A stretch of DNA of 55,881 bases from Rhodospirillaceae bacterium (GTDB taxonomy: Bacteria; Pseudomonadota; Alphaproteobacteria; GCA-2731375). Within the stretch, counting starts at the first letter, position 1; the number at the start of each line of letters is the position of its first letter. Shown here in pieces: positions 1 to 55,881 of this stretch. The stretch is taken from positions 1 through 55,881 of the forward strand of contig JABIRL010000283.1 in assembly GCA_018667855.1 (NCBI GenBank), written 5' to 3'. The notes below the pieces were generated by a model that saw nothing but the letters and a program-made list of their open reading frames with translations, ran no database searches and was not told the origin of the DNA. Position numbers and translations under genes: made by a program.

Positions 1-776
1 CCGGCGGTATCGATCAGGCGGATTGCCTGCTCCCGCCATTGCCAGGCCACGCCGATGGCATCGCGGGTCAGGCCCGGCTCGGGCCCGGTGATCTGCCGTT
101 CTTCGCCCAGCAGGCGGTTGACAAGGGTGGACTTGCCCGCGTTGGGCCGGCCCAGAATGGCCAGTTGCAGGATATGGTCGCCCTCGTCGTCCTCATCACC
201 ATCGTCCCCATCACCGTCGTCGCCGGCGATCTCCTCATCTTCGAGCGTCCTGGCGGTGGCTTCGGCGTTGGCCGCGGCGTACGCCTCCATGGCCTCTAGA
301 ATACCGTTATGCAGGGCCACCAGGCCCTCGCCATGGGCCGCCGAAACCGCCAAAGGTTCGCCCAGGCCCAGGGACCAGGCTTCCGCCAGGCCGCTGTCGC
401 CGGCCGCGCCTTCGCATTTGTTGGCCAGCAGCAGCACCGGTCCGTTGCGCCGGCGCAGCCAATCGGCGAAATGACGGTCCAGGGGCGTCACTCCGGCCCG
501 GCCGTCGATCAGCATCAGGGCCAGATCCGCATCATCCAAGGCGGTTTCGGTCTGCCGCTGCATGCGTCCTTCGAGGCTGTCAGCATCGGCGTCTTCCAGG
601 CCGGCGGTGTCGAACAGCCGGAAACTCAGTTCGGCGAGATTACCCTCGCCCTCCCGGCGGTCCCGGGTCACGCCGGGACGGTCATCGACCAGGGCCAGGC
701 GCTTGCCCACCAGGCGATTAAACAGCGTCGACTTGCCCACATTGGGGCGGCCGATAATAGCAATCGTGAACGTCAT
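1..776 (-). CDS. der: Ribosome biogenesis GTPase Der (EngA), partial
   Basis: This is the N-terminal 258 codons of Der, a tandem-GTPase factor for 50S subunit assembly; the C-terminus lies beyond position 1. Translation from the ATG at 776 begins [17 protein letters not shown], the first G1 motif, followed by the switch region [11 protein letters not shown] second G1 motif, [15 protein letters not shown], lies around 110-158, so both G domains are entered. The linker between them holds an acidic stretch ([20 protein letters not shown]), longer and more acidic than in the enterobacterial protein. The gene heads a leftward group with the bamB-like and yfgM-like genes, an order also seen near der in other proteobacteria. 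The identification is secure; the truncation is only the window edge. Confidence 0.95.
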
Positions 777-793
777 GGCTTATTCCGCAACAT

Positions 794-2128
794 TTACCTT
801 AGGGCGACCAGATCGCCGTCGTCCGTCAGGACGTAGAGGGAGCCGTCTGCCACCACGGGCGGGATCAGGGCCCCTTCCGGCAGTTCAATACGGCCCAGCG
901 TACGCCCCGAATAAGGCGACACGGCGACCGCATAACCTTGCGAGGAGACCAGCACCAGGCGGTCCGATACCAGCACCGGGCCGCTCCATTGAATGGGGTC
1001 GGCCTTTTCCTCTTCATCCTCGTAGCGGGGCAGCTGCGCCACCCAGCGGATCCGGCCGCTTTTTCGGGCCAGGCAGACCACTTCCGCCTGGGTCGTTACC
1101 AAAAAGATGAAATCGCCGGCCACCCAGGGGGTTTCCATGCCGGCGATATCCCGGTCCCATATGCGCCGGCCGCTGCGCAGGTCGATGGCCGCGATCCGGC
1201 CCGAAAAACTAATCGCCAGGACCAACTCGCGGTCGATCACGGGGCTGCCGCGAATTTCGCTCAAGGTCGATAAAGCCGCCAGACGCCGGGTCCGGACCAA
1301 TTGATCGCCCCAGACCATGCGGCCGTTCTCCAGGCGCAGGGCGAACAGTTCGCCCGAAGAATAAGGCACCACGACCAGGCCGCCGCCCACCGCCGCGCTG
1401 GGCGCGCCGATCAGGCCGGCATCCTCGGGAATTCCAGCATGGCTCCACAGGGTCCCGCCGTCCGTGGCGGACAAGGCGTGCAGCTGATTGTCGTAGGTGA
1501 TGACAAAAACCCGGCCGCCAATGGCCGTCGGGGCGCCGCGTATGGGCGTGCCGATACGCCGTTGCCAGATTTCCTGGCCATCTTCGAATGACATCGCGTG
1601 GACAAAGCCATAGCCCGTGGTGGCATAGACCACGCCGCCATCAATACTGACGCCGCCACCAATGACGCCCTCTTCTTCGTCTTCAGGGGTTAATTCCCGG
1701 CTCCAGAGTTTGCGGCCATCGTCGACGGCAAAGGCCGAGACCGTCGCCTCGGCATCCATGCTGATCAAGCGGCCGTCCTTGACCACCGGCCGGGTCAGCA
1801 GCTTGCTTTCGCTGCCCGATCCGGCGCCGATACTGATTTCCCAGGCCCGGCGTAGATCCTCGCCCACCTCCAGGTGATACATGGCATGGTTGGCGAAGCC
1901 GGCGGCCTGGGGCCAGTCGGGATTACGCCAAGGCCGGGGCAGACGGACATCCAGATCGGCGATCGCCGCATCAGGCTCCAGCGCCTTGTCCAGCTGTAGG
2001 ATCGAAATGCGCTCCCCTGGCAGGGGCGGCTTCTCCGTACCGCCCAGCCAGTCCGGCAGTTCGCACGCGGAAAGTACCGATGCGAAAATGATCAAGGCAG
2101 CCGCCGTAGACCAACGGCTCCGCCTCAC
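794..2128 (-). CDS. bamB: BamB-like outer membrane assembly lipoprotein (PQQ-repeat beta-propeller)
   Basis: This is probably the BamB subunit of the outer membrane beta-barrel assembly machine, a periplasmic lipoprotein. The chosen GTG start at 2128 has a GGAGGG ribosome site 8 nt upstream and gives 444 residues. It opens with a lipoprotein signal (basic VRRSRW, hydrophobic AAALIIFASV, lipobox LSAC with Cys22). The body has repeated PQQ/quinoprotein-type blades, such as DGRKLWSRELT, DGGTLWSHAG and SGRRIWDRDI. It lies 4 nt behind the yfgM-like gene and just before der, the usual order for this trio. An in-frame ATG further upstream would bury the signal peptide behind Arg-rich sequence and was rejected. 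A generic PQQ-repeat lipoprotein is the only real alternative. Confidence 0.9.
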   Translation of the reverse strand: MRRSRWSTAAALIIFASVLSACELPDWLGGTEKPPLPGERISILQLDKALEPDAAIADLDVRLPRPWRNPDWPQAAGFANHAMYHLEVGEDLRRAWEISIGAGSGSESKLLTRPVVKDGRLISMDAEATVSAFAVDDGRKLWSRELTPEDEEEGVIGGGVSIDGGVVYATTGYGFVHAMSFEDGQEIWQRRIGTPIRGAPTAIGGRVFVITYDNQLHALSATDGGTLWSHAGIPEDAGLIGAPSAAVGGGLVVVPYSSGELFALRLENGRMVWGDQLVRTRRLAALSTLSEIRGSPVIDRELVLAISFSGRIAAIDLRSGRRIWDRDIAGMETPWVAGDFIFLVTTQAEVVCLARKSGRIRWVAQLPRYEDEEEKADPIQWSGPVLVSDRLVLVSSQGYAVAVSPYSGRTLGRIELPEGALIPPVVADGSLYVLTDDGDLVALR

Positions 2129-2132
2129 GGGA

Positions 2133-2783
2133 CTAACCCTCCCCTCCCAGGGCGGCCAGCATCTGGGTCGCGCGGTTACGCATGCCTTCGGGCGCGCCGG
2201 CATCTTCCGATAGGGCCTTGAACGCGGCGCGGGCGCCAGCCATGTCGCCGTCCCGGTGTTTCAGGACGGCCTGCATCTCCAGCCCGGAATAACGCCAGGG
2301 TGCGCCCTGACCGGTCAATTCGCCGATCCGCCGGGTCAATTCCTGGGTTTCGCCATCGTTAATCAACAGCATCACGGCCTGCAATTTCGCCAGGCCGCGG
2401 AATATGTCGTCGATATCGTCATCGGCGGCGATCAGGTCGAATTCCGTTACGGCGCCGGCCTTGTCTGCGGTGTCAATCCGGGCGGTCGCGGCCTGGAATT
2501 TGGCGATCACGCCATAGCCGGTATTGGCATCCGCCGCCAGGGACTGGAAGGAATTGATGGCGGCGGCCGTGTCGCCTTTTTTCAGCAGACCGGCGGCGGC
2601 CACATAACGACCGGATTCCTCCGACCGTTGCGCCGCCTTGTATTCCCGCCAGCCGACCCGGCCGGCGGTGCCAACCACAATGGCAACGCAAATAATGATG
2701 ACGTAGATACCGTACTTGCGCCAAAGCACCATGGCCTTGTCGCGTCTGACATCCTCGTCGACTTCCTGGAAAATATCCGCCAC
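2133..2783 (-). CDS. YfgM-like membrane-anchored tetratricopeptide protein
   Basis: A 216-residue inner-membrane protein with a short cytoplasmic N-terminus (VADIFQEVDEDVRRDKAM), one membrane helix near residues 27-48 (YGIYVIIICVAIVVGTAG), and a helical TPR-like periplasmic part. This matches the YfgM/DUF2133 family, ancillary to the SecYEG translocon and periplasmic chaperones. I chose the GTG at 2783 because VADIFQEVDED is the usual family start and a GGTGGGGTG sequence lies upstream; upstream ATG codons would add about 46 non-conserved residues. The stop is followed within 5 nt by the bamB-like start, so the two are probably translated from one message. The start assignment is less certain than the family. 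Confidence 0.8.
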   Translation of the reverse strand: MADIFQEVDEDVRRDKAMVLWRKYGIYVIIICVAIVVGTAGRVGWREYKAAQRSEESGRYVAAAGLLKKGDTAAAINSFQSLAADANTGYGVIAKFQAATARIDTADKAGAVTEFDLIAADDDIDDIFRGLAKLQAVMLLINDGETQELTRRIGELTGQGAPWRYSGLEMQAVLKHRDGDMAGARAAFKALSEDAGAPEGMRNRATQMLAALGGEG

Positions 2784-2954
2784 GCGGGCACACCCCACCA
2801 CTTTTGGCCGCAAATCACCAAAATTCGCCAAAATTCTAGGAACTTGCGGCATTTGAAAAAAGTCGGCCAATCTAGCCTGCGCGCGGCGTTCGGGCAAGCG
2901 GTCAGATGCCATGGGAAACAAGGAATTTCCGCCCCCGATGGGCGGCTCTGTCCG

Positions 2955-4325
2955 CTATTGAATATCGGGGCCCGGCAAGGCGGGTAAAAGCGGCGCGATC
3001 ACCTCGGCCAGGGCCAGCAATTGGCCGTCCGCCAGCGGCCGCGCCATCAATTGCAAACCAAGCGGCAGACCGTCGGGCGACAGACCACACGGCAGGCTAA
3101 CAGCCGGACAGCCCCCGTGGTTGGCCCATTGGGTGAAATCCGCCTGCCCGGGCGGCGGCGATTGTTCAAACGGAAATGCGGCTTGCGGTGCCGTCGGCAA
3201 CACCAGCAGGTCGACCTGATCGAACAGCTTACGTATTTCGAGGCCCACCGCCACCAGATGCCGTTGGGCCGCGACCAGACGATGGGCCGGGGCCGCGCGG
3301 CCATAATCCAGCATCTTCGCGAAAGCCTCGGAAAAATCATTCCGGCTCGATAATAATTCAGCTTCCAAAGCATATCCGGCCTCGGCTTCCGAAATCAGCA
3401 ACCCGGCCAGGCGGCTACCGGTGGGGTCGGGATTGGGTAAGGTGACGTCCGCCCTGACCGCGCCGTGTTGTTGCAAATTATCCACATGGGTCTCGAAGTC
3501 GGCCCAGATGTCGGGATCGCAATCGGTAATATCAGCACCCAACGGCACGGCGAAACGCAAACCTTTCAGGTCCGCTGGACCGGCACGCAGGGCGCGATGT
3601 GGATGGGCGGATTCCGCGCTGTCGGGATCGTGGCCCGCCAGCACCGACAGCATCACCGACAGATCCCGGACCGAGCGGCACAGCGGGCCCACATGATCCA
3701 GGCCATAACTCAGCGGCACCACCCCACGGGTGGAGATCAGGCCATAACTGGCTTTCAACCCGGCCAGGCCGCAGTAGGCCGCCGGCAGGCGGACGGAACC
3801 CATGGTGTCGGTCCCCAGCGCGGCGGCGCAAAACCGCGCGGCCACGGCCGCCGCGGACCCGCCGGAGGAGCCGCCCGGCGTGTAGCCATGACGCCAGGGG
3901 TTGTGGGTCGGGCCGTGGTGGTGGTTGTCAGTAGTAGCGCCCAGGGCCCCTTCATGCATATTAAGCTTACCCATGATCACCGCGCCCGCATGGCGCAGAA
4001 GATGCGCGGCGGTCGCGTCCTGGTCCGGCTGGCGGAATTTCGCCATGCCGTTGGTAGTGGGCACCCCGGCCAGATCGATGTTGTGCTTCAGGGCGATGGG
4101 AATACCGTCCAGGGGCGACAAACTTCCGCCGTTGGCACGGCGTTCGTCCGCCGCGCGGGCTTGCCGCCGCGCGGGATCGGCCAACAAAGTGATGAAACAG
4201 TTCAGGCTGTCTTCATACTGATCAATGCGCGCCAGATAGGCATCCAACAAATCCTCCGCCGTGAAATCGCCCGCTTCCAGGCCGGCTGCGGCGGCGGTGA
4301 TATCCAGTTTCGTCAGATCAGCCAC
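2955..4325 (-). CDS. Amidase-signature family amidohydrolase (first of three)
   Basis: A 456-residue enzyme of the amidase signature family, which hydrolyses carboxamide C-N bonds. The Ser-cisSer-Lys triad is visible as Lys80 (PIALKHNID), Ser153 in PGGSSGGSAAA and Ser177 in TMGSVRLPAA; the 24-residue spacing between the serines is the family norm. The GTG start at 4325 follows an AAGGA site and lies 5 nt after the stop of the MmgE/PrpD gene, indicating co-transcription. The signature carries MGSVRLP where GGSIRIP is common. It is not GatA: there is no gatB or gatC nearby, and the context is catabolic. The substrate cannot be read from sequence; allophanate, a malonamate-type amide or an aryl amide are all possible. 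Confidence 0.87.
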   Translation of the reverse strand: MADLTKLDITAAAAGLEAGDFTAEDLLDAYLARIDQYEDSLNCFITLLADPARRQARAADERRANGGSLSPLDGIPIALKHNIDLAGVPTTNGMAKFRQPDQDATAAHLLRHAGAVIMGKLNMHEGALGATTDNHHHGPTHNPWRHGYTPGGSSGGSAAAVAARFCAAALGTDTMGSVRLPAAYCGLAGLKASYGLISTRGVVPLSYGLDHVGPLCRSVRDLSVMLSVLAGHDPDSAESAHPHRALRAGPADLKGLRFAVPLGADITDCDPDIWADFETHVDNLQQHGAVRADVTLPNPDPTGSRLAGLLISEAEAGYALEAELLSSRNDFSEAFAKMLDYGRAAPAHRLVAAQRHLVAVGLEIRKLFDQVDLLVLPTAPQAAFPFEQSPPPGQADFTQWANHGGCPAVSLPCGLSPDGLPLGLQLMARPLADGQLLALAEVIAPLLPALPGPDIQ

Positions 4326-4330
4326 GACAA

Positions 4331-5698
4331 TTATCCTTGCGCCGGGATCATCAGATCCACCAGCCTGCTCACATCGTCCAGGGTTTCCAGTTCCTCGACC
4401 GTTTCGATCAACGCCTCCACGCTGGCCGCATCCATGGGCCGGGGCGCCGCCGCGCAATTGCCGCGGAATTTGTCCAGATGGGCGGCGTGCGTCATGGGAT
4501 TTGCCGGGCTGCCGTAGACATCCTGGATGGCGATGGCATGGTGCGCGCCTGATTTCAGGATCACGGTGATGGCGACCGGCACCAGGGCGTTGGGATCGGG
4601 GTTGTCATCGATCTCAATCCGGATGCGCCGGGCCAGGTCCATTGTTTCGGGGTCGGTCAGGGCGCTCGGATCATAAGCATCGACGCCGATGCCGTTCCGG
4701 TGCAAGGCGTGCGATGTAACGTACTGCGCGCACAGGCGGGCATAATTGGTGGTCATGGTGTCTTCGACGGGCCGGCCCACCAGATGGTGGATCAGGGGCG
4801 GCACAGCGGCCTCGATCCGCTCAATTTCAGCCGCCGTGAAGCCCTCTTGGCGTTGCAGGCGTAAACAGCCGTCGACGATGCCATGGGTAGCCCGACCGGA
4901 GGGGTAGGGTTTGTGAGACAATTCGGTGATGCGCCAGGTGCGGCCCAGATCGCGCAACAGAACATCGCGATCATAGTCATCCTCGAACAGCCGAAAGAAC
5001 CCAAACGGGCCTTCCAGAATATTGCGCGGACCCTGCAAACCGGCCGCCGCCATGTCGCAGGCGACGACGGCATTGCGGGCATTGAAGCCGACCTGCATGC
5101 CCAGCAGCGCCGAGCCTTCCGTATGGGCCTGCATGGTGCCGCACATCTGACCATATGCGATGGAATAGGCATGGCGCAGGGTTTCGCTATCGAAGCCTTT
5201 TAATTTGCCAATGGCGGTGACGGCGGCCAGGGCGCCGGCGGTGCCGGGGCGGAAGAACTTCAGGCCCGTGGTGACGGCAACGGCGATATGGCAGGCCACG
5301 TCCACGCCCAGAATAGCGGCCAGCATAAGATCCTTGCCCGTGACGCCGCCGTCCCGTTCCGCCACGGCCATGGCGCCGCCCAACAGCACGGTCATGGAAT
5401 GCACCACGGCGCCCTCGTGGACGCAGTCGAATTCGGCGTTGTGGATCTGATAGGCGTTGCACAACGCGGCCGCCGGCGCCGGCAAGGGCTGGCCATGGCC
5501 CCAGACGCGGGCATCGTCTCCCTTGCCCCACTGGCTGGTCAGCTGGATCATCTCATCAACCCAAGGGCCGCCGCCGCCCGACAGGCCGACCCCGAAACTG
5601 TCCAATATGAAGGTCTTGGCCGCTCTGATCGCCCCCTCCGGAACGTCCGGAAAGGCGGTGTTTCGTACGTGCTCGACGAAATCCTCGATCGCATCCAT
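4331..5698 (-). CDS. MmgE/PrpD family protein
   Basis: A 455-residue member of the MmgE/PrpD family, which includes 2-methylcitrate dehydratase and cis-aconitate decarboxylase; these enzymes remove water or CO2 from small tricarboxylates. Family features include the N-terminal ILDSFGVGLSGGG, the region NAEFDCVHEGAVVHSM with candidate catalytic His residues, and KPYPSGRATHGIVDG around the middle. There is no prpB or prpC here, so a methylcitrate cycle role is not supported. The gene starts 79 nt from the divergent CoA-transferase and runs directly into the amidase, so these three probably form one catabolic unit acting on a branched or amide-bearing carboxylic acid. Confidence 0.85.
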   Translation of the reverse strand: MDAIEDFVEHVRNTAFPDVPEGAIRAAKTFILDSFGVGLSGGGGPWVDEMIQLTSQWGKGDDARVWGHGQPLPAPAAALCNAYQIHNAEFDCVHEGAVVHSMTVLLGGAMAVAERDGGVTGKDLMLAAILGVDVACHIAVAVTTGLKFFRPGTAGALAAVTAIGKLKGFDSETLRHAYSIAYGQMCGTMQAHTEGSALLGMQVGFNARNAVVACDMAAAGLQGPRNILEGPFGFFRLFEDDYDRDVLLRDLGRTWRITELSHKPYPSGRATHGIVDGCLRLQRQEGFTAAEIERIEAAVPPLIHHLVGRPVEDTMTTNYARLCAQYVTSHALHRNGIGVDAYDPSALTDPETMDLARRIRIEIDDNPDPNALVPVAITVILKSGAHHAIAIQDVYGSPANPMTHAAHLDKFRGNCAAAPRPMDAASVEALIETVEELETLDDVSRLVDLMIPAQG

Positions 5699-5777
5699 TC
5701 TTTTTGACCCTTACCTTGCCCCCGCCCAAGGCTATACAATACCCCAAATTGAAATTGTAAAGCGTCATAGGATCGCC

Positions 5778-7079
5778 ATGCCCAAAACAATTGCCGCCTC
5801 TGATTTGCCTGCTATGTTGCGACCGGGCCAGACCATCTTCGTGCAAGGCGCGGTGGGGGAGCCCCTGGTGCTGGGCCAGGCTCTGGCCGAAGCGGGGGAC
5901 GCCAGCCGGGGCGTGCATTACTTGTCCTGTCTGGTGCCGGGCATTAACCGGACGGATTTCTCGGCCTTCCATGAGTCAGCCTCCATGACGGCATTTTTCG
6001 TTCAGGCTGAATTGCGGGACTCTTTCGCGGCCGGCAAGGTTAGGTTTCTGCCCCTGCATTACAGCGGCATCTGCAGCTATATGAAAAACCACTCCGCCGT
6101 CGATCTGCTGTTGATGCAAGTCGCCCCGCCGGATGAGAACGGCATGTGCAGCCTAGGCCTTTCCGTGGATTTCGTGCCCTTGATGCTGGACAAGGCCAAG
6201 GTCGTCGTGGCCGAGGTCAACGCGAATATGCCCTCTCCACCCGGCAGCCCGAAAATTCCTTATGAGCGGCTGGATTATGTGGTTCCAAGCGACCGCGCCC
6301 TGCCTGAAATGCCGACCGGCGATCTGCCGCCGGTGATCGAGACCATTGGGCAAAAGGTTGCCCAATTGATCCACGATGGCGATTGCATTCAGATTGGTAT
6401 CGGCAAGGTACCCGCCGCCATTCTGACTTGCCTGAAGGACCGCAAGAACCTGGGTCTGCACGGCGGCATGGTGACCGACGAAGTGGCCGAATTAGTGGAC
6501 GTTGGCGCCCTGGATTGCAGCCTGAAAAGTATCGATAAAGATATCCTGATCTGCGGCGCGGCCATGGGTACCCAGCGGGTTTTCGACTGGGCGGCTGGGC
6601 GCGAGGATGTGATCTTTCGGGGTGCCGACTACACCCACAATGTGCCCGTGGTGGCGCAGATCGACAATTTCGTGTCCATCAACTCCACATTGGAGGTGGA
6701 CCTGACCGGCCAGGCTAATTCGGAAACCCTGGACGGCCGCCAGATCAGCGGCACCGGCGGCCTGGTGGATTTCGTGCGCGGCGCCCGTATGGCCAACAAC
6801 GGCCGCTCTATCCTGGCGCTGTCCGCCACGGCGGCCCGGGGCAAGATCTCGCGTATTGTGCCCACCCTGACCGCCGGTTCGGCGATCAGTTGCCCCCGCG
6901 CCGATATTGACTACGTGGTCACCGAATTCGGGGCCGCCCGCCTGAAGGATAAATCGGTGGACGAGCGGGCCGAGGCTCTGATCGCCATCGCCGCGCCGGA
7001 ATTTCACGACGAATTACAGCGGGCCTGGGCCCTGCAGCGGGACCGCATGCGGGGCATAATTGGTTCGTCTGGATCTTAA
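5778..7079 (+). CDS. Acetyl-CoA hydrolase/CoA-transferase family protein
   Basis: A 433-residue member of the family that includes 4-hydroxybutyrate CoA-transferase and acetyl-CoA hydrolase. The ATG at 5778 (MPKTIAASDLPAMLRPG) follows a TAGGAT ribosome site; longer reading upstream runs antisense through the MmgE/PrpD gene. Family blocks are present: FVQGAVGEPLVLGQAL near the start, LLMQVAPPDENGMCSLGLSV in the N-domain, and FVSINSTLEVDLTGQANSE in the C-domain. At the segment that usually contains the catalytic Glu (LGxHTEM in 4-hydroxybutyrate transferases) this protein reads LGLHGGMVTDE, so the standard covalent mechanism is doubtful. It is divergent from the MmgE/PrpD-amidase pair and probably activates or de-esterifies their product. 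Confidence 0.85.
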   Translation: MPKTIAASDLPAMLRPGQTIFVQGAVGEPLVLGQALAEAGDASRGVHYLSCLVPGINRTDFSAFHESASMTAFFVQAELRDSFAAGKVRFLPLHYSGICSYMKNHSAVDLLLMQVAPPDENGMCSLGLSVDFVPLMLDKAKVVVAEVNANMPSPPGSPKIPYERLDYVVPSDRALPEMPTGDLPPVIETIGQKVAQLIHDGDCIQIGIGKVPAAILTCLKDRKNLGLHGGMVTDEVAELVDVGALDCSLKSIDKDILICGAAMGTQRVFDWAAGREDVIFRGADYTHNVPVVAQIDNFVSINSTLEVDLTGQANSETLDGRQISGTGGLVDFVRGARMANNGRSILALSATAARGKISRIVPTLTAGSAISCPRADIDYVVTEFGAARLKDKSVDERAEALIAIAAPEFHDELQRAWALQRDRMRGIIGSSGS

Positions 7080-7158
7080 CCATTCCTTTATCACGTTCTG
7101 TTGTTATAGGACCTGGACCATTCCATTTTGGTCAACATAACGACGGAGTTTCGCCAGG

Positions 7159-7464
7159 ATGTTTGGCTGGCTAAGAGCAGTATTATTGGTCGCCGTGGCG
7201 CTGAATGGCGCCGGGTGCACCGCCGTGGCCGTGAAACTGGTGGACGAGGTGGATTCCACCGTATCCAAGCTGGTGCAATCCGACTGCGAGATTATCCGCG
7301 TCATTCACGGCATGAACATCTGCCGCAGCGACGGCAGCCAGGCGGTGATGCCAGCGGCGTACTGCTATCGCACCCTGGGCGGTGTCGATTGTTACGACCG
7401 CGCCGACCCCGGCGACCGCCCGATTACCCGCCACGCAACCCGCGCCACCGCCGGCCTGGAATAG
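7159..7464 (+). CDS. Small predicted lipoprotein, unknown function
   Basis: A 101-residue protein that I do not recognise. It starts at ATG 7159 with a GGAG site about 12 nt upstream. The N-terminus is a lipoprotein signal: MFGWLRAVLLVAVALNGAGC, with Cys20 as the likely lipidated residue. The mature part holds five further cysteines (SDCEIIRVIHGMNICRSDG, AYCYRTLGGVDCYDR), unusual for so short a secreted protein and suggestive of disulfides. It stands alone between the CoA-transferase and tRNA-Ala. The signal peptide and start make it likely to be a real gene; function is unknown. Confidence 0.65.
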   Translation: MFGWLRAVLLVAVALNGAGCTAVAVKLVDEVDSTVSKLVQSDCEIIRVIHGMNICRSDGSQAVMPAAYCYRTLGGVDCYDRADPGDRPITRHATRATAGLE

Positions 7465-7509
7465 CCGCCGTCTCGAATTTTTTCGTCATCCGAAGTGTTG
7501 ATGGGGATT

Positions 7510-7585
7510 TGGTGGAGCCGAGCGGGATCGAACCGCTGACCTCCACGTTGCGAACGTGGCGCTCTCCCAACTGAGCTACGGCCCC
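7510..7585 (-). tRNA. tRNA-Ala (anticodon CGC)
   Basis: A complete 76-nt cloverleaf on the minus strand with encoded CCA. The acceptor pairs GGGGCCG with CGGCTCC (one G-T pair). The D arm begins GCTCAGTTGGGAGAGC, the anticodon stem CCACG/CGTGG encloses TTCGCAA (anticodon CGC, reading GCG alanine codons), and the T arm contains GGTTCGATCC. A promoter-like TTGACA lies just upstream. Confidence 0.96.
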
Positions 7586-7598
7586 CGAAATCCGCTGG

Positions 7599-7628
7599 CA
7601 TATAGGTACCATCCGTGGGGGCTGTCAA
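7599..7628 (-). promoter_or_regulatory. Sigma70-type promoter for tRNA-Ala
   Basis: On the minus strand TTGACA (7628-7623) is followed after 18 nt by TATATG (7604-7599), just upstream of the tRNA 5' end at 7585. The -35 is a perfect consensus; the -10 matches 4 of 6. Assignment is by position and similarity only. Confidence 0.6.
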
Positions 7629-7761
7629 GAGGGCTGTCGGGGGGTGGAAGTTCCGCCGGCCCCCAACTTGCATGCTTGCGTTGGCGGCTGGGGGGCATTA
7701 CATCTGTGGCGACTGCCGGCAAGGCGCTTGCATAGGTATTGGGAAGGGGCTGGGGCTGCTC

Positions 7762-8055
7762 ATGTGTTCTGTTATCGAATTGGTTTCAAGCGTCGTCATG
7801 CTGTACTTCTGGATGATCATGATCCAGGTGGTGATGTCGTGGCTGGTGGTTTTTAACGTCATCAACACGCAGAACCGCTTTGTCTTCATGGTCGGCGATT
7901 TTCTGCACAAGATTACCGAACCGGCGCTTGGTCCCATACGCCGTCTGATGCCCAATCTGGGCGGCATAGACCTGTCACCGGTGGTTCTGATCCTGTTGCT
8001 GATTTTCCTGCAGAACCTGCTGCGTGAAGTCAGCGGCTGCGGCCACGGATTCTAG
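7762..8055 (+). CDS. YggT family membrane protein
   Basis: A 97-residue integral membrane protein of the YggT family, with two hydrophobic segments (about residues 3-30, with MLYFWMIMIQVVMSWLVVF, and 65-88, with LSPVVLILLLIFLQNLL) separated by the family region containing ITEPALGPIRRLMPNLGGID. The ATG at 7762 follows a purine-rich stretch; longer in-frame sequence upstream lacks family character. YggT proteins have been linked to cell division, osmotic tolerance and membrane protein assembly, but no single role is settled. In many alphaproteobacteria the gene precedes a DUF167 gene and folD; here folD is about 14 kb away. Confidence 0.88.
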   Translation: MCSVIELVSSVVMLYFWMIMIQVVMSWLVVFNVINTQNRFVFMVGDFLHKITEPALGPIRRLMPNLGGIDLSPVVLILLLIFLQNLLREVSGCGHGF

Positions 8056-8074
8056 CACCACATCAAGCTACCGC

Positions 8075-9043
8075 TCAGCCGCCCTCCACTCCCTGGGTGT
8101 TTACGTATACCGCATAAAGCGATTGGCTGGCCGCCATGAACAGGCGGTTGCGCTTGGGCCCGCCGAAACAGACGTTGGCGCAGCGTTCGGGCAGGGCGAT
8201 GCGCCCGATCTTGGCGCCGTCGGGGGCGAACACCAGAACGCCATCCAGCTCCGCCGATCCCATGCCCCAGCCGCACCACAGATTACCGTCCACGTCGGAA
8301 CGCATGCCGTCCGGCGTGCCGCCGGGACCGGCGTCGATATGCACCCGTTTGTTGCCGATCGTGCGGCCGCCGGTGGCAACGTCATAGGCCAGGATTTTCC
8401 GGTTCGGCACGCCACGGGATTCCACCACGTAAAGAATGCTCTCATCCGGTGAAAAACACAGACCATTTGGGCCCAGCACATCGTCGGCCACCACGGTGAT
8501 GTCGCCATTGTCCCCATCGATGCGATAGACCGCCTGGGGCACTTCCGGTTCCGCCTTGTGGCCCTCGTAATTGCCCAGAATGCCAAAAGGCGGATCCGTG
8601 AACCAGATGGAGCCGTCAGACTTCACAACCACATCGTTGGGCGAATTCAGGGGCTTGCCCTGCCATTGGTCCATCAGAACCGTGATGGAGCCGTCGTACT
8701 CCGTGCGGGTCACGCGCCGGCCGCCATGTTCGCAGGTGACCAGGCGGCCCTGGCGGTCCCGGGTGTGGCCGTTGGCGAAATCGGTCGGCTTGCGATAGGT
8801 GCTGACGCGGCCGGTTTCTTCTTCCCATTTCAAAATGCGGTTGTTGGGGATATCGCTCCACAGCAGATAGCGGCCGTCGCCGAACCAGACCGGTCCCTCC
8901 GCCCAGCGGCAGCCGGTATACAGCCGCTCCACCGCCGCCGAGAAGATGCGATAGGGCTCAAACCGTTCATCCAGGGTCTCGATCGCCGGGTCCGGATAGC
9001 GGGGATGATCGCGCCAACCGGCAGTTTTCGGATGCTTGGTCAT
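8075..9043 (-). CDS. SMP-30/gluconolactonase/LRE family protein
   Basis: A 322-residue six-bladed beta-propeller of the SMP-30 family; characterised members are Ca/Zn-dependent lactonases of sugar-acid pathways. Visible family blocks are AEGPVWFGDGRYLLWSDIPN (metal Glu in the EGP motif), LNSPNDVVVKSDGSIWFTDP (metal Asn) and PDGMRSDVDGNLW (metal Asp). There is no signal peptide, so it should be cytoplasmic. Its ATG at 9043 has a GAAAGA site. It lies downstream of apt on the same strand, but the biochemical connection is not obvious; no sugar dehydrogenase or dehydratase is nearby, so the lactone substrate is unknown. Confidence 0.9.
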   Translation of the reverse strand: MTKHPKTAGWRDHPRYPDPAIETLDERFEPYRIFSAAVERLYTGCRWAEGPVWFGDGRYLLWSDIPNNRILKWEEETGRVSTYRKPTDFANGHTRDRQGRLVTCEHGGRRVTRTEYDGSITVLMDQWQGKPLNSPNDVVVKSDGSIWFTDPPFGILGNYEGHKAEPEVPQAVYRIDGDNGDITVVADDVLGPNGLCFSPDESILYVVESRGVPNRKILAYDVATGGRTIGNKRVHIDAGPGGTPDGMRSDVDGNLWCGWGMGSAELDGVLVFAPDGAKIGRIALPERCANVCFGGPKRNRLFMAASQSLYAVYVNTQGVEGG

Positions 9044-9065
9044 TGGGGTCTTTCTTGCTGTCCCA

Positions 9066-9593
9066 TTACTCGCCTTCGAACGACATCAGGGTGCGCACGG
9101 GTACGCCCATCTCTTCCAGCCGGGCGCGGCCGCCCAGTTCGGGCAGGTCAACGATGAACGAGGCGCCAACAACCTCGCCGCCCGCATCCCGCACCAGCTG
9201 GGTGGTGGCGGCGGCGGTGCCGCCCGTGGCGATCAGATCGTCGACAATCAGGATTTGATCGCCGGCTTCCACGCTGTCGATGTGAATTTCCACCTCGTCC
9301 GTGCCGTATTCCAACTCATACTCCACGGAAATGGTCTGCCAGGGCAGCTTGCCCTTTTTGCGCACGGCGACAAAGCCGATGGAGAGTTGATGCGCCACCG
9401 CGCCGCCCAGGATGAAGCCCCGCGCCTCGATCCCGGCGATGGCGGTGATGGAACTGCCGGCAAAGGGATACACCATTTCGTCCACGGTGCGCCGAAAGCC
9501 CGCCGGGTGCTGCATCAGGGTGGTGATATCCCGGAACATGATGCCCTTTTTCGGGTAGTCGGGAATGGTTCGGACCAGGTCCTTGAGGTTCAT
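9066..9593 (-). CDS. apt: Adenine phosphoribosyltransferase
   Basis: Apt converts adenine and PRPP to AMP (purine salvage). The 175-residue length is typical. The PRPP-binding signature is clear ([20 protein letters not shown]), and the N-terminal part has the adenine-pocket region [18 protein letters not shown]-like sequence (here [19 protein letters not shown]). An AAGGAAG site precedes the ATG at 9593. It follows mtnP by about 42 nt; MtnP releases adenine from methylthioadenosine, so the pair makes biochemical sense as an operon. Confidence 0.96.
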
Positions 9594-9611
9594 GATACGC
9601 TTCCTTGTGCC

Positions 9612-9653
9612 TTTGGTGCGGCTAATTTGGTGCGGCTAATTTGATGCGGCTAA
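9612..9653. repeat. Three tandem copies of a 14-bp repeat
   Basis: Plus-strand unit TTTGGTGCGGCTAA occurs at 9612-9625 and 9626-9639, and with one change (TTTGATGCGGCTAA) at 9640-9653. The copy at 9640-9653 encodes the last residues of mtnP; the mtnP stop lies in the middle copy. Looks like a slippage duplication at the gene end. Confidence 0.9.
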
Positions 9654-10529
9654 GACGCGGCCGGCGACGGCGTCCAGTTTGGCCAGCAGGGCCGGGTCCC
9701 GCTTCTCAGGCGCGGTCATCAGGGCCATTTCCAGAGCCTGATCATCGCCCGAGGGGCAGATGGCGGGGCGTTCCCGCATCCTTGGCGCCACCCGCTTGAC
9801 CAGTTCGCGGGCATGATCGGCGTTGGCCAGCAATACCCGAATAATATCCTCCACCTGTACCGCATCGTGATCCGGATGCCAGCAGTCGAAATCGGTGACC
9901 ATGGCCACGGTGGCATAGGGGATTTCCGCTTCCCGGGCCAGTTTCGCCTCGGGCATATTGGTCATGCCGATCACCTGACAGCCCCATTGGCGGTACAGGT
10001 TGCTTTCCGCCAGGGTCGAGAATTGCGGCCCCTCCATGCACAGATAGGTGCCGCCGCGATGTACGGGCACGCCCACATCGCGGGCCGCCTGTTCGCACCA
10101 ATCGCCAAGGCGGCTGTTTACCGGGTGCGCCATGGAAACATGGCCCACCATGCCAGGCCCGAAAAAGCTTTTCTCCCGCGCGAAAGTACGGTCGATAAAC
10201 TGATCGACGACGACGAAGGTGCCGGGCGGAAGGTCTTCGTTGAAGGAACCGCAGGCCGACAGCGAGATAATATCGGTCGCGCCGGCGCGTTTCATGGCAT
10301 CGATGTTGGCACGGTAATTGATCGAGCTTGGCGTTTGCACATGGCCACGGCCGTGGCGGGGCAGGAAAACCATATCCACGCCGTCCAGATTTCCGAACAG
10401 CAATTCATCCGATGGCTCGCCCCAGGGGGTGTCCATTGCCTGCCAGCGTGTGTCGCTTAGTCCGTCGATTTCGTAAACGCCGCTGCCGCCGATTACACCC
10501 AGAACCGGCGCCCCATGGATATCGCTCAT
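9636..10529 (-). CDS. mtnP: S-methyl-5'-thioadenosine phosphorylase
   Basis: MtnP phosphorolytically cleaves methylthioadenosine to adenine and 5-methylthioribose-1-phosphate in methionine salvage. The 297-residue product from ATG 10529 (GGGAGAG site upstream) begins MSDIHGAPVLGVIGGSGVYE, the phosphate-binding GGSG. Further family blocks are FLPRHGRGH, INYRANIDAMK, GTYLCMEGPQFSTLAES and IGMTNMPEAKLAREAEI, which fit MTA phosphorylase rather than purine nucleoside phosphorylase. An Asp in TDFDCWH is the likely purine-contacting acid. It precedes apt, which uses the adenine released. The C-terminus runs into the 14-bp tandem repeat. Confidence 0.95.
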   Translation of the reverse strand: MSDIHGAPVLGVIGGSGVYEIDGLSDTRWQAMDTPWGEPSDELLFGNLDGVDMVFLPRHGRGHVQTPSSINYRANIDAMKRAGATDIISLSACGSFNEDLPPGTFVVVDQFIDRTFAREKSFFGPGMVGHVSMAHPVNSRLGDWCEQAARDVGVPVHRGGTYLCMEGPQFSTLAESNLYRQWGCQVIGMTNMPEAKLAREAEIPYATVAMVTDFDCWHPDHDAVQVEDIIRVLLANADHARELVKRVAPRMRERPAICPSGDDQALEMALMTAPEKRDPALLAKLDAVAGRVLAASN

Positions 10530-10784
10530 GAATTGCTCTCCCAAACCACAATATGCAGGGTTTCGTATACGGTGCTTCAGGCGGCGCTGGCAAGGTGGAT
10601 TGCATCGGCCCCAGCCGCAGCACCGGCTCACGGGCAATGGAACTGGGCGAGAGCCCTGGAATAACTTCCATCGCCTTATTCCGCCGCCACCGATGCCGTG
10701 TCATAATATTTAAATGGCGCGCGCATCAGATGAACAGATGAATGACGGAATTAGATTCCCTTGCCCGGGTGCGGGGCAGCGAAC

Positions 10785-11543
10785 ATGCGGGTAACCGTGT
10801 TGGGATGCGGCACCTCCGGCGGCGTGCCCCGGATCGGTAATGTCTGGGGCGTATGCGATCAAGAGGAGCCGCGAAACCGCCGCCGCCGGTCGTCAATTCT
10901 GGTGCAAAGCGCCACCACCAATCTGATCGTGGACACCACCCCCGACCTGCGGGAGCAATGCCTGGACGCGGACCTGAACCGTCTGGACGCGGCCCTCTAT
11001 ACCCACGACCACGCGGATCACGTGAACGGTATCGACGATTTAAGAGGCTTCATGGTCTTGCAGCGAAACCGTATCCCGATTTATGGCGATGCCGGCACCA
11101 TTGATAGTCTACGGCAACGCTTCGGTTACATTTTCGCCTCGGCCCGGGATTATCCCCCCATTGCGACCGCCCATGCCATCGATGGACCATTTTCCGTGGG
11201 TGATATTGATATTTTGCCGTTTCAGCAGATTCACGGCGGCATGGACAGCCTTGGTTTTCGCTTCGGCGACATTGCCTACTCAACCGATCTCAGTGATTTG
11301 CCGGAGGCCTCATTCGAAATGCTGCGCGGTCTTGATGTGTGGATCGTTGATGCCCTGCGCCCGAAACCACATCCGACACACACCCATCTGGCCCGGACCC
11401 TGGAGTGGATCGAACGATTGCGGCCGAAAAGGGCGATTTTAACCCATATGACCTGGGATATGGACTATGCCACCCTGTGCCGGGACCTGCCCCCCGGGGT
11501 CGAGCCGGCCTATGACGGCCAGATCATTGAGCTACCCGGATAA
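10785..11543 (+). CDS. MBL-fold metallo-hydrolase, PhnP-like
   Basis: A 252-residue metallo-beta-lactamase-fold hydrolase. Starting at ATG 10785 it reads MRVTVLGCGTSGGVPRIG, the typical PhnP/RNase Z-like opening, followed by ILVQSATTNLIVDTTPDLRE, the di-metal motif THDHADHVNGIDDLR, a later metal Asp in IAYSTDLSDLPE, and the C-terminal LTHMTWDMDY with its metal His. The nearest characterised relatives are phosphoribosyl-1,2-cyclic phosphate phosphodiesterases (PhnP) and lipoate-transfer LipB-linked homologues; no phn genes occur here. In alphaproteobacteria this family is often next to metG and tatD, but here it stands alone, divergent from mtnP with a 255-nt gap in which I see no clear signals. 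Confidence 0.87.
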   Translation: MRVTVLGCGTSGGVPRIGNVWGVCDQEEPRNRRRRSSILVQSATTNLIVDTTPDLREQCLDADLNRLDAALYTHDHADHVNGIDDLRGFMVLQRNRIPIYGDAGTIDSLRQRFGYIFASARDYPPIATAHAIDGPFSVGDIDILPFQQIHGGMDSLGFRFGDIAYSTDLSDLPEASFEMLRGLDVWIVDALRPKPHPTHTHLARTLEWIERLRPKRAILTHMTWDMDYATLCRDLPPGVEPAYDGQIIELPG

Positions 11544-11900
11544 TACGTCTGATTGGGAAAGGCCAGAAATTGAAAGGGCGCCACGGTTTTTGCCGCGGCG
11601 CCCCGTCATGGGCTGTGCCGGAGGAGGAGGGAACCCGGCCCAGCGACATCAGTCAGGACGGATACGGCTGATGTCAATTCGTTCGTCTGATACGCATCGA
11701 ACTGACAAACAGGTTAAGGCCAATAAATTAACAATTAGTTACTTTGTAATAATAAATATAACTTATTGCGTATCATTATTACATTTAGCCATGGGCCATT
11801 TAGCCATGAATCAAAATTCGTCGGGCGGTATAAGGTGATCGTTCCACCTTTGACCGCGCCGTGGCATAATAACGCCATGAATGAACAACGAGGTGAAGCC
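11544..11900. other. 357-nt intergenic region before polA with a GC-rich hairpin and an AT-rich stretch
   Basis: An inverted repeat (GGGCGCC at 11576-11582 pairing with GGCGCCC at 11597-11603) follows the metallo-hydrolase gene but has no T-run, so it is at best a weak terminator. From about 11710 to 11785 the sequence becomes strongly AT-rich (for example TTTGTAATAATAAATATAAC), a likely promoter zone for polA, though no confident -35/-10 pair can be named. A 12-bp direct repeat CATTTAGCCATG occurs at 11782-11793 and 11797-11808. Confidence 0.55.
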
Positions 11901-14702
11901 ATGGCGGAAATTGGGGTCGCCAAGGATGGGGGCGATCGGGGGCATTTATTTCTGGTCGACGGATCCGCCTATATCTTCCGCGCCTATCATGCCCTGCCAC
12001 CCTTGACCCGGAAAAGCGACGGTCTGCCCGTCGGCGCCGTTTCGGGTTTTTGCAACATGTTGTCGAAACTGGTGGACGACGTGCGCGATGGTGGGGACGT
12101 GGACTATTTCGCGGTGATTTTCGATGCCGCGCGCAAAACTTTCCGCAACGATATCTATCCCGAATACAAAGCCCACCGTCCACCGCCGCCCGAGGATTTG
12201 CGGCCGCAGTTCCCCTTGGTCAAACAGGCCAGCGAAGCCTTTAATCTGGCGACCATCGAGATGCCCGGGTTCGAGGCCGACGATATCATCGCAACCTATG
12301 CCCGCCAGGCCAGAGAGGCCGGCATGGCCGTCACCATCGTCAGCTCCGACAAGGATCTGATGCAGCTGGTCGGTGACGGCGTGATTATGCACGACCCCAT
12401 GAAACAGCGCCGGATCGGCCCCGACCAGGTACAGGAGAAATTCGGCGTTGGCCCCGACCGGGTGATCGACGTACAGGCGCTCTGCGGTGATGCCACCGAC
12501 AATGTTCCCGGTGTGCCCGGTATCGGCATCAAGACCGCCGCCCTGCTGATCAACGAATATGGCGATCTGGATGGGGTGCTGGACCGGGCCGAGGAAGTCA
12601 AGCAGCCCAAGCGCCGGCAAAGCCTGATCGACCACGCGGATCTGGCCCGGGTCAGCCGGGAACTGGTGACGCTCAAGGACGATGTGCCGGTCACCTTGGG
12701 CCTGGATGATCTACGCTTGAAGGAACCGGAGGCGGACGTGCTTTTGGCCTTCATGGCGGAGATGGAATTGGAACGCCTGGCGGGGCGTATCGCCCAGCGC
12801 CTGGGCGGCGAAATACCGCAAATGGCGGCCGCGCCGTCCGCCGAACCCGAAGCGCCGGACGGCCAGGACTATCAATGCATTCAAACCCTGGCCGAGCTTG
12901 AAACCTGGGTCGAACGCGCCCGCGCCGCCGGTGTGGTGGCGGTGGATACGGAAACCACGTCGCTGGATGCCATGGTAGCGGATCTGGTCGGCGTCTCGCT
13001 TTCCGTGACGCCGGGGCAGGCCTGTTATATTCCCTTGGGGCACACCGGCCCGGTCCCGGCGGGAGAGCTGGACCTGGAGGGCGCGGCGGCGGCGCCCGAG
13101 CAAATCCCCATGGATGCGGCGTTGGCTCTGTTGCGGCCTTTGTTGGCCGATCCTTCCGTGTTGAAGGTGGGCCAGAACCTGAAGTACGACATGTTGGTAT
13201 TGCGCCGTTACGATGTTGGTATCGCGCCCATGGATGACACCATGTTGTTGTCTTATGTGACGGAAGGCGGCCTGCACGGCCACGGCATGGATGAATTATC
13301 CAAGCTGCATCTGGATATCCAGCCCATCCCGTTCAAGGAAGTGGCGGGCAGCGGCAAGTCGCAAATCACCTTTGATCAGGTGCCTCTCGATAAGGCCACG
13401 GAATACGCGGCGGAGGACGCGGACCTGACCCTGCGCCTCTACCAATACCTCAAGCCGCGTCTGCTGGCGGAGCGCAAGCACACCGTTTATGAAACCCTGG
13501 AGCGTCCCCTGGTGCCGGTCCTCGTCGATATGGAACAGGCCGGCATTTTGGTTGACCGGGCAGAGCTGGCCCGCCTGTCGGCCGACTTCGCCGCCCGCAT
13601 CGTTGTGCTGGAGGGGGAAATCCACGAACTGGCGGGGGAAACCTTCAACGTCAATTCGCCAAAACAGCTGGGCGAAATCCTGTTCGACAAAATGTCCATA
13701 CCAGGCGGCAAGAAGACCAAGACCGGCGCCTACGGCACGGGCGCCGATGTCCTGGAAGGTTTGGCCGCCCAAGGCCATGAGCTGCCGGTGAAGGTGCTGG
13801 AATACCGCCAGCTGGCGAAGCTGAAAAGCACCTATACGGACAGCCTGCAAGGACAGATCAATGGCGTTACGGGCCGGGTGCATACCTCCTATGCCATGGC
13901 GGCGACATCAACCGGGCGGCTGGCCTCGACCGATCCCAACCTGCAGAATATTCCCGTACGGACCGAGGAAGGCCGGCGTATCCGCAAGGCTTTTATCGCG
14001 GCGGCGGGCTGCAAATTGTTGAGCGCGGATTACTCCCAGATCGAATTGCGCATCCTGGCCCATATCGCCGATATCCCGGCCCTGCGGGAAGCCTTTCACG
14101 CCGGCCAGGACATTCACGCCATGACGGCGGCCCAGGTCTTCGACATCCCCATGGAGGGCATGGACCCGATGATGCGGCGCCGGGCCAAGGCGATCAATTT
14201 CGGCATTATCTATGGTATTTCCGCCTTCGGTCTGGCCAATAATCTCGGCATCGCGCGGGGTGAGGCGCAAGCCTATATCAACGCCTATTTCGAACGCTAT
14301 CCCGGCATCCGCGACTATATGGAACGGACTAAGGAAAGCGCCCGGGAACTGGGCTATGTGGAGACCATATATGGCCGGCGCATTCATATGCCGGGCATCA
14401 ATGACAAGAACCCGGCCCGGCGCGGGTTCCACGAACGGGCCGCTATCAACGCGCCCATCCAGGGATCGGCGGCGGATGTGATCCGCCGCGCCATGGTGGC
14501 CATTCCCGGTGCCCTGGATGCCGCCGGTCTGGGCGCGACCATGCTGTTGCAGGTGCATGATGAATTGATCTTCGATGTGCCCGAGGCCGAGGTCGAGGCG
14601 ACCATTGTGGTGGTCAAACGTATCATGGAGGGGGCCGCGCATCTGTCCATCCCCCTGACCGTGGACGCAGGGGTCGGCGGCAGCTGGGCCGAGGCGCATT
14701 AG
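11901..14702 (+). CDS. polA: DNA polymerase I
   Basis: A 933-residue three-domain DNA polymerase I for Okazaki fragment maturation and repair. The N-terminal 5'-3' exonuclease begins FLVDGSAYIFRAYHALPPL and has the HhH region CGDATDNVPGVPGIGIKTA. The 3'-5' proofreading domain is intact: VVAVDTETTSLD, VGQNLKYDMLVL and YAAEDADLTL carry the acidic residues. The family A polymerase domain has motif A LLSADYSQIELRILAHI, motif B RRRAKAINFGIIYGISAFG and motif C LLQVHDELIFDVP. I chose ATG 11901 because it has an AGGTGAAG site; ATG 11878, in frame 23 nt earlier, has none. The stop is 10 nt before the cyclase gene, so the two may be co-transcribed. Confidence 0.97.
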   Translation: MAEIGVAKDGGDRGHLFLVDGSAYIFRAYHALPPLTRKSDGLPVGAVSGFCNMLSKLVDDVRDGGDVDYFAVIFDAARKTFRNDIYPEYKAHRPPPPEDLRPQFPLVKQASEAFNLATIEMPGFEADDIIATYARQAREAGMAVTIVSSDKDLMQLVGDGVIMHDPMKQRRIGPDQVQEKFGVGPDRVIDVQALCGDATDNVPGVPGIGIKTAALLINEYGDLDGVLDRAEEVKQPKRRQSLIDHADLARVSRELVTLKDDVPVTLGLDDLRLKEPEADVLLAFMAEMELERLAGRIAQRLGGEIPQMAAAPSAEPEAPDGQDYQCIQTLAELETWVERARAAGVVAVDTETTSLDAMVADLVGVSLSVTPGQACYIPLGHTGPVPAGELDLEGAAAAPEQIPMDAALALLRPLLADPSVLKVGQNLKYDMLVLRRYDVGIAPMDDTMLLSYVTEGGLHGHGMDELSKLHLDIQPIPFKEVAGSGKSQITFDQVPLDKATEYAAEDADLTLRLYQYLKPRLLAERKHTVYETLERPLVPVLVDMEQAGILVDRAELARLSADFAARIVVLEGEIHELAGETFNVNSPKQLGEILFDKMSIPGGKKTKTGAYGTGADVLEGLAAQGHELPVKVLEYRQLAKLKSTYTDSLQGQINGVTGRVHTSYAMAATSTGRLASTDPNLQNIPVRTEEGRRIRKAFIAAAGCKLLSADYSQIELRILAHIADIPALREAFHAGQDIHAMTAAQVFDIPMEGMDPMMRRRAKAINFGIIYGISAFGLANNLGIARGEAQAYINAYFERYPGIRDYMERTKESARELGYVETIYGRRIHMPGINDKNPARRGFHERAAINAPIQGSAADVIRRAMVAIPGALDAAGLGATMLLQVHDELIFDVPEAEVEATIVVVKRIMEGAAHLSIPLTVDAGVGGSWAEAH

Positions 14703-14712
14703 GGGCCCGGAA

Positions 14713-16452
14713 ATGGTTCTTGGCATGGGCAAGGGCTGGGCGCGGAAAATCCGGCTGGCGAGCGGTTTGTTCCTGTTCGTTTTCGTGACGACCCATTTTC
14801 TCAACCACAGCCTGGGCAATATCTCCCTCGACGCCATGGAGGCTGGGCGGGAGGTTTTCATCGCCGTCTGGCGCAACTGGCCAATGACCATTCTGTTATA
14901 TGGCGCCATGTTGCTGCATGTCCTGATGGCGCTATGGGCCATTTGGCAGCGACGGACCTTGCGCATGTCCGCACCGGAAGCTTTTCAGGTCCTTTTAGCC
15001 GCGGCGATCCCTTTTCTGCTGCCGGCCCATATCCTGGCGACGCGCGGGGCGCACGAGATATTTGGCGTCAACGACAGCTACCTTTACGAAATCACCGCCA
15101 TCTGGGTTTGGTTGCCGCAGAACACCTGGATACTGACGGCGGCGCTGTTGGCGGTGTGGAGCCACGGCTGTATCGGCCTGCATCAATGGCTTCGATTGCG
15201 CCAATGGTATGCCCGTGCCCGAATCTGGCTTTTTTTCGCGGCAATTCTTTTGCCAGGCCTGGCATTGTCGGGCTTCGCCGGTGTCGGCAAACAAATCGCC
15301 CTGTGGTTCCGGGATGAAGCCTGGCGCGAGGACGCCTTTGCCTCCTTCCGTATCGGGGACAACCAAAAGGCCTTGGTGGATTTCGTCTACGGCACCATGG
15401 ATTACGTCATTGCCGGAACCATCGTCGTTGTGGTCTTGCTGCTGATCGGGCGTTGGCTGCGTGGTCTCTGGGCCCGGCGTGGAGCCCGCATCACAATTTC
15501 TTACCCCGATGGCATGCAGACGGCGGTGGAGCCGGGTCTGAGTATCCTCGAAGCTTCACGCATGGCGGGCGTGGCCCATGCCTCGGTTTGTGGCGGGCGG
15601 GGGCGCTGTTCCACCTGCCGGGTCCGCGTTGCCGAGGGAGCTTCGGCACTGCCGCCGGCCGGCGAGGATGAATTGAAGGTGCTGGCTCGCGTGGGCGCGC
15701 CCGACAGCGTGCGCCTGGCCTGCCAATTGCGCCCCATCGCGGATATCTCGGTTGTGCCCCTGTTGCCCTCCACGGTCGTTGCCGATGGCAGCCATCTGCG
15801 GACCAGTTATCTGCAGGGCAGCGAACGGGAGATCGCCGTGCTGTTCGCGGATCTGCGATCATTCACCGAGTTCTCGGAAAGCAAATTACCCTACGACGTG
15901 GTTTTCGCCCTGAACCAGTATTTTCGTGGCATGGGCCAGGCGGTGGAACAGGCGGGCGGTCATCTGGACAAATTCATCGGTGATGGCGTCATGGCTCTGT
16001 TCGGGGTTGAGAGTGACCTGGAACAGGGCTGCCGCCAGGCCCTGGCGGCGGCGGCCGGCATGGCCCAGGCCCTGGATCATCTGAACCATCAATTGCGTCA
16101 CGATCTCGAAGAACCGTTGCGCATGGGCATCGGTATTCACGCCGGCCCGGCAATAGTCGGCGAAATGGGTTACGGCGCGGCAACCACGATCACCGCCATC
16201 GGCGATACGGTCAATACCGCCTCGCGCCTGGAAAACATGACCAAGGAATTTTCGGTCGAGGCAGTCATCTCGGCAGAAGTGGCACAACAGGCCGGCGCCG
16301 ATCTAGGGAATTTCGAGGTGCGCCAGGTGACTGTACGCGGCCGGGCCGAGGTCATGGACGTTCATCTTGTGTCAGACTTGCGCGGCCTGGGCGGCCCCGT
16401 GCCTGCGCAACCGCGCCGTAAACGGGTCCGCGTGAAGGCGCCGACCCCATAA
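14713..16452 (+). CDS. Membrane class III adenylate cyclase with heme-type anchor and [2Fe-2S] domain
   Basis: A 579-residue three-part sensor enzyme. Residues 1-255 form about six membrane helices with histidines placed as in succinate dehydrogenase/fumarate reductase cytochrome b anchors (His28, 32, 69, 106, 114, 151, 157). Residues 258-350 are a [2Fe-2S] ferredoxin domain with Cys293, Cys299, Cys302 and Cys337 (CGGRGRCSTC). Residues 371-555 are a class III cyclase: metal Asp380 (FADLRSF) and Asp424 (DKFIGDG), adenine-selecting Lys420 and Thr494, and transition-state Asn501 and Arg505 (GDTVNTASR), all present. The layout matches the redox-regulated diheme cyclase CyaC of Sinorhizobium meliloti and its ferredoxin-bearing relatives. 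It should make cAMP in response to quinone or redox state. It follows polA by 10 nt. Confidence 0.88.
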   Translation: MVLGMGKGWARKIRLASGLFLFVFVTTHFLNHSLGNISLDAMEAGREVFIAVWRNWPMTILLYGAMLLHVLMALWAIWQRRTLRMSAPEAFQVLLAAAIPFLLPAHILATRGAHEIFGVNDSYLYEITAIWVWLPQNTWILTAALLAVWSHGCIGLHQWLRLRQWYARARIWLFFAAILLPGLALSGFAGVGKQIALWFRDEAWREDAFASFRIGDNQKALVDFVYGTMDYVIAGTIVVVVLLLIGRWLRGLWARRGARITISYPDGMQTAVEPGLSILEASRMAGVAHASVCGGRGRCSTCRVRVAEGASALPPAGEDELKVLARVGAPDSVRLACQLRPIADISVVPLLPSTVVADGSHLRTSYLQGSEREIAVLFADLRSFTEFSESKLPYDVVFALNQYFRGMGQAVEQAGGHLDKFIGDGVMALFGVESDLEQGCRQALAAAAGMAQALDHLNHQLRHDLEEPLRMGIGIHAGPAIVGEMGYGAATTITAIGDTVNTASRLENMTKEFSVEAVISAEVAQQAGADLGNFEVRQVTVRGRAEVMDVHLVSDLRGLGGPVPAQPRRKRVRVKAPTP

Positions 16453-16468
16453 GATAACCCAAAGAATT

Positions 16469-16497
16469 GGGGGCCGCACCAAACCGGCGCGGCCCCC
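16469..16497. terminator. Hairpin between convergent cyclase and groEL genes
   Basis: A perfect 9-bp stem (GGGGGCCGC at 16469-16477 with GCGGCCCCC at 16489-16497, extendable by two T-A pairs) with an 11-nt loop. Read leftward it is followed by AATTCTTT, a weak U-tract suited to groEL; read rightward it is followed by an A-run. Termination from either gene is plausible but not canonical. Confidence 0.5.
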
Positions 16498-16529
16498 AAA
16501 AAAGCATGTCTGGGGTATGTGCGGCTGGC

Positions 16530-18227
<1,698 letters not shown>

Positions 18228-18270
18228 TTAAGAATTGATGTGATGGGAAGAGGGCGTTCGAGCGCGCAAT

Positions 18271-18600
18271 CTAGGCGGCTTTCTTGCCCTTCTTCGCCTT
18301 CTTGGCCGGCTTGTCCACAAGCACCGCCATGATATCGGATTCGTTCATGATCAGCAGTTCCGCGCCATCCAAGGTGACCTCGGTGCCGGACCATTTGCCG
18401 AACAGGACTTTGTCGCCGGTCGCCACGGCGCAGGCGACACGGTTGCCTTTTTCGTCGCGGGCGCCGGGGCCCACGCCCATGACAATGCCCTGCATTGGTT
18501 TTTCCGTCGCCGTATCGGGAATGATAATGCCGCCGGCGGTTTTGGTGTCTTCATCGGCGCGCTTGATCAGCACGCGGTCGTTCAGCGGACGAAGCTTCAT
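18271..18600 (-). CDS. groS: 10 kDa co-chaperonin GroES
   Basis: The lid of the GroEL chamber. The 109-residue protein begins [20 protein letters not shown] and includes the mobile-loop segment [15 protein letters not shown] and the [13 protein letters not shown] region. It is about a dozen residues longer than E. coli GroES because of a Lys/Ala-rich tail ([14 protein letters not shown]). A GAGGA site precedes ATG 18600. The gene leads the groES-groEL operon and sits about 100 nt downstream of a CIRCE element. Confidence 0.97.
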
Positions 18601-18699
18601 AGGTCCTCACAATCGCTGTTGGTTGCAAAAAAAATCGGTTTCAAAGATGCGGTTCCAAAATGGCTGTTTCCGCCAGATTTCACCGTCCAAGGGCGCTTG

Positions 18700-18726
18700 C
18701 TAGCACTCTATGGCGGCGAGTGCCAG
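18700..18726 (-). promoter_or_regulatory. CIRCE operator (HrcA site) upstream of groES
   Basis: The inverted repeat CTAGCACTC, 9 nt, GAGTGCCAG matches the CIRCE consensus TTAGCACTC-N9-GAGTGCTAA in 15 of 18 arm positions. It overlaps the expected transcription start of groES and so should allow repression by HrcA. No hrcA gene is in the window. Confidence 0.93.
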
Positions 18727-18728
18727 TG

Positions 18729-18757
18729 ATTTAAGGGGGCAAGCGCCCCGGTTCAAG
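18729..18757 (-). promoter_or_regulatory. groESL promoter, heat-shock (RpoH)-like
   Basis: On the minus strand CTTGAA (18757-18752) is followed by a CCCCCTTAAAT stretch ending in TTAAAT (18734-18729), with 16 nt between TTGAAC and TTAAAT. CTTGAA followed by a C-rich -10 region resembles RpoH promoters, though the hexamers also fit a weak sigma70 site. The CIRCE element lies immediately downstream, so heat-shock sigma and HrcA control may combine here. Confidence 0.65.
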
Positions 18758-18916
18758 GATTCTTTTTCCGCCGTGCGGCCGAATTTTGTTAGCCACCGGG
18801 GCAAGTGAGTGCCAAGTTATTGAATTTGCACAACTTTCAACGACTGGTTAAGCTTTTTGTGGGATCCTGTATTGATTCGGAGAGTGGGTTGGTTGCCAGA
18901 GATAAGGAGTACTGTC

Positions 18917-19180
18917 ATGGCCACCTTGAAAACACAACTCGATGGCTACCGCCTGACGACAGCGGAAATTACCTATCGCCTACCCGACCGGCCGGTCTTG
19001 TTGCAGACCTATCTATGGCAGGAATATGACCTGGCCCCCCGCTTCCCCCGGCTGCACGAATTCCTCGCATTCTGGGAAGAAAACCTCGACGGCCCCCTGC
19101 ATTCCGTCCGCCTGGCCTCCGCCAAACTGGTAACGCCATCGCAATTCCGGCATTTGGATGGGGACAAGATCATCCACTAA
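18917..19180 (+). CDS. Usg family protein
   Basis: An 87-residue protein of the Usg family, known almost only from alphaproteobacteria. It begins MATLKTQLDGYRLTTAEITY and has the conserved LPDRPVLLQTYLWQEYDLAP and PRLHEFLAFWEENLDGPLHS blocks. AAGGAGT lies 6 nt before ATG 18917. The family name derives from its position upstream of a semialdehyde dehydrogenase gene in some species; the biochemical role is unknown. It stands alone between the groESL regulatory region and a leftward gene. Confidence 0.85.
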   Translation: MATLKTQLDGYRLTTAEITYRLPDRPVLLQTYLWQEYDLAPRFPRLHEFLAFWEENLDGPLHSVRLASAKLVTPSQFRHLDGDKIIH

Positions 19181-19313
19181 GTCGCCGTCATGCGGCTATT
19201 TGGGGGCGGTGGCGGAACCTGTGCGATGCCGCTTCCCGCCGCGGTTCTCGCTTTTATTAAGTTAAACTGTCACCGAAATAACGATACCGCACATCGTCAT
19301 CGCAACGGAGCTT

Positions 19314-20381
19314 TCAAAAACCGATCAGGAACCGGCTCTGGTAGACCAGTCCGGGCCGGCCGCCGCCGGGCGAGCAGCTGATCCAGACCTCGAGCTCTGC
19401 GGGCAGAGCGGGTATAAGGCGGAGCGGCGCCACGAGGCTGATGATGCCGCCGCTGCGGCCGGCGGCGAACAAGAGATCGCCCTGGCGGCCGCGCCGGATC
19501 GTCACCTCACGGCCATTGTTCCGGCGGAAGACGGCGACGGCGTTGGCGTCGGCATCAAAGCAGCGTTGCAGATTGTCGGGGTTCGAGAACTCCGCTGCCA
19601 CGGCGTCCTCCTTATGCAGGAGGTTGAGATTGAGCGTGCAGCCGGGCAGCTCGTCCGGCCGCGGCCCCGGCCGCACGAAAGTAATGTTGTTCCCGACGAC
19701 AGGCTCCATGGGGTAGCGGTTTGCGGCGCAACGGATGCTGCCGCGGACGACCTCGAGCACGTCAATCACGATGCCAGGCACGGGCACCGGCGCCGTGTCC
19801 GCTTCCATGGTCACCCGGATTCGCCCGCCGTGATAGACGTAGGGTTGGCCGCCGATCAGGGCGGAGACATAAGAGAACATCACGACCTGGTTGGGGTTCC
19901 GCCCGAACAGCACCGCATATGGGATCTGCAGGTTGATCACGGACGGATTTTGGTTGCTGCGGGACAGGCGAACGCCGCGTTGAAACTGCGCCGCCCTATT
20001 CAGGGCATTGGCGCCGATGGCGCCGGGGTCGAGCTCCAATCTGCTGTCCCGGATTGCCAGGTTCCAGAACGCGTTCGCGCCGCGATGCGCGGCCGGCACC
20101 TGATTGTTGACGGAATGGAGAAACGTCAACCGCACGGAACACAGGGGACGCCGTTCGGCGGCAACAAACGGCACCGTTAGCGCGTCTGAAATTTGCGGGT
20201 CCTGTGTCGGCCGAATATTCAGCCGTTGACCGAACGGGTCCGGCGCCGGACACACCGCGAGGGCGCGACTGAGCTTCAGCACCTGAATGGAGATTGGGGG
20301 CTGTTGGGCGAACGCCGGCGCGGTTGCCATGGCCGCGGCGAACAGGACTCCGGCAATGCGGATCATGCCCCTGAATCTCAT
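19314..20381 (-). CDS. Exported protein of unknown function
   Basis: A 355-residue protein that I do not recognise. A Sec signal is clear: MIRIAGVLFAAAMATAPAFA with a cleavable AFA-Q junction. The mature part has six cysteines scattered through the chain (in AVCPAPD, PLCSVRL, IRCAANR, LPGCTLN, LQRCFDA, WISCSPG), suggesting disulfides in a periplasmic or secreted protein, and is rich in beta-strand-like stretches. No metal, lipobox or catalytic motif is apparent. The start could be ATG 20381 or ATG 20366; both keep the signal peptide, and an 11-bp direct repeat (ATGAGATTCAG) at the start blurs the ribosome site. It stands alone. Confidence 0.7.
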   Translation of the reverse strand: MRFRGMIRIAGVLFAAAMATAPAFAQQPPISIQVLKLSRALAVCPAPDPFGQRLNIRPTQDPQISDALTVPFVAAERRPLCSVRLTFLHSVNNQVPAAHRGANAFWNLAIRDSRLELDPGAIGANALNRAAQFQRGVRLSRSNQNPSVINLQIPYAVLFGRNPNQVVMFSYVSALIGGQPYVYHGGRIRVTMEADTAPVPVPGIVIDVLEVVRGSIRCAANRYPMEPVVGNNITFVRPGPRPDELPGCTLNLNLLHKEDAVAAEFSNPDNLQRCFDADANAVAVFRRNNGREVTIRRGRQGDLLFAAGRSGGIISLVAPLRLIPALPAELEVWISCSPGGGRPGLVYQSRFLIGF

Positions 20382-20571
20382 CTGAATCTCATCTGACGTT
20401 CATCGCCGCGTATCGCTGGTCATTCCGGTCCCCAAACGCGAAACTGATGCGTGCCCCACTGTTAAGCTGCGGTCATGTCTTTCATCCCGCGTATCTTGAG
20501 GTTGAGACTAATCGGCGTTTCAGAATATAGCAAAAAGAAAATTTGACATAAGCTGGCTTCGTCGGGCACCC

Positions 20572-20607
20572 AAAAAAGCCGCCCGGAATTGTCTATTCCG
20601 AGGCAGC
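20572..20607 (-). terminator. Rho-independent terminator of the SDR gene
   Basis: On the minus strand GCTGCC-T-CGGAAT (loop AGACA) pairs with ATTCCG-GGCGGC, a 12-bp stem with one bulged T, followed directly by six T. It lies about 80 nt after the SDR stop. Confidence 0.85.
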
Positions 20608-20612
20608 GAATG

Positions 20613-20643
20613 CCGGTGACACGTAACAAGTACATGTCACCGG
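20613..20643. repeat. 9-bp inverted repeat downstream of the SDR gene
   Basis: CCGGTGACA (20613-20621) pairs with TGTCACCGG (20635-20643) across 13 nt. It lies between the SDR stop and the terminator hairpin. It could protect the 3' end of the message or be an operator; nothing decides this. The rest of the 304-nt gap up to 20381 shows no further clear signal. Confidence 0.6.
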
Positions 20644-20685
20644 GATTCTTGTGCTGGTGTTGCGGTCGGCTTTCTTGATTCGCCG

Positions 20686-21477
20686 CTAGGCCGCCGTCAT
20701 GCCGCCGTCGATGACCAGTTCCGAGCCGGTAATCCAGGCAGCTTCGTCCGAGGCCAGATAGGTACAGCCCATGGCGATGTCCCTGGGCGTGCCGAAGCGG
20801 CCCAATGGCGTTGCATCCATGCGGATTTGCGCGATCTCCGGATTTGAATGGCCCGGTTGGGTCATCGGGGTATCGACAAAGCCCGGATGGATGGAATTCA
20901 CGCGGATCTTATCGGGGGCATATTGCACGGCCGCCGCCTTGGAGAAGATCCGCACCGCGCCTTTCGAGGCATGATAGGCGGCATTAGCGAAGGAGCCGAC
21001 GATGCCGCAGATCGACGATATGTTAACCACCGAACCACCCCCCGCCCGGCGCATGGGCGCGATTATCGCCTTGGTGCCCAGGAACGTGCCCGTGGCGTTG
21101 ACCTCCATGATCTGGTTCCATTTCTCCAGCGTCTGATCCTCAAGCAAACCGCCGGCGGTCAGGGTGGTCTGGATGTTCTGTTCTGGGTCGCGGCCCGATA
21201 TGCCGGCGATATTGGTCAGGATATCGATCTTGCCGTGCGCTGCCTCGACCTCCCTTACCAGGTCCGCCCATTGACCCTCGTCCGTGACCTGGAGGGAGCG
21301 GTATTCCGCCCCGCCGCCAAGCTCGGCGACCACCGCTTGCCCCAGGGCGTCGTTCAAATCGCAGACCACCACCGTGGCGCCCTGTCCGGCGAAGACCCGC
21401 GCCGTTTCCGCCCCGATGCCCGACGCCCCGCCCGTGACGATGGCTACCTTGCCGCTTAACCTTGTGCCCGTATCCAT
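20686..21477 (-). CDS. Short-chain dehydrogenase/reductase (SDR)
   Basis: A 263-residue classical SDR oxidoreductase. The nucleotide-binding TGGASGIG (residues 15-22) and the acidic VVCDLND after strand 2 suggest NAD(H) preference; catalytic residues are in VNISSICGIVG (Ser) and YHASKGAV (Tyr, Lys), with NIAGISG as the NNAG equivalent. The C-terminus LASDEAAWITGSELVIDGG is typical. The substrate is not predictable: members with this layout act on hydroxysteroids, cyclohexanols or 3-oxoacyl groups. It is a single leftward gene ended by a strong terminator and divergent from the DsbA-like isomerase gene. Confidence 0.92.
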   Translation of the reverse strand: MDTGTRLSGKVAIVTGGASGIGAETARVFAGQGATVVVCDLNDALGQAVVAELGGGAEYRSLQVTDEGQWADLVREVEAAHGKIDILTNIAGISGRDPEQNIQTTLTAGGLLEDQTLEKWNQIMEVNATGTFLGTKAIIAPMRRAGGGSVVNISSICGIVGSFANAAYHASKGAVRIFSKAAAVQYAPDKIRVNSIHPGFVDTPMTQPGHSNPEIAQIRMDATPLGRFGTPRDIAMGCTYLASDEAAWITGSELVIDGGMTAA

Positions 21478-21608
21478 GGTTTCCTCCCGTTATATCAATG
21501 TTTGATGGATGTTGGATCGTGCGCGCCGAATTGGCAAGGCCGGCCCGCCTTTGCAGCAACGCTAAATTCGGGCACTGTTGCGCGACATTCACATTCAAGG
21601 ACGCCGCC

Positions 21609-22211
21609 ATGCCAAAATTAGAGTGCTTTTTCGATTGTTCCTCGCCCTGGACCTATCTGGGCTTTCATAACCTCCAACCCCTGGCGGCGGAGCTTGGCGT
21701 GGGGATTTCCTGGCGGCCGATCCTTGTGGGCGGGTTGTTCAACACCGTCAATCCCTCGGTCTATCACAGCCGGGAATATCCGGTACCGGCGAAGCAAAAT
21801 TATATGCACAAGGATATGCAGGACTGGGCGCGCTATAGCGGCATCGAGATCCGCTGGCCCATGACGATCTTTCCCATCAACAGCGTTAAGGCCATGCGCG
21901 GCTGCATCGCCGCCGACCGCCAGGGCAAGCTGGTGCCGTACGCCACGGGAGTGTTCGAGGCCTATTGGGGCCAGGACAAGGATATTACCCAGGATGCTCT
22001 GCTGGCCGAAATCGCTGTCGCCGCCGGACTGGATGCGGCGCATATGGCCGCCGCCATTACCACCGACGAGATCAAGGCCGCATTGATCGCCAATGGCGAG
22101 GAGCTGGCCGGGCGCGGCGGTTACGGCTCGCCGACGTTTTTTGTCAACGAAACCGATATGTATTTCGGCAACGACCGCATGCCCCTCATACGCGCCGCCC
22201 TGACAGTCTAG
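21609..22211 (+). CDS. 2-hydroxychromene-2-carboxylate isomerase-like (DsbA/GST-kappa fold)
   Basis: A 200-residue DsbA-fold protein of the 2-hydroxychromene-2-carboxylate isomerase/GST-kappa group. It opens [19 protein letters not shown], with the Ser-Ser-Pro active-site entry that replaces the CxxC of DsbA and serves glutathione-dependent isomerisation. The C-terminal [17 protein letters not shown] holds the conserved cis-Pro segment and the metal-free GSH-binding loop. Characterised relatives act in naphthalene breakdown, but no aromatic-ring genes are nearby, so the role is open. An AAGGA site precedes ATG 21609. It starts a rightward run: folD follows 47 nt later. Confidence 0.88.
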
Positions 22212-22258
22212 GCCGAGGACTGTATAGTCGGCCTTCCAGTTGGATTGGTGAGGCGCGA

Positions 22259-23152
22259 ATGACGGCGGATATTCTTGACGGCAAGGCATTTGCACTGGGC
22301 CTGCGGGGCATGGTGGCGCAACAGACCGCGCAACTGAAAGCGCGCCATGGCCTGGTGCCGGGCTTGACCGTGGTTATCGTCGGCGATGATCCGGCCAGCC
22401 AGATCTATGTGCGCAATAAGGGCAAGGTGGCGGCCGAGATGGGTTTCCTCTCGGACACTATTCGTTTGGCGGAAGATACCTCCCAGGAACGCTTGCTCGA
22501 CGTCATCCATGGTCTGAACAATGACCCGGCCGTGCATGGCATCCTGGTGCAACTGCCCGTGCCGGCGCAGATTGACGAAGGCGCCGTCATTCTGGCCATT
22601 GATCCCAACAAGGATGTGGACGGCCTGCATCCCATCAATGCCGGGCGGCTGTCCAGCGGCCAAAACGCCATGGTGCCCTGTACGCCGCTGGGCTGTTCCA
22701 TGCTGCTGGCGGACCGTTTCGGAGCGGGGGGCATGGCGGGCAAGCGGGCGGTCATGGTCGGGCGTTCCAACCTAGTGGGCAAGCCCATGGCGCAATTGCT
22801 GCTGGCGGAACATTGCACGGTGACCATCGCCCATTCCCGGACCCGGGATTTGCCGGTGCTGTGTGCCGAGGCTGATATCCTGGTCGCCGCCATCGGCCGG
22901 GCGGAAATGCTGGGCGGCGACTGCATCAAGCCGGGCGCCGTGGTGATCGACGTGGGCATGAACCGCCTGGAACTGGACGACGGCAAGGCGCGGCTGTGCG
23001 GCGATGTGAATTTCGACCAGGCCAAGGAGATCGCGGCTGCGATCACTCCGGTGCCGGGGGGCGTGGGTCCCATGACCATCGCCTGCCTGATGGTCAATAC
23101 GGTGACTGCGGCCTGTTGGGCGGGCGGCATTGACGGCGCTATGGCGAATTGA
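22259..23152 (+). CDS. folD: Bifunctional methylenetetrahydrofolate dehydrogenase/cyclohydrolase
   Basis: FolD interconverts 5,10-methylene-, 5,10-methenyl- and 10-formyl-tetrahydrofolate using NADP. The 297-residue protein has the catalytic block [16 protein letters not shown] (Tyr, Lys), [14 protein letters not shown], the Rossmann segment [18 protein letters not shown] and the C-terminal [21 protein letters not shown] 22259 follows GGTGAGGCGCGA. It is 16 nt before the VOC gene. The sarcosine oxidase operon about 7 kb away also feeds methylenetetrahydrofolate, but the two are not linked transcriptionally. Confidence 0.96.
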
Positions 23153-23168
23153 GTTTGAGGAGAAGAAC

Positions 23169-23936
23169 ATGATGCGTTTGCGGCAGTTTGTTTTCGTGGC
23201 CGAGGATCTGAAATCGGCGGTGGTCGACGTGGGCGCCACCCTGGGTCTGGCGGTCTGTTACAATGATCCCAATGTGGGCAACTTCGGTCTGCACAACGCA
23301 CTGCTGCCCATCGGCGGCGACCTGATCGAGATTGTCGCGCCGATCCGGGAGGGCACCACGGCCGGCCGCTATCTGGAACGGCGCCAGGGCGACGGCGGTT
23401 ATATGATCATCCTGCAATGCGACGACGCGGTGGCGCATCGGGAGCGGATCGCGGCCCTGGGCGTGCGGGATATCTGGCGCCACGATGATGATGACTGCCA
23501 CGCCACCCATTTCCATCCCGCCGATGTGCCGGGCGCCATTCTGTCCATCGACGACATGGGCCCAGATGGCGATCCACGGGTGGAGCTGTCGCGCTGGCAA
23601 TGGGCCGGCCCCAACTGGCAGGAATTTGTCCAGACCCAATCGACCAAGGCCCTGACAGCGGTGGAAATTCAGGCCGATAACCCGGATGCCGTGGCTGCCC
23701 GTTGGTCAGAGGTGCTGGATCTGCCGCTTGAAAACATAAACGGCATGCCTGCCGTCAAGCTGGACAATGCCCATATCCGTTTTGCCGCCGACACCGATGG
23801 CCGGGGCCTGGGCATCGGCGCCATCGATATATTGCCCAACGACCGGGACAATATTTTGCAAATGGCCGACAAATTCGGTCTGCGCCAGCCGAACGGTCAA
23901 CTCATGATATGCGGCGTGCGGGTTAATCTGGTCTAG
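23169..23936 (+). CDS. VOC/glyoxalase-like domain protein
   Basis: A 255-residue protein of the vicinal oxygen chelate superfamily, glyoxalase-like subgroup. Two beta-alpha-beta modules are visible: residues 1-110 (MMRLRQFVFVAEDLKSAVVD, GLHNALLPIGGDLIEIVAP) and roughly 155-255 (VEIQADNPDAVAARWSEVLD). Metal-ligand candidates are few; the acid in LIEIVAP is kept but the usual first-strand His is replaced, so it may not bind metal as glyoxalase I does. A GAGGAG site lies upstream of ATG 23169. It is sandwiched between folD (16 nt) and the methyltransferase (2 nt), so it is clearly part of that operon. The substrate is unknown. Confidence 0.82.
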   Translation: MMRLRQFVFVAEDLKSAVVDVGATLGLAVCYNDPNVGNFGLHNALLPIGGDLIEIVAPIREGTTAGRYLERRQGDGGYMIILQCDDAVAHRERIAALGVRDIWRHDDDDCHATHFHPADVPGAILSIDDMGPDGDPRVELSRWQWAGPNWQEFVQTQSTKALTAVEIQADNPDAVAARWSEVLDLPLENINGMPAVKLDNAHIRFAADTDGRGLGIGAIDILPNDRDNILQMADKFGLRQPNGQLMICGVRVNLV

Positions 23937-23938
23937 CC

Positions 23939-25261
23939 ATGTCGGATGATATGACCGTTGAAAACCGCCTCGGCGCGCTGTTTGAACACCTGGGCATCGA
24001 ACGGGCCCATTTCGGTGTGCAGAACACGGCCGAAATGGATCATTTTCTGGCCGACAACCCGGACCTGATCGCCTCGCTCACCATGGCCGGACCCAATCGC
24101 TTGCAGGCCGCGACGGTCGCCCCCGTGGGGGATCGGCTGCTGGTGGTTTATGGCGACGGCGGCGCGGGTGTGGAGGCCGTGGCGCTGGCCGCCCCGGACC
24201 TGCCGAATGCCCGCACCCACTGTCTGCAAGACTTCGCCGTCCTGACCTGGACGGATGTTTTCGCTGAACGCGGTGACGAGATCATGCCCCCCTGGCTGGA
24301 TTTCCTGGCCGCCGCCGAAGCCGGCAGCGCCGCAAGCACTTTGCAATTGGGCACAACAGAGGGCGAGGTGGCGGGCATCACCTATCGTGCCAAGGGCAGC
24401 GGTCCGGCGGTGGTGTTGCTGCCCATGCTGCTCTCCGCTTCGCAATGGGAACCCATCATTGACCGCCTGGCACAGGACTATTGCGTAATTTCCCTGGGCG
24501 GACGGTTTCTGGGCGGCGTGTCCTTCATCGATGGCCGGGGCCGGGACCGTGGCTATTTGCGCGCCGTGCGCAGCCATGTCGATGAGATTGATATTCAACC
24601 GGGCGAGAGCATCCTTGATGTGGGCTGCGGCCCCGGCACCCTGGACCGCTGGCTGGCCCGTTACACCAAGGGCGCCAACAAGATCACCGCATTGGATGTG
24701 AACGGCTATTTCCTGCGCGAGGCCGCCGCCCTGGCCAAGGCGGAAGGGGTGGATGACATTATCACCTTCGGACCCGGCAACGCCGAGGATCTGCCCTGCG
24801 CCGATAGCAGCTTCGATGTGGTGATGTCCCACACGGTGATGGAGGAATGCAACGCCGAGAAAATGCTGGCGGAGATGATCCGCGTCGCCAAACCCGGCGG
24901 CCGCGTCGCCGTCATGGTCCGCTCCACCGACCGGCAAGCCTTGTGGAACATGCCCCTGGATGATGCGGTGCGCGAAATTGTCGAGGAACCGGTGCCGTCC
25001 GTTGGCGTGGACGGCTGTGCCGATACCTCGTTATACAGCCGCTTCGGGACAAGCGGCCTGACGGATCTGCGCCTGTTCCCCGCCGTCATGACCGTCGGCG
25101 ACCCGGCTTCCTATTCCTGGCGTTATTACGAGCCTTACATCATGTCCCAGCTGGACGCGGCCGGCGTGGCCGATTGGCACCAAGCCAAGGCCCGTGCGAT
25201 CGCCGATAAATCGATCCTCATGGCTCGCTGGATGCACTGCGCCGTGGGCACCAAGGCCTGA
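23939..25261 (+). CDS. SAM-dependent methyltransferase with N-terminal alpha/beta-hydrolase-like segments
   Basis: A 440-residue protein. Residues 220-440 are a class I methyltransferase: SAM motif ILDVGCGPGTLD (about 225-236), acidic TALDVNG, NAEDLPCADSSFDVVMSH, and RVAKPGGRVAVMV. The first 190 residues look like a rearranged alpha/beta hydrolase. Residues 15-125 (LGIERAHFGV, DLIASLTMAGPNRL, RLLVVYGDGG) resemble the part of a hydrolase from the nucleophile elbow onward but lack the GxSxG serine, and residues 147-188 (YRAKGSGPAVVLLPM, WEPIIDRLAQDYCVIS) resemble a hydrolase N-terminus. So the hydrolase part is probably non-catalytic. It overlaps the thioesterase start by one base. The substrate is unknown; the operon context hints at CoA-linked or small-molecule methylation. 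Confidence 0.82.
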   Translation: MSDDMTVENRLGALFEHLGIERAHFGVQNTAEMDHFLADNPDLIASLTMAGPNRLQAATVAPVGDRLLVVYGDGGAGVEAVALAAPDLPNARTHCLQDFAVLTWTDVFAERGDEIMPPWLDFLAAAEAGSAASTLQLGTTEGEVAGITYRAKGSGPAVVLLPMLLSASQWEPIIDRLAQDYCVISLGGRFLGGVSFIDGRGRDRGYLRAVRSHVDEIDIQPGESILDVGCGPGTLDRWLARYTKGANKITALDVNGYFLREAAALAKAEGVDDIITFGPGNAEDLPCADSSFDVVMSHTVMEECNAEKMLAEMIRVAKPGGRVAVMVRSTDRQALWNMPLDDAVREIVEEPVPSVGVDGCADTSLYSRFGTSGLTDLRLFPAVMTVGDPASYSWRYYEPYIMSQLDAAGVADWHQAKARAIADKSILMARWMHCAVGTKA

Positions 25262-25692
25262 TGGGCGACGGCCCCGGCGAAACCTTGAAAACGCCGCCGC
25301 CGCGCGAGGGTTTCACCGGCCGCATTCGCTCCAGCCCCCTGACAGAGCCGTGGGAGCCCGTTCATACGCGGCGGTTATCCGACCGGGTTGATATAGGCCT
25401 GTGGCTGCGGCCGGCGCATTGCAACGCCCGGGGTTTCGTGCATGGCGGCCTGATCTCCACCCTGGCCGACATTTGCATGGGCCATAGCTGCCGCGCCGTT
25501 CTGCCGGAAGGAACCAGTCTGCTGACGGTGAATCTGTCCGTTGATTTCCTCGGCGTCGCCCACCCCGGCGCCTGGCTGGAAATCGTCGCGGAGGTGATCA
25601 AGACCGGCCGCAATCTATGCTTCGCGGAATGCAAGATCACCGCCGACGATCAACTCCGCGCCCGTGCCACGGCGACGTTCAAAGTGGTTTGA
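25261..25692 (+). CDS. PaaI-type hotdog-fold thioesterase
   Basis: A 143-residue hotdog-fold thioesterase of the PaaI/YdiI group, expected to hydrolyse acyl- or aryl-CoA. The signature NARGFVHGGLISTLADICMG carries the HGG and the catalytic Asp on the following helix; LLTVNLSVDFLGVAHPGAWL and ECKITADDQLRARATATFKV are typical strands. Its ATG overlaps the methyltransferase stop (TGATG), so translation is coupled. It is last in the folD-VOC-methyltransferase run; the next 128 nt contain the FNR-type promoter of the following gene. Confidence 0.9.
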   Translation: MGDGPGETLKTPPPREGFTGRIRSSPLTEPWEPVHTRRLSDRVDIGLWLRPAHCNARGFVHGGLISTLADICMGHSCRAVLPEGTSLLTVNLSVDFLGVAHPGAWLEIVAEVIKTGRNLCFAECKITADDQLRARATATFKVV

Positions 25693-25750
25693 CGCACGCT
25701 CCTGGCTGCGAATAGTCGGTCGGCCATGAAACTAAAATAATTTTCAACTA

Positions 25751-25799
25751 TTGACATAGATCAAAGCGCGCGCTCGTGTGGTTTCGCACAATAGTATCA
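25751..25799 (+). promoter_or_regulatory. FNR/FixK-type box and class II promoter
   Basis: TTGAC-ATAG-ATCAA at 25751-25764 matches the FNR/FixK/Anr consensus TTGAT-N4-ATCAA in 9 of 10 defined bases. If its centre is at -41.5, the classic activating position, transcription starts at 25799 and the -10 hexamer falls exactly on CACAAT (25787-25792). The 36-codon gene begins 22 nt later with its own ribosome site. Confidence 0.75.
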
Positions 25800-25820
25800 A
25801 TCTAATAGAAAGGTACTGTT

Positions 25821-25931
25821 ATGCCAGCTAGTGAGATGTGGTATTTGATTTTGGCTATTGCTGTATTTGTCGGATTTATGGGAACACTTGCGTATGCCTC
25901 ACAGTCCGAGGCGAGTTCACGCAAGAACTAA
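25821..25931 (+). CDS. 36-residue membrane microprotein
   Basis: A tiny protein that I do not recognise: it begins MPASEMWYLILAIAVFVGFM, continues GTLAYASQSEASSRKN, and ends at TAA 25931. Residues 6-26 form one membrane helix with a short periplasmic or cytoplasmic polar tail. A GAAAGG site lies 8 nt upstream. The FNR-type box at 25751-25764 predicts induction at low oxygen. Single-helix subunits of this size accompany terminal oxidases (CydX, CcoM and CcoQ-type proteins), so an accessory role with a respiratory enzyme is a reasonable guess, but sequence alone does not prove it and no oxidase gene is adjacent. It is convergent with the DUF4864 gene, 11 nt apart. Confidence 0.7.
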   Translation: MPASEMWYLILAIAVFVGFMGTLAYASQSEASSRKN

Positions 25932-25942
25932 GTAATTGACAA

Positions 25943-26404
25943 TTACGCGCCTGCTTCACCTCTTTGCAATAAACGACAGCCAATGATGCGCCAGGATCCC
26001 TTGGCGTCCTTGGTCATTGTGTAAAGAGCAAGGGCTTTGTGCCCGTCCGTTCCCGTAAATCGGACAAATTGAAGCCATTCACCTTTGACAGTCGCCATCT
26101 CGCCGAATTCCGCCCGGTGATGACGATAGACTTGCGGATAGGCCGCGCGCACCATGGCCATGAAATTTGCGGCTGTCCCAAATAATCTTTGGATCATTGG
26201 CGAGGCGATGGAAAAGGCCGTGCCCGCGTCATCGCGGGCAAAGGCGCCCAACTGCCTTTCAATTACGGTCTGGATTTCCGCCTGATCCGGGGACGACAGC
26301 TCTTTCGCGACCAACACCCCACGAGATCCTGGTATCAAGAGCAGGCAAAGCAAGACTATGAAAAGTATGGCCGTGAAGGGTAGACGCCGGAGACAACGGG
26401 TCAT
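25943..26404 (-). CDS. DUF4864 domain-containing exported protein
   Basis: A 153-residue protein of the DUF4864 family. The N-terminal stretch RLPFTAILFIVLLCLLLIP is a signal peptide or anchor. The family core is visible: QAEIQTVIERQLGAFARDDA, ASPMIQRLFGTAANFMAMV, and the C-terminal GSWRIIGCRLLQRGEAGA. The fold is NTF2-like, suggested by its helical N-terminus and strand-rich C-terminus. A GAGG site precedes ATG 26404. Function is unknown; the family is mainly alphaproteobacterial. Confidence 0.8.
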   Translation of the reverse strand: MTRCLRRLPFTAILFIVLLCLLLIPGSRGVLVAKELSSPDQAEIQTVIERQLGAFARDDAGTAFSIASPMIQRLFGTAANFMAMVRAAYPQVYRHHRAEFGEMATVKGEWLQFVRFTGTDGHKALALYTMTKDAKGSWRIIGCRLLQRGEAGA

Positions 26405-26517
26405 GGTTGAACCTCACACATCGACGAGCCTGCTTTCAATCCTGCCGCATCCCATGAGTATTCGCACGTGAAATTTGGTGCTAACCTTGTTTTATCTGGG
26501 TTGTGAACGAGGGTGCT

Positions 26518-28032
26518 ATGAGCGGCGAAAATTATACAAATACTCGCGGCAGTGTGCGGACCAGCGAGATATTCGGCGGCAAGGATCGCGCGCCCCGCCG
26601 GTCGCGGCCAGCCCTGACCGTACAGGAAGCCGCGCGGGAGACGCCGGTATTTGCCGAAACGGATGTTCTTGTGGTTGGCGGTGGCCCGTCGGGCACGTCC
26701 GCCGCCATCGCCGCCGGACGCCTTGGCGCTGATGTCATGCTGGTGGAGCGCTACAACCATCTGGGCGGATTACCCACGGGCGGTCTGGTGATCTGGATCG
26801 ACCGTATGTCGGACTGGAGCGGCAAACAGGTCATCGCCGGCATGGCCCGCGACATCCTCGACCGGTTGCCAGAGGATGCGGTGCAGGGCCCGGCGCGCAC
26901 CGATTGGGGCTCAACCGATGCCGCCACGGCGGCGTACTGGTCGCAGCGCACGGCGGCCTTTCACGGCGTCACCACCTGGTCGCCGACCGTTGATCCGGAA
27001 GCGTTGAAGACTTTGTCCATGCAGATGGCGCTGGAGCAAAAGGTCCGCCTGACCTTCCATGCCTATGCGGTAGAGCCCATCGTCGAGGACGGCGCCATGC
27101 GCGGCGCCATATTCGAAAGCAAGGAAGGCCGCCAGGCGATCCTGGCCAAGGTGGTGATCGACACCACCGGCGATGCGGATCTGCTGGCCCGCGCGGGTCT
27201 GTCGTTCGAGACCGACAGCGACCCCACCGATATTCATTCCTGCATCAACACCGCTTTTATGATCGGCGGTGTCGATATGGCGCGCTGGATCGATTTCAAG
27301 ACCGGCGACGAACAGGGCTTCAAGGATTTCATGAACCGGGGCCGGGAGCGCCTGCAATATTTTGAACGGCCGTTTGTTTCCTGGCGCAACGACGTCGCCC
27401 TGTTCATGGGCCCGCGTCTGGCCGGCTACAGCGCCGTAGATGTTGAGGACCTCTCCGAGGTCGAGGTCCGCTCCCGGCAGTTGACCGTCGGCCATGTGGA
27501 AACTTACCGCGAGCATGCGCCGGGCTTCGAAAACGCCTTTCTGATGCTGGGCGCGCCACAGATCGGTGTCCGCCACAGCCGCCGCCTGATCGGCGAGAAC
27601 AAGGTGGTCCGCGCCCAATGGGACGAAGGCAAGGTCTGGGATAACGAAATCGGGGTTTCCACCTCCCTGGCGCCGAAGTTCCCGAATATCTCAGTCCCTT
27701 ACGGCGCCCTGGTGCCTGTGGGCATCGAAGGTGTGCTAGCTGCCGGCCGCCACGTGGCCTGCGATACAAATTCACACGGTTTCCTGCGCGAGGTGCCCCA
27801 ATGCTGGCTGACCGGCCATGCCGCCGGCATCGCCGCCGCGTTATCGGCCAACGCCGGCATCGCGCCAAGAACACTTGATCCCCGGCTTATTCAGCAGGAG
27901 CTGTTGAAACAAGGCGCCTACCTATCGCCGTCGATCGAAGCGGTGGCGGCATCGGGCACCAAGGCGGCGGAAGAGCCTCAAAAACGGCGGTCCGTTCCGA
28001 TCACGCCGATACCCGCTCGGCGATGGCGATGA
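26518..28032 (+). CDS. FAD-dependent oxidoreductase (FAD_oxidored family)
   Basis: A 504-residue flavoprotein of the FAD_oxidored family (Pfam PF12831 type). After a 45-residue polar lead comes the dinucleotide motif DVLVVGGGPSGTSAAIAAGR (about 55-75), then VERYNHLGGLPTGG, the family hallmark for FAD contact. The C-terminal FAD block VLAAGRHVACDTNSHGFLRE and TGHAAGIAAALSANAGI completes the domain. Members often oxidise small organic substrates or act with hydratases and dioxygenases. The ATG at 26518 has a GAGGG site and was preferred to the GTG at 26503. The 3' end overlaps the convergent CitE-like gene by 32 bp. Confidence 0.87.
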   Translation: MSGENYTNTRGSVRTSEIFGGKDRAPRRSRPALTVQEAARETPVFAETDVLVVGGGPSGTSAAIAAGRLGADVMLVERYNHLGGLPTGGLVIWIDRMSDWSGKQVIAGMARDILDRLPEDAVQGPARTDWGSTDAATAAYWSQRTAAFHGVTTWSPTVDPEALKTLSMQMALEQKVRLTFHAYAVEPIVEDGAMRGAIFESKEGRQAILAKVVIDTTGDADLLARAGLSFETDSDPTDIHSCINTAFMIGGVDMARWIDFKTGDEQGFKDFMNRGRERLQYFERPFVSWRNDVALFMGPRLAGYSAVDVEDLSEVEVRSRQLTVGHVETYREHAPGFENAFLMLGAPQIGVRHSRRLIGENKVVRAQWDEGKVWDNEIGVSTSLAPKFPNISVPYGALVPVGIEGVLAAGRHVACDTNSHGFLREVPQCWLTGHAAGIAAALSANAGIAPRTLDPRLIQQELLKQGAYLSPSIEAVAASGTKAAEEPQKRRSVPITPIPARRWR

Positions 28033-28867
28033 TGCGCGACATCTCGCGCAGTACCGGTTTTTCGATCAGCTTGCCGTCGACCACCACCAGGCCCGTATCG
28101 GCGTCGGCGAAGGCCTTCAGGATGCGCCGGGCATGGGCCACGGCGGCCTCGTCGGGGGTAAAGACGCCGTTCAGGACGGGGATTTGTTTGGGGTGGATGG
28201 AGCCTTTGCCGGAGAAACCCAGATCCCGCGCCAGGGTGGCTTCCCGCGCCATGCCGTCCAGGTCGTCGAGATCCAGATAAGGGACGTCAATGGCGTCGAT
28301 GCCCACGGATGCAGCGGCATGGGCGACCCTGCTGCGGGCATAGAGCAGCGGTTCCCAGGCATTCTTGCAGCGCAATTCGGCCGCCATGTCGACGCCGCCG
28401 AAAAACAGCGCGTCGATGCGGGGGCTGGCATGGGCGATATCGTAGGCGGCTTCCAGGCCCTGATTGGTCTCGATGATCACGTGCAGGCGGGTATCATGGC
28501 CGCGCTCGGTCAGCAGATCATCCAGCCAGACAATTTCGTCCGGTGTCATCACTTTGGGCAGCATCAGGGCGGGTGGCGGCGTGTCCGTGGCCAGCACGGC
28601 CTGCACATCGGCGATACCGAACTCCGTGCGCAGGCAATTGATGCGGACGATGCGTTCGACGCCATCGTCGGCCTGTGGTTCGGCGAACAAGGCCAAGCCG
28701 CCTTCCCGCGCCGCGGCCTTGTCCTTGGGGGCAATCCCGTCCTCCAGCTCCACGCAGACAATGTCCGTGCCCGAGGCCAGGGCCTTGGGGAACATATCGG
28801 GCCTTAGGCCGGGTGAGAATATGAAACTGCGCCGTGGCCGTACCGCGCCCTCGGTGTTGTCGGTCAT
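28001..28867 (-). CDS. CitE/HpcH-HpaI family CoA ester lyase
   Basis: A 288-residue TIM-barrel lyase of the CitE-like (malyl-CoA/citramalyl-CoA lyase) group. Hallmarks are RRSFIFSPGLRPDMFPKAL, ELEDGIAPKDKAAAR with the metal-binding acid and basic residues, RVNCL-like INCLRTEFG, PKVMTPDEI, and HVIIETNQGLEAAYDIA (metal Glu). The C-terminal half has GSIHPKQIPVLN, the usual CoA-binding His-Pro segment. ATG 28867 has a GGAAG site. Substrates in this family include malyl-, citramalyl- and hydroxymethylglutaryl-CoA; none can be assigned. It converges with the FAD oxidoreductase. Confidence 0.88.
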   Translation of the reverse strand: MTDNTEGAVRPRRSFIFSPGLRPDMFPKALASGTDIVCVELEDGIAPKDKAAAREGGLALFAEPQADDGVERIVRINCLRTEFGIADVQAVLATDTPPPALMLPKVMTPDEIVWLDDLLTERGHDTRLHVIIETNQGLEAAYDIAHASPRIDALFFGGVDMAAELRCKNAWEPLLYARSRVAHAAASVGIDAIDVPYLDLDDLDGMAREATLARDLGFSGKGSIHPKQIPVLNGVFTPDEAAVAHARRILKAFADADTGLVVVDGKLIEKPVLREMSRIIAIAERVSA

Positions 28868-29151
28868 GCCTTCTTCCTTTGTCTTGCTGCCGTTCACGAT
28901 GATCATATCCCGACGATGGTTAACAGCGATCAGTGTGCTTGTCACGAAACACCCTGCAAGTGTTTTGTCCTGTTACCATTTTAACGCTTGCAACGCATCC
29001 CGCACGGTGCCATGTAAGGCCACTCGTTGCACCTCGCCACGTCGGAACCTGCTCTTGGGCCGGTTGCGAGTGGATTCCGTGCATCTATGAGAGGTGCGGC
29101 TCGCCTGATACCGGAAGCCGCTACTAAATTGATCGTTTGAAGGGAGTAGCA

Positions 29152-29361
29152 ATGGCTACCGGAACAGTGAAATGGTTTAACCCCACAAAGGGGTTTGGTT
29201 TTATCGAGCCTGCTGATGGTTCGAAAGATGTCTTCGTGCATATCTCGGCGGTGGAGCGGGCTGGCCTGCAAAGCCTGCGTGAAGGCCAAAAAGTTGAGTT
29301 CGAGCTTGTCGCGGGCCGTGATGGTCGCTCGGCGGCGGAGAACCTGGTCGCGCAAGACTAG
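29152..29361 (+). CDS. Cold-shock domain protein (CspA family)
   Basis: A 69-residue single cold-shock domain. It begins [20 protein letters not shown], containing the RNP1 motif KGFGFIEP, and has the RNP2 motif [14 protein letters not shown]. An AAGGGAG site precedes ATG 29152. The gene sits behind 284 nt of noncoding DNA containing an AAACAC/GTGTTT inverted repeat (28948-28966); a long leader is typical of cold-shock genes. CspA-type proteins bind and melt RNA structure. Whether this copy is cold-induced cannot be judged from sequence. Confidence 0.95.
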
Positions 29362-29373
29362 AGTAATTTTTTT

Positions 29374-29389
29374 CAAGCGGGTTCGCTTG
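29374..29389 (+). other. Small hairpin just after the cold-shock gene
   Basis: CAAGCG (29374-29379) pairs with CGCTTG (29384-29389) across GGTT. It follows a seven-T run that lies before, not after, the stem, so it is not a standard terminator. Confidence 0.55.
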
Positions 29390-29416
29390 GTTCGGTTATT
29401 CTACATTTAAGGTCAA

Positions 29417-29441
29417 GGTCATATCCCCAGCGGATATGACC
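29417..29441 (+). other. 10-bp perfect hairpin downstream of the cold-shock gene
   Basis: GGTCATATCC (29417-29426) and GGATATGACC (29432-29441) enclose the 5-nt loop CCAGC. No T-run follows. It may stabilise the message 3' end or belong to a 3'-derived small RNA. Confidence 0.65.
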
Positions 29442-29476
29442 CGCGAACGACCTCGTACGTGATTTTGTGTTTGCGT

Positions 29477-29501
29477 CCGCGGCCGGAAATTCCGGCCGCG
29501 G
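29477..29501. other. 12-bp near-perfect palindrome downstream of the cold-shock gene
   Basis: CCGCGGCCGGAA and TTCCGGCCGCGG flank a single A. As RNA it would form a very stable stem; as DNA it is an almost perfect palindrome suitable for a dimeric regulator. No T-run follows. Confidence 0.65.
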
Positions 29502-29585
29502 CGTAATCCTGTTCGAAATCGACAGCCCAATGGATTAGTCGATTGTGGACAACTTCCACGGGCTAAGAAAACACAGGCGGTACCC

Positions 29586-29798
29586 ATGGCGCGAAAGCCA
29601 AATTACAACTTTGAACGCCAGGAACGCGATCGGCGCAAGGCCGAGAAAAAGGCGGCAAAGGCGAAGGCAAAAGCCGATAAAGCCGAGCTAGCCAAGACCG
29701 GGATAGATCCGTCGGCGCTTGATGATGCAATTGACGATAATCCGGCTGGCGACGATCCAGCTGACGATGATCCAACTGAAACTGTAGAGCCGCAATAG
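29586..29798 (+). CDS. Small charged protein, unknown function
   Basis: A 70-residue protein with a strongly basic, alanine-rich N-terminal half (KAEKKAAKAKAKADKAELAK), likely a continuous helix, and an acidic C-terminal half (DDAIDDNPAGDDPADDDP). It begins MARKPNYNFERQERDRRKA, a pattern found in small uncharacterised alphaproteobacterial proteins. ATG 29586 has an AGGCGG site. It is convergent with soxG with only 4 nt between the stops. No function can be assigned; the charge split suggests a disordered nucleic-acid- or protein-binding peptide. Confidence 0.7.
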   Translation: MARKPNYNFERQERDRRKAEKKAAKAKAKADKAELAKTGIDPSALDDAIDDNPAGDDPADDDPTETVEPQ

Positions 29799-29802
29799 CT
29801 AA

Positions 29803-30438
29803 TTACCGATCGCTGCCCGCGTCCTCTAAGATGGCGACGATGCCATATTCCAAGCCCGCATCAGCGATGATACGCCAGGCATAATCAGCGAAACTGCGAC
29901 CGACGTGCATCTGAAATGCCCCGGTATCACCTCGCCATATGGTTACGCCAATGCCCGCTAAGACGCTGCGCGCGCAACGCCCCGGGTCCATCTCCGGTCC
30001 ACCCAGATCCAACGGACATAGCTTGCTCAGGACGGCGCCCGCTCGGGCCCCGGACAGGGCGATGACCTGTTGCCCATCGCCGTTGTCGATCAGCGCATGA
30101 TGGCAGCCGGCCAGGTTTTCGGCCAAGCGGTCCCGGCCATTGCGACCCAGAATCAGCCATTCGCTGGGACCCAGCCACAGGGCCGTGAAATCATCACCGC
30201 CCGCCACATGACCGGGCGCCAGGGGCACGTCGATACCCAGGGCTTTGCGGCAACCCTCCAGGAATGCCGTATCATCGCTTTCACCGCGCAGAATAAGCGA
30301 TGGGCGATAGGGCAGGGCCCGCATCGTCACGCCCGCACTGTCGGTATTGTCATTGCGTTTCGCCGCAAGAGCCAGATGGCCCAAAGGATCATGGCGTGGC
30401 GGATCATGGCGGGACGGATCGTGACGAGGCTGGTTCAT
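29803..30438 (-). CDS. soxG: Sarcosine oxidase, gamma subunit
   Basis: The gamma subunit of heterotetrameric sarcosine oxidase, 211 residues. The family core runs from LILRGESDDTAFLEGCRKAL through LWLGPSEWLILG to QMHVGRSFADYAWRIIADAG. The first 20 residues are unusual, MNQPRHDPSRHDPPRHDPLG, with RHDP three times, probably from a short tandem repeat. It overlaps soxA by 4 nt (ATGA), so it is translationally coupled and last in the soxBDAG operon. The subunit is structural; it carries no cofactor motif. Confidence 0.9.
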   Translation of the reverse strand: MNQPRHDPSRHDPPRHDPLGHLALAAKRNDNTDSAGVTMRALPYRPSLILRGESDDTAFLEGCRKALGIDVPLAPGHVAGGDDFTALWLGPSEWLILGRNGRDRLAENLAGCHHALIDNGDGQQVIALSGARAGAVLSKLCPLDLGGPEMDPGRCARSVLAGIGVTIWRGDTGAFQMHVGRSFADYAWRIIADAGLEYGIVAILEDAGSDR

Positions 30439-33428
30439 TTGGCGGCTTCCCCCGGATCCAGAAAACGCGGCGCGGTCACTGCCGCCGGGACGGCACTGCC
30501 GTCAAATGCGATATGGATCGTCTCTCCATGGCGTTCATGGCCGCCTTGCAACAAACCCAAGGCAAACGTTCGCCCCAGATTGGGGCTGCGATAGCTGGAG
30601 GTGACATGGCCCTGGCCCCTTTGCGGTGGCGCGGGGTCGGCCCCCGCGATCAACTGGGCGCCTTCCGGTACGCGCAGTTGCGGGTCCTCGGGCAGCAGAC
30701 CAACCAATTGCGGGCGGTCCTGGCGCATGGTGTCGCTGCGGGATAACGACCGCTTACCCAGAAAGTCCTTCTTGCTGCTGACCATGCGGCCCAGTCCCAG
30801 ATCATGGGGTGTCACCGTGCCGTCGGTTTCCTGGCCCACCATGATAAAGCCGACCTCGGCGCGCAGCACATGCATGGCCTCGGTCCCGAACGGCGTGATG
30901 GCGTATTTCTCACCCGCCGTCATCAAGGCATGCCACAGGGCCGGGCCATGGCCGGCCGGCACATTAATTTCGAAAGATAATTCGCCCGTGAAGCCGATGC
31001 GGAAGACCCGGGCCGACAGGCCGGCCACCTCGCCGTCCTGCCAGCTCATATGGGGAAAGGCCTCTGGCGACAGATCCCAATCGGGGCATAGATCCGCCAT
31101 CAACCGGCGGGCATTGGGGCCGCAGACGGCAGCGACGGCCCATTGCTCGGTGGCTGATGTGCAATAGAGCTGTAATTCCGGCCACTCGGTCTGGGACCAG
31201 CTTTCCAACCAGTCCAGCACATGGGCCGCGCCGCCCGTGGTGGTGGTCATGTGGAAATGGTCTTCGTCAAGGCGGGCGGTGACACCGTCATCGAACACCA
31301 TGCCGTCCTCGCCCAGCATCAGGCCATAGCGGCAGCCGCCGACCTTCAGGCCCTTCCAGCCGTTGACGTAGACCCGGTTGAGGAATTCGGCGGCGTCCGC
31401 GCCCCGAATGTCGATTTTGCCCAAGGTGGTCGCGTCCATGATGGCGAGGCTGCTGCGCGCGGCCAGAACCTCCCGGTCCACCGCCCTGTCCATGTCTTCA
31501 CCGGGTCGGGGGTAATAATAGGGCCGGTGCCATTGGCCCACCAATTCGAAGGCCGCGCCATTGGCCTGGTGCCAGCTATGCATGGGTGTGCGCCGCACCG
31601 GATCCAGCAACGTCCCGATGCGTCGGCCGGCCAGGGCCCCAAAAGTGACCGGCGAAAAGGGCGGGCGGAATGTGGTATGGCCAACCTCCGGTATCGCCAC
31701 ATCCAAGGCCTCGGCCACGATGCCCAGGGCATTGATGTTCGAGGTGCGGCCCTGATCTGTGCCCATGCCGGTGGTCGTATAGCGCTTCACATGCTCGATG
31801 GAGCGATAGCCTTCGCGGGCGGCCAGGCGCAGATCGGCGGCGGTGACGTCGGACTGAAAATCCACGAAGGCCTTGCCCTTGCCGGGAATGGACCACAATG
31901 GCCGCGGCGGTGATAGCGTCGGTTCTTCGCCGGCCACGGGTTTTCGCGGTCCCCGGCCTCGGCGTCGATGGCCCGCGTCATTGGCGGCCTGATTGCCGGC
32001 CTCCGCGCCAAGGGTCAGGCAATCCTGCAATGAACAATCACCGCCCGCCGTACCCACCACGCGGACGGCTTGCGTCGCCGGGCCGGGCAGGAAGCAGCCC
32101 AGGCCCTCGTCCCAAAGCAGCCGGGTACCGGATTGGGAAAGTAAATGCAGGCTGGGCGTCCAGCCCCCCGAAAAACACAACAGATCGCAGTCCACATGCC
32201 GGCCCAGACCGCCGATGACTTCGGTGCCGGCGTCGTTCAATTTGCCGATGCGTACACTGGTGACCGATTGGCGGCCTTCCACCGCCGTCACCGCGCGGTC
32301 GACCATGACCTCGATCCCGGCATCATCCAGGTCCGGCAACCAGCCCAGGGGCGCAGTCTGGCGTAAATCCACCAGTGCCGCGATCTTGATACCGGCTTTG
32401 CTCAGGTCCAGGGCGGCGCGGTAGGCGCTGTCGTTATTGGTGAAGACCACGGCCCGTTGGCCCGGACGGACGCCATAGCGGTTAATGTAAGTCTGCACCG
32501 AACCCGCCAGCATGACGCCGGGACGGTCATTGTTGGCTAGAACCAGCGGCCGCTCCAAGGCGCCGGTGGCCAGGATGACCTGCTTCGCCCGGACCTGCCA
32601 CAGCCGTTGCCTCGGCTGGTCGGGTTCGGGCGCCGCCAGGTGATCGGCCACCCGTTCCAGCATGGTCAGGGCGTTATGGTCGTGGTAGCTGGTCACCGTG
32701 GTGCGCGGCAGCAGCCGGATGTTCTCCGCTTTGTTCAAATTCTTGACGATCGCCGCCACCCAGTCCATGCCCGGCGCGCCATCGATCGTTTGGCCGTTGC
32801 CCAACAGGGCGCCGCCGAATTCCGCGCCTTCATCCACCAGCAGAACCCGCGCCCCGGTCCGCCCGGCCCACAACGCCGCCGCCAGCCCGGCGGGGCCGCC
32901 GCCCACCACAAGTACATCGCAATGGGCATATTGCTTTTCGTATCGGTCGGGATCGGCCTCCGCCGCCGCCCGGCCCAGGCCGGCCATACGCCGGATCACC
33001 GCCTCGTAGGTGGGCCACATACTGGCTGGCCACATGAAGGTCTTGTAATAGAAACCGGCCGGAAAAAGCGGCGAGAGGCGATCATTCAGGGCGCCCAGAT
33101 CAAAATTCAGGCTGGGCCAGCGATTTTGGCTCTCCGCCACCAGACCGTCGTACAACAGCACATCCGTGGCCCGCACATTGGGTTCGGCCCGGCCACCCGT
33201 CCGCAGACGGACCAGTCCGTTTGGCTCCCCCCCCCCCGCCGCCATCAGGCCCCGGGGGCGGTGGTATTTGAAGCTGCGCCCGACCAGACGAACCCCATTG
33301 GCCAACAGGGCCGAGGCCAGGGTATCGCCAGGATGACCCTGCATGGTTTGGCCATCGAAACGAAAACTCAGAGTTTCCGAGCGTTCGATGCGGCCACCCG
33401 TATCAAGACGATGTGTCTGCGGGCTCAT
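30435..33428 (-). CDS. soxA: Sarcosine oxidase, alpha subunit
   Basis: The 997-residue large subunit. An N-terminal ferredoxin-like Fer2_4 domain (about 20-110, PGDTLASALLANGVRLVGRS) precedes an NAD-binding disulfide-reductase-type domain (CDVLVVGGGPAGLAAALWAG, ATGALERPLVLANNDRPG, VVFTNNDSAYRAALDL) and a C-terminal aminomethyltransferase (GcvT-like) domain from about 600 on, with the folate-binding region and HVLRAEVGFIMVGQETDGT. It passes the imine intermediate to tetrahydrofolate to give 5,10-methylene-THF, or releases formaldehyde. It overlaps soxD and soxG by 4 nt each. The length and layout are standard for heterotetrameric enzymes. Confidence 0.96.
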   Translation of the reverse strand: MSPQTHRLDTGGRIERSETLSFRFDGQTMQGHPGDTLASALLANGVRLVGRSFKYHRPRGLMAAGGGEPNGLVRLRTGGRAEPNVRATDVLLYDGLVAESQNRWPSLNFDLGALNDRLSPLFPAGFYYKTFMWPASMWPTYEAVIRRMAGLGRAAAEADPDRYEKQYAHCDVLVVGGGPAGLAAALWAGRTGARVLLVDEGAEFGGALLGNGQTIDGAPGMDWVAAIVKNLNKAENIRLLPRTTVTSYHDHNALTMLERVADHLAAPEPDQPRQRLWQVRAKQVILATGALERPLVLANNDRPGVMLAGSVQTYINRYGVRPGQRAVVFTNNDSAYRAALDLSKAGIKIAALVDLRQTAPLGWLPDLDDAGIEVMVDRAVTAVEGRQSVTSVRIGKLNDAGTEVIGGLGRHVDCDLLCFSGGWTPSLHLLSQSGTRLLWDEGLGCFLPGPATQAVRVVGTAGGDCSLQDCLTLGAEAGNQAANDAGHRRRGRGPRKPVAGEEPTLSPPRPLWSIPGKGKAFVDFQSDVTAADLRLAAREGYRSIEHVKRYTTTGMGTDQGRTSNINALGIVAEALDVAIPEVGHTTFRPPFSPVTFGALAGRRIGTLLDPVRRTPMHSWHQANGAAFELVGQWHRPYYYPRPGEDMDRAVDREVLAARSSLAIMDATTLGKIDIRGADAAEFLNRVYVNGWKGLKVGGCRYGLMLGEDGMVFDDGVTARLDEDHFHMTTTTGGAAHVLDWLESWSQTEWPELQLYCTSATEQWAVAAVCGPNARRLMADLCPDWDLSPEAFPHMSWQDGEVAGLSARVFRIGFTGELSFEINVPAGHGPALWHALMTAGEKYAITPFGTEAMHVLRAEVGFIMVGQETDGTVTPHDLGLGRMVSSKKDFLGKRSLSRSDTMRQDRPQLVGLLPEDPQLRVPEGAQLIAGADPAPPQRGQGHVTSSYRSPNLGRTFALGLLQGGHERHGETIHIAFDGSAVPAAVTAPRFLDPGEAAK

Positions 33429-33706
33429 TCGGGCAGCTCCGGCTTGGCATCGCCGACCCGATAGACGGCCAGGATGTCATGGCTGATGGTGCTGCGGGCC
33501 ACATTGAACCAGCGGCCGCAGCCAAGGGCGTGGCGCCAGCGTTCGAAAAACACGCCCTTTTGGTTGGATCGCATGAAGACATAGTCACCCCAGGCGGCAT
33601 CGTCCATGTCCTCGGATTTTGTCGGGCGGACGATATGACCTTCCCCGCCGCAGGAAAACTCCTCCTCGGACCGGGAGCCGCACCAGGGGCAATCGAGCTG
33701 TAACAT
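33425..33706 (-). CDS. soxD: Sarcosine oxidase, delta subunit
   Basis: A 93-residue zinc-binding subunit. It begins [20 protein letters not shown], with the first two zinc ligands Cys6 and Cys9, and the C-terminal half supplies His and Cys in WRHALGCGRWFNVARST. ATG 33706 overlaps the soxB stop (TGATG) by one base. I rejected upstream in-frame starts inside soxB. It is a structural partner at the alpha-delta interface. Confidence 0.95.
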   Translation of the reverse strand: MLQLDCPWCGSRSEEEFSCGGEGHIVRPTKSEDMDDAAWGDYVFMRSNQKGVFFERWRHALGCGRWFNVARSTISHDILAVYRVGDAKPELPE

Positions 33707-34956
33707 CAGTGAGCCACCGCCGCGGCGCCATGCTCGGCCACCAGGGCGCCACTGTAGAAACGCTCCAACGCAAAGGGCGCATTGATGGGGTGGGCCTCTC
33801 CCTTGGCCAGGGTGTGGGCGAACAGGTGGCCCGAACCGGGCGTCGCCTTGAACCCGCCCGTACCCCAGCCGCAGTTGAAGTACAGCCCGTCCACGGGCGT
33901 GGCCGAGATGATCGGGCTGGCGTCCGGGCAGATATCCACGATGCCGGCCCATTGCCGCATCATCTTCAGGCGCGAGGTGATGGGGAACAGCTCCACCACC
34001 GCTCTTATAGTTTCCTCGATCACCGGCATGCTGCCCCGTTGGGCATAGGAATTATAGGGATCGATGCCGGCGCCGATCACCAGTTCACCCTTGTCCGACT
34101 GGCTCATATAAGCATGCACCTTGTTGGACATGATGACCGTGGGCATGACGGGCTTTACCGGTTCCGAAACCAGGGCCTGCAGGGGATGGCTGTCCAGCGG
34201 CAGGCGGATGCCGGCCATGGCGGCCAGCACCGATGAATGCCCCGCCGCCACCACGCCAACCTTGGCCGTGCGTATATCGCCAAGACTGGTTTTCACACCT
34301 TCAATGCGGCCGTCCTGAATATCGAAGCCGGTAACCTCGCAATTCTGGATGATATCCACGCCCAGGCTGTCGGCGCCCCGGGCATAGCCCCAGGCCACCG
34401 CGTCATGGCGGGCCACGCCGGCGCGCCGCTGCAAAGTACCGCCGACCACCGGATACCGGATATTCTGGTCCAGGTTCAGGATCGGGCAAAGTTCGGCCAA
34501 CTGTGAGGGGCCGACCCATTCCGCATCCACGCCGGCCAATTGGTTGGCATAGATACGCCGCCGCAATTCCCGCTCTTCGCCCGGATCATGGGCCAGGTTG
34601 ATGACCCCCCGGGGGGAGAACATGACGTTGAAGTTCAGCTCCTGGCTCAAGCCTTCCCACAGCTTCAGGGCATGGTCATAGATCGCCGCGCTTTCGGGAT
34701 ACAGATAGTTGGAACGTACGATGGTCGTGTTGCGCCCCGTGTTGCCGCCGCCGATCCAGCCCTTTTCCAGCACCGCGATGTCGCGCATACCGTGAACCTT
34801 GGCCAGATAATAGGCCGTCGCGAGCCCATGCCCGCCGCCGCCGACGATCACCGCGTCGTAAGATGGGCGCGGCTGCGGGCTGCGCCAAGCCTGAGGCCAG
34901 CGCTGGTGACGCTGCAATGCATTGCGCGCAAGGGCGAAGATCGAATAGTTTGCCAT
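33706..34956 (-). CDS. soxB: Sarcosine oxidase, beta subunit
   Basis: The 416-residue flavin subunit that oxidises sarcosine (N-methylglycine) to glycine. The FAD motif [20 protein letters not shown] is at residues 33-52, and [20 protein letters not shown] follows. His184 in ARHDAVAWG is the likely site of covalent FMN attachment by analogy with characterised enzymes. The C-terminus [17 protein letters not shown] closes the FAD site. It heads the operon soxB-D-A-G, 72 nt from the divergent enoyl-CoA hydratase. Dimethylglycine or another secondary amine is possible, but the four-subunit layout points to sarcosine. No glyA, purU or choline genes lie beside it. Confidence 0.95.
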
Positions 34957-35028
34957 GCCATCCCCAATACGAGATCAGGGCAGTTTACAGCGCGAAGCCG
35001 TCCCGGCACCACCTTAGAAAGGCCTAAC

Positions 35029-35814
35029 ATGAGTGACGCACCGATTTATTTGACCAAGAATGGCGAGATCGCCGAGATTGTCCTAAACCGGCCGGACAAG
35101 CTGAATGCCCTGAACGCCGAAGTGTGGCAGGGCATCATTGATCTGTTTGGCCAGGCTGGGGACGATGACGATGTGAAAGTGGTCATTCTGCGCTCCTCCG
35201 CGCCGCGGGCCTTTGCCGCCGGGGCTGATATTTCGGAATTTCCCATCGTCCATGCCACGGCGGAAAGCGCCGGTGCCTATCATGACAAGATCCGCACCGC
35301 CTATGACGCCATCGCGTCGCTGAACAAGCCGACCATCGCCATGGTGCGCGGCGTTTGTTTCGGCGGCGGCTGCGCCATCGCCCTGAACTGCGATCTGCGC
35401 TATGCGGACACCACGTCGCGCTTTTGCATTCCGCCCGCCCGCCTGGGCATTGCCTACAGCCTGTCGGAAACCAAGCGTCTGGCGGATTTGATCGGGCCCA
35501 GCCGAGCCAAGGAAATGTTGATGGGCGCCAAGGTGATCGAGGCACAGGAGGCGCTGTCCATCGGCCTGGCCACCCGCCTGTTCGAGCCCGACGAGTTGGA
35601 AGCCGGCACCCAGGAATTTGCCCAGAACCTTTGCAATCTGTCGCAATTCACCATCCGCGCGGTGAAAACCATGGTCAGCGAAATTCTCGAAGGCGCGGTG
35701 GACGAAACCGACACCTCGAAACGCCTGCGATCCGAAGGCTTCCAGGGCGCCGACTACATCGAAGGCCGCGACGCCTTTTTGGAAAAGCGCAAGGCGACGT
35801 TCACGTATCGGTAA
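35029..35814 (+). CDS. Enoyl-CoA hydratase/isomerase family protein
   Basis: A 261-residue crotonase-fold enzyme. The oxyanion-hole segments are visible as APRAFAAGADISEF (about residues 63-76) and MVRGVCFGGGCAIALNCDLR (105-124). The conserved hydratase Glu pair is not both present: the second acidic position lies in the IPPARLGIAYSLSETKRL region, where Glu is shifted, so isomerase, decarboxylase or hydrolase activity is possible. The start ATG 35029 has an AAAGG site. It is a single gene divergent from soxB and convergent with the amidase, with 88 nt between. Confidence 0.9.
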   Translation: MSDAPIYLTKNGEIAEIVLNRPDKLNALNAEVWQGIIDLFGQAGDDDDVKVVILRSSAPRAFAAGADISEFPIVHATAESAGAYHDKIRTAYDAIASLNKPTIAMVRGVCFGGGCAIALNCDLRYADTTSRFCIPPARLGIAYSLSETKRLADLIGPSRAKEMLMGAKVIEAQEALSIGLATRLFEPDELEAGTQEFAQNLCNLSQFTIRAVKTMVSEILEGAVDETDTSKRLRSEGFQGADYIEGRDAFLEKRKATFTYR

Positions 35815-35902
35815 ATTATTTCGCTCACGCTTGTGTGCGGATACGCACCGCTCCGCGTGGGCGGCGCATCGGCGCCGGGCCGCCGTCGCGGCCTAAATGG
35901 CG

Positions 35903-37357
35903 CTAATCGTATCCGGTCGGTGCTTTGAAGCCATAGATTTCGGCTGAGGTCAGGCGGCAGAATTCGATGGCTGTTTTGTCCTCGCCCTCGGCCGCGACGG
36001 CTTGCAGGCCCAGGGGCAGGCCCTCGGGGCTTTGGCCCGCCGGCGCGACGGTGGAGGGCAGGAAGACCATGTTGGGATAGCCGGCCCAGAACATCTGATC
36101 GACGCCCCGTTGCGGCTTGCCATTCACGGTGATGAAACGGTTGTGGCGTTCGCCTTCCTGGTCATGGGGCCAGGCGGCGGAGGTGGCGGCGGGGCAGAGC
36201 AGGATATCCCATTCCTTGAAGAATTCCGCCCAGGCCCGGCGCATGAATTCGCGCTCGTTATCCAGGGCCAGCCACTCCCGGTGGGGCAGCAGCACGCCCT
36301 TTGCCATGCGAGCCAGATAGCTGTTGGGGTCGGTTTCCGGATCGGCGGCGACCTTGGCAAAATTTACCCGTTGTTCGTCCGTGGCACTGCCGGATGTGGC
36401 GGCCCTTAGTATGGTGATATAGACCTCGAACGCCCGGGCGGTATCCACATCAGGACGCGCGGTGTCGCTGACCGTGGCGCCCAGCTGGGCCATGCGGTCG
36501 GCCACGTTGGCCAGGCAATCCTGATAGGGTTGGTCGACCTCCGCCTCCCCGCTGCTCAACATCACGGCGACCTTGAAATCTTTCAGGGCGGTCTTGCGCG
36601 CCGGTGGCAATTCCAGGCGCCAGCCGGTTCCGGTATAGCGGTCCGGTCCCGCCATGATATCCAGGGACAGGGCCAGATCCTCGGCGCTGCGGGCCATGGG
36701 GCCGACAACGGCGATATCCGAATGACTGATCACGCCGGGTGGGGTATGGCCGTCGTCCGGTACGATGCCAAAGGTGGGCTTGTGCCCGAAAACGCCGCAA
36801 TAATGGGCCGGATTGCGGATTGAGGCGCCGATATCGCTGCCCGCTTCCAACCCGGTCAATCCAGCGGCCAGGGCGGCGGCGGAACCGCCCGAGGAGCCGC
36901 CGGGCGTCCGGCCTAGATCCCAAGGGTTGTTGGTGGTGCCGTAAATGTCGTTGAAGGACTGCCAATCGGCCAGATTGAGCGGTACGTTGGTCTTGCCAAA
37001 AATAATCGCGCCGGCGTCCAGAAGCCGATCCACGACAAAGGAGTTCTCCTCCGGGATATTGTCCTTCAATGCGGGAATGCCCCAGGTCGTCGGGCTGCCG
37101 ACCAGATCATAGGCTTCCTTTACGGTCATGGGCAGGCCATGCAGGGGCCCCCAGTCCTCGCCCCGGGCCAGGGCGTCATCGGCGGCCTTGGCTCTGGCTC
37201 TCGAACCTTCCACGTCCATCCAGATGATGGCGTTCAAGGCCGGATTGTATTTTTCCACCCGATCCAGATAGTGATCCAGCAGTTCGACGGCGCTGATCTC
37301 CTTTGCCTTGATCTTGGCGGCGAGTTCGACGGCCGTGGCGAAATGCAATTCAGACAT
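35903..37357 (-). CDS. Amidase-signature family amidohydrolase (second of three)
   Basis: A 484-residue amidase with a complete triad: Lys80 (MTVKEAYD), Ser155 in TPGGSSGGSA and Ser179 in DIGASIRNPAHYCG. The serine motif GASIRNP differs from GGSIRIP and is seen in bacterial and fungal-like amidases rather than GatA. The start is ATG 37357, which has a GGGAAG site and lies 4 nt after the stop of the CMD gene, so it ends a guaA-CMD-amidase transcription unit. The substrate is unknown. Compared with the first amidase, the insert regions differ, so this is not a recent duplication. Confidence 0.87.
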   Translation of the reverse strand: MSELHFATAVELAAKIKAKEISAVELLDHYLDRVEKYNPALNAIIWMDVEGSRARAKAADDALARGEDWGPLHGLPMTVKEAYDLVGSPTTWGIPALKDNIPEENSFVVDRLLDAGAIIFGKTNVPLNLADWQSFNDIYGTTNNPWDLGRTPGGSSGGSAAALAAGLTGLEAGSDIGASIRNPAHYCGVFGHKPTFGIVPDDGHTPPGVISHSDIAVVGPMARSAEDLALSLDIMAGPDRYTGTGWRLELPPARKTALKDFKVAVMLSSGEAEVDQPYQDCLANVADRMAQLGATVSDTARPDVDTARAFEVYITILRAATSGSATDEQRVNFAKVAADPETDPNSYLARMAKGVLLPHREWLALDNEREFMRRAWAEFFKEWDILLCPAATSAAWPHDQEGERHNRFITVNGKPQRGVDQMFWAGYPNMVFLPSTVAPAGQSPEGLPLGLQAVAAEGEDKTAIEFCRLTSAEIYGFKAPTGYD

Positions 37358-37361
37358 GGCT

Positions 37362-37685
37362 TTAATCTTCCCGTGCTTCGAAGACATCCTTGGCGATGGC
37401 GGCGGCGGTCAGGGCGGTGGGCCAGCCGGAATAAAACGCCATGTGGGTAATCGCCTCGATCAGCTCCTCCCTCGTCACGCCGTTGTCCAGTGCCCGGTTC
37501 AAATGGCCGGTCAACTGCCGTTCCCGGTTCATGGCCACCAGGCCGGCCACGGTGATCAGGCTGCGGTCCCGCTTCGACAGCTCCGGCCGCTCCCAGACGT
37601 CGGCGTAGGCGACCTGCTCGGTCAATTCCACCAGCTTCGGCGCCGTTTCGCGCAGGGCGTCCAGCCTGTTGGGTCTTTTACTCAT
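37362..37685 (-). CDS. Carboxymuconolactone decarboxylase family protein
   Basis: A 107-residue all-helical protein of the CMD/AhpD-like superfamily. The conserved block is SLITVAGLVAMNRERQLTGH followed by REELIEAITHMAFYSGWP. It has no CxxC, so it is not an AhpD-type peroxidase; it fits the CMD subgroup with His as the likely key residue (HLNRAL). ATG 37685 has a GGAG site and follows the guaA stop by 5 nt. No protocatechuate genes are nearby, so a true carboxymuconolactone role is unlikely. Confidence 0.85.
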   Translation of the reverse strand: MSKRPNRLDALRETAPKLVELTEQVAYADVWERPELSKRDRSLITVAGLVAMNRERQLTGHLNRALDNGVTREELIEAITHMAFYSGWPTALTAAAIAKDVFEARED

Positions 37686-37690
37686 GCTTG

Positions 37691-39268
37691 CTACTCCAGT
37701 TCGATGGTTCCGGGCGGTTTCGAGGTGACATCGTAGACCACCCGGTTGATGCCGCGTACCTCGTTGATGATGCGGGTCGAGGTGCGGCCCAGGAATTCGT
37801 GATCAAAGGGATAATAGTCCGCCGTCATGCCGTCGGTTGAGGTGACGGCGCGCAGGGCGCAGATATAATCATAGGTGCGTTGATCGCCCATGACGCCCAC
37901 GGTGCGCACGGGCAGCAGGGCGGCAAAGGCCTGCCAGATGGCGTCGTACAGGCCGGCCTTGCGGATCTCATCCAGATAGATGGCGTCGGCCCGGCGCAGG
38001 ATGGCTAGCTTGTCGGCGCTCAATTCGCCGGGACAGCGGATCGCCAGGCCGGGGCCCGGAAAAGGATGGCGGCCGACCAGGCTTTCGGGCAAGCCAAGCG
38101 TGCGGCCTAGATCCCGCACCTCGTCCTTGAACAATTCCCGCAAGGGTTCCACCAGTTCCATGTTCATGCGTTCGGGCAGGCCGCCCACGTTGTGGTGGGA
38201 TTTGATGGTGGCCGACGGCCCGCCCGAAGGCGAAACGGATTCGATAACGTCCGGGTACAACGTGCCCTGGGCCAAAAATTCCGCGCCGCCGATCCTGTTG
38301 GCCTCCTCCTCGAACACATCGATGAAGGTGGCGCCGATGATTTTCCGTTTCTGTTCGGGATCGCTGACCCCGTCCAATTTCGACAGGAAAAGCTCGGAGG
38401 CGTCCCGATGTACCAGGGCGAGATTGTAATGTTCCTGGAACAGGCTGACGACTTCCTCCGCCTCGCCCTCCCGCAGCAGGCCGTGATCGACGAACACACA
38501 GGTCAGCTGTTCGCCGATAGCCTCGTGCAGCAGGATCGCCACGACGGATGAATCGACGCCGCCCGACAAACCGCAAATGACCTTGCCGTCGCCGACCTGG
38601 GCCTTGACCCGCGCCTCCGCCTCCTGACGAAACGTCGCCATGTTCCAACTGCCCCGGCAGCCGGCCACATGATGGGTGAAATTCCGCAACAAGGCGGTGC
38701 CATCGGGGGTGTGCATGACTTCCGGATGAAACTGCACGCCATAAAACTTACGGGCGTCGTCGGCGATCACGGCGAAGGGGCAATTTTCCGATGTCCCCGC
38801 CACGCTGAAGCCGGGCGGCAGTTCCGTCACCCGGTCGCCATGGCTCATCCAGACCTGGTGCCGCTGGCCCGATTGCCACAGGCCGTCCAGCAAGGCGCAA
38901 TCGCCGCTGACCTCGACAAAGGCGCGGCCGAATTCCTGATGGTCCGACGGCTCCACCCGGCCGCCTAGTTGGGCGCACATGGTCTGCTGGCCATAGCAAA
39001 TTCCCAACACAGGGATGCCCATATCAAACAGGCTTTGCGGCGCCCTGGGGGTGTCGGCCTCGGTCGCCGATGACGGCCCGCCTGAGAGAATGACGCCATT
39101 GGGGCGGCTGGCCCGCAACGCCTCCTCACCCTTTGTATAGGGCACGATTTCGCAATAGACGTTGCTTTCCCGCAGGCGGCGGGCAATCAACTGCGTGACC
39201 TGACTGCCGAAATCGAGAATCAGGATTTTTTCCCCGGTATCTTTTGGGTCGTTGGCGTCTTTATTCAT
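37691..39268 (-). CDS. guaA: GMP synthase (glutamine-hydrolysing)
   Basis: GuaA aminates XMP to GMP with glutamine and ATP. The 525-residue protein has the glutaminase domain (Cys in [11 protein letters not shown], His in [10 protein letters not shown]), the ATP-pyrophosphatase P-loop [15 protein letters not shown], and the C-terminal dimer domain ending [14 protein letters not shown]. The length is normal. It lies downstream of guaB and the RsmB-type gene on the same strand, separated by the TPR gene, and is followed closely by CMD and amidase genes, which is less usual. Confidence 0.97.
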
Positions 39269-39334
39269 GGGCCAGCTTTACGACGGCCCTTGGTCCCGGC
39301 GCAAGAAGCTATTCCCGCATCTTGCCGAAGCCGC

Positions 39335-39775
39335 CTATTTCGGGCGGTAGGTGGCGACGGCGGCTTTCAAGTCGTCATATTCCTCGCAGCCGAAAAAGCA
39401 GATTCGGTCCAGGGCGTCCAAATGTTTTTTCGCCATTTCCAGATTGCCCACCGCCAGATAGGTCTGCCCCACATATTCGTGGGCGCCCCGGTGTTCGGGG
39501 TTCATCTTCAGGGCGATGGCGTAATGTTTAAAGGCGTTGTCGAAATCACCCAGCTTCCGATGAGCAAATCCGATGTAGTTATGGATGCTGGCCGTGCCTT
39601 TGTTGGCCGCGACCTCCGCCTTTAACAAAGTGATGGCGCCGGGCCAATCCTGTGCCTTGATGGCCTGGACCGCGGCCGAGACCGATGGATTGCTCTCGTC
39701 CTCCTCACTACCCGCCGCAAAAGCTGTCGGGAGGCAGAGTGACAGGGCAATCAGAGAGGCGAACAAAAGTTTCAT
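39335..39775 (-). CDS. Periplasmic TPR-repeat protein
   Basis: A 146-residue exported protein. Signal peptide: MKLLFASLIALSLCLPTAFA, cleaved before AGSEED. The mature part holds about three TPR helical pairs (SIHNYIGFAHRKLGDFDNAF, ALKMNPEHRGAHEYVGQTYL, AVGNLEMAKKHLDALDRI), then a short tail with two cysteines (CFFGCEEYDDLKAAV). ATG 39775 has a GGGGATC site. It sits between the RsmB-type gene and guaA. TPRs mediate protein binding; the partner is unknown. Confidence 0.82.
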   Translation of the reverse strand: MKLLFASLIALSLCLPTAFAAGSEEDESNPSVSAAVQAIKAQDWPGAITLLKAEVAANKGTASIHNYIGFAHRKLGDFDNAFKHYAIALKMNPEHRGAHEYVGQTYLAVGNLEMAKKHLDALDRICFFGCEEYDDLKAAVATYRPK

Positions 39776-39836
39776 GGCAGATCCCCAATATTCCCAAAGC
39801 TGAGCAAGCTTAACCCGGCCGCACCTCACCTGCCTA

Positions 39837-41147
39837 TCAAGATTGCTTGCGCACGAGAACAGCCAGGAAGAAACCATCGGTACCATGTTGTGCCGGGGTC
39901 AGGCGCAAATAGGGACCGTCAAAGGGACAGGGGCCCTCCAGGACCTGCCGCCAAACCGCATCGGCGGGCAAGATCTCGAATTCGGGATGCGCGGACAAAA
40001 AACCATCGATCTGATCCTCGTTCTCTTCCATCAGGATCGAACAGGTGGCGTAGATCAGCCGTCCGCCAGGCTTCACCAGGGGTGCGGATCGGCGCAGGAT
40101 TTCGCCCTGGGTGAGGCCATATTGGGCCAATTGCCCGGCCGTCAGGCGCCATTTGCTTTCCGGGTTGCGGCGCCAGGCGCCGGAACCGCTGCAGGGTACA
40201 TCCAGCAACACCCGATCAGCCTTGCCGTCCAGATCAGCCAAGGTCGCGGCCGCTGCGGGGTCGGCCAGGGCATGAGTTTGAATATTGCGAACGCCCGCGC
40301 GCTGCAGCCTCTCCCGCAAGGGACGCATGCGGCGGGGATTGCTGTCAAAGGCGAAAATCTGCCCCTTGTTGTCCATTTGCGCCGCCAGGGCCAGGCTCTT
40401 ACCACCGGCACCGGCGCAATAGTCGACCACCTGCTGGCCCGGCTGAGCAGCGCATAACAGGGCGACAAGTTGCGAGCCTTCGTCCTGAACCTCGATTGTG
40501 CCGTTTTGATAGAGCGGGTGGTTGGCCAGGGAACGGCGGCCGTCCAGGCGAAGGGCATTGGGCGCGAAAGCACCGGGGGTGGTGGAAATATCCTCCGCCC
40601 CCAGACTTGCGGCAACCTCTCCGGCATTCGATTTCAGGGCATTGATTCTTAAATCAACACTGGCCCGGCCCATCATGGCCGCCATTTCGCCATCCAGGTT
40701 AGAGCCAAACCGCCGCGTCAGGCTCTGATCCAGCCATTCTGGATAATTGTTTCCGACCCAGGCCGGTGCCTTGTCATTCTCCGCTTGCGTCAGTCTGGAC
40801 AGCGTCGCCTGTTCTTCCCCATCCAAGTTGGCGGGGCCATACTGCGTGCCGTCAAAAAGCCCGGCGACGTCATCCATGTTTGCGTTGTCCGCGTTGTCCG
40901 CGTTGTCTGGGGCCGTCAAATGGGCCAAGAGCAGGCGGCGGCTGTCGGTGCCGCCGGCGCGCCAGGCATATTCGCCGCGGCGACGCAGCACGTCATAGAC
41001 CATGTCCGTGACCGCGCGCCGGTCCTTGGATCCGGCGTAGCGGCGGCTGCGAAAATAGTTCCCGACCAGACGGTCGGCGGGCGTTTGTGTACCGGCGATC
41101 TGCTCAATCAATTCGATCGCCGCCTGTAGCCGCGCCCCCGGTGTCAT
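39837..41147 (-). CDS. RsmB/NOP family RNA (cytosine-5) methyltransferase
   Basis: A 436-residue SAM-dependent RNA m5C methyltransferase. An N-terminal NusB-like helical region (residues 1-100) precedes the catalytic domain with SAM motif VVDYCAGAGGKSLALAAQMD, the proton-donor Cys in DVPCSGSGAWRRNPESKW and the nucleophile Cys in YATCSILMEENEDQ. The target is probably 16S rRNA C967 or a similar site, but the alphaproteobacterial family is divergent, so I do not use rsmB as its symbol. The gene starts 9 nt after the guaB stop. A 9-bp tandem repeat (40882-40908) encodes NADNADNAN near residue 86. Confidence 0.9.
   Translation of the reverse strand: MTPGARLQAAIELIEQIAGTQTPADRLVGNYFRSRRYAGSKDRRAVTDMVYDVLRRRGEYAWRAGGTDSRRLLLAHLTAPDNADNADNANMDDVAGLFDGTQYGPANLDGEEQATLSRLTQAENDKAPAWVGNNYPEWLDQSLTRRFGSNLDGEMAAMMGRASVDLRINALKSNAGEVAASLGAEDISTTPGAFAPNALRLDGRRSLANHPLYQNGTIEVQDEGSQLVALLCAAQPGQQVVDYCAGAGGKSLALAAQMDNKGQIFAFDSNPRRMRPLRERLQRAGVRNIQTHALADPAAAATLADLDGKADRVLLDVPCSGSGAWRRNPESKWRLTAGQLAQYGLTQGEILRRSAPLVKPGGRLIYATCSILMEENEDQIDGFLSAHPEFEILPADAVWRQVLEGPCPFDGPYLRLTPAQHGTDGFFLAVLVRKQS
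40882..40908. repeat. 9-bp tandem repeat in the RsmB-type gene
   Basis: GCGTTGTCC occurs twice in tandem, then GCGTTGTCT, encoding an NADNAD-type tripeptide repeat in a loop between the NusB-like and catalytic parts. It keeps the frame, so copy-number change would only vary the linker. Confidence 0.85.
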
Positions 41148-41156
41148 GAGCCGCGC

Positions 41157-42710
<1,554 letters not shown>

Positions 42711-42800
42711 TTATCACAAGACCGAGAACAAAAATTTCGCCGCAAGTTTCGCGCGGTCTTCCTTTGGCGGCGGCCGGGGGCTGCCACCTTTTCGCCCATC

Positions 42801-43502
42801 TTAGGGCTTGCTCCTATCGGCGATCGCCTCGGCTTCCATGTCGCCCCGCACGCCGTCCTGGGCTTCGTCGCTGTACATGGCGGGATAATGTTTCATGAAG
42901 GACGCCTTGATATCCGCCAGCGGCGTATCGGCGAACGAGCCGTGATCGGTGATATATTCCATATGCAGATTGCCGGACGCATCGTAGGGATGGAAGACTG
43001 AATCGGTACGGCCGTCGAATTCCAGGGGCAGCGTGCCAAATTTCTCGCACAGGCTAAGATTAAACGCCGGGGTCGCCTTAACCCATTTGTCTTCCAGATA
43101 GATTTCGACAAAGCCGTGATAGACGAACAGGTCCGTCTGCATCAGTTCGATCATCCGTTCGGAGGCCAGATGGTTGCGCACATCGGCGAAACCCAGCCGC
43201 GTCGGAATGCCCAATACACGGCAGGCGGCGGCCAACAAAGCTCCCTTGGTGATGCAGAAACCGTTGCCCCGCTCCAAGACGGTGGAGCCTTTCATGCCGT
43301 ATTCCGTCATCTCGACGCCATAGGGGTCGTAGCGGAATTCGTCGCGGACGGCGTAATACAAGCGCACCGCCTTTTCCAGATCGGTGCCGTCCTTGCCACC
43401 GGCGCGGTGGGCAAACTCAATTACCGCCGGATGGTCGCTATCCACGAATATCGCGGGCTGCAGAAAGGGTTGGAATTCTTCGATGGCCGTGGCTTCACTC
43501 AT
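42801..43502 (-). CDS. Transglutaminase-like family protein
   Basis: A 233-residue protein with the transglutaminase-like (cysteine peptidase) core. The nucleophile Cys is in GNGFCITKGALLAAACRVLG, and the His in VYHGFVEIYLEDKWVKATPA. The third triad residue, usually Asp in VDPT-type sequence, is occupied by ATPAFN, so the acid is missing or replaced by Thr/Asn. Further family blocks are YDASGNLHMEYITDHGSFAD and LPLEFDGRTDSVFHP. There is no signal peptide. It is the last gene before the terminator. A cysteine protease or amidase role in the cytoplasm is likely, with unknown substrate. Confidence 0.83.
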   Translation of the reverse strand: MSEATAIEEFQPFLQPAIFVDSDHPAVIEFAHRAGGKDGTDLEKAVRLYYAVRDEFRYDPYGVEMTEYGMKGSTVLERGNGFCITKGALLAAACRVLGIPTRLGFADVRNHLASERMIELMQTDLFVYHGFVEIYLEDKWVKATPAFNLSLCEKFGTLPLEFDGRTDSVFHPYDASGNLHMEYITDHGSFADTPLADIKASFMKHYPAMYSDEAQDGVRGDMEAEAIADRSKP

Positions 43503-43560
43503 TGGTGCTGCTCTTTTTTGAGAAATCGTGCCTCCATATAAACCAAATTTTCGCCCGCGC

Positions 43561-44343
43561 CTATCCCTCCCGCTGTTCAATATCCATATCGTTATCCATA
43601 TCATCGTCAGTATCGTTCCCCGCGCCCCGATAGCCCGTGGCGACCACGTACATCTCGGCCGAGCCGGCGCGGGAGGCCTCTGGCTTGGCATGGCGGACAT
43701 GGACGAAGTCCTTTTTCAAATCCGCCAACAGGGTTCCTTCGGTACCGCCCTGCCAGACCTTGGCGACGAATCCGCCCCCCGGTGCCAAGACGGAACGGGC
43801 CAGATCCAGCGCCGCTTCGGCAAGGGCGATTATGCGCAGATGATCCGTGGCCCGGTGTCCCGTGGCAGGCGGTGCCATGTCGCTCAATACCAGATCCGCC
43901 GGGCCGTCCAAAGCGTCGCGGATCGCCGCTTCAGTGGCCAGATCGGTCGCGTCGCCGACCAGCGTCATGCAGCCGGCTACCTCGTCCATCTCATTCACGT
44001 CGACAGCCAGGATTTTGCCCCGAGGACCCAGCGCGTGGAGCAGAACCTGGGTCCAGCCGCCAGGTGCGGCACCCAGATCAACCACGGCCTGGCCCTTTTT
44101 CAGTAGTTTGAATTTTTCGTCTAATTGCAGCAGTTTGTAGGCGGCGCGGGAGCGATAGCCATCCTTTTTCGCTGCCACCACATAGGGATCGTTCAGCTGT
44201 CTTTGCAGCCAACGTGTGGACGAGGTCTTGCGCCGCCGCGCCGTGCGCACGCGAACCGCCAGATTGCGCCCGGAAGGCCGGGATTTACCGCCGCCCTTGC
44301 CCGCGCCTCCAGGACCTCCCGAACCTTTCGAACGGCCGGTCAT
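43561..44343 (-). CDS. rlmE: 23S rRNA 2'-O-methyltransferase RlmE (FtsJ/RrmJ)
   Basis: RlmE methylates U2552 of 23S rRNA in 50S maturation. The 260-residue protein has the SAM motif VVDLGAAPGGWTQVLLHAL and the K-D-K-E residues: Lys in RSRAAYKLLQ, Asp in VLSDMAPPATG, Lys in GGFVAKVWQGG and Glu in SRAGSAEMYVVATGY. A basic 40-residue N-terminal extension (GGAGKGGGKSRPSGR) may aid RNA binding. The start is ATG 44343; an ATG at 44409 has no ribosome site and lies inside ppx. It directly follows ppx and probably shares its message. Confidence 0.94.
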   Translation of the reverse strand: MTGRSKGSGGPGGAGKGGGKSRPSGRNLAVRVRTARRRKTSSTRWLQRQLNDPYVVAAKKDGYRSRAAYKLLQLDEKFKLLKKGQAVVDLGAAPGGWTQVLLHALGPRGKILAVDVNEMDEVAGCMTLVGDATDLATEAAIRDALDGPADLVLSDMAPPATGHRATDHLRIIALAEAALDLARSVLAPGGGFVAKVWQGGTEGTLLADLKKDFVHVRHAKPEASRAGSAEMYVVATGYRGAGNDTDDDMDNDMDIEQREG

Positions 44344-44374
44344 CGGCTTTCTTTCAGTCCGCCGCGGCGGGGTT

Positions 44375-45388
44375 TCATAGGGCTGCGCCGTTCGTGCTGA
44401 TGCGTTCATTCGCAGGCGCAGTCGCGGCGGTGGCTTGATCCCATCGCATCAGCGACAACAATAGCCCTTCGCGCACGCCGCGATCCGCGACGCGCAAACG
44501 CTCTACCGGCCAGGTGCGGCGTATAGCTTCCAATATGGCGCAACCCGCCACCACCAAATCCGCCCGGCCGCGGCCAATACAGGGGTGCGCTGCACGTTGT
44601 TCCAACTTCATATTACGCAATTTTTCCGCCGCCGCACCGGCATCGGCAAATGACAGCCACAGACCGTCGACCCGTTGGCGGTCATATTTTTGCAGCCCCA
44701 AATGCACGCCTGACAAGGTGGTCACGGTGCCCGAGGTACCGATCATCTGCACCCCACCCTGGCGAATGTGTCGATTAATATCATTGGCGGTTTCAAACGC
44801 GCACAACTGGCCGCCAATTTGCTGCACCAGAGCCTCGAACTCTGCCGGCGAGAAATCACCACTGCCGTGGCGCTCGGCAATGCTGACCACGCCATGGGGC
44901 AGCGAGGTCATGGCAATTGGCTTTATCCCCGCCTCCGCGTCATGGCGGGCCCAAATCAACTCGGTACTGCCGCCGCCGATGTCGAATACCAAGGCGAAAC
45001 GGGCTTCCTCGGCCAACAGCGGACGGCATGCGGCGACCGCCAGATTGGCTTCTTCCTCGGCCGAAATGGTTTCTATGAACAGCCCGGCTTCCTGATTCAC
45101 CCGTTTGAGGAATTCGTCGCAATTCTCGGCCCTGCGGCAGGCGGCGGTGGCGACGCAGCGGGCGCGAGTCACCTTGCGCCGACGCATCTTATCGGCGCAG
45201 ACCTTAAGAGCGGCGATGGTGCGCTTCATGGCCTCTTCCGACAGGCGCAGGCTGCCGTCAACGCCTTCGCCCAAACGGACGATACGGGAAAAGGCATCTA
45301 CCACGCGAAACCCTTCCGCTGCCGGACGGGCGACCAGCAAGCGGCAATTGTTGGTGCCCAGGTCAATGGCGGCATAGGTATGCTCCAT
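44375..45388 (-). CDS. Ppx/GppA family phosphatase
   Basis: A 337-residue exopolyphosphatase/guanosine pentaphosphatase family enzyme acting on polyphosphate or pppGpp. The sugar-kinase-like ATPase fold is visible: phosphate-1 motif AAIDLGTNNCRLLVARP, phosphate-2 motif ALVFDIGGGSTELIW. A TSGTVTTLSGVHLGLQ block follows. It lacks the C-terminal HD-type domain found in E. coli Ppx, being the short alphaproteobacterial form. ATG 45388 has an AGGGCGG site. It starts a leftward group with rlmE and is divergent from tRNA-Gln. Confidence 0.9.
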   Translation of the reverse strand: MEHTYAAIDLGTNNCRLLVARPAAEGFRVVDAFSRIVRLGEGVDGSLRLSEEAMKRTIAALKVCADKMRRRKVTRARCVATAACRRAENCDEFLKRVNQEAGLFIETISAEEEANLAVAACRPLLAEEARFALVFDIGGGSTELIWARHDAEAGIKPIAMTSLPHGVVSIAERHGSGDFSPAEFEALVQQIGGQLCAFETANDINRHIRQGGVQMIGTSGTVTTLSGVHLGLQKYDRQRVDGLWLSFADAGAAAEKLRNMKLEQRAAHPCIGRGRADLVVAGCAILEAIRRTWPVERLRVADRGVREGLLLSLMRWDQATAATAPANERISTNGAAL

Positions 45389-45530
45389 ATGGCCGCCCTG
45401 ATGACCTGGTCTGTTGCTACCCTGTTCTTTCACCGCCTGTTCGGCCCCAAATAGGTGTGATTCTTCTTATATGACACCTTGACCTCTTGCTGCCGTCCTG
45501 GCAATAGGCTGGATTACGGGCCGCGATCGG

Positions 45531-45559
45531 TTGACATTGTGGCGGCCGCTTCATAGTTT
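45531..45559 (+). promoter_or_regulatory. Sigma70 promoter for tRNA-Gln
   Basis: Perfect -35 TTGACA (45531-45536), 17-nt spacer, -10 TAGTTT (45554-45559). A start near 45567 would leave about a 39-nt leader before the tRNA. Confidence 0.75.
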
Positions 45560-45605
45560 GCGCCCAATCTCGGTTTTCGGGCGTTGTTGCGGCCAAGGCC
45601 CATGT

Positions 45606-45679
45606 TGGGGACTCGTCTAATGGTAGGACAGCGGACTCTGACTCCGTAAGTCCAGGTTCGAATCCTGGGTCCCCAACCA
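45606..45679 (+). tRNA. tRNA-Gln (anticodon CTG)
   Basis: A 74-nt cloverleaf with encoded CCA. Acceptor TGGGGAC pairs with GTCCCCA; anticodon stem GCGGA/TCCGT (one G-T) encloses CTCTGAC with anticodon CTG; the T arm includes CAGGTTCGAATCCTG. A sigma70 promoter lies upstream. Confidence 0.97.
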
Positions 45680-45720
45680 CTCATACAGCACCCAGCCGCC
45701 GTCGTAAGGCCTTTCCCCGA

Positions 45721-46521
45721 TCAAGGTTCCGGCCATAGGGTCGTGCTCCGGCCATTTAGGCGATAAGCCAACAGGCCTATATATTCATGCATGGCAACAC
45801 GGATGGCGCCTAGGCCACTGCCGAGGTTGAAGCCCAGTCGCAAGGCCACGGATTGACGTCGCCCGGCCATGGGCGGCGCGGCAACAACGGGCCAGCCTTG
45901 AGCACGAAATACCGCCATGGCACGGGGCATGTGCCAGGCGGTAGTCACTAGCAACCAGCGTTCACCACCCTTGGGCCGAGCCAAGGCACGCCCCATCACG
46001 GCATTTTCATATGTATCGCGGGAGCGGTCCTCGATCATCAGCCGGTCAGCCACAATTCCACGACTGACCAGGTAATCCGCAATCAGAACGGCCTCTGCTC
46101 GTGAGCTCTTGCCACCGCTGCGGTCAACATTGCCGCCGCAGATCAGCAGTCGGGCCCGTGGAAACGCGCGCGCCAGGCGCATGAATTCGACCATTCGGCT
46201 GGCCGCGCGACCCGGTACCACATGGCCCATTTTTTGGGATAGGCCAAGATTGACCACCGCCCCTGACAGCAAAACTATTCCATGCGCGGGGCCGGCGTCG
46301 ACATCGTAAGGAGCGAATTGGTTCCGAAGCGGCGCCAGGACCCAGCTGCCCAAGGGCAGCACCGCTATCAATAACAACACGATCGTCACCAGGCTGGCCA
46401 ACCAGGCGCCTTGGCGCCGCCAGCGTGACCACAGCATGATTGTCGCCAGACACAACAGGATCAGCGTCAGGTTCAAAGGCGTTGCCAGACCCCAGAACAT
46501 TTTGGCTATGGAATAAAACAT
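45721..46521 (-). CDS. YdcF family membrane protein (DUF218)
   Basis: A 266-residue protein with two N-terminal membrane helices (about 12-32, LATPLNLTLILLCLATIML, and 40-62, LASLVTIVLLLIAVLPLG) and a DUF218 (ElyC/SanA/YdcF) domain from residue 78. Domain blocks are HGIVLLSGAVVNLG, LLICGGNVDRSGG and a DRSRDTYENAVMGRAL segment typical of the family, with LLVTTAWHMPRAMAVFRAQG. ElyC-type members affect envelope and peptidoglycan precursor levels; the exact role here is unknown. A GGAG site precedes ATG 46521. It is convergent with tRNA-Gln. Confidence 0.88.
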   Translation of the reverse strand: MFYSIAKMFWGLATPLNLTLILLCLATIMLWSRWRRQGAWLASLVTIVLLLIAVLPLGSWVLAPLRNQFAPYDVDAGPAHGIVLLSGAVVNLGLSQKMGHVVPGRAASRMVEFMRLARAFPRARLLICGGNVDRSGGKSSRAEAVLIADYLVSRGIVADRLMIEDRSRDTYENAVMGRALARPKGGERWLLVTTAWHMPRAMAVFRAQGWPVVAAPPMAGRRQSVALRLGFNLGSGLGAIRVAMHEYIGLLAYRLNGRSTTLWPEP

Positions 46522-46649
46522 GGCATGGCTCCACGATTAGGCCGAATTGGTTGTGCCCATGATAAGTGAATTTCGACGGCGACAGCGACCGTCAAATGAT
46601 TATGATGTCCGTATCGCGCCCCACGAAATCACGGGAAGAATGATACCGC

Positions 46650-47864
46650 ATGGCCGTTGACGCCACATCGACGGCGCGCGAGCCCGCCTACGCCTATATA
46701 CGCCTGGCTGCCGCGCTGACCCTGATGACCCTTGGCACGGTCGGCATGTATGCCGTCGTCGTGGCCCTGAAACCCATTGCAACTGAATTCGGAACCAGCC
46801 GGTCATCGGTATCCATGGCCTATGCGGTCACCATGATCGGCTTTGGTCTGGGCGGCATTGTAATGGGCCGCTGGTCAGACCGGGTGGGCGTCATGTGGCC
46901 CTGTCTGTTGGGCAGTATCATGCTGGCATTGGGTTTTTTTCTGGCCGCCAGGGCCAGCGCGATGTGGCAACTGTATCTGGCCCACGGGTTGTTGATCGGC
47001 GCTCTGGGCAACGCCGCCATGTTCGCGCCCCTGGTCGCCGATACCACCTTGTGGTTTGAACGCCGGCGGGGTCTGGCGGTGGCGACAATTTCCTCCGGCA
47101 TCTATCTGGCTGGTGTGGTGTGGCCGCCTATGTTGCAGTATTTCATCGATGTATCAGATTGGCGTGCCACATATGATGGCATCGCCCTCTTTCTGTTGTT
47201 GGCCTTGCCGCCGCTGTGCCTGCTGCTGCGCCGCCGCCCGACGGCGGTTCTGCAGGCGCCGCCCGGTGGACATGCGACGACGGACAGGCCCCTGGGGCTA
47301 GCGCCAAATGGACTGCATGGCGTCTTGTGCTGCGCCGGTTTGGCCTGTTGTGTTGCCATGGCGGTGCCCCAGGCCCATATCGTCGCCCATGCCACGGACC
47401 TGGGCCATGCGGCTCGGCGCGGGGCCGAGATGCTGGCCTTGTTGCTAGCCACCGGGATTGTCAGCCGCCTGGCTTTCGGTTGGATTTCCGACCGGATCGG
47501 CGGCCTCAAGACCCTTTTGCTGGGGGGCAGTTTGCAGGCCTTGACGCTGTTCATGTTCATGTTCGCCGAAAGCCTGACCGCGCTCTACCTGATGTCGGCT
47601 CTGTTCGGGTTAAGCCAGGGCGGCATCGTGCCTTCCTATGCGGTTATCGTGCGCGGCTATTTCGTGCCGGGGCAGGTCGGCTGGCGAATATCGGTCGTAT
47701 TATCGACCACATTGCTGGGCATGGCCCTGGGCGCCTGGCTTGCCGGTTTGCTGTACGATTGGACCGGCTCCTACCGTCTGGCGTTCATCATTGCGGTAGC
47801 CGTCAATATTCTGCACATGATCATCGCCTGGTTCCTGTTGCGGCGCGCGCGTCAGAGTTTATGA
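46650..47864 (+). CDS. MFS transporter (first of two)
   Basis: A 404-residue major facilitator with about 12 membrane helices. Motif A between helices 2 and 3 reads GRWSDRVGVMWP, and a second copy lies in the C half (GWISDRIGGLKTLLLGG). The 11-TM/OFA-like style with AVVVALKPIATEFG after helix 1 fits small carboxylate or monocarboxylate carriers. ATG 46650 has a GGGAAG site. It is followed 27 nt later by the VOC gene and the selenocysteine-type redoxin gene, so all three probably share a message. The substrate is unknown. Confidence 0.88.
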   Translation: MAVDATSTAREPAYAYIRLAAALTLMTLGTVGMYAVVVALKPIATEFGTSRSSVSMAYAVTMIGFGLGGIVMGRWSDRVGVMWPCLLGSIMLALGFFLAARASAMWQLYLAHGLLIGALGNAAMFAPLVADTTLWFERRRGLAVATISSGIYLAGVVWPPMLQYFIDVSDWRATYDGIALFLLLALPPLCLLLRRRPTAVLQAPPGGHATTDRPLGLAPNGLHGVLCCAGLACCVAMAVPQAHIVAHATDLGHAARRGAEMLALLLATGIVSRLAFGWISDRIGGLKTLLLGGSLQALTLFMFMFAESLTALYLMSALFGLSQGGIVPSYAVIVRGYFVPGQVGWRISVVLSTTLLGMALGAWLAGLLYDWTGSYRLAFIIAVAVNILHMIIAWFLLRRARQSL

Positions 47865-47891
47865 TAATCTTTCGCAAACAGGGGGTGAGGG

Positions 47892-48428
47892 ATGATCAAA
47901 CCGCAGCTCACGCACGTCGGCATCTACGTCAAGGATATGGACAGGATGCTGCAATTTTATTCGGACGTCTTTGGCCTGACTTTGACGGACGCGGGCCGGC
48001 CGCCGGATTTTCATTTGAATATCGCCTTCCTGTCGGCCAATCCGGGTGAACATCACCAGATGGTGCTGGTCGGCGGCAGGGAGGATGACGCCACCGCGAA
48101 TGTGGCCCAACAAATCTCCTTCCTGGTGGCCTCGCTGGATGAAGTGCGGGAGATGCGCGACAAGGTGGTGGCGGCCGGCCTGGAAGTGCGCCGCGTGATC
48201 ACCCACGGCAATGCCTGGTCGGTCTATTTCTCCGATCCGGAGGACAATACCTTGGAAGTTTATGCGCATACGCCCTGGTACATTCCGCAGCCGGCGGCCA
48301 TTCCGTTCGATCTGGATCTCTCCAACGACGAGATCATGGCCCAGACGGAAGAGCTGTGCCGGGCCAACAATGGTTTTGCCACCGCCGAGGCGCGGCAAGC
48401 GACTATGCGCGAGATGATGGACAGTTGA
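47892..48428 (+). CDS. VOC family dioxygenase/glyoxalase-like protein
   Basis: A 178-residue vicinal oxygen chelate protein. Metal ligands are in place: His in LTHVGIYVKDMDRML, His in EHHQMVLVGG, and Glu in NTLEVYAHTPW, as in extradiol dioxygenases and glyoxalases. The C-terminal extension (about 140-178) is unusually long for a single-domain VOC protein and holds NDEIMAQTEELCR. A GGGGGTGAGGG site precedes the start. It lies between the MFS transporter and the redoxin. The substrate is probably an aromatic or aldehyde intermediate. Confidence 0.85.
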   Translation: MIKPQLTHVGIYVKDMDRMLQFYSDVFGLTLTDAGRPPDFHLNIAFLSANPGEHHQMVLVGGREDDATANVAQQISFLVASLDEVREMRDKVVAAGLEVRRVITHGNAWSVYFSDPEDNTLEVYAHTPWYIPQPAAIPFDLDLSNDEIMAQTEELCRANNGFATAEARQATMREMMDS

Positions 48429-48455
48429 ACGAGTTATCTTATGGGGAGAATGGGA

Positions 48456-49556
48456 ATGACGACGATACTTTCGGACCTAGGCGATTTTTCGGTCGCCGCC
48501 GCCGCCGCAAAAGAGGGCCTGTGGTTGTCCTCCGCCGAGGCGGCGAAGGCCACCGGCTGGTCATTGCAGCCCGAAGGGTTGTGCCGGGGCAATATTTGCG
48601 TGCCGGTGCCAAGTGGCCGGGAGGCCGATTTCGTGGCTGACGGCTCGGTCAATCTGGCGGCGTTCTGGGACCACCTGGACAAGCCGGCCGCGCGCAGCAA
48701 GGACGGTGATATCTGGGCCCTTGGCGAAGCTGCCGCCGATCGGGCGGAGAGCCTGAAGTCCCTGGATGCGCCGGATTTCACGCTGCCCGATCTTGATGGT
48801 ACAAATCACAGCCTGTCGGATTATCGCGGCAGCAAGGTCCTGCTTGCGACCTGGGCCTCGTGGTGAGGCTGTCGTGCTGATCTGTCCGTGTGGCAGAAAC
48901 TATACGACGAATTGCAGGATCCAAATTTCATCATCATCGCCGTGGCCATGGACAGCCGGGCGGATGCGGCCCGGCCCTGGATCGAACAGGCCGCACCCAC
49001 CTATCCGGCCCTGATCGACCGGGATCACCGTGTGGCGGAGCTGTACAACATGGTCAACGTGCCGCAGGCGGTCTGGATTGACGAAGACGGCCGCATCGTA
49101 CGCCCGGCCGAAAACGCCGGCGCGTTCGAGGCTTTCCGTTCATTGGATTTTGAAACCATGACCGTGCCGGAAGACAAACAGGCCACCGCCGCCGCCGCCA
49201 AGGCGACTTATGTGGCGGCGGTGCGGGATTGGGTTCTTACGGGATCGGACAGCGTCCATGCCTTTGGCGCCGACCAGGCCCGGGGTCATACCGCCGCCCC
49301 CAGCGCGGAAATCGCCCAGGCCCATTGTCACTTCCGTCTGGGCCAGTATCTGCTGCGTCAGGGCCGCGAGGGCGAAGGTGTCGAGCAGTTGGTGGAAGCT
49401 TCACGCCTGCATCCGACCTCGTGGAATATCTGGCGTCAGGCGGCGGAAATCAATGACATGGGCCTTGCCGCGGGACCGGAATTCTGGGCCCGGGTCAATG
49501 CCCTGGGTGATGACCATTATTACCCGCCGGTGGACATGGCGGGCATGCCGGAGTGA
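48456..49556 (+). CDS. Redoxin/TlpA-like protein with in-frame TGA, probable selenoprotein
   Basis: A 366-codon thioredoxin-fold protein in which codon 137 is TGA (48864-48866). The flanking sequence is LLATWASW-TGA-GCRADLS: the TGA sits where thioredoxin-like proteins have active-site Cys, giving a U-G-C pair. The same frame runs on for 229 codons with normal redoxin sequence (NFIIIAVAMDSRADAARPW, ALIDRDHRVAELYNMVNVPQ, AVWIDEDGRIVRPAE), so this is neither a frameshift nor a decayed gene. The N-terminal 100 residues are separate and carry Cys43 and Cys48 (GLCRGNIC); the C-terminal 80 are TPR-like. The start ATG 48456 has a GGGGAG site. It most likely reduces a thiol or peroxide substrate. No signal peptide is seen. 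Confidence 0.8.
48881..48897 (+). promoter_or_regulatory. SECIS-like hairpin after the in-frame TGA
   Basis: Starting 15 nt after the TGA, TCTG-T-CC pairs with GG-CAGA around the loop GTGT. The single bulged U and GU-containing apical loop match the bacterial SECIS pattern that SelB recognises, at the expected distance. The stem is short (6 bp), so support is moderate. Confidence 0.55.
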
Positions 49557-49569
49557 GCATTGTAAACCA

Positions 49570-49675
49570 TTAGCGCATGTCGCGTTCAATCGAACGCGCA
49601 GCCATGCGCTAAAACCTTTAAGATAGAGCAACTTATCCGCAGTCAATTGAATTCGATTGACTGCGGGTTGCTCTA
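49570..49675. repeat. Double-palindrome intergenic element (RIME-like)
   Basis: Two large imperfect palindromes lie in tandem. The first pairs TTAGCGCATG (49570-49579) with CATGCGCTAA (49603-49612), with an inner GCGTTC/GAACGC stem. The second pairs TAGAGCAAC (49624-49632) with GTTGCTCTA (49667-49675), with an inner CCGCAGTCAAT/ATTGACTGCGG stem. The layout resembles the two-palindrome RIME elements of rhizobia. It lies between convergent genes, and the amidase stop codon is in its last bases. Confidence 0.8.
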
Positions 49676-51073
49676 GATAGCCGGGTGTTGTTGATGCCAA
49701 TCAGTTTCCCGCTGGTAGGCATGACCGGCCCTTACAAGGATATCTTCTTCAAAGTGCCGTCCGACGAACTGAATTGCCACGGGCAGGCCGGCCTTGGTGA
49801 ATCCGGCGGGCATGGTCAATGCCGGACTTCCCGTCAGATCGAAAGGCGCGGTAAATCGCAGCAGGGAGAACAATGCGTCGGGATCTTCTCCCAGGGTCGC
49901 CATCTGCTCTAAAGTCGGCGATGCCGTGGACTGGGCCGGGATGACGAGGATATCGATATCTTCAAACAATGCCCGCACGTTGCCGCAAAAGTCGTGCCGA
50001 TGCAGCAGGATCTCCTGGTATTCCGTGGCTGACAGGGAATGCCCCAGATCAATCAAGCCTGATAGTGCATCGCCATAGCGGTCCTTATGTTTCGGGTAGG
50101 TATCGCGGTGGGCATAGGCGGTTTCGACACCGCAGTGCGCCGACCATTCATTCACCACCTGGTCGGTATTCGGAAATGTCACCTCGCGCACATCCGCGCC
50201 CATGGCCCGCAACACGGACATGGCCGACTTGACCGCGTTTGTCATCGTGTCATCCACGCCACGACGGTTGTATTCGGGATCGACGCCGATGCGCAGGCCA
50301 TTCAGACCACGCTCCAATCCGGCAAGATAGTTCGGAACCGGCGCCACTGACGCTGTTGGATCGTTTGGGTCGGCGCCGGCAATCACACCCAGAACCGCCC
50401 CCGTGTCGGCGGCGGTCCGACACATGGGCCCGACATGATCAAGCGTGGGCGCCAGGTCAAAGACGCCATGGCGCGAGACGCGACCCCAGGTTGGTTTTAG
50501 CCCGCTCAGACCGTTCGCCGCCGAAGGAAAACGGATCGACCCGCCTGTATCGGAACCAAGCGAGGCAAAGCACAGACCAGCCGCCGTCGCGACGCCGGAA
50601 CCGGAGGAAGAGGCGCCCGACCAATGGTCTCCGTGCCAGGGATTTACCGGTGGTGCGATATCGGGATGGTGGTCGGCGAAAGCGCCCTCGGTCATCTGCA
50701 ACTTGCCAAGCAGTACGGCGCCCGCATCGGCAAACCGTTTCACCACCGTTGCATCGAACTTCGGTTTGAACGTCTTGTGGATCGCCATTCCCGCCGCCGT
50801 GGCGATGCCTTTGGTATAACAAAGATCCTTTACCGCGATGGGCACGCCATGGAGCGGCCCCTTTGTGCGGCCCCGCAGAATTTCCGTCTCGGCCTTTTTC
50901 GCCTGCTTCATGGCCAGCTCCGCGGTGACCGTCGCATAGGACTTGAGCCGCTTGTCCTTGGCCGAGATGCGTTTCAGCATGTGCGCGGTCAATTCGACCG
51001 GTGAAATCTCTTTCGCGTGAAGTCTTTGCGCGACATCCAATAGGCTGCCGTAGTGTGCATTTCTAAGTACCAT
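49673..51073 (-). CDS. Amidase-signature family amidohydrolase (third of three)
   Basis: A 466-residue amidase with the complete triad: Lys82 (PIAVKDLCYT), Ser155 in WSGASSSGSGVA and Ser179 in SDTGGSIRFPSA, 24 residues apart as usual. The C-terminal half holds DILVIPAQSTASPTL and DLTGSPALTMPAGF. ATG 51073 has a strong GGAGGA site, so I rejected the upstream in-frame ATG. It is the second gene after the LLM flavin enzyme (87 nt gap), so the two may be co-expressed: a monooxygenase acting near an amide would make chemical sense. The stop codon lies inside the double-palindrome element. Substrate unknown. Confidence 0.87.
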   Translation of the reverse strand: MVLRNAHYGSLLDVAQRLHAKEISPVELTAHMLKRISAKDKRLKSYATVTAELAMKQAKKAETEILRGRTKGPLHGVPIAVKDLCYTKGIATAAGMAIHKTFKPKFDATVVKRFADAGAVLLGKLQMTEGAFADHHPDIAPPVNPWHGDHWSGASSSGSGVATAAGLCFASLGSDTGGSIRFPSAANGLSGLKPTWGRVSRHGVFDLAPTLDHVGPMCRTAADTGAVLGVIAGADPNDPTASVAPVPNYLAGLERGLNGLRIGVDPEYNRRGVDDTMTNAVKSAMSVLRAMGADVREVTFPNTDQVVNEWSAHCGVETAYAHRDTYPKHKDRYGDALSGLIDLGHSLSATEYQEILLHRHDFCGNVRALFEDIDILVIPAQSTASPTLEQMATLGEDPDALFSLLRFTAPFDLTGSPALTMPAGFTKAGLPVAIQFVGRHFEEDILVRAGHAYQRETDWHQQHPAI

Positions 51074-51160
51074 GGTGTCCTCCCACTTTGTCTCCAGTCC
51101 CATTTGGGTCGGATTGTAGTGATCCGTGACCCGAGAATCCATGCGGCTGTTGACGCTGTC

Positions 51161-52342
51161 CTACGCCGGTGCGCTGGTGACCTCGTGCGCCTGCAACGCC
51201 GGCAGTACGTCTTTGGCGAAGCGGCGGATCTGCTCGATGAACATTTCGTGGGGCATGGCACCGCGATTGAGGCTGATCTGCACCATGTTGGCGCCGGCGT
51301 GTTCCCCGGCCTGGATGATCCGCTCGATCACCTCGTCCGGCGTTCCCCAGGGCAGATCCTCCGCCCGCCTTGCCACATCCTCGATAGTCATGTTCCGCAT
51401 CACCTCGCGCGGCATGGACACGGCGGCCAGGTTTTCCGGCCGGATATAGTCGGTCGACGACTGGCTGACATAGCCGGCCTTGCGCTGGGTCTCGGTCGCA
51501 TTGAAACTGCCGTGACTGAACAGGGCCCGGTTGAAGTAAAGCTCGTACGGCCCCATCTCCTTCACTGCCTGGGCCTTGCTGTCGGCCACATAGGCGCTGA
51601 TGCCAAGCGATAGGTGGTTAGGCGTGAATTGATGGCCGGCCTCGGTCATGCATTTCACGTAGTAGCGGATGATATCCTCGCGCAGGCCGCCGCCCGCCAG
51701 TCCCGGCGTGATGGGGACATTTCTGGCCGCCGCGAATTCGATGGACTCCTTGCTGCCCAGGACCGGAATCCAGACCTCCGGATACGGGCGCTGCACCGGG
51801 CGCGGCCAGATGGCCACGTCCTTGTAGGACCAGAATTTGCCTTCGTAGGAAAAAATATCCTCGGTCCAGGCTCGGGTGACGATGTCATAGGCTTCCTCGA
51901 AGCGGGCGCGGGATTCCGCCAAGGGCACGTTGTGGACCTGGTATTCGCGCGGGATGCCCCGGGCAAACCCGGAAATCAGCCGGCCGTCCGACAGGCAATC
52001 CAGCATCGCCAACTCCTCCGCCAGGCGCAGTGGTTCGTGCAGGGGCAGCAGGTTGCCATAGATCAGCAGCTTCAAATTCTTGGTACGCTGGGCCGCGGCC
52101 GATGCCATCAGGTTCGGCGAATTCATCAGCCCATAGGGCGAACAATGATGCTCGTTGAAGCCGACCCCATCGTAGCCAAGGCGATCCATCTCTTCCCAGG
52201 CCGAAAGATGCTCTTCGTAGGTGCGTACCGCTACGTCGGCCTTGAAATATTCCTTTGACAACGGATAGGGCAGCTCGATCCCGGACCGCAGATGCTCGAG
52301 GTTTTCGCCATAAGCCAGCAAATCGAAAATAAAGACTTTCAT
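51161..52342 (-). CDS. LLM-class flavin-dependent oxidoreductase
   Basis: A 393-residue luciferase-like monooxygenase, a TIM-barrel enzyme using FMNH2 or F420H2. Family blocks are DRLGYDGVGFNEHHCSPYGL, LLIYGNLLPLHEPLRLAEEL and DCLSDGRLISGFARGIPREY. The histidine pair NEHH is typical of bacterial alkanal/alkane monooxygenase-type members. ATG 52342 has a GGGTGAG site. It precedes the third amidase on the same strand and is divergent from the cysteine hydrolase. No flavin reductase is next to it; the reduced flavin must come from elsewhere. Confidence 0.9.
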   Translation of the reverse strand: MKVFIFDLLAYGENLEHLRSGIELPYPLSKEYFKADVAVRTYEEHLSAWEEMDRLGYDGVGFNEHHCSPYGLMNSPNLMASAAAQRTKNLKLLIYGNLLPLHEPLRLAEELAMLDCLSDGRLISGFARGIPREYQVHNVPLAESRARFEEAYDIVTRAWTEDIFSYEGKFWSYKDVAIWPRPVQRPYPEVWIPVLGSKESIEFAAARNVPITPGLAGGGLREDIIRYYVKCMTEAGHQFTPNHLSLGISAYVADSKAQAVKEMGPYELYFNRALFSHGSFNATETQRKAGYVSQSSTDYIRPENLAAVSMPREVMRNMTIEDVARRAEDLPWGTPDEVIERIIQAGEHAGANMVQISLNRGAMPHEMFIEQIRRFAKDVLPALQAHEVTSAPA

Positions 52343-52538
52343 GAATTCTCACCCGGATGTTGCATCTAAAGAGTTGGATAAGCTGCCATCCTATTCGATC
52401 TTGGAGAAGTTATACATGCCGCCGGTCCATACCAAGCAGCGTCGGAATTTTTGCCCCCGCCGGCAAACTTGGCTAATCTGCGCTGCAATTCTGAAATATT
52501 GACCGGAGATTATTTGAACCGGCGGAAAGGACAACAAT

Positions 52539-53210
52539 ATGGATCCGGAGATCAAGGCGGCGCTGGACAAGCTGTTCGCGTCGGACAGCAGCCTCTATCA
52601 GGCGCGGGGTTTTCAGCGGCGCATCGGCTGGGGCAAGAAGCCGGCACTGGTCAATATTGATATGGCCAACGCCTGGACCCGCGAAGACCATGCCTTCACC
52701 TGTGAGGGGATGGATACGGTGATCCCGGCGGTGCAGGACGTCCTGGCCGCGTTTCGGGCCAAGGGATTGCCCATTATATTTACCACCACCGCGTACGAGA
52801 TCATCGAGGGCGAGCATTCCGACATGGGTCTGTGGGGTAAGAAAATTCCGGCGGAGGAATTGCGGGCGGGCAGCGAGGCGGTGCAGATCGATGATCGCCT
52901 GGAACGGCGGGCGGACGAGATGCTGATTGTCAAGAAACAGGCCAGCGCCTTTCGCGGCACCAATCTTAACAGCTATCTCAATGCCTGCGGGGTCGACACC
53001 GTGGTGGTGACCGGCGCCACGGCCAGCGCCTGCGTGCGGGCCACGGTCGAGGATGCCATCGCCGACGGCTTCCGCCCCATTATCGTCCGTGAATGCATCG
53101 GTGACCGGATCGCCGGCGCCGTGGAATGGAACCTCTACGACATGGATGCCAAGTTTGGCGATGTGGAATCCCTGGACGCGGTGCTGGAACATATGCGGCA
53201 AAATACATAA
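52539..53210 (+). CDS. Cysteine hydrolase, isochorismatase/N-carbamoylsarcosine amidohydrolase-like
   Basis: A 223-residue isochorismatase-fold hydrolase. The triad is intact: Asp41 (ALVNIDMANAW), Lys132/133 (LIVKKQASAFRGT) and Cys165 (VTGATASACVRATVED). The SAF motif after Lys and the GAT-S-CV segment fit the N-carbamoylsarcosine amidohydrolase/nicotinamidase branch rather than true isochorismatase. If it hydrolyses N-carbamoylsarcosine it would make sarcosine, the substrate of the soxBDAG enzyme in this window; this is an inference, since the family is broad. An AAAGGAC site precedes ATG 52539. Confidence 0.88.
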   Translation: MDPEIKAALDKLFASDSSLYQARGFQRRIGWGKKPALVNIDMANAWTREDHAFTCEGMDTVIPAVQDVLAAFRAKGLPIIFTTTAYEIIEGEHSDMGLWGKKIPAEELRAGSEAVQIDDRLERRADEMLIVKKQASAFRGTNLNSYLNACGVDTVVVTGATASACVRATVEDAIADGFRPIIVRECIGDRIAGAVEWNLYDMDAKFGDVESLDAVLEHMRQNT

Positions 53211-53315
53211 GAGCATATAAATAGGTGGCGCAAGTTAGCGTGATCAGACAACACAGGCCCTGGCAGGCGTAAGTTCTGTGTGCCACAATGGGGCGATTTC
53301 AACCGGGGACATGCT

Positions 53316-54587
53316 ATGAACAAGGTCATCTCAAACCACGCCGCGGCGGATACGGAAGCCGTTTCGTCGGCCTACGTGCCGACCCTTCAACTCACGGAAG
53401 GGCAACCGGAACCGATCGCCGCGAACGGCGGTTTATCCTACATGTCGTTCGATCAGGACGGCGATGCGGGTACAGCCGCCGCGATGGAGGCGGCGCTGGC
53501 CCAGATCGCCGAGGGCAAGGGGCAGGCGGTTATCGACATGCTCGACAGTGCACCCCCCGGCCCCATAGAGACCGAATGGGGCGTCGGTTTTCGCGACTAC
53601 GCGGAATGCATGGATTATATTCGGGCGAACAATATCGAAGCCCCCGAAGGCGGCCTGGCGCTGCCACTGCCCTACACCGTCAGCGAGCAGCCGTCCTACT
53701 CCATCGTCTCGTCCAACGCCCTTTGGCAGGATCCGGGCCGGGCGGCCGATGCAAAAGCCTTGCGCAAGGACGAGCAGGACAACCGGCGGCGCAACCTGTT
53801 TTTCCCGCAGGTGATGCGGGACGCTCGCCGGCTGGAGGAATACTACCCGGGCCTTTCGCCCAACAGCCCCGAATGCATGGACAAGCTTGGCCTTTCGTTG
53901 GCCCATTGCGAGTCAGAGTGCGAAAATTTCTATGACGCGGCGGAAGTGGAGCGCGTGTTCTACCCGGAGATCGAGAAGCTGCTTTTGGAGTTTTTCCCGG
54001 ATGCGACGGATGCGCTTGTCTATAACCACGACGTGTTCGACAAGAATTATCAGGGCGACCGGACGGAGGACCAGGACAGCAATAATCCAGGCGTGAACGC
54101 CAACTATGCCAATCTGGTGCACAACGACCTGAACGACAACAGCGGCCGCGTGCGCTGCCGCGAGCTGCTCACCAAGAACCTGCGGAACTTCGGGCGTGAA
54201 CAGCACTATACGGAGGCAGAGGCCGACGCCAAGATGTCGCGGCGGTTCATGTCGATCAATCTCGCCAAGCCGATGGAGACCGTGCAGCAGAACCCCTTTG
54301 TGCTCTGTGCCTGGCCCTCTTTCGCCAAGCAGCCGTATATCACCAACTACCGGATCTATGACGACCGGGTCGGCGAGACCACGCGCTTCACCTACCGTCC
54401 CGAGCATGAGTGGTACTGGCTTCCCCAGCAGACACCGACCGAGGTTTCGATGCTGAAGTGCTATGATTCAGTGACCGACGGTTCCATGTCGCGCTGGTCT
54501 TTCCACACGGCCTGCGTCGACCCGACCGCGGCCGAAGACGCGCGCTGCCGCAGGAATGTCGTGGTCCGCTCCTATGTCTTTTTTTGA
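53316..54587 (+). CDS. CmcJ/NvfI family oxygenase-like protein
   Basis: A 423-residue protein related to the CmcJ/NvfI/AsaB group of Fe(II)/2-oxoglutarate-like hydroxylases and desaturases, mostly known from fungal and actinobacterial secondary metabolism. The conserved core is visible: NLVHNDLNDNSGRVRC (His and Asp as metal candidates), RFMSINLAKPMETVQQNP, VLCAWPSFAKQPYITNY, RFTYRPEHEWYWLPQQTP and VSMLKCYDSVTDG-SFHTA. The N-terminal 100 residues are less conserved. ATG 53316 has a GGGGA site; an upstream GTG was rejected. It is followed 83 nt later by an MFS transporter gene. Confidence 0.82.
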   Translation: MNKVISNHAAADTEAVSSAYVPTLQLTEGQPEPIAANGGLSYMSFDQDGDAGTAAAMEAALAQIAEGKGQAVIDMLDSAPPGPIETEWGVGFRDYAECMDYIRANNIEAPEGGLALPLPYTVSEQPSYSIVSSNALWQDPGRAADAKALRKDEQDNRRRNLFFPQVMRDARRLEEYYPGLSPNSPECMDKLGLSLAHCESECENFYDAAEVERVFYPEIEKLLLEFFPDATDALVYNHDVFDKNYQGDRTEDQDSNNPGVNANYANLVHNDLNDNSGRVRCRELLTKNLRNFGREQHYTEAEADAKMSRRFMSINLAKPMETVQQNPFVLCAWPSFAKQPYITNYRIYDDRVGETTRFTYRPEHEWYWLPQQTPTEVSMLKCYDSVTDGSMSRWSFHTACVDPTAAEDARCRRNVVVRSYVFF

Positions 54588-54670
54588 GTAGACGGCAAGA
54601 CTTGGCGGGACCGCTTCTTAAGCTTCAAAGGCGGGCACAATCGCTGCAATGAGGTAAGGAAAGCCACCGC

Positions 54671-55879
54671 ATGTTTTACGGCTGGCGGATCGTCGGCGTC
54701 TGTTTCGCCGCCGCGGTATTTACCTGGGGTCTCGGCGTTTTCGGCGCGAGCGTCTATCTGAGCGAAATATCGCGGGCCCATGGCTGGACGACCGCGATCG
54801 TCTCCGCGGCAATCACGGTCTTCTATTTGACGAACGCATGTTGCCTGACGGCGGTCGGCGCCTTGGTCGACCGCTGGGGTCCGCGCCCGGTGATCAGCTG
54901 TGGCGCGCTGCTGCTTGCGTTTGGTGTTGCCGCCATCGGCCAATTGTCCAGCCTTTGGCAACTCTACGCCGCCTTTGTTTGCATGGGTCTCGGCTACGCC
55001 ACCATGTCGGTCACGGGGTTGAGCGCGGCCATCGCGCCCTGGTTCGAGCGCCACCAGGGGCGCAGCGTCGCCTTGGCGCTGACCGGGGCCAGTATCGGCG
55101 CGATGGTCGTCGTGCCGCTGCTGGTGCTGGCAATCGGGGCGCTGGGGTTCGCCGAGGCGACGCTGCGGGCCGGGTTGCTCACGGCCGTGGTGTTGATACC
55201 GCTTGTGCTAATCGTGTTGCGGTTTCGCGGGCCGGGCGATCTCGGGCTTGGGCGCGATGGCGATTCTCCAGAAGCTAAGGCCCCGACGGGGCGAGCGGAC
55301 GCGGCGCCGTCGGCGATGCGGCGTGATGCTCTGCGCACGTTCTTGCTTTGGAGCGTCCCAATCGGTTTTGCGCTCGGTCTGACGGTGCAGATCGGTTTCC
55401 TGACCCACCACTATGCGCTGGCCGAACCGAGCCTTGGTGCCGAGGGCGCGGGCTGGCTGGTGGGCGCCACCGGCTTTACCGGGCTGCTCGGTCGACTGCT
55501 GCTGGCGCGGGTCGCTGATCAGGTGGATACGCGCACATACAGTGCCGCTATTCTTGTGGTCCAGGCCGTGGTGCTGGGCGCGATGGCATTGTTCCCGTCC
55601 GTTGCCGTGCTGATCGCCATGAGCCTTGTCTATGGGTTCTGCCTGGGGCAGATCACCACGCTATCGCCCATCGTCGTGCGCCGTGAATTCGGCGCCGCCG
55701 CGTTCGGCGCCATCTATGGCATTGCCGGGACGGTGATCCAGTTCTGCTCGGCCTTCGGGCCGGCAATCTTTGGGGTGCTGGTCGATCTGTTCGGCGGCTA
55801 TGGACCGGTCTTGGCGGTTGCCGCCGGGTTCGAGTTGAGCGCGGCCTTGGTCCTGTTAGTTGGTCGAGCCCGGCGCTAG
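54671..55879 (+). CDS. MFS transporter (second of two)
   Basis: A 402-residue, 12-helix major facilitator with FYGWRIVGVCFAAAVFTWGL at the start, a pattern of the OFA/monocarboxylate-carrier style group. Loop 2-3 carries a motif A variant, GALVDRWGPRPVISCG, and the C half repeats LLLARVADQVDTRTYSAAIL. ATG 54671 has an AAGGAAAG site. It is likely to import or export the substrate of the neighbouring CmcJ/NvfI-type protein. The stop is three bases from the window end, so the gene is complete. Confidence 0.88.
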   Translation: MFYGWRIVGVCFAAAVFTWGLGVFGASVYLSEISRAHGWTTAIVSAAITVFYLTNACCLTAVGALVDRWGPRPVISCGALLLAFGVAAIGQLSSLWQLYAAFVCMGLGYATMSVTGLSAAIAPWFERHQGRSVALALTGASIGAMVVVPLLVLAIGALGFAEATLRAGLLTAVVLIPLVLIVLRFRGPGDLGLGRDGDSPEAKAPTGRADAAPSAMRRDALRTFLLWSVPIGFALGLTVQIGFLTHHYALAEPSLGAEGAGWLVGATGFTGLLGRLLLARVADQVDTRTYSAAILVVQAVVLGAMALFPSVAVLIAMSLVYGFCLGQITTLSPIVVRREFGAAAFGAIYGIAGTVIQFCSAFGPAIFGVLVDLFGGYGPVLAVAAGFELSAALVLLVGRARR

Positions 55880-55881
55880 CG

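Follow-up and report, generated by a model that had tools for sequence, protein, structure and literature searches.

CcoM, a 36-aa subunit of the cbb3 oxidase of Pseudomonas stutzeri (PMC10433244), shares with the microprotein described here its length, a single helix and a link to low oxygen. CydX, the small subunit of cytochrome bd (Pfam YbgT_YccB), resembles it in length and in having one helix. FixQ/CcoQ and FixS/CcoS are likewise small one-helix proteins of the same regulon; they are longer than the microprotein and are encoded in cco operons. In Caulobacter, FixT inhibits the FixL kinase by feedback (PMC7078487, PMC3751524). Further away, MtrI is an oxygen-responsive microprotein on the Mtr complex of Methanosarcina (PMC12774963). 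Like the microprotein it is small and was unannotated, and it responds to oxygen and binds an energy-conserving complex, but it is archaeal, sits on a different complex and responds to oxygen exposure; it serves as a working analogy only and no relationship is claimed. The loci studied here agree with the described alphaproteobacterial FNR/FixK regulon (PMC4999443) in box, spacing, regulators and neighbouring genes, and the terms searched found no such microprotein in the main text of that paper, to which the search was confined. Small hypothetical genes behind comparable boxes appear in tables of FixK2/NnrR targets, e.g., bsl4623 with its box at -71 (PMC6710368); their identity with the family is not established. 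No published description of the family was found in a full-text search of the open-licence literature, and some members may carry a hypothetical-protein annotation in genome records.

In the window (the whole 55,881-nt stretch of DNA analysed), the microprotein gene comprises 36 codons at 25821..25931 on the plus strand, and its translation is MPASEMWYLILAIAVFVGFMGTLAYASQSEASSRKN. It is recognised from its ORF, its conservation, its pN/pS and an AlphaFold2 model. The first-pass annotation had described the peptide as a single membrane helix, which the model bears out (helix 3-35, mean pLDDT 88.6) in agreement with hydropathy. According to the positive-inside rule, the acidic N-terminal end is inferred to lie outside and the basic C-terminal end in the cytoplasm. 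Upstream, an FNR/FixK-type box, TTGACATAGATCAA, occupies 25751..25764 (+). With the box centred at -41.5, transcription is predicted to start at 25799 (+), an inference that also rests on the box-to-ATG distance in relatives, and the predicted -10 hexamer is CACAAT at 25787..25792 (+). The resulting leader to the ATG is 22 nt long and carries a Shine-Dalgarno-like AGAAAGG at 25807..25813 (+). This class II geometry had been proposed before; its coordinates agree, and the register recurs in relatives. The box is the sole perfect TTGAY-N4-ATCAA in the window, where 0.13 matches were expected and 9 of 100 shuffles gave at least one. Taken alone it has no significance and proves little; its significance is supplied by comparison with relatives.

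A gene encoding a DUF4864 protein (25943..26404, minus strand; Pfam PF16156, E=2.1e-37), considered for context only, is convergent with the microprotein gene, which is therefore a single-gene unit. DUF4864 adjoins its 3' side, and two congeners (L003 and L011) have similar downstream sequence. FolD, a glyoxalase-like protein, a methyltransferase and a thioesterase are encoded on the 5' side, and an FAD oxidoreductase comes after DUF4864. No terminal oxidase or other respiratory complex is encoded among these window neighbours, whose identities confirm the earlier statement that no oxidase adjoins the gene, and FolD, the methyltransferase, the thioesterase and the FAD oxidoreductase offer no functional clue.

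Orthologues of 30-37 aa were found in all 10 other genomes of the genus, each with a perfect FNR/FixK box starting 68-77 nt 5' of the ATG. Changes fell mostly at third codon positions and the pooled pN/pS of six independent pairs was 0.26, which together indicate purifying selection on the encoded protein. The named genus records are MAGs; several isolate names, from which the sampling sites were taken, indicate Saanich Inlet, the Black Sea or Caspian at 150 m, or the Arabian Sea, sites that would suit low-oxygen life.

Profiles built stepwise from the window-genus sequences (A1-A4) recovered divergent relatives of 29-44 aa with one helix in many alphaproteobacterial families. Members begin with M, often have an acidic residue at position 5, and share the core AF-x2-F-x3-LA-[WY], a helix with [YF]L and a short basic tail. 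Intermediates, e.g., MSVAELVYLCGVIVAFLTFSVTLAWCQHQTSDF... (L202), connect the window type, YL...FMGTLAY, to a Bradyrhizobium-like type, MPTDxxxV...AFxxFAxxLAWADxxT; the labels Bradyrhizobium-like and Caulobacter-like are guesses, with gene content among their grounds. No members were detected outside Alphaproteobacteria among 299 genomes of the phylum, the sole out-of-class matches lying inside 643-codon frames, and a plasmid collection queried with four members gave no credible match. Searches of Pfam, NCBIfam and PDB chains returned no convincing match, only weak scattered ones that varied from member to member, and none of 33 members matched the Pfam models of FixQ/CcoQ or FixS/CcoS. The microprotein family is thus widespread, box-linked and unmatched by any family model searched. 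It meets the criteria of the working kind "low-oxygen one-helix microproteins" (30-45 aa, one helix, purifying selection, oxygen-regulated promoter), the oxygen response being predicted only.

As profiles of short one-helix proteins may drift to any helix, the box, which played no part in the profile search, could be used as an independent check of membership. Counting boxes within 150 nt 5' of an ATG, we found a perfect box at 33 of 46 profile-found members vs 18 of 1,606 ATGs elsewhere in these loci, and a box with at most one mismatch at 39 of 46 vs 43 of 1,606. Without the window genus, the proportions were 22/35 and 28/35, respectively. In the Bradyrhizobium-like family f171, 15 of 27 scored loci had a perfect box, a count that includes the misplaced locus L225, which should be excluded; family f64 had fewer boxes (6/19), and some of its matches are doubtful. 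The box is thus kept in all 10 congeners and in most distant members. Its distance to the ATG in relatives clusters at 64-78 nt. When the box centre was set to -41.5, A was enriched at -11 (20 of the 39 boxed members) and T at -7 (24 of 39); these are the two key letters of the -10 element. Together, this spacing and these letters support the predicted class II promoter model class-wide. The criterion for the FNR/FixK regulon, TTGAY-N4-RTCAA conserved at an activating distance, is met.

Two further features of the boxes were observed. Outside the usual palindrome, the second base 3' of the box (25766 in the window; nominal -33) is a G in 35 of the 39 boxed members and might mark an extended contact with the regulator or polymerase. 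In five loci (L215, L219, L220, L221, and L232), the box position or its vicinity holds a half site, or two, of the TTGCG/CGCAA type, as in NnrR or mixed boxes, and this pattern of letters suggests that the regulator may have been switched in some lineages.

The first-pass annotation would have been refuted by a lack of conservation in relatives; ORF and box are instead conserved jointly. That the ORF arose by chance below a chance box was conceivable from the window only, since the box alone is not rare enough for 56 kb. The protein, box and spacing are conserved across genus and class and pN/pS is 0.26, so that this explanation, to which we give practically no credence, is refuted. That the window ORF is a real gene is well supported, as is its predicted control by FNR/FixK; low-oxygen induction, expression, topology and partner are inferred.

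In the source genome, the fully degenerate TTGAY-N4-RTCAA is over-represented, with 35 sites vs 4 for a control pattern. Such boxes precede, among others, the genes for NnrS and a universal stress protein (Usp); these functions are typical of responses to low oxygen or NO and fit an FNR-type regulon. One boxed gene (L139, 1564-3012) fuses Usp domains to a protochlorophyllide reductase-like domain (PCP_red). Within 350 nt upstream of the source-genome ccoN (G000:C293, L156), no FNR-type box with fewer than three mismatches was found, in which some relatives' ccoN differ.

In many lineages, the window genus included, the microprotein gene stands alone without an adjoining respiratory gene. Nevertheless, fnrN/fixK, fixL/fixJ, ccoN or cydDC lay within 1.5 kb of 24 of 87 members vs 1 of 56 control loci drawn from the same kinds of genomes. 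The microprotein gene stands between fnrN and ccoN with cco genes downstream (L146), before fnrN and ccoN (L147), between fixJ fixL and cydC/D-cydAB (L148), or ahead of fixLJ, fnr, cydDC and cydAB (L149), and ccoN is also near it in L170. It occurs with fixL fixJ in L211, L216, and L222 and with fnrN in L094, L100, L210, L238, and L239, and it adjoins fixLJ/fnrN in L125, L159, L164, L172, L211, L216, and L222. The commonest close neighbours are fnrN/fixK and fixL/fixJ, and the linkage of these islands to regulators is at least as strong as that to oxidases. A Bradyrhizobium-like genome (G605) has three copies (L146, L150, and L157), two of which each lie upstream of a different ccoN gene; one of its copies adjoins a truncated fnrN and resembles a duplicated fnrN-microprotein segment without oxidase. 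In G091, the microprotein gene lies approximately 9 kb from ctaD.

Across 80 genomes, co-occurrence of the microprotein with ccoN or cydA gave no signal: ccoN was present in 28 of 40 carriers vs 27 of 40 genomes without a detected member, and cydA in 20 vs 24, so there is no co-variation pointing to an oxidase. Divergent members may be hidden among the 40 "negatives". Twelve of the 40 carriers lacked ccoN, 20 lacked cydA and nine lacked both. Within the genus, cydA was found in none of 11 genomes, which excludes a dedicated bd subunit there, and ccoN, present in the source genome, was missing in five of the 11, at 84-96% completeness; the missing ccoN genes are hard to attribute to MAG incompleteness, though some genes may be hidden. 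In five carriers (G001, G005, G138, G091, and G419; 93-98% complete), a single heme-copper oxidase of the aa3 type is the only terminal oxidase detected, bd being absent; CtaD in the four compared is 75-94% identical to that of G005. Given such carriers without cbb3 and/or bd, the microprotein is not a dedicated bd subunit, and a dedicated cbb3 subunit is unlikely as its general role.

Accordingly, identity with CydX, for which we see very little room, was rejected for the genus. Length, the hydrophobic helix, an internal MWY reminiscent of CydX and the proximity of cydDC/cydAB in L148 and L149 speak for it, but besides the missing cydA, 33 members failed to match Pfam YbgT_YccB (E<=1) and the motif YxxWxxGx15E/D (PMC4325964) is absent by inspection. 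A small cbb3 subunit analogous to CcoM, encoded away from ccoNOQP, would have a similar size and one helix; in its favour are the ccoN genes close to the microprotein gene in L146, L147, and L170, the genome in which a copy precedes each of two ccoN genes, and the ccoN of the source genome. We nevertheless consider it unlikely: unlike a cbb3-bound subunit, the microprotein occurs in genomes without ccoN, five of the 11 genus genomes among them, and members were only detected in Alphaproteobacteria; the source ccoN lacks a comparable box and hence shows no sign of shared control; and a PDB search with the family profile gave no chain at E<=10, although the CcoM chain itself was not compared singly.

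The prevalence of fnrN/fixK and fixL/fixJ among the neighbours could instead mean that the microprotein regulates a membrane oxygen sensor (such as FixL) by feedback, rather than a respiratory enzyme; FixT already offers a precedent for feedback inhibition of the FixL kinase. FixT, however, is a receiver-domain protein unrelated to the microprotein, the presence of FixL is not shown for every carrier, and the neighbours could simply mirror clustering of the whole regulon, so we hold this idea to be rather improbable. Similarly doubtful is an action on some other low-oxygen membrane protein, involved in transport, NO or copper handling or membrane stress. Most window-like members stand alone, and many known one-helix microproteins act on transporters; against this stands the linkage to respiratory and oxygen-sensing islands.

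The explanation we favour, with roughly even confidence, is that low oxygen induces the one-helix microprotein, which then serves a respiratory complex as an accessory subunit or modulator, and that its gene is monocistronic and FNR/FixK-activated; the partner is inferred. When oxygen falls, an FNR/FixK-type regulator would activate the gene at its class II promoter, giving a 36-residue single-pass membrane protein. The conserved face formed by AF-x2-F-x3-LA-[WY] may then dock laterally on a larger respiratory-chain complex, a step that is itself inferred, and would tune that complex to low oxygen by way of its stability, assembly or activity, as CydX and CcoM do. As some carriers have neither cbb3 nor bd, the partner must occur in such genomes, which makes an aa3-type cytochrome c oxidase or an associated complex such as bc1 the likeliest candidate; otherwise several oxidases might be served. 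A partnership with bc1, with a sensor kinase such as FixL, or with a non-respiratory membrane protein remains possible. Comparison among relatives supports, at the level of sequence, the gene, its coding constraint, the box, the promoter register, the family and the association with low-oxygen islands. The analogy to oxidase subunits remains open: in other lineages the family does cluster with genes for oxidases and oxygen sensors, yet carriers without cbb3 and/or bd exist.

Rhizobia, Caulobacter and bacteria of oxygen-minimum zones all belong to the Alphaproteobacteria, whose Fix/Fnr network is a textbook case of an oxygen response; a conserved member of that network appears to have been overlooked owing to its length of only 30-44 residues. 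More tentatively, a class-wide, unnamed microprotein in the core FNR/FixK response might retune a constitutive complex (aa3 oxidase or bc1) under oxygen scarcity, which would make it a bacterial counterpart of the hypoxia-induced subunits of mitochondrial cytochrome oxidase. If modulation of aa3 or bc1 proves true, these bacteria would retune an existing complex at low oxygen, beyond swapping oxidases, and such retuning would sit in the class from which mitochondria came.
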